DNA of 64,000 bases from Trichosporon coremiiforme. Taxonomy: Eukaryota > Basidiomycota > Tremellomycetes > Trichosporonales > Trichosporonaceae. Shown in pieces: positions 1 through 64,000 of the stretch. Every line of letters starts with the position of its first letter. Positions within the stretch are counted from its first letter, which is position 1. Below the pieces are notes generated by a model that saw only the letters and a list, made by a program, of their open reading frames with translations, was not told the DNA's origin and did not search any database. The stretch lies in the NCBI GenBank assembly GCA_039545355.1, contig BCJJ01000009.1, positions 1,467,757 through 1,531,756 on the forward strand, read 5' to 3'. A program made the translations under genes and the position numbers.

Positions 1-1942
1 GCCGGACTTGAGAGAGTTGGCCCCCGAGCTGCCAGAGCCCGAAGACGCGGCCGACCGGTGCTGCGGCACATGCGCCTCGCCGAGAGCGCGTCGCGGTGAT
101 GTCCGCTGCTCACGGTCCCAGTATCGTGGCCGCTCACGCTCCTTCCCACTGCTGCGCGCCGGCGCGCCGCGCTCCTCGTCGCTTCCCTTGTCCGACAGCT
201 TCATGCCCGCCATCTGGCTAACGATACGCGCCTTCTGCACAGCGAGGTCGCGGTCCCTGCCGTCGTACGCCTTGCCGTAGTTGTCGACCTCGACGCCCTC
301 GTCCTCCTCCTCGTCCTCCTCGGCAAGACCCTCCATAGAAGCCCGCTTTTGCACACCTCTGCGGACGGGAGAAAGCGTCGCCTGCGCACCAGCGGCGGTA
401 AGCTTGCGCAGCAGTGACGGCTCCTTGATCGCGGTAGGGGCGGTGACGAGGGGTTGGCGCGCACTGTTGAGCAGCGCGCTGATCGGTGAGTCGGGCTTGA
501 CGGCGTTGTTGAAGTCGCGCTCCTGGGCGGCAATCGAGGTCGCGAGCTGCGACGATGGCTTGCCTGGCGGCGTCGTGCTGAGCGGGCTGGCACCGTCGCC
601 GATCGCGCGTCGCCGCACAGCATCGAAGTTGCGTCGGCTCTGCGTCGGGCTCATGTTCGTGTGATCCGGCGCGTTGTCGTTTGCGCTGACGGGGATGTAC
701 GATGGGAACGGTCCGTCCTGGAACCACGGATGCTGGAGGATCTCGGAGAGCGTCGGGCGCTGCTCCGGGTTGCTGTTCAGGATCTTCATGATGAGGTCCA
801 TCGCCGGTCCGCTGATCTCCTTGTCGGGCGGGAACTCGTACCGATTCTCACGGATGCGGCGATAGATAGCCTTAACGTCCTTGGTCTGGAACGGCGGCTT
901 GCCAATCAGTAACGTGTAGAGGATGACGCCGACAGACCACACATCGACCTCGAAGCTGTGTCCATTTGTCGTGTCGAACAGCACTTCGGGCGCAATATAG
1001 TTGGGTGTTCCACAGATCGTCTTCTTTCTCTCGCCCGGGTTCTCGATCAGCGCCGCGAGACCAAAGTCACCGACCTTGATGTTCATGTCCGCGTCGAGGA
1101 AGAGGTTGCCGAGCTTGAGATCTCGGTGGATCACATTGTTGTCGTGCATGTACTGGCACGCGCCAATGAGCTGCGTCAGGTAGAAGCGCGCTTCCGGCTC
1201 GGTGTAGCGCTTGCGTCGGCGGAGCAGGTCCATGAGCGAGCCATGAGCGCACAGCTCCAGAATCATGTACACGTTCTCGTCGTCCTCGAAGCAGTCATCG
1301 AACCGGACGATGTTCGGGTGCTGCAGCATCTGATGCAGCTTGATCTCGGCCCAAAGCTTCGTCTTGTTCTTCTTCGTCTTGATCTGGCTCTTGCTCACGA
1401 CCTTGACCGCACGCCGGCGTGCGCGCTCGTCGAGCACCTCGTACACTCGCGCGAAGCCTCCCTGCACGTGTCAGCGGCCGTCACGGGATGGAGTGAATTG
1501 GCGTGACGGTGGGATCGGCGGTCTCCGGGCCGTCCTACGACCGGCGAGGACAGTGCCGTTGCCGCGATAGAGCCCGCAAGCATCGTGCATGCACTTAGGA
1601 GCCTGCCTTGATCTCTCCGCCATGTCCAGATGCACGCAAGACGTCAAGATCGAGCGCCGACCGAGTGGAAAGCTTTCGGGCCGTGGGAACGAGATGGCTC
1701 GTGCCCCGTTGTTTACGTCCTTTCGCTTGGCTGTGCACTGGCGTCGTGCTTGTACTCACTTCTCCCAAGAATCCTGTCCTGGTGTATACCGTTCCTCGTC
1801 CTTCATCTCGGATCTGCAGCGGAGGCGGGGGCAGGTTCTTCTTGTCCTTCTTCGTCGGCGCCTCCTTCGGCCTCGGCTGAGGGTCCTTACGCCTCTGCGC
1901 GGCCTCGGCGTGCGCTAAAGCGGCAGCTTCAGCGGCGCCCAT
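1..1942 (-). CDS. cdc5: Polo-like kinase (Cdc5/Plo1 family), C-terminus beyond window edge
   Basis: Mitotic Ser/Thr kinase. Exon 1 is 1760-1942 (61 codons, ATG at 1942-1940); exon 2 runs from 1461 off the left edge, at least 548 aa in total. The 298-nt intron 1462-1759 has a GTGAGT donor and a GCTGAC...CAG acceptor and sits inside the glycine loop, joining FLGE to GGFARVYEV. Visible motifs: catalytic HRD at 173-175 (HRDLKLGN), DFG at 193-195, and the polo-type activation segment ERKKTICGTPNYIAPEVL with its activating Thr. After the kinase domain comes a linker of at least 200 residues with an acidic stretch (AEEDEEEDEG). The polo boxes that would prove the family must lie left of position 1. 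Kinase-domain motifs alone make the polo assignment strong. Confidence 0.93.
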
Positions 1943-3172
1943 TGCGGTGGTGGTGCGGAGGGGTGAGTGGAAGGGGGTTGAACAATGGAGGGTGGCTGCA
2001 GCGTTGTCTAGTTGCTTGCAATGTCGGCAGTGCTGTGGTCAATGGCGATGATGTCAATTGTCTGTTAGGTGCAGGCGACAAGGAGAGGAAGAGGAGAACA
2101 ACATGACGAGCCCGCTGCAGAGTGCTGCAGTGTTTGGTCATTTTCGGCGGGCGGGAGCAAAACAAAAGTCAGTCGCGCATAGTTGGTCGTCCCAGGCACG
2201 GCCATTCCTCACCCTGGCACTGGACCCTGGGCAATGGCGGTGGCGAGCGCACGACCAAGGCACGCAGCGCAATGTTGTGACATGACCGTGACGTTGTTAG
2301 CGCCTCATGCATAACTGAGCTACGTCGCATGTTGCCCAGCTGCCAGTGATGGACAGTACCTCACGTAGAGTGTTCCAGACAATGCAAAGTGTTCTGATCG
2401 TCGCGTTCCGTCGCCACGACGGCCTGAGACACCAGCGCCTGACTGCCATATTGGGTTGTCCCGCAGGGCTGCAGGTGAGAATTACTCAGTTGAGGAAACT
2501 GCGACCAGCGGGCGCGCCATGGAACCAAACAATCACAACGAGTGCTGCCGAGGAACGTCCCATCTGGAATAACCGTCTCTAGACTGGCAGGATTCCTCGC
2601 ATCGCGTTAGCCTCTTGCAAAAGATTCATATCTGGGCAAGAGGCGACCGAGTCGAGAGTCAGTCCTTGTTTGCGAGCGGAAAGGGCTGCCCTCTGGTTGT
2701 CATGGCGTTCTTAAGCGCGCTGATTACGACTCCTCTCAATCGTCGGGCAGACAGCAAACAACGCCCACGCAGAGCACCCTGCGCGAACGAATCGCCGCAG
2801 TCCTGCTTACTCTTACTTACTCTCCATCCCAGAATATTTGAGCAGTGCCCAGTAGACCAGCAGCTAGCAGGTCGTCATCAATCATGGAAGAGGTCAATAT
2901 CCGACTTTGAATGCCGATAGGAGATTGAGCGTCGCTAAGGTACGCTAATGGTCCCTGCCACCTATTAGCAATCTCCTGATTAGCCATTAGCGGATTCAAA
3001 CAAGATAAGGGTTAAGTTCAGGGGCTCCAGTGCGGCGTTCCTCACGACCAACCGCCTTTGTCCCTTTCGTCCACTCATCCTTCCCTTCCAGCATTCCCTC
3101 CTCCTGTTCTTGCTTCCCCAATTCTCCTTCTTGCTTCCACAATTCCTATATGCATAGGAAATTGAAAAAAGA
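1943..3172. other. Intergenic: upstream of polo kinase
   Basis: About 1.2 kb between the polo kinase start and the tRNA. No ORF with protein-like composition and no obvious repeat. It presumably holds the kinase promoter (inference). Confidence 0.5.
3165..3170 (-). terminator. RNA polymerase III terminator of tRNA-Gly
   Basis: A run of six T on the minus strand begins 3 nt after the tRNA discriminator base, the usual Pol III stop signal. Confidence 0.85.
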
Positions 3173-3243
3173 TACATCCAGGGGGAATCGAACCCCCACC
3201 GCATCGATGGCAACGATGCATGATACCATTTCACCATAGATGT
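3173..3243 (-). tRNA. tRNA-Gly (anticodon GCC)
   Basis: Intronless 71-nt tRNA. A 7-bp acceptor stem pairs ACATCTA with TGGATGT (one G-T pair), followed by discriminator A. The D stem is GTGA/TCAT. The anticodon stem CATCG/CGATG closes the 7-nt loop TTGCCAT, reading GCC. The T arm is GGGGG-TTCGATT-CCCCC. The internal A box and B box (GGTTCGATTCC) are intact and a T6 terminator follows. Confidence 0.95.
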
Positions 3244-3623
3244 TAGGACGTATTAGACCACTTCACCAACAGTCACCGTTGGGAGTGCTCTTCATTGAGA
3301 GGGGCGCGGGCGTGCGCCTATGTACACCTTGCGGATTCGGATTCGGACGCGGTTCTGGGAGGCTCGCCCTCGCCCGGTTGCAACCCGCGCCTGGCAGGGG
3401 TGTGCAACGGAAAGGGAGATAGGTACAGAGTAAATGCATACATCATATGTGAGTGTGGGGTTGGAATGCTACGAAGAGTGGGCTTGTTGACTGCTGGGCG
3501 GTGCCGGTAGTTGACGAAGACGGCCACGGGTTGCGACGCTCGGATCTGATCGAGGTTGTGTGCATGTCTCTGGCTCGGTCGCTTTGAGAGCGGACGTCTG
3601 TGAACGGTGACTGTGTGTCGAGG

Positions 3624-4226
3624 CTACCTCCTCGCCCGCTTCGAGCAGCGGACGTTTGTGCCGCTCCTGAGAGTCCTCTTCGGAACACCCTCAATGTAGA
3701 TGCTCTTTCCGACCCACTCCTCTCCGCGCAGAAGGGCATTCAGCTCAGGGAGAACATGGCCCTCATTGATCCTGAGTCGGTCGACGCTGGCGACTCTCGT
3801 GACTGCGTCCGCTCGGGTAAGCCAGATCATGACGACGCACATCACGATGTGAGCGGGCAGCGCACCGAGCTCAGGTGGCAGGAGCGTCAGCTCAAACGCG
3901 TTCGAATGCCCTTGAGCCCTGGTCCTGCGCGGTGGACGGATCGCATATCGGTGGTCGGACGGGCTGTCGGCGATGACGAACAGACGCCCAATGCCCGTGC
4001 GCATGTCGATCATGGTGAACGACCACGGGTGCGCCATGCCGTCGACCTGAGCCTCTGGCAGTGCGTAGAAGACCTCTCGCGCTTCGCGCAACATCCCAGG
4101 ACGACCGAGAACGGAGACCGTAGCGTGCTCCGAGCTCGCATCAGCAGCAGCGAGAATCTTCTCGACCACGTCGACCGTCCACTTCGTCCGCACAGTGAGT
4201 CTGAAGGGTGGGGGCGAGTGAGTCAT
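3624..4226 (-). CDS. Hypothetical protein, 200 aa
   Basis: Single-exon frame. The frame is open further upstream, but the ATG at 4226 (MTHSPPPFRLTV) is the first that is followed by protein-like sequence. Features: helical segment VDVVEKILAAADAS, then a predicted beta-rich part (PWSFTMIDMRTGIGRLFVIAD), a basic patch RPPRRTRAQ, and a basic tail KRTLRSG...KRARR. No family recognised. The pattern of an N-terminal leucine-rich helix followed by hydrophobic strands is loosely like the ORFs at 30.2-32.4 kb, which may make this a distant paralogue (weak inference). Confidence 0.5.
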   Translation of the reverse strand: MTHSPPPFRLTVRTKWTVDVVEKILAAADASSEHATVSVLGRPGMLREAREVFYALPEAQVDGMAHPWSFTMIDMRTGIGRLFVIADSPSDHRYAIRPPRRTRAQGHSNAFELTLLPPELGALPAHIVMCVVMIWLTRADAVTRVASVDRLRINEGHVLPELNALLRGEEWVGKSIYIEGVPKRTLRSGTNVRCSKRARR

Positions 4227-4497
4227 GGCTGCCTCAGTACTGTGATAGCAGTAGCGACCCGTATAGATGCTAGTGTAAGTGGTGATAAGTTGAGTGATGC
4301 AGTCGAGGATGCGGGTAATGGTGAATGCGGTGGTTGTGGTTGACGGGATGTGTGATGTCACAGGTAGTCGCAGGCAGGGTGCTGGGTCGCGGTCGTCCGA
4401 CAGGGCGGTAATATACACAAGCTGGCGAGAGTGCAAACTCCCGGTGTGCGTATGACATGGGTTGCGACGGTGAACAGTGATGCACACACCTCCCAGT

Positions 4498-5632
4498 TCA
4501 GATGTGGATAGTGATGGGCTGTGTGGCGTGTGTCCCGAAGACAGGTGCTGAGTGGATCTGCTCTGCGTTCAGAAAACGTTCTTCGCTGTCCATCGAGGTA
4601 TGCTGCTGGTTCTCTCGCTTGTGGTGCCTTCGTCCACGTCTCTTTCGAGCAGTCAACTTGAAGAGATGTCCCTTGCTCTCTTCCCGAGCCTCCTTCTTGA
4701 CTTTCTCCTCGGCCCGAGTGTGGCGGTCCTCTTTGCGGCCGATGCGGAAGCACTTGTCCGTCCACTGGTTGTCGGCCAAAATCAGGTTTGGATCCTTCTG
4801 CATCAACTTCTGGGCGAGTCGGCATGCCCGTTGGCGGTCGGCTGTCGTTGCGGGGTCTGCGGAGGCGGGTTGACGTCGGCTGTGGCTGTGGCTGTGGGCT
4901 GGGACGGGGGCTCGGGAGACCGTTCGGGCGAACGGGACGGAAAGCGACACGGTATGTGGAGCGGAGGCAACTTAGAATCGTTTACTTTCTGGGCCGGGGC
5001 AGCTTCTGGAGGCGAAGTAACGGGAGATCTGCGCTCGGCACGCTCGTCCCTCTCCCGGTTTTGGAGTGCTATCTTCTCCCCCTCCGTCATGCTTGCTATC
5101 TGTCGCTCCCTTTCCGCCCGCTCTCGTGTTCTCCTACGCTCTTCCTCCCTCACCAAGCCACTTCTTGATACGTGTTTTCTCTTGACTTTTGCTGCTTTCG
5201 TTTCTAGCCGCATCACTCCCTGCTCTTGCCGCCGTCGCTCCTGCTCCCTTTCCTCCTCCGTCATAGCTAAAGCATCTCCCGCTCCAGCGCTTTCGCTCGC
5301 TGTGCAACGGCGCGGTTATACCACGGGAAGCCCTCAAGATGAGGGTCGCGAAGTTCTTGTAGTGCGGTTCTCTTGTGGCGGTCCGGCTTCAGCACGTCGT
5401 CCACACTTCGTAGTTTGGGGGCATGTCGTGCTTGAAGTTGTCGCGGGTTCTAGCTCTGTCGGTATTCGCGTGATTGATATGACTGCTGGTCTGCGCATCG
5501 GTTTTGATGTATAGCACGCTTTATACGCATGTCGGTGGCAATGAGGTTCGCTGATGAGAGGAAAGCAATGCATGCCAATAGGATAAGGTGAGCGGTGACT
5601 TTGTTATTGTCCAGCGGGAAAGGCAATGGCAT
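4498..5632 (-). pseudogene. Probable decayed gene, frames broken
   Basis: Coding-like sequence is spread over several minus-strand frames with no splice sites that reconnect them. An ATG at 5632 opens 60 codons with a hydrophobic stretch (LILLACIAFLSS), then an in-frame TAG. The same frame continues through DPHLEGFPWYNRAVAQRAKALE and hits a second TAG at about 5265. A second frame starts at ATG 5264 with a charged, heptad-like region (EEERRRTRERAERERQ) and a Pro/Ser tail. A third frame carries QRACRLAQKLMQKDPNL and KKEAREESKGHLFKLTARK, ending at 4498. Several exons with unusual splice sites would be the alternative. Confidence 0.4.
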
Positions 5633-6230
5633 GATTGCTTTGTGGGTGGCATTGTTCTCAATGGAGAGCTGGCCGAGATTGTTACATCACCGCAGGTGAG
5701 AGCATCGCTGGCCGCGATCCGGCTTCAAGCAGTGCTCTCCACAATGATGTATCGACCTACAGAGACTAGATCCACTTTTGCACTCTCTCCTTCCTTATAC
5801 AGACGAGCTCTGCTCAGAGACGATGCACCAACGGCGCAAGCAGTGCCGGCCTGCGGATGGGAGGAGTTTGCGGCCAGTGGAACAAACGCTTGCCGAGACC
5901 ACAGGCGAAGTGCTTTGCCTTCCGATGCATTAGCTGACCCGGATCTGGGGGGCATCTGAATTGCAGTGGGATGGAGCTGCGGGCAGTTCGTCGGCTCTGT
6001 TTTGCATGATAATCGCCACTTGTCAAGTGGAGCACGCCACCAGCTCCCGCTCCCATCGTCTACATCGTTTACGACGGAGGAGTCCCAGCCTTCACCCGTG
6101 CAGCTGAGCATAGTGGAACAACGCATCTTCATCATGTCTGGCACTCGATGGAGGGGCCGCCTATGGTTTCCCTTCTAAGCGCTTGCGGACCATTGTTCCG
6201 GAATCGAACTGGGGTGATGCGATGACCCGC
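5633..6230. other. Intergenic, no supportable gene
   Basis: A minus-strand open frame spans about 5725-6144 but begins with GTG and has no recognisable composition or motif. I see no other structure. Confidence 0.4.
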
Positions 6231-6410
6231 TCACCACAGCAACAGCGCAACGATAGCGAGTGCCTCCAACCACCGGCTCGGGGCTATGTAGTAAGCCCCC
6301 ATGGCGAGGAGAATGAGCGGCACCGCAATGAGCAGCAGCAGGGAGGGCGGGAGCTTGACGGCGTTCACGAGGACGCGGATCGTGCGATGCAGGAGCAGGA
6401 GGACGATCAT
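6231..6410 (-). CDS. Small membrane protein, 59 aa
   Basis: The ATG at 6410 sits in an excellent start context (GCCGCCACATG). The product is almost entirely hydrophobic, with two likely transmembrane helices: LPPSLLLLIAVPLILLAMGA and a C-terminal LEALAIVALLLW. The first 20 residues are also hydrophobic but contain two Arg and a Lys. The frame stays open to an ATG at 6506, which would add a polar 32-residue leader. It is divergently placed to the membrane-protein gene starting at 6747. Function unknown. Confidence 0.45.
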   Translation of the reverse strand: MIVLLLLHRTIRVLVNAVKLPPSLLLLIAVPLILLAMGAYYIAPSRWLEALAIVALLLW

Positions 6411-6746
6411 GTGGCGGCAATCGGTGGTAATTGGTGGTAATCCAGAATCAGTGGTCGACGATATGGTGAGTTGGTCCGACCGTGCTGTAGTCTGCGACGG
6501 GATCATGTTGGAATGGAAATGCAAAGTAGATTGATCACCGTGCTGAATACAACGAGTACCGAGGGGTGGTGATGGCGGCGCGACGATGGGGCCACACCGC
6601 GTGGCCGACGTCGTGTGTGTCGCCCTCAACGTAATGACACTAGTACTCCACACTGCTATCATCCATCTGCTAACTATCACCAATCACATCAATCTGTCGT
6701 CCCGCAACTCAGCCCGAGCACGATCATAGCCCGCACAGCCCTAGCG

Positions 6747-7247
6747 ATGACCTCCCCCCTCATGCCCTTCGTCACGGGAGCCGGGCTCCTCTCGCTCTTC
6801 CTCCTCTTCTACCTGCTCTGCTGGTGGGACGCCCCTGCGCTTTGGAAGTCCCGTCTATGCCCTTATCAGCACCCCTACGCTCTGTGCGCCGTATGTACGC
6901 GGCACTGTCTTCCCCCGCCACTGCAGGTTCCTCAGCCCCCTCCGACCTACTTCGTGCACTACCGCGGCTGCACCGGATGCCCCGACTGTCCGAACGGAGA
7001 TGCCGTGCAGAGCAACGGCTTGGAAATCTCGGCAATTTGGGCGGTGAGCGTGGGCCTCGTGGTGCTCGCGCTCACGGCCTTGGCACCCCTGATTGGCATC
7101 GTGGTCGCGTTCATGGTGACGGTGGCTGTGGGGAGTACGGGCAGGGATATCAGGATCTGCATGCCTGTCGAGGATTGTCCGTGCATGCCCGACGTGTATC
7201 TGTGTCCGTACGAGAATGGCCGTGGGGCCGAGTACGTGCAGCAGTAG
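6747..7247 (+). CDS. Cysteine-rich membrane protein, 166 aa
   Basis: Single exon from ATG 6747; the frame extends upstream but has no earlier ATG. An N-terminal hydrophobic helix (FVTGAGLLSLFLLFYLLCWW) is followed by a Cys/Pro-rich region with about ten cysteines (residues 32-85), then two hydrophobic helices (about 98-130: AIWAVSVGLVVLALTAL and GIVVAFMVTVAVG), and a second Cys-rich tail (CMPVEDCPCMPDVYLCPY). This suggests a small 3-helix membrane protein with disulfide-bonded or metal-binding loops. No family recognised. Confidence 0.55.
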   Translation: MTSPLMPFVTGAGLLSLFLLFYLLCWWDAPALWKSRLCPYQHPYALCAVCTRHCLPPPLQVPQPPPTYFVHYRGCTGCPDCPNGDAVQSNGLEISAIWAVSVGLVVLALTALAPLIGIVVAFMVTVAVGSTGRDIRICMPVEDCPCMPDVYLCPYENGRGAEYVQQ

Positions 7248-7326
7248 TCTCCATCAAGTCTTTTACACTGCTACGAAGCGATGAATGTGTCTATGCTCTA
7301 GATAGTGGAAGGAGATATGCTACATA

Positions 7327-8277
7327 TCAGACAGTCTTGAGGTGCAGAGCATACAGTGCATCGATGGTGCTGAGCTCGCGTGGCGTGAGGGCGGGAAGGG
7401 GCATGTCGCGGAGGCAAGATTGTTGGCTCAGCTCGTAATGAGGGGACATCAACTCCGTGGCAGTCGGTTTCCAGTCGACGAACACGCCAGGTGCCACGTC
7501 GACAGGCTTGTGGACTGGCTCGTCATCAATCGACGACAGCGAGGAAGTCGTGCTCGCCCGTGAGCTAGAAGGAGTGGGCCGGGCCATGGTCGTTGACGGA
7601 GGAGAATCAGGGAGAACAGGCATAACAGAACTAAACTCAGCAGGAGACAGATTCCTGGAAGACCACGCAGACTCAGCAGCAGAAGCCAGCCGCGCATGCG
7701 GCGACATGTGTCGTCGGTTCACCTCCTGAAACGTGAGCACTGTGTCCCTCTCCCTTGTCGCTTTCGCGGCCCACCTCCTCAGCTGCATGTAGACCGTCTC
7801 TCCCGCCTTACGCTTGGTCCTGTCATCGTCGTCCTCGTCGTGATCCTCACTACCGCCGCCCTCTGCACTCCTCTCTGAGTCTTCCTCCGAGCTACGGTCT
7901 GAGGTCATATCGACGTCCACCTCATCCTCAAACTTGACGCCTTTCTTTTCCGCCCTCTTCGCTCGAAGCAGGGCCCGCCTCTCCTCCCTCTCGCGCAGGA
8001 TATCCTCCCGGATCCTCCCCCGAATGCTCTGCTTGACAGAGGGGTGCGCGAGCTGATACGCGTGAGAGGCACGACACCTCTGTCCGATCTCGGCACGGAG
8101 GCGGAGTTCATGCAAGTGGGCCGCTTCGGCGGCTGCGATCTGGCGGGAACGGCGGTTCCACTCTGCAATTGCCTTGCGGTGAGCTGTGTCCGCCTTTGTG
8201 ACCGCCACCTTTGAAGACGTGGGCTTGCGCATGGGAGAGTTGTGGGACTTGGAGCTGGAGATCTGATGGACGGGCAT
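7327..8277 (-). CDS. Hypothetical nuclear-type protein, 316 aa
   Basis: Single exon, ATG at 8277. The N-terminal half is basic and helical (RKAIAEWNRRSRQIAAAEAAHLHELRLR in pieces, then REREERRALLRAKRAEKK). An acidic segment (about 120-155, ending EDHDEDDDD) follows, then KRKAGETVYMQLRRWAAKATRE and a Ser/Thr/Pro-rich C-terminal half. The alternating basic, acidic and disordered segments suggest a nuclear or nucleic-acid-associated protein, but no domain is recognised. Confidence 0.6.
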   Translation of the reverse strand: MPVHQISSSKSHNSPMRKPTSSKVAVTKADTAHRKAIAEWNRRSRQIAAAEAAHLHELRLRAEIGQRCRASHAYQLAHPSVKQSIRGRIREDILREREERRALLRAKRAEKKGVKFEDEVDVDMTSDRSSEEDSERSAEGGGSEDHDEDDDDRTKRKAGETVYMQLRRWAAKATRERDTVLTFQEVNRRHMSPHARLASAAESAWSSRNLSPAEFSSVMPVLPDSPPSTTMARPTPSSSRASTTSSLSSIDDEPVHKPVDVAPGVFVDWKPTATELMSPHYELSQQSCLRDMPLPALTPRELSTIDALYALHLKTV

Positions 8278-8631
8278 GGCGGAAGATGAGGTTACTGCTG
8301 TGCTTTGGTTGTCTGTGATGCTGTGGTGCGTGGATGGGGGCGTGAGTTGTGCTGCTTATGTATACGCTCTCCTCTCCGTTGACTAGTGCATCACGACGAC
8401 TACAGACTGAAGCGTCCATCACTTATGTGATGAGGTTGGTTGCCTTCATCCATCGATCAGACTCGACGATGTCCTCAGCGACGCCAGAAACTGATACTGT
8501 AACAAAAAGACGAATTCCGCCACACCGCCTCCTGTCATTGTCCCCAGCTCTGTGCATGTTCATCACTCCCTTCAATCGCTTCTATCCTACTACTCCATTG
8601 CTACACGCCTATACTCAGTAAAAACGGCAGG
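8278..8631. other. Intergenic, no gene seen
   Basis: Between the start of the 7327-8277 gene and the stop of the next minus-strand gene. It would hold the promoter of the former and the 3' end of the latter. Confidence 0.5.
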
Positions 8632-10639
8632 TCAGACCCGCATCCGCGGCAGAAGTGCGCCTCGGCCAAACCCATCCCTTCCCTCCCCCTCCGTCTCTAC
8701 CTCTGTCGTCTCATCCACCTCCACCTCCTCCGCCTCCATCTCCTCATCCGCCTCCGACCCAGGCCCAGGAACAGGCGCCGAAACGCTCCTCCCCCTCTCC
8801 CTCGCCGTAGATCTAACTGCCGAAACTTGCGGACCCAGCAGCGCGGCAACCGGGGTCTGATTGGGCAAAGACCGCCTGGAACGGAGCGCATAAGGAGACC
8901 ACAGGAAGCGGGCCCGTTTCAGCCGAGGCGTGGCGGGCGGCGTGGCTTGGTGCTTACAGGACGAGGGGGAGCCGCGCACGGTCCCCGAGTCGGCTTCCGT
9001 GTCTGCGTCGTCGCCGCTGTCGTACTCCTCTCCGGGGGTCTTGTCGTTGCGGGTCGTGACGCCAGGGGCTACTGACTCGACATCGTCGGCGTCGACGGGG
9101 TCGGCGACGTCGGCCATGACGCTGTCCCCGTCCACGGCATACGCGAAGACATGTTCGTCCGGATCGATCTCGATGAAACTGTCCTCGTCCGTGTGTCCCG
9201 AGACGGAGGGTGTTGACCCCGCCTCAGATTCGGCGACAGAGGTAGTTCCGGAGGAAACGACAGAGGAAGGATATGAAGGGTAGGAAAGATAAGGTGTCCA
9301 TCGCGCCGCGCGGCGGGCTTCGTACTCCTCTGCTGTGATTTGGCCCGTTATCGCGAGTCCTTCGTTGTCGTCGGATTCGTACTGGCTCGAGCTGGGTGTG
9401 GCGGGTTGGTCGGGGTCGGTCTGGTGTCAGCGTACTTTGTCCAGAACCGAGGGAAGAGAAGGAAGGGGGGATGAGTGGAGAGCGTGAAGACAGACCAGGA
9501 CAGCCACTGAGGGGAGCAGAAGAGGAGAGAACTACAGTGCATTCGTCTATCTCTGCTCACTGCGCGGAACACGGCCATCTCTCGCAACTACACCCGGGCA
9601 CCTCGCGAGACCTGGTGTCAGGCCGCTGCTTGGCACGCTGCTCCATGCTTTCTCCAGCCTGGTCCACCTCTGTCTTGCGCTCCTCCGCCCCCGCCTTCAC
9701 TCCGTCACTCGCCGTCTCTCTCTCCACCACCTCCGCAGGCTCGAATGTGACCGACTCGACACCAGCATCGCCAGCCTCCATAGGGGGAGGAGGAGAAGAA
9801 GGGGGAGATCTAATTCCGTCCCCCCGACCCAGGACACCACGTAAAACAACCTCGCTCCGGCGAATGATTGAGCTGATCCGCGAGTCCTGGGAATAAACAG
9901 AATCCAGCGTCGTGTCGCCGTACGTGGCTGCTGTTATGTCTGCCTCCCCGCCCTGCTCCTGGGCCTCACGCTCCCCACGCTCCTCACGCTCCCCACGCTC
10001 CTCCAGCTCCCGCTCGCCGTCCTCTCGGACGATCGTCTGATCGACCCCGTCGACCATCGCATCGTCCGAGTCAGGCCTGTCCATGTCCCCGACCGAGTCC
10101 AAGGACGTGTCGGCTGTACTCGGCTCGGTCCGCTCCTCGATCACCTGAAGCGTGCCCAACTGCATCGGCGAGGTCGCTACATCCCCCGAGCAAACGGTCT
10201 CCTGTCCTTCGACAATGCCCCGCAGCGGACCCGGGGCCGGAGCTGTGGACGTGGACATGGCGGCCAACTTGGACACGAGGGCCGGAGGAGGAGGAGGGAG
10301 GCTGGATGAGCGCGGCGGCAGGATACTGGGCAGAGGGGCGAGGGAGGGGGAGCGTGGAGGTAGGTCAGGGCTGTCCTGGACAGGAGGGTTCGCTGCCGCA
10401 GAAGATGTGGATTGAGAGGTAGCAGAAACCGTGAGACGTGAGTGGTTCGAGAGCGAGCTGGGCTCCGAGGGGACGAGCGTCGAGCCGCCCCATGAGTCTG
10501 GTGACTCCCTCGGCGGGGAGCTCGGAGAGCTTGGTGAGACCGGTGAAGATGGGAGAGGGAGGACCGCCTTCGGTGAAGACGGAGCAGACGGAGAAGACGG
10601 AGCGGGTGGGAATGGTGTGCTGGGCAGATTGCTCACCAT
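8632..10639 (-). CDS. Low-complexity, acidic Ser/Pro-rich protein (about 608 aa)
   Basis: Proposed exons 9602-10639 (ATG 10639, start context ACAACATGG) and 8632-9420, joined phase 0. The acceptor GCTGACACCAG before 9420 is convincing; the donor used here (GAG|GTGCCC) is weak, so the junction is uncertain. Exon 1 encodes a Ser-Pro-rich N-terminus (repeated SSPxAPSSP), a poly-Pro stretch, an acidic RE-rich segment (EERGEREERGEREAQEQGG) and SSIIRRSEVVLRGVLGRGDGI. Exon 2 encodes an acidic region, a basic patch (RLKRARFLWSPYALRSRRSL) and another acidic run (EEMEAEEVEVDETTEVE). No known domain; probably nuclear. Additional 5' exons between 10640 and 11004 cannot be excluded. Confidence 0.5.
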
Positions 10640-11431
10640 GTTGTCGTTGGGGAGACATTTCTGCGAGAGGATGCTTATGAGTACCCTGGCAAGGAGGGGA
10701 GGGGGACGTCAGCGCTGCCATCAGTTTTGCCATCAGTGCTACCGTCTGCATCGATGCCTGCATCAGTGCCATTGTCATCGACACTGTCAAACCTGCAAGG
10801 GGGGTTAGATACAACGCGAGCAATGGTAAACATAAACGATGGCAGGCAATGGTCCCAGAGTCCCTCATCTCGTCAAGACAGTGGTGGTCGGAGATCAACC
10901 CCGTGTGGTGGACAACCTTGGCCGTCCCCGACCGTATCGGCGTCCGCTCCACGACAGCGAAAGGGCCATGTCTCAAAGAAGAATAGAAAGTAGAAAGAAC
11001 CCATGATCGCTGCGAACTAAAGATATAGCACGCTTGCGGGGGGTCAGCCGACCCATGATCAGCCGAGACTTGCCGTCCATGCCGCTACGCCAGTCTTCCC
11101 GCCATTAGACGCTCGTTCAATCGTCACGCCCAAACGCCAGCCCAAACGCCAGCGCCAACGCTGGCGCTAACGATCATGTGACTCGTTCCCCTCAGGCTCC
11201 CCAGTCAACTCGTCCGTGGCAGCGAAACGGCCCGAAACGATCAACAAGTCAGCAAGAGCTAGGAGAGAGAGAGAGAGAGTTGAGCACAAAGGCACAGATC
11301 TGCGCACGACTGGAGTTGGGGCGAGCGGAGCCAAGTGCAGAGTGCGGCGCATGCGGAGCAACAGGCCAACGCCACGGCGGCGATCGCGCGGCCAGTGCGG
11401 CGCATGCGGCGATCTCACCAGCCGCCGAGCA

Positions 11432-11462
11432 GGGAGCAGGGAGCAGGGAGTAGGGAGTAGGG
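11432..11462 (+). repeat. G-quadruplex-type 7-nt repeat
   Basis: Five GGG runs spaced exactly 7 nt apart, with loops AGCA, AGCA, AGTA, AGTA. This matches the G3N4 pattern of intramolecular quadruplexes. Confidence 0.8.
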
Positions 11463-12140
11463 AGAGAGGTTTTGTAGATCCGCGCCGCGCCGGCGTCCGG
11501 CCCGGTCCCTCCCCCTTCCTCGTTGCTCTCGTTGCTCCGGGAGAGTCGGCGTTCAACATGCTCGCCCCCCAGTTCGTCCCTGCGCAGCACGCGGTGTCAA
11601 GGTGTCGGAACGTGAGGAACCATGCGGTCTCTGGGCGACTCGGAGCTTGGGTTGGCTTGGCCCGAGCTCTTACTGGACGGAAGGGGGTCGGTGCCGTACG
11701 CGCTTGCGGTGGTGCCGGCGGGCTTGGAAAGTGGACGCATGGTGCGCATGGCACGCTTGGTGCGCTGGGTCGGTTCGGCCACTGTCGGTCTCTGTCGGTC
11801 ACTGTCGGATGTCGGGTCGGTCGTATGCGACGGCACAGGGAAGCGGCTGCGCGATCTGGGCCAGAGAGGGAGCACATGGGTCGCTGCTCTGGTGCTGGCT
11901 GCTGACTGGCTGGTTTGCCGCTGTATTCAGTTCTGGACAATCAGGCTGTATTTTTGCCTCCCCTCGCAGGCTGCAGGGACAAAAACATATGGGGCCAGGG
12001 CGGCCCGGGGTTCCCGGAATCCTACCTGTCCCCCGATTGGTACCCCAGTTGCCCGCCTACTGCCGCTCCAACGCTTCCTGTAATTGCCTAACCCCACTCT
12101 AACTCGACATGCATGCTTCACTGTGGACACCGCCAGACAC

Positions 12141-12231
<91 letters not shown>
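12141..12231. repeat. (ACAG)n tetranucleotide microsatellite, ~23 copies
   Basis: Uninterrupted ACAG/GACA tandem array of 91 nt. It lies in the gene-poor region and creates artificial open frames on the minus strand. Confidence 0.98.
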
Positions 12232-12234
<3 letters not shown>

Positions 12235-14801
12235 CTGACTGACAGTACTCGGAAGCATCTCGCTGTACCTAGTACCTAGCCTGTCAATGCAAGCCACCGT
12301 GTCCCCTGTACCTCTGGTACCTCTGGCCCGCATGGTACGTATGCCCCCGACCAAACCACTGGTGACACCTCGTGGTTACATTCCACACCGTCTGCAGACG
12401 GGCGCTTCGTCTATACCGGGTCCAGGACTGTGGACCTCTGAGGGCCAAAGTCGCCGGTTCCTTGTGTTCCTCTCAGAAGGTGAGCCGATGGCATCGCTGA
12501 AACCGATATTAGCATGGAGCGAGTCTATCTTGAGTCTTGAGAGTTGCGGATGGCACTGGACCAGAGACACGGCGGCACACTCCCGCGGGGCTAAGGTTCG
12601 TCCTACGCCTACGCCGCAGGCAGCAGAATGGAGGCAACACGGAGGCACGCACGGAGGCAGAATCCGCCAACTGGCCAACCCTCTGGTCGCATGCGGTCAC
12701 TGAAATGGCCACCGCGTGCTCCTCAGGCTCCCTCAGGGCACCCGCATCACATGGTCTCTTGGGGTCTCTGGGCCTGTCGCTTCCTGCCCTTCGAGCGCGC
12801 TTCACCACTGGGCACACCATGCCTCGGGTCCCGTGCCCCTCCCTCCCCCTCTCAGACGATGCGCCAGCCAGCCAGATGCCAGATCGACTAGTAATGAACA
12901 ATACAACCGGGATTAGAACAGCACTTGTAATCGGATTCTACCGCCTCAATCTCCCAGAACCCTGAGTCTGCTTTCAGATGGGGAGGTGCTTTTGCGATCG
13001 CCGAATCAAGCACCACACTGCCCTCCCCCAGGCTGCCCCTCGCTGCCCCTCGGCGCCGTGCTGCGCCACCGCCCAACGCCGCTGCTGTGCTCCACCTCGA
13101 CCCCTCAACGCACGTCCGCACGCCACGTACACAGACATACTGACTCCTCATTGCGTAGCAGTGCAGAACGCAGCGACGCAGCGACGCAGTCGTGGTCGCA
13201 GCTCCGTGCAGATGCCATGGAGGCAAGCACTCGCGTCCCAACGCCAAAACAGCCAGAACAGCCAGTGAACACTAACAACGTCACCCGGCTCATGCCGCTG
13301 CAGCCACTCTCGTCAGTCACTCCCGCCCTCAATCGGCGCCGCCAAGTCTGCGTCTGCAATGGTTCTATCCACATGGTCGCATTGGTCCCATGCAGCTATG
13401 CCATGTAGTTATAGATACACGCATGGAACGAGATCATCTTGGATTTGCCGTAATCAATGCAGCATGCAGCATGCCAGCATCGGTCGGTCGGGGGAGAGAA
13501 GTCCCTGGGTGCAGCGTGATCCCTTTTGTGCCCTTGTGCCCTTAGTAGCCCCGCGTGGTTTCACTTTCGCACTTGATCGTGCGGTGTGTCGTCGACTCGC
13601 TCGGTACTGCAGACTCAGGCGCACTCGGCGGCGGCGGCAACGACCAACGACCAACGCCGTCAATCGGTGACTTGGACTTGAGGTTGACGCAGGACCACTG
13701 CTGCATTGCACCATCGTAGTGACCTCGTCACACCCACCTGCTAACCACCGATTACGACTGCGAGACCAACTGCAAACTAAGCATTCGACATTCCCCAACC
13801 ACGCAACCACCATCTCACTCTTGCCTCGAACACTGCGCACGAACCCCACACCAAATCCAACCCACCCCTTCCCACTCACCACCACACCACCAACCACACA
13901 CTCCGTGCTTTCTCTCATCCTCTCTCCCCCTCTCTTGACCTTCCCCCCTCACATTCTTCTTTTCCTTCGATTCTCTCATTCGGCTCCTTTCCACACAAAA
14001 CCCCTTAACGCCCGGCCCGGCCCACGACGACGAGCAAACGACTCAAGACTCTGCGAGCGCACACCCGGTAGACACCACAGTCAACACACAACCCCGCATT
14101 CACCACCTACCGTCCACCCCACGCTCCGACTCGATGGCTCGACAATCGCATTTCATTCGGCATCTCTTCTAGTGTACTACAAATCGTGCGGCCGACAGGT
14201 GGTCTTAGACGCAGCATTCAACGACCGCCACCCACGCCTGGCCTAAGCAGCACAAGTCTTCCAGAGCCCACACCTGCCCACGCCAATCGATCCGCACTAC
14301 ATCATTTCCGACCCCCTCCCCCCCACAATATTATCCACACTCACCTCGACTCGACCATTTCCATTCCGCCCGTCGAACCCCCCGCTTGTCCTAACCCACC
14401 ACCCCTCACTCATTCCGTGACGACTACTCTTGCAGCAGCCCTCTCGCAGCAGCACGCTACCGCTTCCCGCGACACTCTCCCAGGTCTCTTGCACCACACA
14501 CACTGCACGCCGCCTCCAGGGTCAATTCATACATAGCTCGAGGTCCAACTTTTTGCCGCCTGGCTGGGCTTGCTTGGGCTTTGCTGTCTTTGTATTGGAC
14601 ACCCCCGCCGCCGCTATCAGCAACCCCTCGGCAACCCTCGCCGCTGACTCGATCTTTCGCAAGCCATCATCTGCAAGGCGTCAACACAACACTTCCACTC
14701 TTTGCTATTCTTAACATCTCCTTTCTTTCGGCCTCCCTTCGCCCCCCTCCCCCATTCTCCCACTGTCTGCGACAGTTTAAGGACGACGCCGGTTGTCGAC
14801 G

Positions 14802-17800
14802 ATGAGCGGTCACGAAACCCCCAGCGCAATGTCGCCCGGTAGGCGATATGCAGCCCTCGACCGTTCTCCGTCGCCAAGGCCGCTGCTCCAGCAGCGCTCC
14901 GGCACGCCCTCGCGGTTACCTAGCTTCTCTCATCAGAGCTGGGACACCTGGGCTGACGGCACTGGCTCGAGTGCGACGGCCGGCGCCGGCCCCTCGGCAG
15001 GGCCGAGGCGGGTCTCCGCGACCCAGACCGTCATTGGTTTCGGGCCGCCGCCGCCGCCCACGGCGTCCAACGGCATTGCGTTCCCTCCCGCCGTTCCTTC
15101 CCCGCGAGCGTCCATGATGGGCATGCCCGTGACTTCTTCGCCTGTCACCACGCAATTCGCGCTTCCCAAGCCGGGCGCTTCGGGACGCCCCAGCCTCTCC
15201 CAACAATACCAGAGCAACGACAATTTCGACCTTCCTTCATCGCCGCGGGCAGGGTACCGCCCCGAACTCCCGGGCTCCCCCCGTGCCCTTCCCAACGAGA
15301 TTCGCTCTCGCCGCAACTCTGCCGCCGTTGTCTCAATCTCGCTGTCCTCCCGATCGCGCTCGCGGACGCCCCGGGGCAGTTCCAACCTGCTTCCCGGCCG
15401 GTCTGGCTCAGGGACGCCGAGCAACAACAACAGCTCCACTCCGAACGGCGGCGACGATGCCTGGGCCCCAGGCGTCGACGACATGGACGACTGGCAGCCG
15501 ACCGGCGGTGTCCTGCTCGACGCTGACGAGGAGGAGGAGCGCCATGACAACTTTGGTTTCGACGACTTCCAGAACCAGGGGCGGTCTTGGACCGCAGAGT
15601 CGGACGCGAGCCACATTGCCGACGTCCTGCGCCCGGGCATGGTCTTTGGCGAGGGGCTCGAGTTTGAGGGCGACGTGATCGCGCCGGCCGTCGGCCGCCT
15701 GCAGATGAACGACACGAGCGACGTCGGCTTGCCCCTGCGCCGAGATTTCAGTGCGATGGGCACGAAGCGTAACCCCAACGAGAAGAAGACATACGATGTG
15801 ATCCGCCAACTCGGATCGGGATCGTACGCGTGTGTCTATCTCGTGCGGGAGCGGGGCGGACGCAAGCGCGAGTACGCACTCAAGTGTCTCAGCAAGCATG
15901 ATCTCGAGGAGGACCAACTCGAGACCCAGCTCTTCGAGGCGACCATTCACCTCTCGCTCCCGATCCACCGCAACATTGTCACCCTTCACGACACGCTCCA
16001 GACCAAGAACTGGCTCTTCCTCATGCTCGAACTGTGCCCTGGCGAAGATCTGTGCGTTGCTGTGAAATAATCTTTTGACTGACTCTGAAACAGGTTCTAC
16101 TGGCTCGAGCGCTCCAGAGACGCATCACCTCCCCCGGCCAACGCCGCGCTCCCCGGCGACGATGGCGACCCGCGCGGGCGTGACATCATGTCTTCGTCGC
16201 GGCTCTCGTCGTCTTCCATTCCTTTCTCCTCTTCCCAACTCTTCTCCAACTTCCCGAGCAGCTTTACCAACTCGCCCGGTGCCTTCTCCCCGAACAATGG
16301 ATTCAACGGCTTCCAGAGCGGATCGCAGTACTCTGCGTCACCTGCGTCGCTCCTCTTTGCGCATCACAACGGAAGCCAGTCGATCAGTCTCAGCTCGCAC
16401 GCCGCGACGCCCCCGACCCCCTCGCTCCTGTCCGCCTTTTCGGCCAACACGCTGCTGACGCCCCGCCGACTGCGCCTCATTGCTTCGATGTTCTCGCAGA
16501 TGTGCGAGGCGGTCGCGATTTGCCACGACGCGGGCGTCTCCCACCGCGACATCAAGCCCGAGAACTTCATTTGCTGCGACTCGGTCGAGCTCGAGTCCGA
16601 GAACCCCCCCGATGGCTCGCCCGACTTTGGCCCCCAGTCTCGCCGCAAGGTCATTGTCAAGCTGACCGACTTTGGCTTGGCAACGACAGAAGAGGACTCT
16701 GGCGACGTCGAGTGCGGCTCCAAGCCGTACATGAGTTACGAGTGCCGGAACAATCTCGGACCCTCGTACCGTCCAAAGCCGGCCGATGTGTGGTCGCTCG
16801 GCATTGTCCTCATCAACATGCTGTTCCACCGCAACCCGTGGAAGGACCCGACGGATGGCGACGCCAACTTTGACGCGTTCCTTGCGGACCGCGCTAGCTT
16901 CTTCCAGACCAAGTTCACGGGCATCGGCAAGGAGGTCGCGACGTACCTGGCTGAGCGTGTTCTGTGCACCGACGTCGAGTCGCGTGTGTCTGCGCGCGAG
17001 TTTGGCCAGTGGGTCCGCCAGCTGCCCGAGATGATTGCCGGTCGACGAGCCGTGCAGGCGCTTAAGATCGCCCGTCTCGAGAACCGCGCCAAGGCTGCCA
17101 ACGACAAGGCCATGTTTGCAAAGGCGCCAGTTGCTAAGGCCAACCATCGCCCGAGTGGCCTCGCGAGCGCCCTCAGCGCCAACGCCGTGTCCCCACTTCC
17201 GGTCCCGACAGCCGATCTGCCTCCGCCACCGACGCAGCCGCCTAGCCTGTCTTCGCTCCCGCCGAAATCCGAGCTTTCTGAGGCTCCGCAAGTCGCCCCG
17301 ACCCCGGATTTGTTGTTGGAGGGCGACGAAATTCGCTCTGCAACGACGGTCGATGACAACCCGACCCCGAGCGACCTGTCGACTGTTGTGTCTCCCGAGC
17401 CGCCCGAGGACGCCGACAATGGTGGTGACCAGTTTGTCAAGCGCAGCGAGACGCAGGGCAGCTCTCCGCCAGAGGGTGACGAGCGCTCTCTTTCCACGCA
17501 GAAGCGGCGGAAGCGCGGTGTCCGCAAGGGCAAAGCCGCCCAAGCTGCTCTCGCGGCGCAGCAGGCGGCCGGCGGCGAGACGTCTCGCGAGGAGCGCGAC
17601 GCTTTCCTCGCTGAACTCGTTGCTGCCTCGGAGCAGCTGGCGCGCGACCTGTCCAAGAAGAAGACGCTCGACGTGTCGCACCAGGCTGAGTTCCCGCCAT
17701 TGGGCGCGACGCCGCAGGAGGTTGCTGCCGCGCGCAAGAGCCGATGGAAGGACTTCCTGGCCATGAGCAAGGGCAACCCGCAGTTGGAGGCCCTTGCCCA

Positions 17801-18443
17801 GCGCGTCGCGGAGCGCGAGGCAGCGGCCGGCAGCACGTGGTCGGCTCCCGCTCAACTGCAGCACCAGGATACGAAGGAGTCGCCTCCCCGGCACCAGCCG
17901 CGGCACACGGTCACGACAACGGGAACGGTGTCGCTCAGCGGCGCCGACGAGGACGACGACTGGCGCAAGCGCGACAAGGCGTCGACGCCGAAACCGGCGG
18001 ACGCGAAGAGGTCTTCTCGTCGGGCTACAGAAGACTCGTCGCGGTCTCGGCAGGCCGCTCTCGCCGCCGCCGCCATCGCCGGCGGCATGGACACGATGGG
18101 CGCCTTTGGCCGTCCGTCGCACCTCGGCCGTCCCGTGCCGCTGAACACGCGTCGGTCGCCCTTGGCCGATGAAGTGGAGAAGAAGCCGCCAAAGAAGGAG
18201 GTGTTCTCGCCAACGGCGTCCAAGAACTTTTCCCCAACGGCCTCAAAGGTGTCAGCCAAGTCGCACACGACCTCCACGACGAGCACAAAGGTGCCCTCCC
18301 CCGCCGCGACGGCGTCCAAGGCGTCCGTCAAGCCCGTGCCGCTCGCAAAGGTGCCGTCCCCGCCACTCAGCGAGAAACCGAAGAAACAGATGTCGAGTCT
18401 GGTCAAGATGTTTGGCGGGCTGAAGACGAAGGGGAAGGAGTGA
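14802..18443 (+). CDS. Ran1/Pat1-Ksp1-type Ser/Thr protein kinase, 1199 aa
   Basis: Exons 14802-16051 and 16094-18443, with a 42-nt intron (donor GTGCGT, acceptor ACAG) that joins CPGEDL to FYWLERS. A disordered Ser/Pro N-terminus (1-310) precedes the kinase domain: glycine loop QLGSGSYACVYLV, ATP lysine K361 (YALKCLSK), catalytic HRD 567-569 (HRDIKPENF), DFG 609-611. The APE region reads GSKPYMSYECRN, typical of the Ran1/Ksp1/Sks1 group in basidiomycetes. The kinase domain is split by a roughly 105-residue Ser/Asn-rich insertion (about 430-535) between the hinge and helix E. The 500-residue tail is basic and Ser/Pro-rich and ends SSLVKMFGGLKTKGKE. Fungal relatives link nutrient status to growth, filamentation or meiosis. 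Confidence 0.88.
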
Positions 18444-18851
18444 GCACACCAAACACACTACGCCGAGCGAAGCGAGGTGAGGTGCGCGAGGTGCGAGGCG
18501 CCAGTCTCCGTCGTCGAGGCGAGGTGTGCGAGGTGTGCGAGGTGTCCGTCTCATTCCATGAGATGTGAGGTGCTCGCTCAGTGGGCGTGACTGTAGGACA
18601 GGCAGGACAGTGCTGAGACACAGTACCGTGTCTGGAAACAGGAAAGAAGTAAAACTCCAATTTTTCTCCACATCAACCAGTGCATATGTATGATTAGTGC
18701 ATAGACGGTGCGGACGGGCCGAGCGCGCAGCGCGAGGTTGTGGAGGTGGGAGCGGAAGGGGGGTGGGAGACGGAGGTGTGCGACAAGCTGTGAGGTGGGA
18801 GCAGAGGCGGTGGGGTGAGGGAGAGGGAGTGAAGGGGAGAAAGGGGAGACG

Positions 18852-18911
18852 NNNNNNNNNNNNNNNNNNNNNNNNNNNNNNNNNNNNNNNNNNNNNNNNN
18901 NNNNNNNNNNN
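18852..18911. other. Assembly gap (60 N)
   Basis: Sixty N flanked on both sides by G/A-only tracts (left AAGGGGAGAC, right GGGGGAGGAGGGG), so the missing sequence is probably a purine simple repeat. The true length is unknown. Confidence 0.97.
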
Positions 18912-19076
18912 GGGGGAGGAGGGGGGGGAAGAGGGGGTCAATGCGGCGTCTTGGCCAGATAAGATAAGAGCACGCCGTGCTCGGCGTAGGGCACATCGTC
19001 GTCACACGGGACAGAAGGCGGTCGGCCATCGTTGGCTGATGAGAGCGTGCGAGGTTCAAGACTTTTAAGAACAGTG

Positions 19077-19192
19077 GACTCACCGCAAGTTTGGCTCACC
19101 GCAAGTTTGGCTCACCGCAAGTTTGGCTCACGCAAGTTTGGCTCACGCAAGTATGGCTCACGCAAGTAGGTAGGCTCACGCAAGTTTGGCTC
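19077..19192. repeat. Tandem repeat, 15-18-nt unit, 7 copies
   Basis: Consensus GGCTCAC(C)GCAAGTTT. The first three units have the extra C and later ones lack it; one unit carries a short GGTA insertion. Confidence 0.92.
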
Positions 19193-19540
19193 CCGTCATG
19201 CTGCACAAGACGTGAGCAGAGCGAGAAGGCATGACGGAATCACAAACATAGGGCGGAGCTGTTAGCTGTGGCTCGCTGTGGCTCGCTGTTGGCTCGCCCT
19301 GTAGATTCTCTGGACAAGCGGCGAGCACTCCCATATTCTACCGGGCTTTGGCCTACCCGGACTGCCGGGCTGCTGCACCTGTACGTGAGGGCATCGCTTC
19401 GTCTAGCACACGACTGAACATGTGGAATGCCGAACAGTCCCTGGTCTGGCCCGACTGTCGTCTTGTCAGACTCGTCAGGATGTGCGCAGGTTGTGTGCAG
19501 ATTGTGTGCAGGTGAGTCCGGCTGGGCCCACATGTGCCTC

Positions 19541-19630
19541 TCGTGTCCCTCCATGTCCCTCTGTGTCCCTCTGTGTCCCTCTGTGTCCCTCTGTGTCCCT
19601 CTGTGTCCCTCCATGTCTCTCTGTGTCCTG
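19541..19630. repeat. Tandem repeat, 10-nt unit CTGTGTCCCT, ~9 copies
   Basis: Nine consecutive 10-nt units with rare changes (TCGTGTCCCT, CCATGTCCCT, CCATGTCTCT). Confidence 0.93.
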
Positions 19631-20155
19631 TGTTTCATCTGTCTCGTGCAGTTGTCCATCGCAAATACAGTGGGACTGTTACTCGGCGTCGTGGCCAGAA
19701 TGACTATACATAGTCACAGGAGTGAGTGACTGCGCAGCGGGCAACCTCGATAAGACCGCCCGCCCATTACCAAATCTCAGGACCCCCCTGTTGATCGCTT
19801 ATCTGTGTAGCTGTGTCCCTTCTGCGCTCTGCCCTCCTCCCAGCATCTGCACTGGTTCCTCTGGTTCCTCCGGCTCCTCCGGCCCCTACCCTCGAACCTC
19901 GCACCTGTCCCATAGAGTGTCATCGTCATGGACGACAGGAAGGGACAGGTGGATGACGGGCACATCCAGCATGCCCGCCCTTGATACCCGACATCTTCGT
20001 CTACCACCTACCCTCTTTAACTCGTTCCTACACGACAGCACGACAGCACTACTCCGCCGCTCCGCCGCTCCGAGCGCTCCGCTCCCTCTTACGCCAGTCT
20101 CCACACTCCATGCTATGCAGTCCACTAAGCGCCCGTTCAGAAGCTTCAGAATGCA

Positions 20156-20162
20156 TATATAA
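20156..20162 (+). promoter_or_regulatory. TATA box of small secreted peptide gene
   Basis: TATATAA, 95 nt upstream of the ATG at 20257, followed by an unstructured C/T/A-rich leader. Confidence 0.6.
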
Positions 20163-20256
20163 CACTCCTTCAGCCCCCCAAACTCTAGTTACTCATCCCC
20201 TCTCGCTCACTCGCCACAAACAAGCATCAGCTCGCATCAGCTCGCATCCGCTCGCC

Positions 20257-20315
20257 ATGAAACTCGCTATCATCTTCACGACGCTCGTTGCGGGACTCGT
20301 TACCGCCGCCCCCGT

Positions 20316-20350
<35 letters not shown>

Positions 20351-20415
20351 TCCCCGACCCGCGCGACCTGCCGTGGAACTGTCGCTGGGGAAACGGCATC
20401 ATGTGCCGGCACTAA
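20257..20415 (+). CDS. Small secreted peptide precursor with X-Pro ladder, 52 aa
   Basis: ATG 20257 opens a clear signal peptide (MKLAIIFTTLVAGLVTA). The next residues are an unbroken run of X-Pro dipeptides, AP-VP-EP-NP-EP-NP-EP-IP-DP, ending at RDLPWNCRWGNGIMCRH. Such ladders are classical substrates of stepwise dipeptidyl aminopeptidase trimming, as in promelittin. The predicted mature end has two Cys seven residues apart and two Trp, so a single disulfide loop is likely. No Kex2 site is present. The start MKL plus AAPVPEP after the signal peptide is shared with the repeat precursor at 33141-33620, which suggests one family. Function unknown; secretion signal or pheromone-like peptide is inference. 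Confidence 0.7.
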
Positions 20416-20839
20416 AGTCCCCCGACCAGCCCTGTGGCGTAACGCCCAGCAGCGGCAAAAGAGCAGCGGAAGGGACCCAAAGGCAAAAGAAAAACGACGA
20501 GTCTCGGAGTATGTCAGAAGCCGGACGCCGAGACGAGACGCACGAGGAAGATCCGTTGACTGTTGACAGCGTCTCTCGCCCCCCTATGCGAGAAGCAGGC
20601 AGGAGGCAGGAATACCCAGTCTGTAGCTGGAGGATTGCAACGATGTGATGATTTATTGTTTTGGCATCTTGTGGACCAGTTTCCACGTTACATGTACAAC
20701 GAATACACTACCCCCCTCTGTGCCCTTGCTTGCCCTTGCCTCGCTCACCCTGTCCTTGACTGGCTGGACAGCCTGCCTCACCGGCGACACTCGCAGACCT
20801 CGCATGTCTGTCTCTCGCCCCGCAGCGCGCGCTCGCGGG
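20416..20839. other. Intergenic between convergent genes
   Basis: 3' flanks of the small peptide gene (+) and the FHA-protein gene (-). No gene or repeat seen. Confidence 0.5.
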
Positions 20840-23800
20840 TTACTTGCGACTCCTAGTCCTTCCCGCGACCGCAGCAGCAGGCGCCTCGTTCTCCTTTTTC
20901 GTCCTAACGCTTGGCTTCCTGATCCCCGTGGGCTTGTCCTCGCCCGCGGGACCGGAGACGGTCCGCCGGGTCGAGCGGGTGGGCTTGGACTTCTCCTCGG
21001 TGGGCGCAACCTCGGGGGGCACGGCCTCGGCCGTCTTGCGCGTAGTTCGGGTGGAGCGGGTGGGTTTTGAGACCTCAGGTGTTTTGGCACGACGGGCGGG
21101 CTTGTCGTCGGATGACTTTGTGCGAGTACTGCGGGTAGACTTCTCGGGGGAGGCAGCGCGCGGCTGTTCCGCCTCCCCGAGCACCTGGCGCGACCTCGTG
21201 CGACGGACCACCTTTTGGGGGACCGCCTTCTCCTCCGGGGCTGTGGACGTGGATCTCGTGCTACGGCGGGAGGCGGTGGAGACGGGGGGTTCAGAGGGGG
21301 CCTGGGACGTCTGCCGGGTTGACCTCCTGCTCGGCAGCTCGGGCTCCTTGGACTTGGCCCTCGTTGTACGAGTAGAGGTGGACTTGATCTCGACTTCCAC
21401 CTCGGGTGCAGTGGCGGCGGCACGCGGGGCGGAGACCTTGCGCGGGAGACGGCTCTTGGTCGACGAAGTAGAGCTCGAGAGGGAGAGCGCGGAGGGAGGG
21501 CGCTTGGTCGTCTCCTTGGGCTCGTCGGGCTGCTCGGGCTGCTCGGGCTGCTCAATCTCCTCCGCCGCCGCCTCAGCTTCAGCCTCGGGCTCAACCTCAG
21601 CTTCGGGCTCAACCGCAGCTTCAGCCTCAGGCTCAACCATCTCTGGCTCAGCGGTCTCAGTGGCCTCAACTGCCGGCTCAACCGCCTCCACAGCTCTCGT
21701 GGGGACAGCAACAGCCGCCTCGGCCTCCCTCTCAGGAAGTTCTGGGAAGAAGTCTCCGACACTAGCGCGGTAGGCCTTCTCGCGCTTCTGCGCGAACATC
21801 TCCTTCATCCCTGCGAGGCGCGGCGTACGCTGCTCTTTGCCGTACAGGTGCTTCACGCCGTCGAGCGCGGGGGTGGCCTGCTCCTTTGGCTGCGCGTAGA
21901 GTTCGCGCACGCCTGAAAGGGCGGGTGTGGACGCGGGCTTCGCGTACATGTGCTTCACGCCGTCGAGGGCGGGAGTTGCTGCTTCCTTCGGGACGGCGTA
22001 CAGTTCCCTCACGCCCGAGAGCGCCGGCGTTGAGGCCGTCTTCGCGTACATGTGCTTCACACCGTCCATGGCTGGTGTAGGCGGAGGGAGCTTGGGATAC
22101 AGCGTCTTGACGCCTGACAAGTCGGGGGTGGCCTGCCCCTTCGGCTGCGCGTACAACTCCTTGATGCCCGACATGGCCGGAGTAGCTTGAGGCAGGAAGG
22201 GGTACAGGCTCTTCGTGTTCAGGTCCGGCGTAGCCTGTTCCTTCGGCGCGGCGTACATCTCGCGAATGCCTGCGAGCTTGGGCGTCTCCGCCTCAGCCTT
22301 CTGCGCGTACATCTCCTTCAATCCCGTCATTGCGGGCGTCGCAGCGACCTCCTTCGCGTACATGTGCTTGACGCCTGTGAATTCAGGCGTCATGGGCGGC
22401 AGCGCGTGCGCGTTGCTGGGCCGCTTCTTCGTGCGTGTCTTGCGCCCGGGAGACGCAACATGTTCCGCCTCGTCCGCCTCGGCCGTCGCAGCGTCGTACA
22501 TGTCCCCGGTGACTGCGGGCGAGACCGCCTTCGTCTTGGAAGGCGTCTTGACTGCTGTCTTGCTCGGGGTAGAGATCCGCCTTGGCGTCCGGCGCAGCGA
22601 GTACGTCGGTGTCGCCTCCTCCTCTCTCTCGGGCTCCTCCTCCGCATCCGCCAGCGCGTCCTCACCCACCGTGCCCTCTGGCGTCGGCGAGGGGAGTTCC
22701 TCGACCACATCAAAGATGTTCGACAGGCGCTTCTTGCGCGCCGTAGCACCTAAGGGCGTAGAGGGAACAGCAAAGTCTAACGTCTTGCGACGGTTGGCCG
22801 GCGTCGCTGTCTTCAGCGCTAGGGCGGAGAGTCGCCGCTTGATGTCGTCCATTGGCGTGCCGGGACCGCGCTCAGGCTCGGGGCTGCGCGCCAGCGCGGG
22901 GTGCAGCCCGGGCGTGGTGGGAGTGGAGGGGACGGGCTGCGGTCTCGAGAAGCCGCCCTCGGGGACAGCGAGGCGGCGCGGTGTGCCGAGCGCCTGCCTC
23001 TGGGCGGGCGAGAGGCCGATCGACTTACGGCTTTTCTTCGGTGTCGATGTCTGCATGTCCGACGAGGGGGGGAAGAGACTCGTCGCTTTCAATGGCGTCA
23101 TGGACGGCATGTCGTCGTCGTCCATTAGGAAGTCGGGGAGGTTGCTCTTGACTTCTGGGGCCGTGAAGTCGGGTTGCTGAGCACGCAAGGGAGACCAGAG
23201 GAGCGACTCGCCCTCGTCTGGGCGCATCTCGCGTACCGGGCGGCCGAGGCCTCGCCTTGATGGTGTGAGCAGCCCGGTGGTGACGGGGCGCGGCTTCTCG
23301 ATGGGCGTGAAGCGCACGGCGGGGCCGCCGATCTCGCCTAGTCCCGTCTGCGAGACGCGAGGACCGCGGCGGGGACTGCGCTGCGGTGTTGGAGCCTTGG
23401 GCGGGGTCAGTTGGATGGGCTCGGTGCCGGGAGACGTCTTCTCGGGGACAACGTCGTCAACGTCGCCCGAAATGTCGGCTTCGGAAGCACTGGACTCGAT
23501 GGAGAGCTCCCAATGCTCTTCCTCCTCGCCCTCGGCGTCCTCGTCTTCGTCCTCCTCTTCCTCCTCTTCCACCTCCGCCTCTTCCTCCTCGCCATCAGAC
23601 TGCCCAGCCAGGTCGCCAAAGTCGATGACACCCTGACCCGGGATGCTCGTGTCGCTAGACAAGCTCCCTCCGTCCGAGTCCGAGTCCTCAAAGCTGTTCT
23701 GCCCATCCTCAAAGATCCACTTCAGCTCGCCCTCCTTCGCCGGGCTCTCGATCGGGGGAATGTTCTCGTCGTTCTCGTCGTCGGACGAGTCAGACTCCGA

Positions 23801-25025
23801 GTCCGGGATGACTGGTTTCGGCGGGGAGGACTTGCGCGAGCTCGTGCGCCCGAAGGACTTGCGTCGCGTCTCGACAGAGCCCATAGCAATGCCGCCGTCG
23901 ACGCCGCGCTGCAGCTGCGACTCCTCCCAGACCTTGCGTGCAGACCTGAGGAGAAGGAGTTTGCGGAGAGAGGCATCGCCGCGCGGCGTGCTGTACGCGA
24001 CCTGAGCCGTAATCTGGGGTCCAGTACGAGAGGGTGTTTCGTACACCAGTTCAGAGGCGGGAAGAGGAACAGACTGTGGTGTGCGCGGTGACTCGGGCTC
24101 CTCCTCTGCGTCTTCGAGCGCCTCGGGTGATGGCGGCTCGGCGACGTTGGTCTCGGCCGGTGGCTCGACAGCTTCAGTCTCCTCAGCCGGCTCCTCCTCG
24201 ATCTGCTTCGTATCCTCAGCAAAGCGGATGCGCCGCGGCACGACGCTCGTGTTCCGCGGCTCGACCTTGCGCTTGACCTGCGGGGTCATGAATGCGTTCT
24301 CAAAGATCTTGGGCTCGTCACCTCGCTTCTCGACGAAGAGTGTGTCACCCTCGTCGCCGGCCAACTGCACTGGCTCCTCTTCCTCCTCCTCCTCCTCCTC
24401 ATCCGCAGTCACGGGAAGCTCGAGACCGAGCGTACTCCGTCGCGGCTGCAGGGGTACGAACCGCCTGCCTTGCGGCACGATCGAGAGGCGGTGGCTCGCG
24501 CGTCGCCTGACTGGTGTGCTGGGCACGTCGCTCGGACCAGGCGAGCCGGGCACAGGTGGGAGCTTGATGGGCGATGGGGCTGGAGAGTCGTAGCCTGAGG
24601 ACGTGGAGCCGGCACCGTACGTGAAGCGGAACAGCTTCTTGGCGAAGAGCAGCTGGTCACCGTCTCCGAGGGCGATGATAGCGCCAGCCTTGTGCTTCGT
24701 CGGCTTGCCGCCCGATGGCGTGTGCACCAGTCCGTTGGTGCCGCGTACCGTCAGAGCGGCCTGGCCGGTCTCCAGGTCAAACTCGATTTCGGCGTGCAGT
24801 TTCGATACGTCGGGGACGTAAATTCGAACCTGTGATTAGTTAGCGTGTGTCGGCCGAAGTATTGTGAGGTTAGCTTACGTCGCAGTCCTCGTCGCGACCA
24901 AAGGTAACACGCTCCGCGTCGATTGGGAAGCCGTTCAGTCTGACGCCTGTCTTGCGCGCGATCAGCTCGAGGTGGCCCAGAATCGCCGGGGCGGGCAGGG
25001 GCGCGACGCTCTGGCGTGGCGCCAT
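20840..25025 (-). CDS. FHA-domain protein with 12 Ki-67-like repeats, 1378 aa
   Basis: Exon 1 24879-25025 (49 codons), 49-nt intron, exon 2 20840-24829. The FHA domain occupies about residues 15-120, with the glycine-Arg strand VTFGRDEDCD interrupted by the intron, then VSKLHAEIEFD and GTNGLV. A candidate PP1-docking RVxF-type motif, RRIRF, is at 248-252. A long acidic, Ser-rich middle follows. Residues about 863-1069 hold twelve 15-18-residue repeats of pattern TPxLxG[VIL][KR]x[LM][YF]. The C-terminal 300 residues are Lys/Arg/Ser/Thr-rich with repeated RSTR motifs (for example KPTRSTRTTRK), a likely chromatin-binding tail. The order FHA, RVxF, tandem repeats, basic tail is that of vertebrate Ki-67, but homology is unproven. 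Confidence 0.85.
21772..22390 (-). repeat. Array of 12 coding repeats in FHA protein
   Basis: Encodes TP-start units of 15-18 residues such as TPALSGVRELYAQPKEQA and TPRLAGMKEMFAQKREKA. Units alternate between KHMYAK and RELYAxPKE types in the middle of the array, suggesting duplication of two-unit blocks. Confidence 0.9.
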
Positions 25026-26002
25026 GGTGCGGGTCGGGCTACTTGATGGGGGATGGATGTATTATACGAGTTGTCGAAAAGGGTATCGCTGTGTCGTCCA
25101 AGTGTCGTGCCGAGTAGTGTTTGCTGTGGTCAGTGTGTCGGTGGTCGAGGGTCGGCGGTCGATGGTGCAGAAGTTTAAAGTGTTGGTTTGGGCCAGAGCA
25201 AGTCGCCCGCCCGTTAGTGTTGTTGTTGTTTACCCGCCCAGCAAGCGCGGAAGTCAGTCACGATCACCTCCTTAGGTTACGTAACAGGTACAATCAGCCT
25301 CAGGTCGCGTGGAATGTGTGCGCACGTGACCGACGTCAGCGGGGCCTAAATATATTTCGGATGTTCCCCCGGCCACCCTGGGACAGCTACAGCCGCGAGA
25401 TCCGCTCGAGTCACCGGTCAGCGGTCGCAGCGTAACGAGCACGGTGGATGCAGTGGGGACGTGTGGATGTTGAGTGAGTAACGCGAAGGCGTTGCCTGGT
25501 GGGGCCGAGCACCGGTCAGGTGGTGCTGCCGTGCAATCTGTGTGACCATCTCTGTATCGTTGCGCTGATACGAGTGGCGACTGGGACTGTGAGTCGACTC
25601 TGACGGGAGTAAACGGCAAGCGGCGCGCGACCCGGCCAACGTACCGTGAACGGAATTGACCGAATCCAGCAGCCATACAGCCCGCCAACATCGCTCGACG
25701 CTCACTCGCTCCTCAACTTAATCCCTGGCTGGCTGACGTTTCGATAGCCTCCATTGTATTGTCCTTCTTGATTTCATCTCGACAGCGACCACACTCACCT
25801 TTCCCCCGACATCACCGGTGCATCGACAACCAGGGGTGTGTGATCCACACATTCTTTGCTTTTCCGACCGCCACCCAGTGTACTCAATAGACGAGGCGCG
25901 CCTCCACCCGGCAGACAGACCACACTCTGCAAGAGGCCGCCGTCCCTACCGCCGCACCGCTGGTCACCGGTTGTCTTGGCACTCCATCTACTCTTTGCCA
26001 CT
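25026..26002. other. Divergent intergenic region (FHA protein / transporter)
   Basis: 977 bp between two divergent start codons, with no convincing gene. It must hold both promoters. I see no repeat. Confidence 0.5.
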
Positions 26003-27855
26003 ATGCCCGCGCAGTACGGCGCGACCGACTCCCAACCTCCCCCATCCACACTCACCTTCTCCTCTCCTCCCCGCGACGCCGAGCGAGGCCGAACCATGCG
26101 CCAGTCGTACGAGCGCGTGCCGCGCCCGTCGCTCGAGCGCCGCCGCTCCCGTCTCGAGACGCATCAGCCCGGCGCTTCTGTGCTTAGCTCCGTCTCCAAC
26201 CTCGCCAACACGATCATTGGGTCGGGCGCACTCGCCTTCCCCGCCGCCTTCGCCAGCATGGGTATGGTCAGCGGCATCGTGTCGTGTCTCTTCTCGGCGA
26301 GCACGGCGACATTCGGTCTCTGGCTCCTCAGTCGCTGTGCGCTGCTGGTCGGCCAGCGGCCCGGAGACGAGGGACGCATGGCGAGCTTCAACGAGGTCGC
26401 GCGCTTGGCTTTCGGAAAGGGTTGGGTCATGCGCCTGTTTGATGTGAGTGGAGCAGATCCGCCGCGGTATGCGCGGGCGCGGCGACGGACAATGCTGTCA
26501 TTGCTGATTTGAAAGTGAGGTTTAGCTGACGCCAGTTCGCCATCGCGATCAAGTGCTTCGGCGTGTCGGTGTCGTACCTGATCATCTGCAAGACGCTGCT
26601 GCCGCAGGTGTCCGAGACGTTTGCGCATCTGCTGCACACGGAGCTGTCGCCGGAATCGTGGCTGCGCTCGCCGCATTTCTGGCTCCTGTGCACGATCCCC
26701 GTCATCGTGCCGCTGTCCTTCATGCGGACGCTCGACTCGCTGAAGACGACGTCGCAAATTGCGCTCTCTTCCGTGTTTTAGTAAGCTTCGTTTGATCGTC
26801 TCAGCTGACCCGGCAGCATGGTCATCGTCGTCGTTGGGTGGTATTTCGTGAAGGGCCCCGCGCCGGACCGCGGCGAGATCGTCCCCTTCCGCTTCGACAG
26901 CAAGACGCTCGCCTCCTTCCCCGTGCAGGTGTTCGCATTCACGTGCGCGCAGAACCTGTTTCCGATCTACAACGAGCTGAAAGACCGCTCCCAGGCTAAG
27001 ATGAACACGATCATCACGAGCTCCATCTTCGGCGCCGCGTCCGTTTACGAGATCCTCGGCGTCGTCGGCTACCTCACCTTTGGCTCCAAGGTCAGCTCCA
27101 ACGTGATTGCCATGTACCCGGCGGATTCATTGGTAGTGGCCATCGGCCGCCTCGGCATTGTGTTCCTCGTCGGTCTCAGCTACCCGCTGCAGGCGCTCCC
27201 GTGCCGCTCGTGCATCTACCTCCTGCAGAGCGGCATCATTAAGGGCAAGAAGGTGCCTGCCACCATCGCCTCGGCGCGTCTCGTGGCGGGCGGCGCTGCC
27301 GAAGTCGGACATGAGACGGAGGGTCTCGGCTCGAACGGCAACGGATCCAACGGAACCGGGGGCGGGCACGGCGAGGGATGGGACCAGCTCCCCCGCCGCT
27401 CAACGGAAGGTGCGCCCCTCCTCCACCACCGCGGTGTCGACTCCCCCCGCGGCTCGACAGACGAGGACCTGTTCTCCGACGACGACTCAGAGATGGGCAA
27501 CGAGGAGGAGCTCCTGGTCCCGAAAGTAGGCGACGCAGGACACGGCGGCGCCGCTGCGGCCGAGATGCCGCGCAAGAAGTTTGTCGGCTTCACAGTCCTC
27601 ATCGTCGGCCTTGGGTATCTCATCGCCTCTCTGGTCGACGAGATGGGCACCGTGCTCGCCTTTGTGGGCAGCACTGGAAGTACCATTATCTCCTTTATTC
27701 TGCCTGGATTCTTCTACTGGCGCCTTTACCGGAACGAACCGGGCGTCACCAAGTACCTCGCGCTCACGCTTGGTATTTATGGCTTTGCGGTCATGGGATT
27801 CTGCCTGTCCATGAACATCTGGGCGCTGGGCAAGGGCAAGACGCCCCAGGCCTAA
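26003..27855 (+). CDS. Vacuolar amino-acid transporter (AVT6-like, AAAP family), 574 aa
   Basis: Exons 26003-26443, 26536-26780, 26817-27855. Introns (92 and 36 nt) have GTGAGT/GTAAGC donors and GCTGAC branch sites. A polar N-terminus of about 60 residues is followed by the AAAP hallmark SVSNLANTIIGSGALAFPAA in helix 1. About eleven transmembrane helices are visible, including VSGIVSCLFSASTATFGLWL, VFAFTCAQNLFPIYNELKD and FVGFTVLIVGLGYLIASLV. A polar loop of about 110 residues (acidic, Gly-rich, with DEDLFSDDDSE) separates helices late in the protein, as in fungal Avt5/6 exporters of acidic amino acids from the vacuole. The exact AVT subtype is uncertain. Confidence 0.87.
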
Positions 27856-28087
27856 TCGCCTAGGGAGCGACGTGGGCGCAGCGAGCGTGGCGAAGCCATC
27901 TGCTTGAGTTCGAGCTGCGAGCTCGGCCCGAGAGAGGAGTAGACGATTTAGACCCCAGTATGCATATCTAATTCCTTGAAGCTTCTGACCTTCTGACCCT
28001 CTGACCTCTCCCTCCAGCACTCTAACCTCTATCAATCTAACAATCTACTTTCCATCACGGCCGTCTCCCCTCGCCTCCGCTCGGCGA

Positions 28088-28735
28088 CTAGCGGTGTTCA
28101 GGAAACCGCGAGATGGGGGGACACCCCTCCCTCCTAGCCTTGACACAGGGGCGTTCCCTCGCCTCCTCCCTCACCTTCATCAACAAGTCATGAGCTTTGG
28201 TGCGAGGCCGGGGACCGAGGTGCGCAATTTCGGCCCTCACGGCCGGTCCCCAGAGTTTGCCGTAACAGGCCCTGTTCACGCCCAACAGGGGAGAACCGGG
28301 GGAGAGGGCACAGCTCAGCTCGGGGACGTAGACTGATAATCCGCGCGAGGCGTTGGCTGAGGTGTACAGCGGGAGGTTGGTCAGGAGGTGGCGGTCGATG
28401 GGGTCGGACCGGGGTTTGGACTGAGCGGGTTCTGGCTCGGCTGGGCATTAGTATGGAAAAAGCGTAGGAGGAGGAGAGGGCGGGGGGACCGGAGGAGGGA
28501 GAGACGTACGGATCCAAGCCACCTCTGGCCTGGGGAAATGACCCTTCAGAGCCAACGCGCGGGCCGACTTGCGCTCCTCATCGACTTCCGCCTCGTGCAT
28601 TCTCCTCCGGGCAACGTAGGCGCGATGGATGGAGCGGAGCTCGGCCCACCGTTCCAGCTTGACTGTGAGGCGGAGGAGGGCGAGGACGGTTAAGAGGGAG
28701 ATGGCGAGGCTGAGTAGGAGAGACTTGAGGCTCAT
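28088..28735 (-). CDS. Membrane-anchored hypothetical protein, 192 aa
   Basis: Exons 28510-28735 and 28088-28440. The 69-nt intron has donor GTACGT and an ACTAAT...CCCAG acceptor, and joins PEVAWI to PEPEPAQSK. An N-terminal transmembrane helix (LKSLLLSLAISLLTVLALLRL) is followed by a basic cytosolic or lumenal part with RRRMHEAEVDEERKSARAL and a C-terminal Cys/Arg-rich region (four Cys). No family recognised. Same orientation and size as its neighbour at 29113-29807. Confidence 0.55.
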
Positions 28736-29112
28736 CGCTGTGTCGAGATCGCCACTGTTGTGAGTTGCTTAGCTTAGCTGGGAGGGTCTTGGGAGAACTG
28801 AGCAGGTGGTTTATGTATGAAAGGCTGGGGTCATCGCATCGTCAGTGCCACAGCTCGTGTTAAGTTGGGAGCAGTGCATGGGAGTGGGTGGTGAAGCGTA
28901 TGAGGTCATCGACACCGGGGAACAATCAAACAGACTCTACACGCATCCGCCACAAAGCATCACTTGGCTATTGTCACCGCCAGTCCGCTGACGACAGACA
29001 AGGCAGTATCTCGACTCGTCATCCCCTCTGTGCTCGGAGCGCAGCTGAGCTCGTCCCCACAGCGTCGCTGGCAAGCTGGCTGGAGCCGTGGACGGCCACA
29101 GCTTCGGAAGAC
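28736..29112. other. Intergenic, no gene seen
   Basis: Promoter side of the 28088-28735 gene and 3' side of the 29113-29807 gene. Nothing recognisable. Confidence 0.4.
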
Positions 29113-29807
29113 TCAGAACATGCCCCGCTGGATCCCGCCCCGGATTACCTTCGGCCTGGTCCTGAGCCCCTGCCTGGCTACGGCGTGGTGTGCGACCTCA
29201 TTCAGGTCGTTTGGTCGGTTGTCTGTGTGTCAGCACTTCCGTCCCCATGCTTCCTGCGCCTCCGCCTCCGCTATCCCCGCCCTCTGCACAACCGCCTCCG
29301 GCGCAGACTCAAGCGCTGGCTCCGGCACTCACCCCCCTTATTCCTGCTGAGATCCGACCGATGCGCCCAATGTTCCCTCCTAAACCTCTCCTCCCTCCTT
29401 CTCTTCTTCTCCTCCTCCTCCATTTTCTCTTTCTCCCTCTGTTCCACCTCCTCCTTCCATATCCTCTCCAACCGCTCACTCTTCTCCTCTCGATGAGCCT
29501 GTGCGAGCCGTTCATCCAAATCATTGCGTTTATGAAACCGCCGACCAAACTGGTGCTCGTACTGCATCGCTGCTAGGCAGACGTCGATCAGAGACTGGAG
29601 GGGGAGGTGCAGCTCGTGTGCTTCCAGCAGAGCCGCGAGGAGGCCGAGAGCGACACACGCGTGCGTCGTCTTGTGTCGTATCAGCACCGCGTCGGACGTC
29701 GATACACGCTCCACGAGGTAGAAGTACGTCGCGCATCGGGCTAGGAAGAGAAGGGCGGCCCACAGACCACAGAGTGGGCGCGTCAGAAGCTTGAGTAGGC
29801 CGGGCAT
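29113..29807 (-). CDS. Membrane-anchored coiled-coil protein, 194 aa
   Basis: Exons 29333-29807 and 29113-29222. The 110-nt intron has donor GTGAGT and acceptor GCTGACACACAG, and the second exon reads a clean 36-codon frame ending RGGIQRGMF. An N-terminal helix (LCGLWAALLFLARCATYFYL) is followed by a second hydrophobic stretch (ACVALGLLAALLEAHELHL) and a highly charged coiled coil (EEVEQREKEKMEEEEKKRRR). An in-frame ATG at 29912 would add 35 residues. Function unknown. Confidence 0.55.
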
Positions 29808-29908
29808 TGAGATGCTGAAATGACGATTGCTGAGGTGAGATGGACAGAACTGTCGCATTGTCGTTACACATCCTCTTGGCACTTTTGTGTACAACTCCTC
29901 TGCTATCG

Positions 29909-30211
29909 TCATGCACTGTCTGGATGCGACTCCTCCGAGACCTCCGAGTCGTTACTCACATCGAGACCTTCCACTACCGCCCTGCTTCGTAGACACAAGA
30001 ACTCAATCTCGGCCCTGGTGGCATATACGCTGTCTCTGTACTCCGCCTTGCTGCGCCTCCTCGCCTGCCCCGGCGTCAACTCGACCCTCATCCCAGCGCC
30101 GTACCAGCACCCGCTCTCGAGTTCCGCCACCCCCTGTCTCCACTCAGGCAGGAAGTGGAGCTTGTCCAGCCGCCTCAGCTGGCCCTGCACGTCGAGGCGG
30201 GAGTGGGCCAT
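29909..30211 (-). CDS. Hypothetical protein, 100 aa, directly after an in-frame stop
   Basis: ATG 30211 directly follows, in the same frame, the TAG stop of the 30212-30697 frame. Sequence starts MAHSRLDVQGQLRRLDKLHF and ends in an acidic/Ser tail (NDSEVSEESHPDSA). It may be an independent gene, but the zero-gap in-frame arrangement suggests it is the C-terminal part of a longer protein cut by a nonsense codon or joined by readthrough. Confidence 0.4.
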   Translation of the reverse strand: MAHSRLDVQGQLRRLDKLHFLPEWRQGVAELESGCWYGAGMRVELTPGQARRRSKAEYRDSVYATRAEIEFLCLRSRAVVEGLDVSNDSEVSEESHPDSA

Positions 30212-30697
30212 CTAGCCCGCTAAAAGGATGATGCAGGCTTCTTCTGGGCAAGTGGCGAGATGACGAGAGGGGAGGCCGACGAGGTCCCATGCCAATGCTG
30301 TTGGAGGGTCGATTGTCCGCTCGAGGCGGGGGAGGAGGGCGCGGACTGCTGTCTCGCTTGCAGGGCGTCGGTTGAGGTTTGCTTCTGTGTCGGCTTTCGT
30401 GTTGGCTGCGGCGTTGGACTTTGAGGCCCCGTTCACTCGGCGCCAACGGGGAGTCGTACGTGCCGAACTGCGATCGTTGACGGAGACGACGTGCGCCTCG
30501 CTTGACCTCTTTGCGTAAAGGGCGACACACCAGCCCTCAGCTGACTGCGCTACAATTACGAACCGCATGGTCCCGGAGTCGGTTGGAAAGACATCATCGA
30601 GTAGTGCCACGAGCACGTCCTGCCGAGTGGCGGACTGGATGCCGGCCACGACTGAACGAGCTTTCCCTGGCGTGAATGTGGACAGCTCTGGAGACAT
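30212..30697 (-). CDS. Hypothetical protein, 161 aa (possibly 5' part of broken gene)
   Basis: The first plausible ATG is at 30697 (MSPELSTFTPGKARS); the frame is open upstream to 30841 and an extra 5' exon is possible (an acceptor-like TGCTGACCAG lies at about 30737). Hydrophobic strands VLVALLDDVF and MRFVIVAQSAEGWCVALYA resemble in order the relics at 31.0-31.5 and 31.5-32.4 kb. Ends IILLAG then TAG, immediately followed by ATG in frame. Confidence 0.4.
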   Translation of the reverse strand: MSPELSTFTPGKARSVVAGIQSATRQDVLVALLDDVFPTDSGTMRFVIVAQSAEGWCVALYAKRSSEAHVVSVNDRSSARTTPRWRRVNGASKSNAAANTKADTEANLNRRPASETAVRALLPRLERTIDPPTALAWDLVGLPSRHLATCPEEACIILLAG

Positions 30698-30914
30698 GAG
30701 GGTGGAGAACTTGTTGCTAGACCCGGGAAGTCTGGTCAGCACATGGATAGGACAGAGGGAAAGCTGATGGAGCAGAAGGTCATGAACTCGAAGGAGGACA
30801 GAAGCTGGAGTAGTAAGATCTACACCAGAAGACGTCGGCAAGCAGGGATGGCTGCGCCCCCGCGTATCATCGCTATGGCAATCACTCTTGCCTCTTGCGA
30901 ATCTATCTAGTCAT

Positions 30915-31463
30915 TCAGACTCTCTCCATCCTACCAGAGCTGTAACCCATCACTGACATCCGGCAGCGTTGTCGATGGCGTTGGCGGAGGCGTGAGTTGC
31001 CAAATGTCGAGGCTCCTCCACGACACCTCTTAGCCAGCGAGAAAGTCGAGCAGATCCCTCTTGACGAATTTCGGCCAGATCGCAACACGGTGCACGAGCT
31101 CGACCGCCTCCTGAGCCGTGACCTACCGGAGTCATAGCAGCAGCAGCGCCGCCCACGGCTCGCCCGGCATACAGTAGGCTCGCAGTCGTGGTACACATCC
31201 ATCCATTTCGTTGGCGCGGGAGCCATTATCGGCTTTTTCGACAGCGCCGCTCTCCTTATCACCGCCCGCATGCCCATCTCCTTCCAATGCTTACGAGACA
31301 GGCGTATGGTTGCGCCTGGCTCGGACACCATGTACGCCTGCTCGTCGGAGAGGAGGACGATGTGCCACCGCGTCCCGCCCTTGTGCTTGTTCATCATTGG
31401 GAGAACGTCCCATCTCGTCCTTGAGTCGCCGGTGCCGTACAGCAACTTCAGCACCTGCTCCAT
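30915..31463 (-). pseudogene. Decayed relative of the 30.2-kb ORF
   Basis: ATG 31463 opens MEQVLKLLYGTGDSRTRWDV, then WHIVLLSDEQAYMVSEPG and KHWKEMGMRAVIRRAAL, all protein-like. After about residue 100 the frame turns to Arg/Cys/Ser low complexity while another frame carries AQEAVELVHRVAIWPKFVKR DLLDFLAG (in pieces), then a stop. No good splice signals join the two, so a frameshift is the simplest reading. A tiny intron after CCG|GTAGGT cannot be excluded. Confidence 0.4.
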
Positions 31464-32473
31464 CACGTTGGGCGGGGATTCCTTCGGGGGATGGCAGACG
31501 ACCTCCCTCTTCTACAAGGGTTCCATGGCAGCTCGAGATGATTTGATGGCCGCGTGCCGCCTCTCAATTCCCTCCTGCTCAAGCAAATCCCGAAGACCAC
31601 CCTTCTCGCATCCCTCACGAATCCCAGCACCGGACCACTGGCCGCCCCGTATCTCGTCAATACCTTGCTGCAGTGGTCCGTAAACTCGAAGAAGGGACTC
31701 TCAGATGGCAGCGGGAAAGAGGCAGGCTGAGCTAACCACGCCGCCATGAGACAGGCACGCACGGGGCCGGGAATGTGCTTCGCTTGGTCGTTTGAGTACA
31801 TGCCACCTGTGGGCTTCGGTGTCGTGTGGGAGGCCCTGTCCCTCGTATGCCGCGTCGGTGAGGCGCCAATTCCAGTCCTCTTCCGATGCCTCGGCCACCC
31901 CGTTGGCAATAGCGACTGCACCCGGTAAGGATAAGAAGCCTTCTCGGTGAAGTACCCGATGCGGCCGAAGGTATTAGCCGACGAGCTCCAGGACACGAAC
32001 CATTGACTCGTCCTTGTGCCGACCACCACGGACTCCTTCCTCGAGACGGGCTCGTCGCCTAGAAGCCACACTCCGACGCGCGGATGGGCGAACGATGCGA
32101 TTCTCTTCAACAGCCTTCGAACTCTGTTGTGAGAGAAATCGGGTGAAGCACAGGCCCAGTCGTTTGAGCGGTCCCAGAAGTCTGCACGGTGGCATCTGTA
32201 GGATGAGGGACCTCGGCTTTGATGACGTCGGAGGGCTCGGTTTAGATAGGCGTGGTGGGCTCCGCTTTGATGTTCGTTTTGAGCTCGTCCTACGGTTGCG
32301 GTGGCGTTGCCCTCGATCGGTGCCGCGGGCTCCTGCTCGGCGGTCACCGTGGGCTCGGCTTTGGCAGCTTCGGTACGCTTTCTCTTGAAGGGCTTCTTGA
32401 TGGGCGTCGGCGGCTCCGAATTAGTGAGGGAGGCGCGCTTCTAATTGCGCAATTGTTTGCGCGTTGCACCCAT
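31464..32473 (-). pseudogene. Gene relic with stops and frameshifts
   Basis: ATG 32473 is followed after ten codons by an in-frame TAG. The frame continues with a Lys/Pro/Ala-rich stretch (PPTPIKKPFKRKRTEAAKAE), then the coding signal jumps to another frame (TEPSDVIKAEVPHPTDATVQ) that also has a stop, then back (RLLKRIASFAHPRVGVWLLG, TSQWFVSWSSSANTFGRIGY), then to a third (EEDWNWRLTDAAYEGQ), and finally to GIREGCEKGGLRDLLEQEG before a stop. At least four frame changes without introns make this a decayed gene. Confidence 0.55.
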
Positions 32474-33140
32474 GGCGATAACAGGATGTGAGCTGCCGGA
32501 GTGCGGACGTGCGGGCTCGTAGATGCGCGGAGGCGACTAGTCTTGGTCCGGCTGAAGGCCAGTCGGTTCAGCAATTGGAGATTGCTGGGCCGTGGTCAAT
32601 ATTAAATACGCGGGTGAGTCATAGACTTTGAAGTTGGCATGGAGCAAACAACGCCACATTGCTCACAGATCGCCACGGCCTGTGCTGATGCCTCACCGTT
32701 GCCGCGAGGCAGGCGGCGCAGTGCGGCGTCTCTTCACCAGTGGTCCATCGATCCAAGAGCCTCCCGGCCCTTTGGCTGCGCTTCTGTCTCGACTGGTGAG
32801 TAGCCGTCAGTGCGGTCCGATACGCTTAGACGCTGTAGCCACCGCTGTGTACGCCAGAGGAGCGTGGCGTGAGGTCAGCCATTGTCAGGAACTCGACTCG
32901 GCAAGTTCGAGAGAGCAAGGGCTCGGTCATAACTTCTGATCCGATGCACACATATGGGTTGCAATTCATAGGGCTTTTACTTCTGAACTAGCCATCCTCA
33001 TCATCTAAGGGCTATGACCGCAGGCGACCGGGTCGCAGGTGCAATCGACCTCACCGTTGATCCGTCCTGCCAGTACCACGGCCTAGTGCGTCGGGGTAGC
33101 TGGAGCAATCGATGGGCTCCGGCTCGGCCGAAGGGTCGTC
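32474..33140. other. Intergenic, no gene seen
   Basis: No protein-like frame on either strand; it lies between the relic block and the repeat peptide precursor. Confidence 0.4.
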
Positions 33141-33620
33141 CTAGTTCCAACGCAGAGGGCCGGAACAGGCGGGAATCTCGGGCGTCTTGGAGCAGTCAAT
33201 GGGCGGGGGGTCGCGCTTGTCCCAACGCAGAGGACCGGAACAGGCCGGGATCTCGGGCGTCTTGGAGCAATCGATGCGCTTGTCCCAACGCAGAGGGCCA
33301 GAGCAGGCAGGGATCTCGGGCGTCTTGGAGCAGTCGATGGGCTGAGGGTCGCGCTTGTCCCAGCGAAGAGGACCAGAGCAGGCGGGAATCTCGGGCGTCT
33401 TGGAGCAGTCGATGGGCTGAGGGTCGCGCTTGTCCCAACGCAGGGGACCGGAGCAGGCAGGGATCTCGGGCGTCTTGGAGCAGTCGATGCGTCTGTCCCA
33501 CCGCAGCGGGCCGGAGCAGGCGGGGATCTCAGGCGTCTTGGAGCAGTCAAGCGGCTCGGGGACTGGCGCGGCGAGGGCGAGTGTCGAGAGAAGAGCGAGG
33601 AGAGTGAGTTGGAGCTTCAT
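33141..33620 (-). CDS. Secreted precursor with six Kex2-bounded peptide repeats, 159 aa
   Basis: ATG 33620 opens a signal peptide (MKLQLTLLALLSTLALA) followed by APVPEP and six tandem copies of a 17-residue core, DCSKTPEIPACSGPLRW. Copies 1-5 end in the dibasic Kex2-type site DRR or DKR; copy 6 ends WN and stop. Some linkers then carry DPQP or DPPP, X-Pro dipeptides removable by a Ste13-like dipeptidyl aminopeptidase, so every copy would be trimmed to begin with [LI]DCSK. Each core has two Cys eight residues apart, suggesting a disulfide loop. The core is invariant at protein level while the DNA copies differ at many synonymous positions. The layout is that of alpha-factor-like and Kex2-processed repeat (KEP) precursors. 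Receptor and role unknown. Confidence 0.85.
   Translation of the reverse strand: MKLQLTLLALLSTLALAAPVPEPLDCSKTPEIPACSGPLRWDRRIDCSKTPEIPACSGPLRWDKRDPQPIDCSKTPEIPACSGPLRWDKRDPQPIDCSKTPEIPACSGPLRWDKRIDCSKTPEIPACSGPLRWDKRDPPPIDCSKTPEIPACSGPLRWN
33144..33551 (-). repeat. Six coding tandem repeats (63-75 nt units)
   Basis: Units vary by presence of the 12-nt DPQP/DPPP linker. Synonymous differences are frequent: the Ser-Gly-Pro-Leu-Arg-Trp part differs silently among the copies. Confidence 0.9.
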
Positions 33621-33662
33621 GGTGGCTGGTGTGCTTGTCAAAGTGTCTGCCGTGAGTGGTCC

Positions 33663-33669
33663 TTATATA
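33663..33669 (-). promoter_or_regulatory. TATA box of repeat peptide precursor
   Basis: TATATAA on the minus strand, about 43 nt upstream of the ATG at 33620, suggesting a short leader and inducible or strong expression (inference). Confidence 0.6.
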
Positions 33670-33670
33670 G

Positions 33671-34552
33671 CACTCATAGTGTTCGAAAGAGAACAACGGT
33701 CCGCGGACCGGATCTCGCAGGCTGTGCCATGAGAACCCGCCAGGGAGATGTGCAGGAGGTGTCCGGCGTGTTCTCCGCCGCTCCGCTGGAATGACGGATA
33801 TGTGACTTTCGGCGGAAAGGTGGCGCACTGGCTGACGGCACACGACCGATCAAAATATGCTTTATTTCACTGGCAATGTGGTGCCACAAGTTACCTTGCA
33901 GGAACCGTTTAGGTTTGGTAAGTAGGTGCGGGCATCCTGTGTTGCCCGCTGCCAGGGTCCCTACGGATGACGTTCTGTTGACGGAACGTAGAAGGAAGGA
34001 GGGCAGAGCGAGGTCGTTCTGAGACAACGCCGTCGGCCAAGCCCGAGCAGGCTATGTATAACTCGGCCAACGCGGCGGAAACACGGGGCCCGTACTCGTG
34101 ATTGGTGTCTTAGAGGTGCGCCGTAGAAGTGTTACTCCATCACGATGGGGAAGATAAGGGATAGCGGAGACTTGGCGACGTATATCCGCCAGCGATGTGG
34201 TCTGTCGCGGTCCTCGGAGGTGGGCAAGAATCAGTTGACGTTAACCCTCATGGAGTGGTCCAGTACCTTCGCTCTGGAGCGGCTGAGCCGCGGGGCATTG
34301 CAAGCACGTTGCTAAAGCTTTTGCGCGCAGATGCTGATCAGTCCTGACCGCGGCCGTGAGCTCACGCGTTCGGATCCTGCGGGTTATCTAATCAGCAACT
34401 CCTTGTCAGCCAAAGCCAAAGCGCTGCGCGGATTATGGCCATGTTAGCGCAATATCGGTGCGGTGATATAGCTGCCGATCTCGTCGCAGTCGGACGTCGC
34501 TTGATATGCAATACATCGTTCCAATGATACACTCTCTGTCAATCCCTGCGAC
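33671..34552. other. Intergenic, no gene seen
   Basis: Upstream region of the peptide precursor and 3' flank of the Coq9-like gene. No protein-like frame. Confidence 0.5.
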
Positions 34553-35680
34553 TTAGAAGCCACGGCTGCGGATGATGCCAGCGACGCTCCGTCCAAACTC
34601 CTCGATGAGGGAGATGGCACTGCCGGCCGCGCCTTCGATACCGCTCGCGACACCAGCGTACTCGTCCATCTTGCGCAGATTCGAGCGCAGTGCAGCCAGG
34701 GCCGGACCAAGCTGAGGGTTCGCGTCCGCGGTAACCGCTGGCGAGTCGGTCGGGAGGGGCGGGAGCGGCTGAAGAAGGTGCGATTCTGGAGTCAGCTAGA
34801 GCTACGGGTTGGGAAGCTGTGGGCACGAATGGTAACGCCCCATGGCTGACACGAGACTCCGCTCACTGCTCGATTTGTTCGAGAATGACTCACCGGCCTC
34901 AAGATACGCCATCATGACAGCAACACGCGTAGCGTACCACTCGGTACCAAACCCGCGGTCTTCCCTCATCTCGCCCTTTCCGCGGTTCGGCCTCGCGACG
35001 TTGACGGCGCGGTCAGCAATCTGCCAAGCGTACTGCACGCCGGCGAGCGGATTCGGCGGCGTCGGGATGCGGCCGAGGTTGAGCGCCGTCATCGTGTTGA
35101 CCTCATTGTTGGCGCCAAACGGTCCCGCACGAGATCCGGGGAGGGGAAGGATGTTGCTGAATGTCTGCAGGAGGGTGGTTGCGCCCGGCGGGATGGGGAT
35201 CGACGAGGGGCCAACAGTGTGGTTCGTCGCGAGCAGGGCATGGGCGTCCAGTAGCGAGTTGCCAGCCGAGGCACTGTGCCACAGTCGCCTTGACAGAGGG
35301 TCGAAGAGCACCTCGTCTACCCGCCTGCTGCCGCCGCCAGGCGTCATCTGGGACAAGCCCTGGGCACACCAGGCGTCAACGAGAGCGCGAGAAGGAGCGA
35401 GGCCGGGACCGAAGAGAATGTCGAGGGCATTCTCAGCGGAAGTCTCAGACAGGCACTTGTCAGAAGCCTCAGCAGACTCGGGGGAAGAAGACGTCAATCC
35501 GGCGGGAGGAGCGGAGGGCGAGACGGAGGGGGAAGGGTCGAGGACAGGTGTTTCGGTAGCGTTCGCGACGGTCGAAGAAGATGGCAAGGAGCGCATCGCG
35601 TCGGCGAGCGCACGCCGCGTGAAGCTCGTCCGGTTCACATGCGGCAGCGCAGCGTTCAAAACGGCTGCTCGGAGGGACAT
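34553..35680 (-). CDS. Coq9-like ubiquinone biosynthesis protein, 339 aa
   Basis: Exons 34894-35680 and 34553-34785; the 108-nt intron has donor GTGAGT and acceptor GCTGACTCCAG. The N-terminus MSLRAAVLNAALPHVNRTSF continues with TRRALADAMRSLP, resembling the Coq9 entry (A-A-L-P-H-V ... FTRRAL). A C-terminal part with FGTEWYATRVAVMMAYLEAE recalls the Coq9 WYxxR...Y segment, and the protein ends in an amphipathic helix (LIEEFGRSVAGIIRSRGF). Coq9 is a mitochondrial lipid-binding partner of the Coq7 hydroxylase. An in-frame ATG at 35746 would add 22 residues. It shares a 365-bp promoter region with the mitochondrial AspRS gene. Assignment is moderate because the middle is divergent. Confidence 0.55.
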
Positions 35681-36045
35681 GGTGTTGGTGTTATGGGCTG
35701 TTGTGAATGGAAGGCAGCTGCCAGATGAGGGCGCGGCGCTCGTCATGTTTCGCAGCGAGCTCGGAAATCCACGGCGGCGGCAAAGCAATTCTCGGGTGGA
35801 GGTTGACGCTTAGGCTAATGGTTCCTAATGAGGCTTGTCCGATAACCACGTGTGACTAGCTCTATTTAGGATTTGCAATACGAGCGCATATGAGCGGAGC
35901 AGAGTGGAGGGCGTTGGTGGAGGTACAGTCGCCAGACGTCGGTTGTGCGAGGAAAAAGTCCTTGGATCGAGAGTTCAGTTCCCATGTATGACCTCACCAC
36001 CTCGGTCACTCTCCCTCTTGCTTCCTTCACATTCACCGACGCACC
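35681..36045. promoter_or_regulatory. Shared divergent promoter, two mitochondrial genes
   Basis: 365 bp between the start codons of the Coq9-like gene (minus) and mitochondrial AspRS (plus). No other gene fits. No specific factor site is claimed. Confidence 0.5.
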
Positions 36046-38301
36046 ATGGCTCTCCGACTCGCGCGCACTGCGCGGGCTCTCCCCACCCGGGTGCACCTCG
36101 CTCCCACCGTGGCTACGGTGCTCCCTACCGGAGCCCGCGCCATCGCTACCACCTCGGCCCGCCTCAATGAGTCCGATGACAGCAAGCACCACATCAACCC
36201 CTTCAAGCGCCTCGAGGAGAAGCTCACCGCGCACAACGGCGGCTACAAGCGTGTGACCGCGCGCCCCTCGGACCTTGGCCCCAACTCTGTCGGCCACGCC
36301 GCCATCATTGGCGGTTGGCTGACTGCCGCCCGCCGCGCCAGCGACAAGCTCTACTTCTTCGAGCTGTCCGGCCAGGGCAGCTCTGTCCAGCTCGTCGTGC
36401 GCAAGCCCGAGCTCGGCAAGGAGATGATGACCTGGCCGCTCGAGAGTGTGATCCAGGCCGAGGGCGAGGTCATCGCCCGCAAGTCTCCTCCCAAGGAAGC
36501 GTCCACTCCGCAGGACCAGATCGAGCTCGACGCTGAGTACGTCCAGCTCCTGAACCCGGCAAAGGAGCTTCCTTTTCGTCCGTCGGCCGCTGAAAAGGCG
36601 TCCAAGGCTGCCGACGCTAAGGACGCCACCACCAAAGCTACTGCTGCTAGCTCCGAGGGTCTCGCCAACGAGGACCTCCGCGCGCAGCACCGGTACCTTG
36701 ACCTGCGCCGCGATGCGCTCGCCAAGAACCTCAAGGTCCGTTCTGAAGTTACCCGCATCACGCGGGACTACCTGCACGGTCTCGGCTTCACCGAGGTCGA
36801 GACCCCTATTCTCCTGAATTCCTCGCCCGAGGGAGCGCGCGAGTTCCTCGTGCCCTCTCGCAACACGGACGAGAAGGGGCAGCCCACGTTCTATGCGCTG
36901 CCCCAGTCTCCGCAGCAGCCGAAGCAGCTCCTGATCGCTTCGGGTGCCGTGGACAAGTACTTCCAAATCGCGCGTTGTTTCCGTGACGAGGACGGAAGGA
37001 AGGATCGCCAGCCCGAGTTCACGCAGATCGACATCGAGATGGCGTTCGTCGACGGCTCGGCGCCCCCGCCCGACGCGAACGGGACCCGTTCGACCTGGGC
37101 GATCGGCGGAAGCCAGGTGCGCGAAGTGGTTGAGGGTCTCGTGAAGCGTATCTGGAAAGAGGTCAAGAATGAGGACCTTGAGGGCTGGTTCCGTGTCATG
37201 CCATACGATGTAGCGATGGACGTGTACGGCTCTGACAAGCCGGACACGCGGTACGAGATGTACACGCTTCCCATCGGGTACTATCCCACGCTCAGTGATG
37301 AGAGCCTCGACAAGATTCTCCTTGACCAGAGCCCGTCCACTGTCGAGTGGATGGTCACGCCCAAGAAGTGGGCCGATGCCATCGACGTGCCCAAGTTTGC
37401 GGGCGAGAACCAGATGGTGAGTACGAGCAGCTCCGATGGGGCCGGGCGGAGCGGGATGAGCATTCAGGTACACACCATGACATCACTGTGTGCCTCATAA
37501 TCGAACCAGAGCTAACGGCAGATCGACTATGTCCGTATCACGGACAAGAACCAGTTCTCGTGGCCCTCGGACTCTGTCCTGACGCTGCCGATGGGACTGA
37601 CGCTGGACTCGACGATCCCCGGCGGCGTGCAGCCGGGCGATGTCGTCTGGCTCTCGAAGCGGCCCAAGATCGCGGAAGGCGGGTGGACGCCTCTGGGCCG
37701 TCTCCGTCCCCAGCTGATGGATGCAATCGTCGCCGCGGGAGCGCACACCCTTTCCGCCACCCCGCATTTCCTATGGGTCACGCAATTCCCCCTCTTCACG
37801 CTCGCGGACGAGGACAAGGCCGCCCTCGCCAAGGGCCGGTATGCCTCGACTCACCACCCCTTCACGGCCCCGATGGCCGAGGACTTCCCCCTCATCGGGC
37901 AGGGCAAGGACATTTCCTCAGTAAGGGGGCAGCACTACGACCTCGTCCTGAACGGCGCCGAGATCGGAGGCGGAAGCGTGCGTATCCACGACCCCGAGCT
38001 GCAGAAGCACGTCATGAAGGAGATTCTGAAGCTGAGTCCCGAGGAGATGGGACGCTTTGACCACCTCCTGAAGGCGCTCCAGTTTGGCGCGCCGCCGCAT
38101 GGCGGTATCGCCCTCGGTCTTGACCGTCTCGTCGCCATTCTCACTGGCTCCAAGTCTATTCGCGACGTGATCGCGTTCCCGAAGACGGGAGGGGGACAGG
38201 ATCCCGTGTTCGGAGGACCGAGCCCCGCCACCCCGGAGCAGATGCAGGAGTACGGCATCAAGAGCGCTAAGGAGGCGCCCAAGGTCGACAAGTCGGGATA
38301 A
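36046..38301 (+). CDS. MSD1: Mitochondrial aspartyl-tRNA synthetase, 716 aa
   Basis: Exons 36046-37416 and 37522-38301; donor GTGAGT, acceptor GCTAACGGCAG. An Arg/Ala-rich N-terminus (MALRLARTARALPTRVHLAP) is a good mitochondrial presequence. It is followed by the anticodon-binding OB domain and the class II catalytic core of bacterial type: motif 1 region RSEVTRITRDYLHGLGFTEVETP (split), flipping-loop/amino-acid region YALPQSPQQPKQLL, motif 2 FRDEDGRKDRQPEFTQID, the NGAEIGGGSVRIHD block and motif 3 GGIALGLDRL. It charges mitochondrial tRNA-Asp. Confidence 0.93.
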
Positions 38302-38562
38302 GGTTAGAACAGTCAGTAGAAAATCCCTATTAAGGGGGACAGCACAACTCATACATTTTCGATTCTCTTCTATGCACTCGTGATAATAGATACCGGCCAG
38401 GGGGCCATGCGACAATGCTCTCAGAAGAACAGCGGGAGGGGCGGGGGCGCTTCAGCAGCTATGGCTGCGTGTTGCAGCCAGTGCGCCGCCCGGGTTTTCG
38501 CCAGAGTGGCCTGGTACGTCGGCGGCCAGACGAACTCGACGTTGGGGGAGCTCGCGAGGCGC

Positions 38563-41076
38563 TCAAAAGTCGAAACCGGCGTTGCGGAACACGCTGAGGT
38601 CAGTTCCGGGGCGGGCCTGGTCGGCGAGCTCGGGTTTCTCGAGCGCCACGAGCGCGCGTCGCAGCGTCGCCCAGAGCGAGTACGCCTCGGGCGCGGCCGT
38701 GCCGCCGTTTCCGGGCTGAAGAGCGAGAGCGGCAAGGACTGCACGTCAGCTAACGGAGCCGAAGAAAGAAAGTTACACGGAGATTACTCACAGTGCTCGG
38801 CGGCCTCGCGGTAGACGCCAATGTTAAGGCAGGCGACACCGAGGTTGGCAATCGCGCGCGTGAACGTCGGCTTGATCTCGAGGGCGCGGCGGTAAGCATC
38901 CACGGCTTGCTCGGGGTCACCGCCGTTCGCGAGCGTGGCTCCGAGACGGTTCCAGAGGAGGTAGTCCTGTTCGTTAGCTTAAGTTCACGAGAGGAATAGA
39001 GAAACAGCTACACCGGGCCATCGATGTGCCTCGGGCTCCGCATCACGTCGCCTTCCGCGGTGCACTCACGTCGGGCCTCTCATTCAGCGCCGCGGTCCAG
39101 CACGACCGGGCCTCCCCAAACTCGCCCTGCATGTAGTACAGCGTGCCGAGGCCGACCTGGACGTCGGGATCGACGACGCCCTGGTTGGCGTACTGCTCGC
39201 GCGCAAGGTCGAGGTACTGCTTCGTCATGCGCTGGTGGACAGCCCAGGGGTTGTTGTCGCTGACGAACTCGGAGCGGCTCGGCGCACTTCCAGCATGCGC
39301 AGGGTGGAGCTGCGCGAGCAGCTGGTGCAGCGTCGTGAGCGCCGCGAGGTCGAGCGACTCGTTGACGTAGCTGATCGCCAGGTTCGTGAAGAGCTCGCCT
39401 GCGACCTGGTTCGCCTTCGGGTCGTTCTCAAGCGCGCGCCGTCCCTCGTCGAACGCCTGCAGTGCTCGGTCCTCCATCTCGTTCTCCGCGTGCGTCCGGC
39501 CCAGCACGGCCCAGGCGTGGGCGCGAGAGACGTTAACGGCCTTCAGGTCGTTGTCGGTCGCGCGGCGGAGGAAGGTCTCGATGAGCAGGGCGCAGTCGTG
39601 AAGCGATCCGCCGTTCGAGAGAAGGAGGTTCGCCTCGTGCCAGGCGGCAAGCGGGGCGTACGAGTCGAATCGGTTCGGCGTCGTGAAGACGTAGTTCACC
39701 TGCGCAGGGAGGCCGTTCTCGTTCATCGTCTCGTCCATCCATCGTCCGGTGCCGAACTCCATCTGGTCGTCCAGCGGCGTCTGTCCCAGGTCGTCTCGCT
39801 CCAGCTCGCGCTGAAGCACGTCAAAGTCGTCATTCTCGCCGTTCACGAACTGACATTAGCTAGGATTCACAGCCACGGTGTAGCTGGGACTCACCTGAGA
39901 GAATTCGCTCTCCCACTCGGCGAGCTTGTTCTGTCGCTCGGCCTCGGGCTTGAGACTCTCCCACACAGCCTCGAGGTCGCCCTTGAACGGCTTGTCCTCC
40001 TCGGCCTTGGGCTCTTCGACCTGGGCCTCTTCCGTCACCTGCTCCTCCTTCGTCTCAGGCTCAGCCTGCACGGGGACAGCCTGAGCGCGCGCATCGGCGA
40101 GCGCTGCCTCGAACGCAGCCTCCATCTTCGCGTGGTCGGCGGCGACGGGCTGCGCCTGCTGATACATCGGCGACAGGCGGGGCTGGTACTGCTGCATCAT
40201 GCCCATGCCGCCGAAGGGGTTGGGCGGCATCATCTGCGGTTGGTGCATCATGGGGTCCATGTGCTGCTGCGGCATCTCGCGCGCCTTGCCCTTGCCCTGG
40301 AAGTCGGAGGCCCAGCCAGACTGAGCGGGCGCCGGGGCCATCTGCGGCTGAGGCGAGCCCCGCTGAGACTGCGCCTGGAAGCGCTCCCAGTCCGCCTGCA
40401 TGTTGTGATGCGCCTGGTGCGGTGCCATCTGTGGGACGACGGGGGTCTGAACGGGTCCGGGCTGACTCAGCGCAGCAGACAGGTGCGAAAGATTGAACGG
40501 GTGAGGCACCTGCTGCACCTGTCCGGGGGCGACGGGCGCATGCTGCTGGCGGAATGCAGCACCAGCCTGCGAAGATGATCCGGGCGCGCCGGACACTCGG
40601 TCCTGGTTGTTAGCTCACTGGAGAGAATTGACAGCTCGCAAGGTGCAGGCATCGACGTGCGAGCGGAGTGCGAAACCCGGAGCAGAATCCGAGATCGTCA
40701 CTGAAATCCCGTGCCGGTGGCGATGATGACACAGCTCCGCTGCCCACATTTGATTCCCTGCTCAGAGGGAACGCCTGTGCGGCGAGCGCTTAAGCTCATA
40801 CAGAGCACAAGCCCTGTTCGAAAGCTTCTCGCGAGATCCCACGTCCGTCCTGCTGCACTCGTGAGAGCTTTCCGCTCGTCACCAGACACCCCGTGACGTC
40901 GCATGACCCGGGCTTCCATTACTTTCCCGGATCGGGCGGGGGTTTCAAAGTGCCAGCGAAAAGAGAGGAGGAAGACTCACCCTGAAGACGGAGTTATCGA
41001 CGCCCTCGCGCTTGAGGACGTTGTTGAGGGGGTTGGAGTTGACGCTACAGTCTGCGCCGTTGAGGAGGCCGCTCAT
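38563..41076 (-). CDS. PEX5: Peroxisomal targeting signal receptor Pex5, 644 aa
   Basis: Five exons: 40981-41076, 39895-40602, 39070-39849, 38792-38966, 38563-38738; all junctions keep frame and have CTAAC/CTGAC-type acceptors. The N-terminus [17 protein letters not shown] carries the conserved recycling Cys (C10). Pex14-binding aromatic motifs include WASDF and WESEF. The C-terminal half is a TPR array ([75 protein letters not shown]) and ends FRNAGFDF. It binds PTS1 cargo in the cytosol and docks at the peroxisome. Confidence 0.95.
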
Positions 41077-41465
41077 GGTGGTTGGGCGTGGGTGGGTGAT
41101 GGAGTGGAAAGGAAAGTGCTTGGTGGATTTGTGGGGGCGGCGTTGGCCGGTTATGTCGGGTAATTCACTGAGTCATCGTGCTCCCTTTGGCGGACGATCC
41201 TTACACCTTGCGGAAGCATCTGGGCGGGCGCACCACGGACCGCTTTCTAATCGTCGCCAATACAAATCGGCCAGGCACACTAATGCCCTCCTTGTATCGG
41301 CCGGCGACCAGCGGCGATGGCGACACGGCCGCGCCAGCGCCGCTCGATTGCGCAGCCAACGGACATCTCCGCCGCCAAGTGATCGCCCTCGGCGCCCGTT
41401 CATCCTCCAGTCTAGATAGTACAGTGCATATGAATCTACAATGGTGTATACCCCTACCCTACTTC

Positions 41466-43819
41466 TCAGTATCTGTCTCGGTCCCGTTCTGAACGCATGC
41501 CCTTCGCCTTGTTCGCCATCGTTCCAGCGTACGCTGAAATGTTGGCCATGAGCGACGCCGCGCCAGATGCACCAACTACCTTGACCTGGACGTCAGTTCG
41601 ACTCAATGATCTTAACTCACCATGATGGTAGGGTCCTGCGGGTCCTCGATGCCCTCGTCGCGCACCTTGCGCTTGAGCGTGTCCATAACCTCGTTCGTCT
41701 CGCCACGCTCGAGATCGTCTCGTGCGCGCATAATCGCCTCGACGAACTGAAGTTGCGGGCCGTGCGTCTTGGCAAAGTTCCAGTAGTCCATGAAGACCAT
41801 CTGCGGACTGGCGCTCAGCATTGACGCGACCTGGTCCATGATCTCGAAGCTCGGCTCGAGTTCCTCAGGCGGCTTGTACAGCGTGAAGAAATCGAACACC
41901 TGCGAGATGTCCGAGCGCAGTCGCTGCACAGCGCCGGGCATACGGAGCGAGTTGGGCGGAGCACGGCGCAGTGCCGTCAGGTACGTGATGAGGAAGGCGT
42001 CGAGCAGGTCCTCGATGACGATGTCGAAGATGCTCGGGTTCAGGTGGCTCTGGTAGTCGCCCATGTAGTCGCGCATCGTTTCGATGATCTGCGGCATGAG
42101 CTGGTCGTTATACCAGCCCGACTGCATGAACTGGCGCGTTGCCGGCCGCAAGTCGTTGAACACGAACTGCACCAGCGTACCAGTGCACTGCTTCGCAACA
42201 TCGAGATAGCCGTCGATTGCCTCGTTGAACCGCTCGATGATAGTCGGCTTGTACTTTTCGCTGACGAGCGGCTCGAGGCGGTTCTGCAAGGCTTCCGTGA
42301 AGTCGGCCGCGCGCAGCTGGTCGTTCGCAAGCGCCATGACATACTCGACGAGACCGCCGGCGACCTCTTCGGGTCGCTTCTCCGCCTGCGCCTGCGCCTC
42401 GTCCGACATGAGCTTGACCCACTCGCTCTGCACCCTCCGTTGCACCTTGCTGACCTCGGTCACAACGCGCGCGAGTACAGCACCCTGGTTGGAGTCGAGA
42501 GCGAGGTCGATCTGTTGGTTGACAATGGAGAAGAAGTCGACGACGCCGTCCATGCCAAATAGGCCATCCGTGCCACGTGACGGCTCCTCGGTTCGTGTCC
42601 TGAACTTGGCCGTCTCCTGCTTCTGCAGGTTGACGGTCCACTCCTCAAGCTTGGTGATGATGAGGCGCACGTAGTCCTCCAACAGGTCTCCGGCCTTGCC
42701 GTCCAGCAGCGGGGGCTGCAGCCACTCGGACGGCACCTCTAACTCCTTCATGCTGCGAGTGTACTCCTTCGTCCAGGCGAAGAGCTCGAGCAGCACCTGA
42801 GCTTCGGGCGCGCTCGCAACGACCTTCTTCAGCACCTCGTCGAGCGCGAGGTGATACCGGTGAATCAGCCACTTGACGGCCTCAAAGTCGGGCGGGAACA
42901 GATGCTCGACATCGTCCTTGATACGGATAATGTCCTTGTACATGAAGTCGAGGCCGTCGATGAAGCTCAGCAGATCGTGCTGGTTGCGATCGTAGTGGTC
43001 GGCAAACTTGCCCTTGATGTTCTTCTCGATCGCATCGAGGAACTTGTGCCGGTAGTTCTTGATCGGGCGAGCGTTACCCTGCACTCCGCGAAGGCGGGCG
43101 GCGTCATTGCCGACCTTGCGGACGAGACGGAGAGCGACTGTCTTCTCGTCTTCCCTGCCCTCGAACTCGATGATCTTGGCGAGGCGCACAACGGTGCCTC
43201 CGTGACCCTGGCGGGCGAGCTCAACGACGTTGCTCGCGAGCTCCCACATCCAGTTCTCAAACTCCTTGATGAGAACGTCGAGCGGCTCAAACCACCGCGT
43301 TAGGATCTCCCGCTCTTCTCGGTTTCCGCGCTTAGCCTCGGCCATTGTCTCGTTTCGGAACGACTCGAACTGCTGCAGCTGGAAGTGGATCGGAAGGAGG
43401 TGCGAGGCATCCGAAATCGGTCCTTGCGAGCGGTCGTCGTCCAGCAACCGACCAAGGTAGTCGACCTTGTCGGCCATGCTCTGCAACTGCTCGACCATCT
43501 TGGCGGTCTGCGCGAAATTACGGTGCACGGCGGACACGCGCGTAATCTTCTGGAACACGTCGCTCTCGTCCTTCGTGTTCATAAGCTTTTCGATCTCAGT
43601 CATGTCGTCGCGAATCATGTTGGCTGCAGCACGCGACTCCTGCAGTCGTAGGAGCGCCTGGCGTGTCGCATCGAGTTGACTGCGGACGCCCTCCTGGAGC
43701 TTGTTGTCGAGGGCGGCCTTCTCTTTGAGGAGCTTGTTGCGGTAGGTGGTGAGTTTGAGGAGGTCGTCCGGTTGGCGGAGGACCTCTCCCACCGCTGCCG
43801 ACGCCGAGAACGTCGCCAT
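41466..43819 (-). CDS. SEC6: Exocyst complex subunit Sec6, 772 aa
   Basis: Exons 41621-43819 and 41466-41585; intron of 35 nt (donor GTGAGT, acceptor CTGACGTCCAG). An N-terminal coiled coil (LLKEKAALDNKLQEGVRSQL) is followed by the helical Sec6 body with ILTRWFEPLDVLIKEFENWM, IEKNIKGKFADHYDRN and ETMRDYMGDYQSHLNPSIFD, and the conserved C-terminal bundle. The last exon adds a basic tail (ANKAKGMRSERDRDRY). Part of the octameric tether of secretory vesicles at growth sites. Length fits fungal Sec6. Confidence 0.93.
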
Positions 43820-44363
43820 CGCGGTGGTTGTGTGTGGTGGAGTGCTAGTTGAGTATGGTCAGTGTCAGACACTGGGAGTCGCACTGACGTCCACCACCAC
43901 CACCGCGTTGCTCGATCAGGACACTGGGCCCCCATGACGCGACGGAATCAATCTCCACAGTCACACTACCTCCACCACGTGGTCGGAATTGTTTGGATCG
44001 CCTATCAGACATTGTTTACCGATGCATCCTGTGTTCTCTACATCCCTCATCGACCCAGATGAAGCGGCCGTATTGGCTGACGGGATCCGCGGAATCGCAA
44101 ACGACAGATCTCTTTGCATTCCGTGCTCCAACTGGGCGTTGAGGATCTCTGAGAAGGCGTCACAGACGCCACGAAATCGAGACTCTCATCTGCCTCCACT
44201 TTGCTGACACACTCACACGACTAGCATCTGTGTGCTGACTCAACAGCCGTTCTCACGTTACTAACAGCAGCAGCGACATGGAAAGTGCAATTCAATCGAG
44301 CGTCTACAAAAGCAGCTCTCGGCTGTGAGCATTCCCCAACAAACTGCAAGCAACACTCTCGCA
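43820..44363. other. Divergent intergenic region (SEC6 / hydrolase)
   Basis: 544 bp between divergent starts; no gene or repeat seen. Confidence 0.5.
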
Positions 44364-45245
44364 ATGCCGACCACCACCTTCCACAACCAGACGCTGTCTA
44401 ATGGCGTCAACGTCCACTACGCCGATTCCGGGAACCAGGACGCACCCGTCCTGCTCCTGCTCCATGGGTTCCCCTCGACGAACCTCCAGTTCCGCAATTT
44501 GATCCCTCTCCTGGCTGCCTCGTACCACATTATCGCCCCTGACCTGCCCGGCTTTGGCCATACCACCCTGCCGAATGACACTGTACCCTCGTTCGACTTG
44601 ATGGCGGACACGGTCAGCCTGCTCGTTGATGCGCTAGGCATCAGCAAGTTCGCCGTCTACGTGTTCGACTACGGCGCGCCGACTCTGTTCCGCTTAGCAC
44701 TGAAGCGGCCTGAGCTGATCGCGGCGATCATCACCCAGAACGGCAATGCTTACGAGGAGGGCCTCGGAGCAGACTTCTGGGGTGGGCTGCAGAAGTGGTG
44801 GGCCGAAGGGGACGAGAACGGACCCATGCGCGAGGTGGTGTACGGCGCTGTCGGCGACATCGAGTGGACCAAGGCGCAGTACTACGACGGTGTACCCGAG
44901 GAGAACCGCAAGCTGGTCGACCCACAGATGTACACTCTCGACTACCTGCAGCACCTTGCCGAGCCTGCGAACCGCGATACACAAATGCGCATCTTCTGGG
45001 ACTACCAGAACAATGTCAAGCTGTACCCTCAGTTCCAGGAGTACCTGCGCAAGCACCAACCGCACGTCCTCGCCGTTTGGGGTGAAAATGATCCCTGCTT
45101 CGTCTATCCTGGTGCGCTGGCGTTCAAGCGCGACGTCCCCAAGGCCGACGTCCAGCTACTCCCAGGTGGCCACTTCCTCCTCGAGACGCACGTCCGCGAG
45201 GTCGCAAGCTTGATGCGCGAGTTCCTCAGCCGTATCAAGTGGTAG
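44364..45245 (+). CDS. Alpha/beta hydrolase, epoxide hydrolase/dehalogenase type, 293 aa
   Basis: Intronless. ATG 44364 (the frame is open 13 codons upstream without ATG). Oxyanion-hole motif LLLLHGFPS, nucleophile elbow VFDYGAP with Asp in the nucleophile position (not Ser), acid in AVWGENDPCF and catalytic His in LPGGHFLLETH. Asp nucleophiles mark epoxide hydrolases and haloalkane or haloacetate dehalogenases. Substrate cannot be told from the sequence. Divergent from SEC6. Confidence 0.85.
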   Translation: MPTTTFHNQTLSNGVNVHYADSGNQDAPVLLLLHGFPSTNLQFRNLIPLLAASYHIIAPDLPGFGHTTLPNDTVPSFDLMADTVSLLVDALGISKFAVYVFDYGAPTLFRLALKRPELIAAIITQNGNAYEEGLGADFWGGLQKWWAEGDENGPMREVVYGAVGDIEWTKAQYYDGVPEENRKLVDPQMYTLDYLQHLAEPANRDTQMRIFWDYQNNVKLYPQFQEYLRKHQPHVLAVWGENDPCFVYPGALAFKRDVPKADVQLLPGGHFLLETHVREVASLMREFLSRIKW

Positions 45246-46476
45246 TAGCTAAGGTCAGGTCATCAGTAGTAGTCATCAGTAGCTCGCGTCGGGGTCATAG
45301 ACGCTGCCCTCGCTGTAGAATGACCGCATGCACATGCACAGATGCCACAATCAGTAATCTGGGCAAACGATCGAGTGGGTCCGGAACAACAATCGCCCCG
45401 TCTCCGGTTCGGTCCTAACTGGGGGCACCGCATAAGCTTCCGCCGGTTGTATCACGATGACTCATTAATTTGGGTCATACCGGTCATCAGCGGCGAGTGA
45501 CTGTAGAGGAATGGAGGGTCTTGGCAACGCCCCCCCCCCGGGTTCTTCGTCCGCCTGCTCTCGCATCCATCCACTTCAATTCGCCTCAACGCCGGTGGGA
45601 GGGGTAGCTTCAAGGTCGACGAGGAGGGAGGGGGACGGAGGATGGGGACGAGGGGGCAGCGGGGGGACTCGCAGAGTCGCCACCGGTTCGGGTGGAGCGA
45701 CCCGAGTGTGAGTCCCGACCCGTGGGAGCCGCTTTGGTCGATGGCTGGGCGGTGGGCGGGGTGGTCGACTTTGTAGTGCGCGCGTCGGTGCCGTGGCTGT
45801 GGTCAGTCGTGCGGTGCTGTTCACTGAACAGTCGTTTGGGTGTCTTGTTCGCTCGTCGCTGTGTGCATGTGTCTGGACGACTGGTCGCATAAGCTGCAGC
45901 TGGCCGCGCAGACCTGCGCACCTGCGCACCACCCTAGCGGTCCAAGCAGGCCCTGCACATAGGGTGGCAAATGTGAAGATGGATAGCGCACCCTTGCGCG
46001 CGGTACAGGGCGCGGCGTTATGAGAAAACGCCGATTGACGTATGCAGCGGTTTTTGCAGGCGGCCGGATAGGCACGGTGGCTGTGGAAGTCTTTAAAAGG
46101 AGTACAGGTCCCAGCCGCGAACAAGTTCAATCCCCCCGGGTTTTCACTGATCGGACCGACCTCCACCAACCAGCGTCCACCGGCCACCCACCGGCCACTC
46201 GACACCACCACCAAAAACAACAACAACAACAACAACAACAAACCTCTCCCAGCAAGCATTCAGCATCCATCCACCCTCCCGCGTGCATATACCCGTCCGG
46301 TCCCATCTCTTACTCTGTGATATCATCCATTCCCCAAAAGGCATACCCAGCCCCGGTGCATACTTGTTCTCCATTGATCTGATCTGAACCATCAGTCCCA
46401 CCCCGCTCGCCACTTCGCACCCTTCCTCCGTCGTCATCGACCGGGCAGCGACACCTTCCTTTGCATCCCCACACCG

Positions 46477-46509
<33 letters not shown>

Positions 46510-46840
46510 ATTTTTGCTGCACTTTCAGACAAGGCTGGCAACACCTCCGTGACCTGGCATACGAGGTGCGTTCTACCATTCGCCCTGCATTCCCTGCGAT
46601 GCTGCTGGCCGGTTGCATGTGAACGCGTAGAGAATCCGGAGCTGACTGACCTTTTCCTTTCGCCCTCATCCGTCCACACCCTTGTTCAACTTATCATGGT
46701 CACTCGCCGCGCACGCCAACGCACAACACGCATACGCTTTGCGCCGTATACAAACATGGTCCACTCCCCGCCAATGTCGCCGTCGACACCACTCACTCGT
46801 TGCCGTTCTGACTCTTGCGTCCATCATATTTGCAACAGAC
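45246..46840. other. Intergenic and long leader of BET gene
   Basis: 1.6 kb without a supportable gene. It contains a 10-nt C run at about 45530, a (CAA)n stretch at about 46217-46240 and a 32-nt C run; the last kilobase is C/A/T-rich, like the leader of the BET gene. Confidence 0.5.
46478..46509 (+). repeat. Poly-C tract, 32 nt
   Basis: Uninterrupted run of 32 C, 332 nt upstream of the BET protein start codon and followed by ATTTTTG. Its length is likely to be uncertain in any assembly. Confidence 0.9.
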
Positions 46841-49051
46841 ATGTCCGCCGAGACCGCCCCAGCGGGGCCCGGAGTGACGGTCACTGCCACGCCTCCCACC
46901 GACAAGCCCCTTATCAACCCTATCCAAACCCACACTCCTCCCCCCTCCTCGACGATTGCCGAGGCTCCTCGCTCGCCGAATGTTCTGAACCCTGCCGCTG
47001 CCAGGAAGAGCAAGAGCGCATCGCCGGTCAAGCAGTCGTCACCGCTTGTCAATGGCACAGGAGGTGCTTCGGCGTCTGCCCCAGCGTCCAAGGCGTCGTC
47101 CGCCGGTCCCGCCACTGGCTCGCCTCTGCCTGACGCCTTCCCTACCCCTGCCAACACCTCATTCGACCAGCCTCAGCCATCGAACGCCCCCAACGCCACT
47201 GCGATGGACGTTGATTCGACGGATTCCAACAGCCTGAAGCGCCCTGGCGAGGCGTTGCAGGCGGGCGAGGTGAAGCGTGCGAAGGAGCAGCATGCGGTCG
47301 GCCAGGTCTCTGCTGCAGGCACGACACCCATCGTCGCTCCCGGAGCAGACCCCAATGCGCCGATCGTGTATCCCTGGACCAACTACGTCGAGCCTGCCCC
47401 TCGTGATCCAGGACCTTCCACGCGTTTGACCCTCCCTCAGTTTAAGCATTTGCTCAGCACGGTGCGGTCGATGCTCAAGTCGAACAACTCGTTCAACTTC
47501 CGCGAGCCTGTCGACACTGTCCGCTTCAACATCCCCCACTACCACCAGGTCATTGCTTACCCCATGGACCTCGGTACCGTCGAGACGAAGCTCGTCGCCT
47601 CTGACCCCCGTGGCCCGCCCAAGGATAAGGTCAAGGCTGCCCGGTGGGACACGAGCAAGGGCACATACAACTCGGTCTCAGAGGTGACCAAGGACGTGCG
47701 TCAGATTTGGGAGAACACGCGCAAGTTCAACGGCCGCGATCACGTAGTGTCCCAAGCCGCGTCCAAGTTACAGGACCAGTACGAGCGCGCCCTTCGCACC
47801 CTTCCCTCCGATCACCCTTCCCATGCCGCCTCCCCCTCTGCTTCCTCAGCACGCCGCGCAAGCGTCTCCCAGCCTCCTCAGATCCGCCGGGACATTGACA
47901 GCTCGCGTCCCAAGCGTGAGATCCACCCCCCTCCCTCAAAGGACATCAACTATGATGGTCCCAGCTCGCTCCGCAAGCCCAAGCGCCGCAGCGACCCGCA
48001 GCTGCAGTGGGCCGCCAAGACGATTCAGTCCTTTGAGAAGACGCAGAAGTACTTTGAGATCGCCTCTCCTTTCCTCTACCCTGTCTCTGAGATCATTGCC
48101 GCCATTCCCAGCTACACCTCCGTCATCAAGAAGCCCATCGACCTCTTGCAGATCAAGCAGCGTCTTGAGGACAACGTGTACGAGGATGTGCAGCAGATCA
48201 ACAACGACTTCCGTCTCATGGTCTCGAACGCTCGCCAGTTCAACCCTCCCGGAGATGCTGTGCACAACGCGGCCAGCGCGCTGCTCCAGGTCTGGGAGGA
48301 GAAGTGGCGCAGCCTGCCGCCAAAGCAGGAGATTCGTGAGCAGAGCGAGGACATTGCGGAGGAGTTTGACGATTCGGAGGACGAGGACAAGGATGTCGTC
48401 CGTCTGAAGGAGGCCAAGGCCGAGCGTGCTACGCTTGACCGGGAAATTGCCGACCTCGAGGCCAAGATTGCGCGCAAGCCGGCCAAGGTCAAGAAGACGG
48501 CCAAGGCTGTTCCCAAGCAGGCCAAGGCTCCGCGCAAGTACTCGACGACGAAGACCTCGTCGCCCGGTGGTGCCAACGGAGTGGCCAAGAAGCCTCGCAA
48601 GCAGAAGGAGGCGCCGGTTTACCGCGACGACGACGACAGCGACGCGGAGGAGCAGACCATCACGATTGCTCAGAAGCAGGAGCTTGCCGAGAAGATTCAG
48701 TCCGCGTCTATGGAGGTGCTGGCCCAGGCCATAGAGATCATTCAGACCTCGACCAACATTTCCGGAGATCAGGAGATCGAGCTCGACATTGACTCGCTTC
48801 CCCCCGCGACCGTCCTCAAGCTCTACAACCTCGTCTGCCGTGGTCGTAAGCGTGGCAAGAAGAACGCCGGCAACAACAAGGCCCCCGCTGGTGGCCGCAA
48901 GCACCTCAACGAGAAGGAGGAGGCGGACCGTATCCGCCGCATGGAGGCTCAGCTCCAGTCCTTCGAGGGTCGCGGCGGTGGTGGTGGCGGTGGCGCCAAC
49001 GCTTACGACGACGAGTCGAGCGATGAGGAGGAGTCGAGCGACGAGGAGTAG
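46841..49051 (+). CDS. BDF1: BET family double-bromodomain protein (Bdf1-like), 736 aa
   Basis: Intronless; first in-frame ATG at 46841. Bromodomain 1 at about 195-310 with YPMDLGTVETKL and the acetyl-lysine Asn region ENTRKFNG. Bromodomain 2 at about 384-490 with VIKKPIDLLQIKQRL and NARQFNPPGDAVHNAAS. A coiled segment (AKAERATLDREIADLEAKIA) follows, then a basic linker, the extra-terminal (NET) domain at about 612-675 (ELAEKIQSASMEVLAQAIEI, LDIDSLPPATVLKLYNLV), and an acidic Ser tail ending DESSDEEESSDEE. It reads acetylated histone H4 and supports TFIID-dependent transcription. Confidence 0.94.
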   Translation: MSAETAPAGPGVTVTATPPTDKPLINPIQTHTPPPSSTIAEAPRSPNVLNPAAARKSKSASPVKQSSPLVNGTGGASASAPASKASSAGPATGSPLPDAFPTPANTSFDQPQPSNAPNATAMDVDSTDSNSLKRPGEALQAGEVKRAKEQHAVGQVSAAGTTPIVAPGADPNAPIVYPWTNYVEPAPRDPGPSTRLTLPQFKHLLSTVRSMLKSNNSFNFREPVDTVRFNIPHYHQVIAYPMDLGTVETKLVASDPRGPPKDKVKAARWDTSKGTYNSVSEVTKDVRQIWENTRKFNGRDHVVSQAASKLQDQYERALRTLPSDHPSHAASPSASSARRASVSQPPQIRRDIDSSRPKREIHPPPSKDINYDGPSSLRKPKRRSDPQLQWAAKTIQSFEKTQKYFEIASPFLYPVSEIIAAIPSYTSVIKKPIDLLQIKQRLEDNVYEDVQQINNDFRLMVSNARQFNPPGDAVHNAASALLQVWEEKWRSLPPKQEIREQSEDIAEEFDDSEDEDKDVVRLKEAKAERATLDREIADLEAKIARKPAKVKKTAKAVPKQAKAPRKYSTTKTSSPGGANGVAKKPRKQKEAPVYRDDDDSDAEEQTITIAQKQELAEKIQSASMEVLAQAIEIIQTSTNISGDQEIELDIDSLPPATVLKLYNLVCRGRKRGKKNAGNNKAPAGGRKHLNEKEEADRIRRMEAQLQSFEGRGGGGGGGANAYDDESSDEEESSDEE

Positions 49052-50413
49052 AAAGCTAGGCCCTGACAGGCATCTCTTATATTGTGTCCAGGCGGTGGAG
49101 TGAGCCCGAGGAGGACTAGGACTTGAGGATTTTGGGATTCTGGTTCGGGAAGGAGGCATTGCGCCTCGGTTGCGTTTCAATAGTAGACCTTTGTAGTATC
49201 ACCGCCGTCTAAGGCGTCATGGCCACTGGCCGTCCGAGTGTGTAGACTGTACTCGGAGGAGACATGCATGATTAACATGTCACATCTCACAAGATTTTTG
49301 CTGCAGCGGCGCAGGCTGTGGCGCATTGGGTATCTGAGCAGCCTTGTGTATTACTTTTATTGACACAGGATGTTACAGGATAGAAAATTACTCAGTAGTA
49401 TGGCTGATAGAAATTCTAGTGTGAGGTAGAGGCCCAGGTCCCAGTCCCAAGGTTTCCCACGGTAGCTCATTATTTTTAATCGGACGTCGTCAGCCTCCTT
49501 TCTTGCCGCCTGAATGCATGTGGTGAGCGGTAATTCTAGGGGAAGCATGCAGTGATATGGAGTGTTGGAAGCAGATGCATGCGTGAGCTGTGCTTCGGTG
49601 GGGGCGGCGGAGTGCTGATTTTGATGTTCATTTCGGGGATATTCTACTGCCATCGCACTAGAGACGTCTTTGGCTGCCTTCAGCCGCGTGAATCTTCAGG
49701 TGTCCCAAAGAGCTATTGGCATCCAACGTCAACTTGGATCAATAAGGATCCCTCTAACTCTGTGCCAAGCCTGTGGTAGCTCAGCTCACGCGCCGTCACG
49801 ATGCGCCGACATTCGATCCAAGACCGGCAATCGCAAGAATTGTCACAGAGCTAAACAGCCAACAGCTGACCAAGTCTTGCCTGTAGATGGCCGGTGAATA
49901 TCCGGTATACAAGCGCTGAGAAGAAGCGCGCCGTACCCTGACTGCACCTTTGGGTCGCCGGGTGATCCGGAGACGTGCGGTATGTCACGGCACAATGGCA
50001 GCGGCATATGCGTCAGGTGGGCACGTGAGAACCCCGCAGGTCAAACTTTGAGTCCTCCAAACATCGATAGCGAGAGGACATGCATAGCACACACGCATGC
50101 ACACCGGTGATCAAGGACTGTCAGCGCCCAGATATGCCAGACGCCGGCGCACAGGCAGAAGGAGGCGCAAAGAACGCGGCAGAAGGGGAGTTCAGAGTTT
50201 TGCGCCGAGAATGCACCGAGCGTCAACCGCTTTTCCCCCCGATACCCCATTGCTACGTCACGCCCGCCCCTGACTGTAGCCCGGAGCAGGTCCGGTGGGA
50301 ACGCAATAAATACAGCCTCACCCCCGCCGAGTTCTCAACTCTTTCCCCCTCTAGTTACCCCCGCGGTCCCCTACACCATAAACGCTCTCAAGCTCGCAAA
50401 GCAAGCAATCAAG
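49052..50413. other. Intergenic, no gene seen
   Basis: 1.36 kb between the BET gene and the aldo-keto reductase. The last 200 nt have C-rich CCCCT-type elements and an AATAAATA sequence about 110 nt before the ATG, suggestive of a stress-type promoter (inference). Confidence 0.4.
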
Positions 50414-52048
50414 ATGGCCAAGGCTCCCCCCCAGTTCTTCACCCTTTCGGACGGTCGCAAGATCCCCTCCATCGGCCTCGGCACCGTGAGTTTCTGCTGC
50501 GCTGGAACCTGCCTCGGGAGCTCGACCGAGCTTGTGAACGCAGGCAAAACAGCGAGCGAGCGTGTAGTAGAGCTTCTCAGCTTTACGATGACATAAAACC
50601 GAGCTGACGCTGTGCCCCGTAATCGCTGAAAACGCACATCGTCATTTTCACTACCACCACCACCATCCGCCACATCACCCGCCCACCTTCCCTCCGCCCT
50701 CACGCATCCGCATCCGTCGCAACAGTGGCAGTCCAAGCCCGGAGAGGTCGCCAAGGCGGTCGAGACCGCTATCAAGGTGAGTCTAGCTGTGTGGCGGGCG
50801 GTGGAAACGAGTTGTGGCCGGTCACGTGCCGCACCACCCGGCCGGCTCTCCACGAGACCTCTACTCCTTCCATCGTCCGTCACGCCTTCCACAACACTTC
50901 AAACGCATTGCTGACGCGCAAGGCGGGTTATAGGCACATCGACTGTGCTTGGGCATACGGTACGTCGAATTCTGCTCTTTTTTTGACGTTCTTGAGAAGA
51001 AGAACGGCGAAGAAAGCTCGAGAAACGATGGAGATAGGTTAGCTGACGTTTTAGGCAACGAGGCCGAGGTTGGCCAGGGTATCAAGGCCTCTGGCATCCC
51101 CCGCGAGGAGCTCTGGGTCACCTCCAAGCTCTTCGAGCTCCACCACCACCCCGAGCACGTTCCCCTCGCCATCAAGGACACCCTCAAGAACCTCGGTCTT
51201 GAGTACCTTGACCTCTACCTCCTCCACTGGAACGTGAGTATCTGGGTGTTCAGCCGTCGGTCTGAGCTTTAATCGGGCCGATAAAGGGCATTTCTACCGC
51301 TTATCTACCGGCTTCCCCAAGCCTCTTGTGACACAGACGCTGACTTCAGATCAACTGGCAGGTCGACGCCCCTGAGGGCGTTCTCCCCCAGTTCGAGCAC
51401 GTCAAGACTGCTCCCAACGGCAAGCGTCTCCTCGACGTCCCTCTCTCTGACAACGTCCTCCCCACCTGGCGTGAGATGGAGAAGCTCGTCGACCAGGGCC
51501 TCGTCAAGTCGATCGGTATTTCCAACTTCAACATCCACCGCACCAAGGAGCTCCTGAAGGAGGCCCGCATCAAGCCCGTTGCCAACCAGGTCGAGCTCTC
51601 GATCCAGTGCCCCCAGTTCGAGCTTGTTGACTGGCTCCAGAAGAAGGACATTCTTCCTCAGGGCTACTCGCCGCTCGGCGGCACTGACGGCGAGGCTCTC
51701 CGCAACAACGAGCAGATCAAGAAGATTGCCGACAAGCACGGCGTCGAGGGTGCCAACGTCCTCATCTCGTGGCTCGTCTACCGTGGTATCAACCCCCTCC
51801 CCAAGTCGGTCACCCCCAAGCGCATCGAGAACAACCTTAAGCGTAAGTTCCCACCTCTTGCGTAGTGCTTCAGCTGACATGCAGTCGTCACTCTGTCCGA
51901 GGAGGAGATCAAGTCGATCGACGACCTCGCCAAGTCGCACCCTCCCAAGCGTGTCTGCGACCAGTCCGACCTCTACGAGCCCTACTACGACATCTACCAG
52001 GAGAAGGACCCCAAGTTCAACGACAAGGTCCAGGCCCAGTCGGACTAA
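50414..52048 (+). CDS. Aldo-keto reductase, 331 aa
   Basis: Six exons: 50414-50485, 50726-50776, 50923-50959, 51055-51233, 51350-51842, 51885-52048. NADPH-dependent reductase of carbonyl substrates. AKR signatures: GYRHIDCAWAYGNEAEVGQ (catalytic Asp and Tyr), WVTSKL (Lys), LYLLHWN (His), LVDQGLVKSIGISNFN, and the cofactor loop LPKSVTPKRIENN. The exon 5 start could be 51350 or 51362 (both in frame). The third exon is only 37 nt and uses an AAG acceptor. The C-terminus DLYEPYYDIYQEKDPKF is typical of fungal glycerol, xylose or aldehyde reductases; substrate unknown. Confidence 0.9.
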
Positions 52049-52563
52049 GTGCAGAGAAGAAGTTATAATCGAAAACACTTATGGCAGCTCGGCACCAGTC
52101 ATTCTAGGACAGTGGACCGAACACGCTGTACGTCGTATGCAACCAATATAGACTCGACAGGGCGAGCCACTGCTGTGCAGGTTCTACTGACGAGCATCTA
52201 GCTGTGCACGACGGGCGAGGAGGCGACAGAAGTGCATGGAAGGTTTTCATGTAGGGAGTGCGCAGATCATGCCGAGTCGTGTGGATCTGCCTCGTTCCCT
52301 TGAGTGACTGGACTGACCGCTGACCACACGTTCGCCACCTGCGCAAATGGCTCGCTGCGCCGCTGTCATCTTTGACTTCTCCAACTTCACTTAGCGTCCC
52401 AACACTTCACCTTTACCCTGCTTTCTCCTTCTCCCCTCGTCACCAGGCTCGCCCTACTGAGCGCGGCAGTGACCCCTCCCCTCTGACATCGCCCCAGCAG
52501 ACCCAAACACACTGCCTCCCTTCCTCGTTGCTCGCGACCTCACACTGCTGTGTGCAGGGCATC
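52049..52563. other. Intergenic / leader
   Basis: No gene seen. An acceptor-like CTGTGTGCAG just before the ATG at 52564 hints at an intron in the leader of the next gene. Confidence 0.4.
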
Positions 52564-55296
52564 ATGAGTCGATCTAAACAGCCCCCTTTCCCAACCCAGC
52601 CTGCGCCGACGACGGTGTCTGCCATAGCCAACCAACTCATCCAGGCCACCCAGTCCAAGTCGTCTGCCAAGAAGCGCAAGCGCACCTCGAGCAGCACCCC
52701 GACCTCCGCAGCGTCGCCTTCTGACCATCACCCTTCGCCCAGCTCCCAGCCTGGTGACGAGTCCTCCGTCCCCACGGTGCAGCCGCCGCCTTCCCTCAAG
52801 GCATCTCGCCCCCTTCCCACCGAGGCTCCACCCCCCAAGCAGCGCCTCCGTGTCGCCCCCGTGAACCCAGAGTCATGGGCAGCCAAGGACATTGTGCAGC
52901 GCATGTTTGGGCGCTTCGCCGAGTCGCGTGGCGGCATCATGATCGACGGCACAAAGTTCTACACCTTCCTTGAGGCGGCCGATCCGTCCGTGTCGGGTTG
53001 GACACCGCAGCTCTTCGCCGAGTTCGTTACCTTCTATGCCGCGAACGCCCGCCCCCGCAGACCAGGCAACGCGCGTGTCGACGCCAAGGCCCTCTTCATC
53101 TTCCAGCAGTCTGTTCGCCGCACCTACTCTCGCGGCCACAAACGCGCACTGTCCAAGAAGGCTACGGTTGCTGCCACCGCAGCCCGTCACATCTCCGAGA
53201 AGCTCACTGACCGCCGCGTGCCCCGCCCGACCCTCACCATGGCGGAGGTGCTCAGCCTCGCGCGTGCTGTATGGAGCCCAGAGTACCCCGCCACGTTCAG
53301 GCGCCGCCTCGATGTCGCCCTCTACATGGCTCTCGTCCTCGCCACCGGCGTGCCCAGCACGGCCATCTTCCCCGCAGCTATTCCCGGTAAGGGCTACGAC
53401 GAGGGGCCAGTCTATGCTCTGCCCGACAAGACAGACGGTGCGCGCTGGTCTGACATCGAACTCTGGATGACCAGGTATGGCCCCGCCGCGCAGTTCACCT
53501 GCCGCGCCGACGGAGAGAGGCGATACACGCTCAACGACGGGAACAGCCTTGGCATGGCCGCGTCCCGCCTCATGGCCATCTCCATGTGCTTCGACGAGCT
53601 GTACGGCTCTGGCTGCCACCTCGGCTACCTCCTTTCGAACGTGTTCTGGGGCGTGGACGGGCATGACGCGCGCATCGTTGCGTTCGATCAGGAGCTGTGT
53701 GTTTATTTCTGCTCCGACGACAGACTGACATGCAGCACCGACAAACACATCTTCCGCCTCGACGACGATGCAGGGACGCCAATGATGCGCGAAGACATGA
53801 ACTTTGAGCTCGTCCGCCTGGCTGATGCCGCTGGCATCGAGCATGAGGTCACCACTGGGATGTTCCGCCGCTTCGTGGCTCACAACGTGTTCGAGCAGCG
53901 TGAGTTTAGCGCCTGTAGGCTTTAACTGACAGCCAGACGGTCTAGAGATCGCGAGTGCGATTCTGAACCACAACGAGCTGGTCAAGACGCAGCGCTACTT
54001 GGAGAAGAAGCTGTGAGATTACCATTTCGTGTTTGAAGGCTGACGACAGTGGCCGCACCGTCACTCCGGCAGAGCGAGAGCTTGGCCGCGGCATGGACAC
54101 GCTCCACAAGGACCTCTGGCTCACCCTCGATCACCAGCTTCGTGTGAAGACTATCCAGAAGATCCCCGATTGTGAGCTGGCCGGGTGACGAAGGAAGCTG
54201 ACCCGCAGACATCACGCCCCATGCATGGGTTCCCGACCTTGTCCGTTCTCCGTCCCCGCCCATGCGTGACATTGCCGAGACGGACCTGAACCAGCGCACC
54301 AACTCGCTCGCCCAGCGTCCAGGTTCGCCGGAGACCCCCACCCCCTTCACGGGTCAGCCGCGCAACTGTCTCGTTGGAACTCCGACCAACATGAGATCTG
54401 GCCCTACATCGCCCACGGACTCGTTCAGCAATCACATGTCGCCGGCCCATGGCTCGGCGGGTACCTCCGTCTCCAGCCAGCCCAAGGTGGCGGTCCACCA
54501 CCAGCAGCTTTTCGGTCAGACCAGTGCCACTCGCGGACAGTACTCGCAGCAGACGTTCGTTGGCGGCCAGACGGGTGTCTCCGCGCACGTCGCCATGTAC
54601 GGCCAGTTCCCCAAGATCAGCGACATTCGCGGCATCGCGCCCGGTGTGCCTGCCATGCCCGTCGTTGCGCAGGCGCAGGCTAGCTTCTCGCCACCCGCTA
54701 GCTTCCGGTATCAACCCGAGCACTTTGCCGACTCCTACCGCCCGCAGAACACTGTGAGGCCACAGTCTCAGCAGTCGCAGGCAATGCCCGCCTTCCCCCG
54801 CATGACTCAGCAGCCCACCAGTGCTAAGTACGGACCGAACGACCACGGCCTGCCAACGCCCGACGAGACGCCGCCCGACTCGTTCCAGATGCTGCCTGGT
54901 CTCAGCTCGATCATGCCCCCGTTCGACTTTTCCAACGTCAGCAGCAGCCAGGGTCTCGGCCTGATCTTCGAGTCGACCGGTGGCGCGGCTATGCCACAGA
55001 GCAGGCAGAGGGTCGCGGCACCGCGCGCCCACGCCCGCCAGCCGAGCAACACGCTTCCCGAGCTGCGTGAGCTGCGTTCCCGCCTCCCTCCCCATCCCAC
55101 TCCGCGCAGGAACATGACGTACCAGGAGCGCGTGCTCGATGCCGTGTCTCGCTGGATGGCGGGACCCGCGCAGTCGCTCCAGAACGGCGTCGATCTCGTG
55201 TACACCATGATCGAGTGCGACAAGCACCTTCCGCGCAACGAGACGTACGACCCGAACGCGTTTGACGAGGAGGACGTTGACACGGATGAGGAATAG
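52564..55296 (+). CDS. Tyrosine-recombinase-like (captain/DUF3435-like) protein, 860 aa
   Basis: Exons 52564-53696, 53736-53899, 53937-54012, 54050-54171, 54209-55296 (introns 36-39 nt, all with CTGAC before the acceptor). After a Ser/Pro/Lys N-terminus comes a helical core-binding-like region (VDAKALFIFQQSVRRTYS), then RPTLTMAEVLSLARAVW and RRRLDVALYMALVLATGVPS, in the place where recombinases have the box I Arg after TG. Later GMFRRFVAHNVFEQ and SAILNHNELVKTQRYLEK resemble the R-box, I-L-x-H and final Tyr region. This order matches fungal DUF3435 proteins by eye. The box I Arg appears replaced (TGVPS), so catalysis is doubtful. A 370-residue Gln/Pro/Ser-rich C-terminal part ends in an acidic tail (FDEEDVDTDEE). 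It may be a domesticated protein acting as a DNA-binding factor (inference). Confidence 0.6.
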
Positions 55297-55640
55297 CTCC
55301 AAGACCTAACAGCGATGCCGCTTCAGGATACGCGACTCGCATACGTATTCACAATACAACACTCACGACACAAGAAAGCAGTCGACGACTGCCTGCATCA
55401 TACCGTGCGGACAATACTTTCCACCCTGCTAATATCCCATACATCACCTTCGCTGTCCCATTATTCAACCTCTGATTTCGCTCCTCTCATACTTCACTTC
55501 GGCTTTTCCCTCTCACCTTTTCTCATTCCTTAGTTCTCAGACTCCGCCCGGCTTATGGGTCATTTCTGCAATACTCATGTACATGTGACCCGGCTGTATA
55601 TATAGGCTACGCTATGCATGTGACCTTCTCTGTTGTACCT
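55297..55640. other. Convergent 3' intergenic region
   Basis: 344 bp between converging genes, AT-richer than surroundings; no gene seen. Confidence 0.5.
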
Positions 55641-58060
55641 CTAGTCCACGTCGTCGGGTTTCGGCTGGATCTTGCCCTCGTCAATGAGACCCTGGAGACG
55701 CGCGGCCTCGTCGTCGATACGCTTGAACTGGTGCTCAAACCTGGACGGGTAGAGGAAGGGACGGAGGTCGAAGCGGTTGTCGTCGGGCGAGTAGCTCTCC
55801 ATGTGCACACTGGGCGTGAGGGTCGTCATCTTGTGGCGGTTGATGGCGTGCGTGAACCAGAAGTGCTTGACCTTTTGCGCAATCTCGGCCGGGGACAGAC
55901 TCGCGCCCCACTCCTGCACGAGCTTGCCGAACATGCTGAAGGGGCCGCACTTGTCGACCTTGCGCAACCTTCCAAAGGCGGAAAGCTCGTCGTACGTCAT
56001 GCCCATCTCGACCTCGTCCGACTGCACGCCCTTGCCCTCCTGGATCGGGATGAGCTCGGCACTGGGCACAGCGTCGAGGAACTCGCGCAGGATCGGCATC
56101 TCAAACTCGGTCTCGGCCCAGGCGATGAAGCGCTTCAGATCCGTCTTGCTCACTCCTCCGATCGGGTTCACATCAGCCGAAGAGCAGTCGTACTTGGTCA
56201 GGTAGCCGCGGAGGGACTCGTCGACGTTGGCGGAACCGAGCACGAGGAGGCCGCCAACCTTGCCGCGCGCCCACGGCAGAAGCTGCGCAAACATGTAGCC
56301 GACGACCATACGCAGGCGCGCCTGGATGTTCTGCAGCGCCAAGTTCTCCGCCCCACTGCCGCCGTGCACGGCGTACTGCGGCGTGCGGCCTGTGATCATG
56401 CGGAAAATGCCCAGAACGGCAGACACGGCCGTGTCCATGTTCAGGTCGACGTGGTAGGCGCCGATCGCCTCGGCGAGCTCTCGCGCGCGCGTCCGCGTCT
56501 CGTTTGAGCTGTTCTCAGTGCCCATGTAGCAGGTGTGGAAGATGCGGTTCGCAAACTCCTTCGGGTCCGTCGGCGTGTAGGTGCTGTCGGCCGGCTCGCC
56601 GGTCATGCGCCGCGCATCGGCGATCACCTGCTGGTTGCCCTCGCGAGCGGCGGTAGCGACGAGGCGACACATGCTGTGGACGATTGTGGCGGTCGCGCAC
56701 GAGTCGATGCCGCCCGAAAGCGGGAGGAAGTAGCCCTGCACGCGCGAGCGGCGGAGGTAGTCCCACAGCCAACAGGCGGGGCCGAGACTGACGTTAGCTC
56801 TAGTCGCGGACGGACAAGGTCGAAGAGGAAGACGCGACGGCGTCTTCCTTCGCTCAACGTCGAACACTCACGCAATCTCCTCTTCCGGCTTGTGGTATAC
56901 CATATCCGGGTCGCTCGCCTTCGTCTCCTTCCATCCGAGCATCATGCCCTTGGACGACAAGCGGACACCGCCCAGTCCGGGGACACGCTCGTACGCCTCC
57001 TGCTGGGCAGCCTGCATGCGCCTCGAGCTCGCCTTGCGGTGCGCGCGCACCGTCTCGAGGTCGATAGTAGCCGTCACGACCTCGACGTCGTTCAAGGAGA
57101 ACTGGGACGAGCGCGCGACAATCTTACCATTGACGGCAATCATGGCGCAGCCATCATAGTACAGTCGGTCACCGTCGCAGCCCTGCTGGTTCGCGTACAG
57201 GTAGATGCCGCCGAGCTTCATTGTCGCCTCCTTGATGAGCTCGACGCGGCGGTTCAGCTTGCGCAGCTCGTGGTGCGAGCCGGACGAGTTGGTGAAGATC
57301 TCAACACCGTCGAGGCCCATGCCGATGTGTGGCGAGGCGGGCGTGAACAGCTCCTCGCACAGCTCGACGCCGAGGCAGGTGTCGGCCGTTGGCACAACGG
57401 CGTCGCCGAATGGAACGGTCTCCTGGCCCGTAATCTCGGTGATGATCGAAGGAAGGTAGTGTACCTCGGTCTCGCGGTACTTGGCCCAGGGCGTGAAGTG
57501 GCGGAGCTCACGCTGTTGTTAGCTGATAAGTATGAAGACGATAGCTCGGGGCTCGCGCGACACCCTGTCCCGAACTCACGTAGTTTCCGTCGTTGGCCAT
57601 CCACATCTTCGGGCGGATCAGCACAATCTTGCCATCGTGAATGATGACACGACAGTTGTACGTCGAGTTCTTGTGGGTGATCGGCATACCGATGTCGCAC
57701 ACGATACCCTGTGCCTCCGGGGCGTTCAGGATGCGCGCGAGCATCTCCCATGAGTGCAGGATGATGTCGCCTGGGTGTCAGCTTGTGTCCTAGTTGGATG
57801 GTACCAGAGCTATGACTATCCATCCAACCTGCGCCCCTCCAGGGGACAGCCGCGAAGGAAGCTGCGAGGACGACTCCTTACTCACCCTCGAGGAAGTGGT
57901 CCTGGCACCCATAGCCGGAGACCTCGAGCTCGGGACCAACACGCAGCGTCGCGCCCTTGGACTTGGCAATCTTGATCGACTCGAGGATACGCTTACAGTT
58001 GCCCTCGAAGTCGAGCGCCCACTGGTCGAGCGCGCAGGTCGCGACCGTGACCATGTGCAT
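55641..58060 (-). CDS. QNS1: Glutamine-dependent NAD+ synthetase, 717 aa
   Basis: Four exons: 57886-58060, 57580-57770, 56872-57512, 55641-56787. The N-terminal nitrilase-like glutaminase domain shows its Glu-Lys-Cys triad in [24 protein letters not shown] and [10 protein letters not shown]. The C-terminal ammonia-dependent synthetase domain has the P-loop [16 protein letters not shown] and the blocks [39 protein letters not shown] and [13 protein letters not shown]. It converts nicotinate adenine dinucleotide to NAD+ with glutamine and ATP. Length fits the eukaryotic family. Divergent from prefoldin 5. Confidence 0.96.
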
Positions 58061-58365
58061 GGTGGGCGGTGAACGAGCGGACGAAGTATTTGAAGCGTAG
58101 TCTTGATTGAGAACCGACTGGCCCTTCCTGTCTGTCGGGTTAAGCTGAAGGAGCTGATCTGGGCGTTGCTGAGCTCCCGAAAGTGTAGTCAGCGCGACAA
58201 AGTCGGCACCGAACGCCTGATATCTACCCCATTGAAGCGGTTATCTCATCGGTGGAGGTCGAGCGCCACACGTCATTCTTGATAACCCCGCCGCGCGCTC
58301 GATCGCTAGGTCATGGCTTAATGGCTCGAAGCCGGGCTCTACGACATTCGACATCGACAACCAAT
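58061..58365. promoter_or_regulatory. Shared divergent promoter (QNS1 / prefoldin 5)
   Basis: 305 bp between the two start codons; no other gene possible. No specific sites claimed. Confidence 0.5.
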
Positions 58366-59120
58366 ATGGCTGAGCAGCAGGTGCAACTTACCGACCTCGA
58401 CCCGGAGCAGCTGCAGCAGGTTAAGAAGCAGCTCGACGAGGTGAGTGCAGGTGGGGGTCGCGAGGGACAGGTGGACAGCGGGTGTTCCACTGCCTTCCTC
58501 GGTGGAGGCACGAGCGCGTGCCAGCTGGCAATCTTGGCCAGGCGATCGCTTGGAGCAGGCAGAAAGCGCCTCTCGATAGCCTTGGGTTCATTGCTGTCGT
58601 GACCTAGCACCCGTATCCCTGCTTAAGATCTCTTGTTCATGGCATTGCAGCTAACCTTTCAGGAGCTCGACCACCTGACCAACTCGTTCGGCCAGCTCAA
58701 GCAGGCGCAGGGCAAGTTCCGCTCGTGCGTGAACGACATCGACGCGCTCACGCCGGAAACGCTGGACCGTGAGGTTCTCGTTCCCCTGACGTCGTCGCTG
58801 TACGTCCCCGGCAAGCTCGGCGACACGAGCCATCTCATCGTTGACGTCGGCACGGGCTACTACGTCAAGAAGGTGAGTCCGGTGCACCTTAGCGTGGGAG
58901 CACAAGCATTGCTAGCTGGCCAGGTTCTGGACGTTTAGCTGACACACAGTCCCGACCCGAGGCTTCGAAGCACTATTCCGGCAAGGCCGAGTTTGTCGGA
59001 AAGAACCTCGAGACGCTGCAGAAGACGATCGAGCGGAAACAGGACAACCTCCAGAGCGTCATCCAGGTGCTCCAGATGAAGATGCAGCAGGCCCAGCAGC
59101 CGCAGCAGGCGGCCAAGTGA
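58366..59120 (+). CDS. GIM5: Prefoldin subunit 5, 151 aa
   Basis: Exons 58366-58440, 58663-58872, 58950-59120. An alpha-type prefoldin: N-terminal coil (DPEQLQQVKKQLDEELDHLT across the first junction), the beta-hairpin core with LVPLTSSLYVPGKLGDTSHL and IVDVGTGYYVKK, and a C-terminal coil (KNLETLQKTIERKQDNLQSV) ending in a Gln/Ala-rich tail. It is part of the hexameric chaperone that delivers actin and tubulin to CCT. Confidence 0.94.
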
Positions 59121-59400
59121 GCTTACCCGAGACCGCAGGCCGAGGGTTATCGACACTTCTGGCACAGCCAAGAGAGAGAAGCAGGGGCAGCATAGACGTC
59201 ACGAGAGGGGCACACGAAGGCATATCTGATGCGACCATAATATGTATTTTCTGCATTCCCAAGGAGAGCGTGCTCTCGTTAGCAAGATGTTCTAGTATCT
59301 CTAGCTTCAGTCCCGACAGTTATTCTCAGCCAGGGGCAGTTCAACGACGGAACAGATGGCTGCAGTGTAGGCGTCCTTCCCTCGTCCCTAATGAGACATC
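59121..59400. other. Convergent 3' intergenic region
   Basis: 280 bp between the prefoldin and Nudix genes; no gene seen. Confidence 0.5.
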
Positions 59401-60937
59401 TTAGGCCGGAACTCCGACACCAATGCGGCGACGCATGTGCCATCCGAGCTGGATGTAGTTCCGCTCGTTCTCGGGCGTGACGAGTCCCTGGCGGACGAGG
59501 AAGTCGACGAGGATCAGGCCGCAGTTGGGCTTGAACTCGCCGTTCGCGAGGCACTTCTTGACCTGCTCAACCGACATGAGCTGCGATGTCAGCTAGATGC
59601 ATACGGCGTGCAGAGCTAGCATGCTCGGATGAGGGTTGAAGGCGAGGATCTGCGAGAGAAAAGGTTTTCAGGAAAGAGGAGGAAGACCATTGGGGGAAGG
59701 ACTCACCTCGAAAGACTCGACCTCATCGTCGTGCGGCTTCGGCAGCACGTACTCCGGCGAATCTGGGGAAGGCAACTCGAGGTCATACAAGTATCTGCTT
59801 GTCAGCTGATTGCGGACACAGAGGCTGGCCCATGGGTCAGTTGGCAGTGTCACTGCTTTACCCACTCGATCTCTGCGCGTGTTAGCTCCATGTACAAGCG
59901 GTGAGCTTACCGGGCTGGAGGTATCCTCCCTTCGTAATGTAGAAGTACGTCGCTGCTCCAACGTTCCTGCTGTCAGCTATGCCAAGCACCGATGCAGCTC
60001 ACTTCAACCGCTTCGTCACGAACTCCTCGGGAAGAGATGCCTCCTCGTCGCACTCCTTCACCATCGTCTCGGCCGGCGTGAGGCCAGCGGGGATGCCGCC
60101 GGCAACGGTGTTGTCGAGCATGGAGGGCCAGGTCGCCTTGGTTGGCGATCGGCGGGGGACCCAGATCTTCATCTCCTTGCCGTGCCATTCGTACGCTGGA
60201 TCTCGTCAGCTTGTGCGCCGAGAAAACGAAGCTGTAACCCACCAGTCATGTGCACGCCGAATGTGGCGAAGCCGAAGATGGCGCAAGCGGCACGCTCGCA
60301 CGCAAAGGCGGCGTTGCCCCATGGCTGGTCGGCGGGCTTGAAGCCGGAGGAAGAGGGGTCACAGTAGATCGCGTACAATTCGTTGCGCCAGCCTGCTGTC
60401 AGCTGTCTGCCACTGCATGGCAGCTCGTGGACCGGCCAGTCTCCCCGCGCCCATGACCAGATGTCCCCGCGTGCGGGGATCACAATGGAGCGAAGGATTG
60501 ATTGGCACAAGCTCCAGACCAAATGTTGAACAACACTCTGTAATGCCCCGGTCAGACTCACCATCCAGCTCATTCTTGAACTTGCCAGCCCTACGCCACA
60601 TCCAGGCTGCGCTCGCTAAGGCCTGATTCATGCTCTCCGTGCCCTGGGCGACGACAGGCTCCGTGAATGTAACGCACTTGACCGCATCACCGTCCTTGAC
60701 AAAGTTGAACGCTCCCATCCTACTCTCAGCCTCGAAAGCCTGCAGCTCTTCAACGACATTGGGACGAAGGAGACCGAGCGGGGTCAGCTTCGCGTCGAAG
60801 TCGGAGGGGCAGAGGTGGAACGGCACATAGACCTCGCCCGTCTCAGGGTGCTTCAGCGGGTACGCAGACGGCTGGGAGATGTAGTCTGGGAAGCTGTCTG
60901 CCGCCTTGACGAAGGGAAGCAGCGACGGGGAAGACAT
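59401..60937 (-). CDS. DUF4743/Nudix hydrolase (TPK-like Nudix), 349 aa
   Basis: Seven exons: 60562-60937, 60243-60392, 60003-60195, 59911-59966, 59866-59872, 59707-59794, 59401-59580. The N-terminal DUF4743 domain has [16 protein letters not shown] and VKCVTFTEP; the Nudix part has [40 protein letters not shown] and EASLPEEF, where the canonical R-E is replaced by E-C as in plant and fungal members of this group. It then reads [16 protein letters not shown], which requires the 7-nt exon 5. The lengths sum to exactly 350 codons. Relatives dephosphorylate damaged thiamine diphosphate derivatives. An in-frame ATG at 61057 would add 40 residues, possibly a targeting sequence. Confidence 0.88.
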
Positions 60938-63900
60938 GATGTGCTGGTGGAGGTTGAGATAGCAAGGTGGAGGACGGAACAGACTTTGGGTACCTAGCCA
61001 TTGTCCGTTCCGGTGGAGACCCCGCACGGACTGGAGCGCGTGGTTCTGTTGGCCCATGGTCCAGCGGGCCCAGGCGGCTGGGGCGCGGTTGGTTCTAAGG
61101 GGTAGGTGACTCAGCTGATACGCAATGACGTGTGAGGGGGAAGAGATTCAAAACAAGGGCACCTACGTGGATGACGCCGCTGGCCGTGGACATATGACGG
61201 CGGTTGGCAGGCGTGCCTGGTCGATCACCCTTCCCTTCGCGCCCTTCGCTTGCCTCCCCCGGTGCTGGCCGCTGGAGCCTGGCGTGCCACACGGTCGTGC
61301 CTGAGCGAACGGCCAGTTTTGCTTCTGCTGGCTGCTGGACCCTGGCCCCGATCCCCACTCCGCTGGGATTGGCACGGTGGCACGGCTGGCCCAGGAGAAG
61401 GCCCCAGGCCCCACCGATCTGGCTCGTCTGGTTCAGTTGGCCCACCTGGCTCACCTGGCTCTGCCGCTAGGTCTCAGCGAGGAATCGGGGACACCCTGAG
61501 CGCGACAGTTGTCTCTCGGTGCGTCGTGCGTAGCTGACCGACAGAAGCAAAGCTAGCAAAACGTCAAACGTTACTCGATAAGGATACTCTGGTAGAGCGC
61601 ACAGACCCCCGCCTGCCTGGCCTGCCTGACCTCCCTCTCGGTCTTGCGGTCTTGCTGACAACGCTCCGCCACACCACAGTCAACCTCTGGCTCTGGCACG
61701 GACGCACCACTTACGACTCTCCGCCTTTGCCACCCAGCCTGCAGCCTGCCCGATCCGACTGGGACTGCGCACGCCGCATCGCGCCTCGCCCCGCCGCCCC
61801 GGCACGGGCACAGCATCACAGCAACAAGCAGCCAAGCCAGCGGGGGCGCGAGGCACTGACATCGTCGGTGCCTTTCTCTGCACCACGCACCACACACTTG
61901 CGACACTACTGTTACTCGTGCGAGACGTGACCTGGCGATCTGACGCAGGTCACTCGCTCACTCGCTCGCCTCGGAGAATTACATGCCCACTCGTTGTTTG
62001 TGAGGCTACCAAATGGAGCCCTCTGGTGGTGGATGCATATCGGCAACTGCGCAAGCTGAGATTTCATAGCCCGCAGAATGCAGATATGCAGAATGGATGG
62101 ATCGATGGATCCACCCATGCATGCCGCAATTCAGCACAGCGCGTACCTCAGACTCTGCCGAGCCTCGTCGGTTGCCTAAGACAATGACTTGCTAGGCCAG
62201 CCAGTAGGCGTCGGAAGAACCGCGCTAGATTCACGGCAGTTAGTTACCCCTCCTCCCTCTGGAGCTCTGGCCCTGGGCCACTCGGCGGCTGCACCCCAAG
62301 TCTAGCGGCATGAGTCATTGTTTGGGATTCCATCAATTCCACGCGTACCTTCCAGCCCTGCCTTCCAGCTCCCTTCCAGCCCTTACCGACCAGGTGTCGC
62401 TCGATCTCCACCGTTCCGCATAGGGTTGGTGGGGATGACGGAGCCTGGGTACAGGGTCTTGGACTTGATGCGCTGAGTCGTTTGGCGGCGAATCTGACTA
62501 CTGGCGGCCTACATCTCTTCCCCGATCCCCGCCCTGTCCTATCCACATCGCACCTGTGCATTTCAGCAGGTATGGAAACGATGGATTGTCTGGATATAGA
62601 GGATCCGAGGGATCCGAGGCAAGGCGAGATCGCGCAGTGGGTCCCCCGTGCCGCCGCCCTGCGTACCTGCGTCCTGAGCAGTCATGTGTTCGTGCACCGA
62701 ACAATCCCGCGCTGGCCGCGCTCGCTTTTGTCATTTGGCAAGGGAACGAGGACAGGGCCGTGCGCCATCTTGACAGCCATGGCGCACTCTCTCGTGCCGA
62801 TTGGAGTCAGCAAACAAGCTGGCATCTGGGCAATCTGGGCGCCATGGGCGCACGCCTGCCAGCGCGCCAGCCATGCCAGCTCGCGAACATCGCACGCCTG
62901 CTAATGCTCGGCGGCGCAGTGGCACCGGTGGCGCACTGGCTTCCGGTGCATGGCCCACCGGGCGCAGTCGTGCGAGTGCTCTTAGCTCTGTGCGTGGCAT
63001 GCGTGATATGCGGGCAGACTCAGAGCCGCTAGAGCCGTGAGCACCGTCCTTGCAGTGTCGTACGCAGCGAAGGAACGAGCCAAGAAATCGCGCAGCTGCA
63101 CAGAATGCATGATCTCGTCTGCGGCTGAGTCTGTGGGCCCGCTCTAGAGCTCTAGAACTGATGACAGCCGAACGCCGGCCGGCCGCGCCAGCGTCATGCG
63201 GCGCGGGCACGGCTGGGCTGGCGGGCAGGAGGTCGGTCAGTTTGCACGGTTGGATGCTTTCCCCACGCCTCCATCCGCGCCGGCTCGAAGCGAGTTACCG
63301 CGGCGGTCCTAGGTAGGAGACGCGATGTGATGTGAGCGCGATGGAATGGAACGGCTGGCTGGTTGGCTGACCATGGCTGGTCTGCTGGGAGCTGCGGGCC
63401 GGCGGGGTTCCCACCTGGCTGACGCCTCTCTGAATCTGGAGCTGGAGTGCTGACGCGCTGACTGGCGACTGGGAGTTAATAAAGCTCTGACTAGGCTAAG
63501 AAAGAATAGAGCGTGCCTGAACGTCGACCCGGAATACGCACTCCCTCCCTCGCAGAGGCTATCTGGAGGTTTAGTGCGGGCGTGTTACGCAACTATCTTC
63601 GGGCCAAGTTTTTTTCTGCGCTAGTGGGCGACAAGTGCCAGACGAGTCAGGGACGCAAAGGGAGGACGCTACTCAGGTCCGACTACGTTTTTACCCCGCC
63701 CGATCCAGAGCTAAAGATGCGAGCACGCTAGCACACGCTTGTCACAGCTGCTCAGCTGGCTCAGCATTGCTCAGGACTGCCTAGCGCCCGAGGGCAAAGA
63801 CCACAGGGCGACAGGGCCACGCCAGTGGGGTCCACCGAGTCTACAAGAGTTCACCTGCTGACACCCGTCCAAAGAACCACTGCCAATCAAGACGTCCATT

Positions 63901-64000
63901 CCGCATACCACACACACCCACACACACCACCCTCCCCCCCGACCTCACCATCGCTCTCTCCACCACCATCGCTTTCCAGATCCATCGACCCTCCCATCCC
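60938..64000. other. Gene-poor 3-kb right end
   Basis: No protein-like frame on either strand. It has degenerate CCTGGCTCA-type direct repeats at about 61390-61460, a palindrome TCTAGAGCTCTAGA at about 63137-63150 and a short GGCCGGCC tract. The final 150 nt are C/A/T-rich like the gene leaders in this window, so another gene may start just beyond the right edge. Confidence 0.5.

Follow-up and report, generated by a model that had tools for sequence, protein, structure and literature searches.

Introduction

KEX2-processed repeat precursors (KEPs) are a defined class (PMC6339444, PMC7329392, PMC9769878). Basidiomycete KEPs with STE13 signatures are described in PMC6339444, where they are suggested to be peptide hormones with non-mating roles or, non-exclusively, effectors; a-type pheromones serve basidiomycete mating in the same account. 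Mushroom KEPs of this kind have been detected as processed peptides, cores with a C-terminal Trp have been noted among them, and six C. cinerea KEP deletions are reported without an apparent phenotype (PMC9769878). C. cinerea KEPs have also been expressed in Komagataella (Pichia). The function of STE13-signature KEPs is left open in the relevant passages of PMC6339444 and PMC9769878. According to PMC7329392, Tremellomycetes average only 1.00 KEP per strain.

Here we describe a locus of Trichosporon coremiiforme that is a KEP with an STE13-type X-Pro signature, and thus a member of this already reported class. An initial annotation of the region had set its alpha-factor/KEP layout against the short CAAX pheromones of basidiomycetes. 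That contrast dissolves, as STE13-signature KEPs are documented in basidiomycetes, including a two-cysteine one from T. oleaginosus (PMC6339444).

Results

Genome setting

The stretch of DNA that we analysed (the window; 64,000 nucleotides) is C9:1467757-1531756 of a 42.0-Mb genome in 134 contigs. A 70-kb stretch of C10 aligns with it in segments of at least 100 bases from window position 2 to 63999; gaps lie between the segments, and their order is kept except for one repeat hit. This collinear alignment identifies C10 as the second subgenome in this region. We kept 89 ORF matches between the window and C10, and for the 24 with at least 200 aligned residues the median identity is 91.4%; parental amino-acid divergences of 7% and 17% are given for the hybrids T. 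coremiiforme and T. ovoides in PMC6642101, a study that also includes RNA-seq of T. coremiiforme. The Sec6 protein encoded next to the precursor gene is 98% identical to that of T. asahii CBS 8904; among named genera, Naematelia comes next, at 66%. These comparisons point to a hybrid genome with two subgenomes, and its assignment to Trichosporon, through this one protein, is well supported.

The genome also holds two STE3 genes, at C11:829520-830446 and C23:648011-648976, one matching in one piece and the other in three. They are probably both mating-type alleles within one hybrid genome; PMC6730849 lists MAT alleles A1 and A2 for T. coremiiforme JCM2938 and A1 and A1 for T. ovoides JCM9940. 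The STE3 profile (PF02076) found its match in this genome, yet in 0 of 14 control genomes.

The precursor accounts for 2 of the 89 rows. Of the 87 other conserved window ORFs, a Pfam scan covered 39, with 15 matching and 24 not. The matches comprise an amino-acid transporter (three exons), a class II aminoacyl-tRNA synthetase (two exons), Sec6, a TPR protein, three protein kinase pieces, an alpha/beta hydrolase, a bromodomain protein, an aldo/keto reductase, and pieces of NAD synthase and carbon-nitrogen hydrolase. None of the Pfam matches of these 39 ORFs is a peptide-tailoring enzyme. Adjoining the KEP gene, two conserved ORF pieces on the minus strand (34556-35809; 93.8% and 88% identical to C10; no Pfam match) are probably exons of one gene. 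On the other side, window 29775-32979 is about 2.3 kb longer than the C10 interval 1436003-1436874. No second copy of this interval was found in the genome and no element was recognised in it, and the extra sequence would be an insertion on one side or a deletion on the other. A tRNA-Gly gene (gcc) lies at window 3173-3243 on the minus strand.

Layout of the precursor gene

The six-copy repeat ORF proposed in the initial annotation, with its signal peptide, APVPEP, DRR/DKR sites and X-Pro linkers, was confirmed on the minus strand (Table 1). Its parts follow in the order MKLQLTLLALLSTLALA, APVPEP, L-core-DRR, I-core-DKR, DPQP-I-core-DKR, DPQP-I-core-DKR, I-core-DKR, DPPP-I-core-N. The ER signal peptide was judged by eye, with the homeolog comparison of the leader as added support. 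All six copies of the core DCSKTPEIPACSGPLRW have identical amino acids, and every core but the last is followed by a basic site, as had been noted before: one DRR (copy 1) and four DKR (copies 2-5), with N and the stop codon after copy 6. DPQP occurs twice and DPPP once between cores, and two of the five inter-core junctions are without a dipeptide linker. Tandem Repeats Finder recovered the array in four overlapping rows (scores 359-673), and the array probably grew by duplication of one three-core block.

Table 1. Features of the KEP locus, in window positions.
Feature	Position	Strand	Remarks
KEP-type precursor gene	33620->33141	minus	159 aa and stop (ORF translation); no intron needed
Signal peptide MKLQLTLLALLSTLALA	33570..33620	minus	By eye: Lys, hydrophobic core, A-x-A before the cut
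APVPEP	33552..33569	minus	Three X-Pro dipeptides ahead of core 1; identical in homeolog
Core 1 DCSKTPEIPACSGPLRW	33498..33548	minus	Then DRR (33489-33497), then I
Core 2	33435..33485	minus	Then DKR (33426-33434), then DPQP-I (33411-33425)
Core 3	33360..33410	minus	Then DKR (33351-33359), then DPQP-I (33336-33350)
Core 4	33285..33335	minus	Then DKR (33276-33284), then I
Core 5	33222..33272	minus	Then DKR (33213-33221), then DPPP-I (33198-33212)
Core 6	33147..33197	minus	Then N, then stop codon
Stop codon	33141..33143	minus	At the position of the Kex2 site expected after core 6, compared with its own repeats and the homeolog
Two 213-nt blocks	33345-33557 and 33132-33344	minus	Three cores each; repeat finders
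Remnant of the homeolog's second core and tail (DPSAEPEPIDCSSYPDAL...)	33005..33140	minus	Apparently untranslated; frame broken further on; possible old stop near 33005
TATA-like element TATATAAGGA	33660..33669	minus	About 40 bases upstream of ATG; TATATAAGG also in homeolog promoter

The core is short, polar and proline-rich, and it is not cationic, having one K and one R but two or three acidic residues. Its Cys loop, C-S-K-T-P-E-I-P-A-C, has ten residues. The loop of Bowman-Birk/SFTI-type inhibitors has nine, C-T-x-S-x-P-P-x-C. This type was rejected for the window loop, which is one residue longer and lacks both a Ser at P1' and a Pro-Pro; PDB searches with the precursor and with one repeat gave no match either. 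We also considered candidalysin-like lysis, against which the short, polar, proline-rich character of the core has to be set.

Reading frame and selection within the array

The six cores differ at 10 nucleotide columns, all 10 of them third codon positions, and the differences amount to at least 13 nucleotide changes with no amino-acid change. In the consensus core, 38 of the 153 possible single changes are silent; given the base-change types seen, the probability that all changes are silent is 7.4e-7, a guide value as the copies are not fully independent. Translated in the remaining five frames, the six copies yield 6, 6, 6, 2 and 6 different peptides. Compared block with block, the 213-nt units have a pS of 0.377 and a pN of 0.044 (71 codons, of which 70 were counted after the stop-bearing pair was dropped). 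Silent-only variation at third positions indicates that the frame is read and the peptide selected, and because gene conversion would erase silent differences too, selection on the peptide accounts for the pattern more simply. The core is therefore under selection within the array, and the minus-strand frame is the one that is read. An overlapping plus-strand ORF (33014-33607) was rejected as the conserved frame, as its peptides differ between copies. Splicing around the stop was likewise set aside, as no plausible donor adjoining the stop codon was seen by eye.

The homeolog and the decayed remnant

A homeolog lies at the syntenic place in the second subgenome, C10:1437162-1436941 (L003 5162-4941). 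Its protein reads MKLQLSLLALISTLALAAPVPEPLDCTKTPEAAVCHGSQHW-KR-DPSPEPGT-IDCSRHPEALTCGIG-RR-DHGDVD followed by two stop codons, and it retains the signal peptide, APVPEP, the Cys spacing, a KR site and an X-Pro linker. The two promoters align, TATA-like element included. Over the 26 codons of the leader, 24 of 26 residues are identical, with 7 silent and 2 non-silent changes (pS 0.326, pN 0.035; pN/pS about 0.1). The homeolog has no array: its first core shares the pattern DC-[ST]-[KR]-x-P-E-...-C with the window core and differs from it at 8 of 17 residues. Behind this first core comes a second one of another sequence.

Across these 17 codons, core 1 and the homeolog core give a pS of 0.268 and a pN of 0.277, and copies 2-6 give a pS of 0.40-0.66 and a pN of 0.26-0.27. 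Silent and non-silent changes number 13 and 0 within the array against 3 and 11 between the homeologs (copy 1, 15 codons, rounded; Fisher p 3.4e-5), and the p value rises to 1.3e-3 with copies that carry more silent changes. The core is thus fixed within the array and clearly changed between the subgenomes. That it evolves faster than the leader is only suggested, the contrast in rates having a p of 0.013 with copy 1 and of 0.09 to 0.22 with the other copies.

Beyond the stop codon, the window sequence aligns with the homeolog's second core, and a genome match at C9:1500813-1500965 (E 1.2e-10) covers core 6 and part of this remnant with one TAG inside. To judge from this alignment, it looks as if the first core of the window gene was amplified sixfold, as if the second core and tail decayed behind the stop, and as if reading now terminates at the Kex2 site after core 6. 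Frame-disrupting variants in a relative, which the initial annotation had named as a sign against its reading, are found in part: the leader and two cores of the homeolog are open, but the 3' tails of both copies look broken in the alignment. Loss of the 3' ends seems to have happened separately in the two copies, with sequencing errors as another possible source of the breaks. The diverged core and broken-looking tails would also fit a fast-turnover gene of little importance.

Predicted processing and product

The signal peptide would direct the precursor into the ER, Golgi kexin would cleave after DRR/DKR, and a Kex1-like carboxypeptidase would take off the two basic residues. A membrane-bound dipeptidyl aminopeptidase of STE13/DPP type would strip the X-Pro dipeptides (APVPEP, DPQP). 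As the linkers consist of X-Pro dipeptides only, trimming should yield a single N-terminus, I/L-DC, and every spacer would lead to the same 19-residue peptide, [I/L]DCSKTPEIPACSGPLRW[D/N], which one disulfide (Cys3-Cys12) probably closes. The product had earlier been predicted to end in Trp; Kex2/Kex1 trimming would instead leave one residue after it, so the predicted end is W-D in copies 1-5 and W-N in copy 6. Enzymes of DPP-IV type are not known to cleave before proline. For this reason the DPPP linker of the sixth copy may resist trimming, and that copy may keep DPPPI- at its N-terminus. The computed [M+2H]2+ is 1043.490 for the disulfide form [I/L]DCSKTPEIPACSGPLRWD, 1042.998 for the Asn form, 985.977 without the last Asp and 1246.091 for the untrimmed DPPPI...N form; the homeolog products would give 990.938 (LDCTKTPEAAVCHGSQHW) and 864.396 (GTIDCSRHPEALTCGIG).

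Genes for such processing are present. Kexin-type P-domain genes lie on C4 and C2, with a transmembrane segment downstream by eye, and kexin gives the C4 ORF its best PDB matches, over the P-domain, the only region compared. DPP-IV-family genes (DPPIV_N) lie on C7 and C21, both with a short tail followed by an N-terminal transmembrane segment (by eye), which is the STE13/DAP2 layout; the best PDB matches of the C7 copy are DPP4, and the family assignment covers STE13 and DAP2 alike. There are 14 exon-level matches to S10 serine carboxypeptidases, Kex1 not being singled out among them. A structure prediction from the two-row alignment of precursor and homeolog gave a mean pLDDT of 42.4 and a pTM of 0.16, with 147 of 159 residues below 50; the model has no fold and says little, neither supporting nor excluding a looped product.

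Searches for relatives

A protein database search with the precursor returned 1832 candidates, none at E <= 0.001, and one with the homeolog returned no candidate sharing three words. As a control, the neighbouring Sec6 retrieves T. asahii CBS 8904 from this database, in which small repeat ORFs may be unannotated. PDB searches with the precursor and with one repeat gave no match up to E 10, and Pfam gave none for the precursor. The core had been called unfamiliar from described peptides, and this held: no description of its piece TPEIPAC was found in the full-text literature, with supplementary tables and most subscription journals outside the scope. For Trichosporon combined with KEX2 repeat proteins, STE13, or quorum sensing or secreted peptides, PMC6339444 alone was found. 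A description of exactly this gene or of a T. asahii relative could exist elsewhere. The core sequence is thus one for which no description was found; the precursor class itself is known.

Within the genome, 11 matches were obtained, of which seven are the homeolog and the window gene, two are loci of a second, Gly-rich KEP and two lie on C13 (L017 and L020). The last two were inspected and dropped as chance. The Gly-rich KEP is present in both subgenomes (L018, C6:1693060 onward, plus strand; L019, C5:1815753 downward, minus strand) and reads MK[V/F]TLVTLALLSTLAQAAPAPAAVLAERQGGGGQWGGGGGWKR..., with many W-KR repeats, apparent introns between the repeats and a few CC-C cores such as DQDCCPCDGSGDPNGWKR; L019 includes a run of N. 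It resembles the window gene in its leader (MK-TL-TLALLSTLA-AAPAP), in cores ending W-KR and in its occurrence in both subgenomes, but it differs in its Gly/Trp-rich cores, its apparent introns and its few CC-C cores, and the match is weak (E 0.05 and 0.07). Paired W-K-R sites gave eight genome matches, three in the Gly-rich KEP loci and five elsewhere, against one for the reversed-pattern control, while paired W-D-K-R sites gave three, all in the window gene, against none in the control.

Discussion

What the peptide is for

We find a signal peptide (by eye), identical repeats split by KR/RR and kexin P-domain genes in the genome, together with X-Pro dipeptides after the Kex2 sites and membrane aminopeptidase genes of DPP type. 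The layout, the frame, selection within the array, the homeolog, and the kexin P-domain, DPP-IV-family and serine carboxypeptidase genes are the observed base of the KEP reading. The alpha-factor/KEP layout seen at the outset gains support from the silent-only variation, the conserved homeolog leader, and the kexin P-domain and DPP/STE13-type genes. It is very probable that the locus encodes a secreted KEP precursor processed into a repeated peptide, a view shared by the readings in which the peptide acts on other organisms or coats the cell surface. Our tentative preference is that, after export, the product would act as a diffusible non-mating signal between cells of the fungus. The main rival, rather unlikely in our estimation, has the same processed peptide aimed at other organisms, in defence, competition or host interaction. 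The core diverges between the subgenomes more than the leader does (pN 0.26-0.28 against 0.035, a contrast that is only suggestive), as arms-race peptides do, but rapid core change also fits species-specific signals. The authors of the C. cinerea study lean towards an action on other organisms in the biotic environment (PMC9769878), and effectors are named as a possibility in PMC6339444. On the other hand, the core is not cationic, and synthetic versions of C. cinerea KEP peptides showed no antibacterial activity against the strains tried (PMC9769878), which is weak evidence as these are different peptides. A structural role like that of the Ustilago maydis Rep1 repellents, with the peptide coating hyphae and altering surface properties, seems improbable. 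Rep1 is a basidiomycete KEX2-processed repeat precursor whose peptides form amyloid-like fibrils (PMC9769878), but it is given without an STE13 signature in PMC6339444, whereas the window gene has one, and the short, polar, proline-rich core also speaks against such a role.

Although the precursor shares the signal, X-Pro/X-Ala trimming and Kex2 sites of alpha-factor, we regard an alpha-type mating pheromone for a Ste2-like receptor as very unlikely. The genome has two very different STE3 genes (25.6% identical), each Trichosporonales MAT allele has STE3 and a nearby single pheromone precursor gene in the account of PMC6730849, and the window precursor is without a Pfam match and is present in both subgenomes. 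The STE2 profile (PF02116) had no match in the genome but none in the 14 control genomes either, which is not evidence of absence. It is hard to credit a cyclised dikaritin-type RiPP made with UstYa (DUF3328) enzymes, as UstYa substrates typically have a Tyr-containing core and the window core has no Tyr. Dikaritin precursors do share the KEP layout, and a DUF3328 neighbour accompanies 103 of 1680 basidiomycete KEP genes (PMC7329392), but UstYa was not matched among the 39 of 87 other conserved window ORFs scanned, 24 of which matched nothing. A genome-wide UstYa search also gave 0 matches, but with 0 of 14 control genomes matching it is not evidence of absence. An unexpressed tandem repeat, open by chance, is similarly hard to believe: the broken-looking 3' tails and the lack of a homologue in the protein database would suit it, but it is contradicted by silent-only variation in one frame of six, and the leader (pN/pS about 0.1) and promoter are conserved in the homeolog.

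Beyond a signal between cells, we offer as a speculation, and a doubtful one, that the locus is a species-specific self-recognition or density signal whose message was rewritten between sister species while the delivery leader was kept. If so, the hybrid cell would carry two peptide “dialects”, a six-fold single-message array and a two-message precursor, and one hybrid genome would hold both sides of a peptide-signal speciation event. The subgenome contrast makes this KEP more than a routine addition to its class, and it would illustrate how a mixed-core precursor turns into a uniform array. It is also a convenient test case, being small, with nearly a single predicted product of exact mass and a built-in subgenome comparison.

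Comparison with known systems

The ascomycete alpha-pheromone precursors share a signal, X-Pro/X-Ala trimming, Kex2 sites and repeats with the window gene, and some have two Cys, but the window core does not fit the two-Cys alpha-pheromone motif RFCHLPGQGCSK quoted in PMC6339444. Cryptococcus Qsp1 is likewise a small secreted signalling peptide that a tremellomycete yeast derives from a precursor; it matures outside the cell through the serine protease Pqp1 and is imported by Opt1 (PMC7537855), whereas the window layout points to repeat processing in the Golgi. Coprinopsis KEP 490115 and the Pleurotus AADW peptides (PMC9769878) have in common with the window gene the layout, X-A/X-P linkers, a Trp at the core end and small secreted peptides. 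The peptides quoted there are short and without Cys, in contrast to the window peptide with its 17-19 residues, ten-residue Cys loop and one residue after Trp. The KEP QSWGGCGGRGTPCW of T. (Cutaneotrichosporon) oleaginosus, as given in PMC6339444, also belongs to the Trichosporonales and shares Kex2 sites, an STE13 signature, two Cys and a Trp at or near the end. Compared by core peptide rather than by precursor, it ends in PCW where the window peptide ends in LRW-D/N, and the cores are otherwise unlike.
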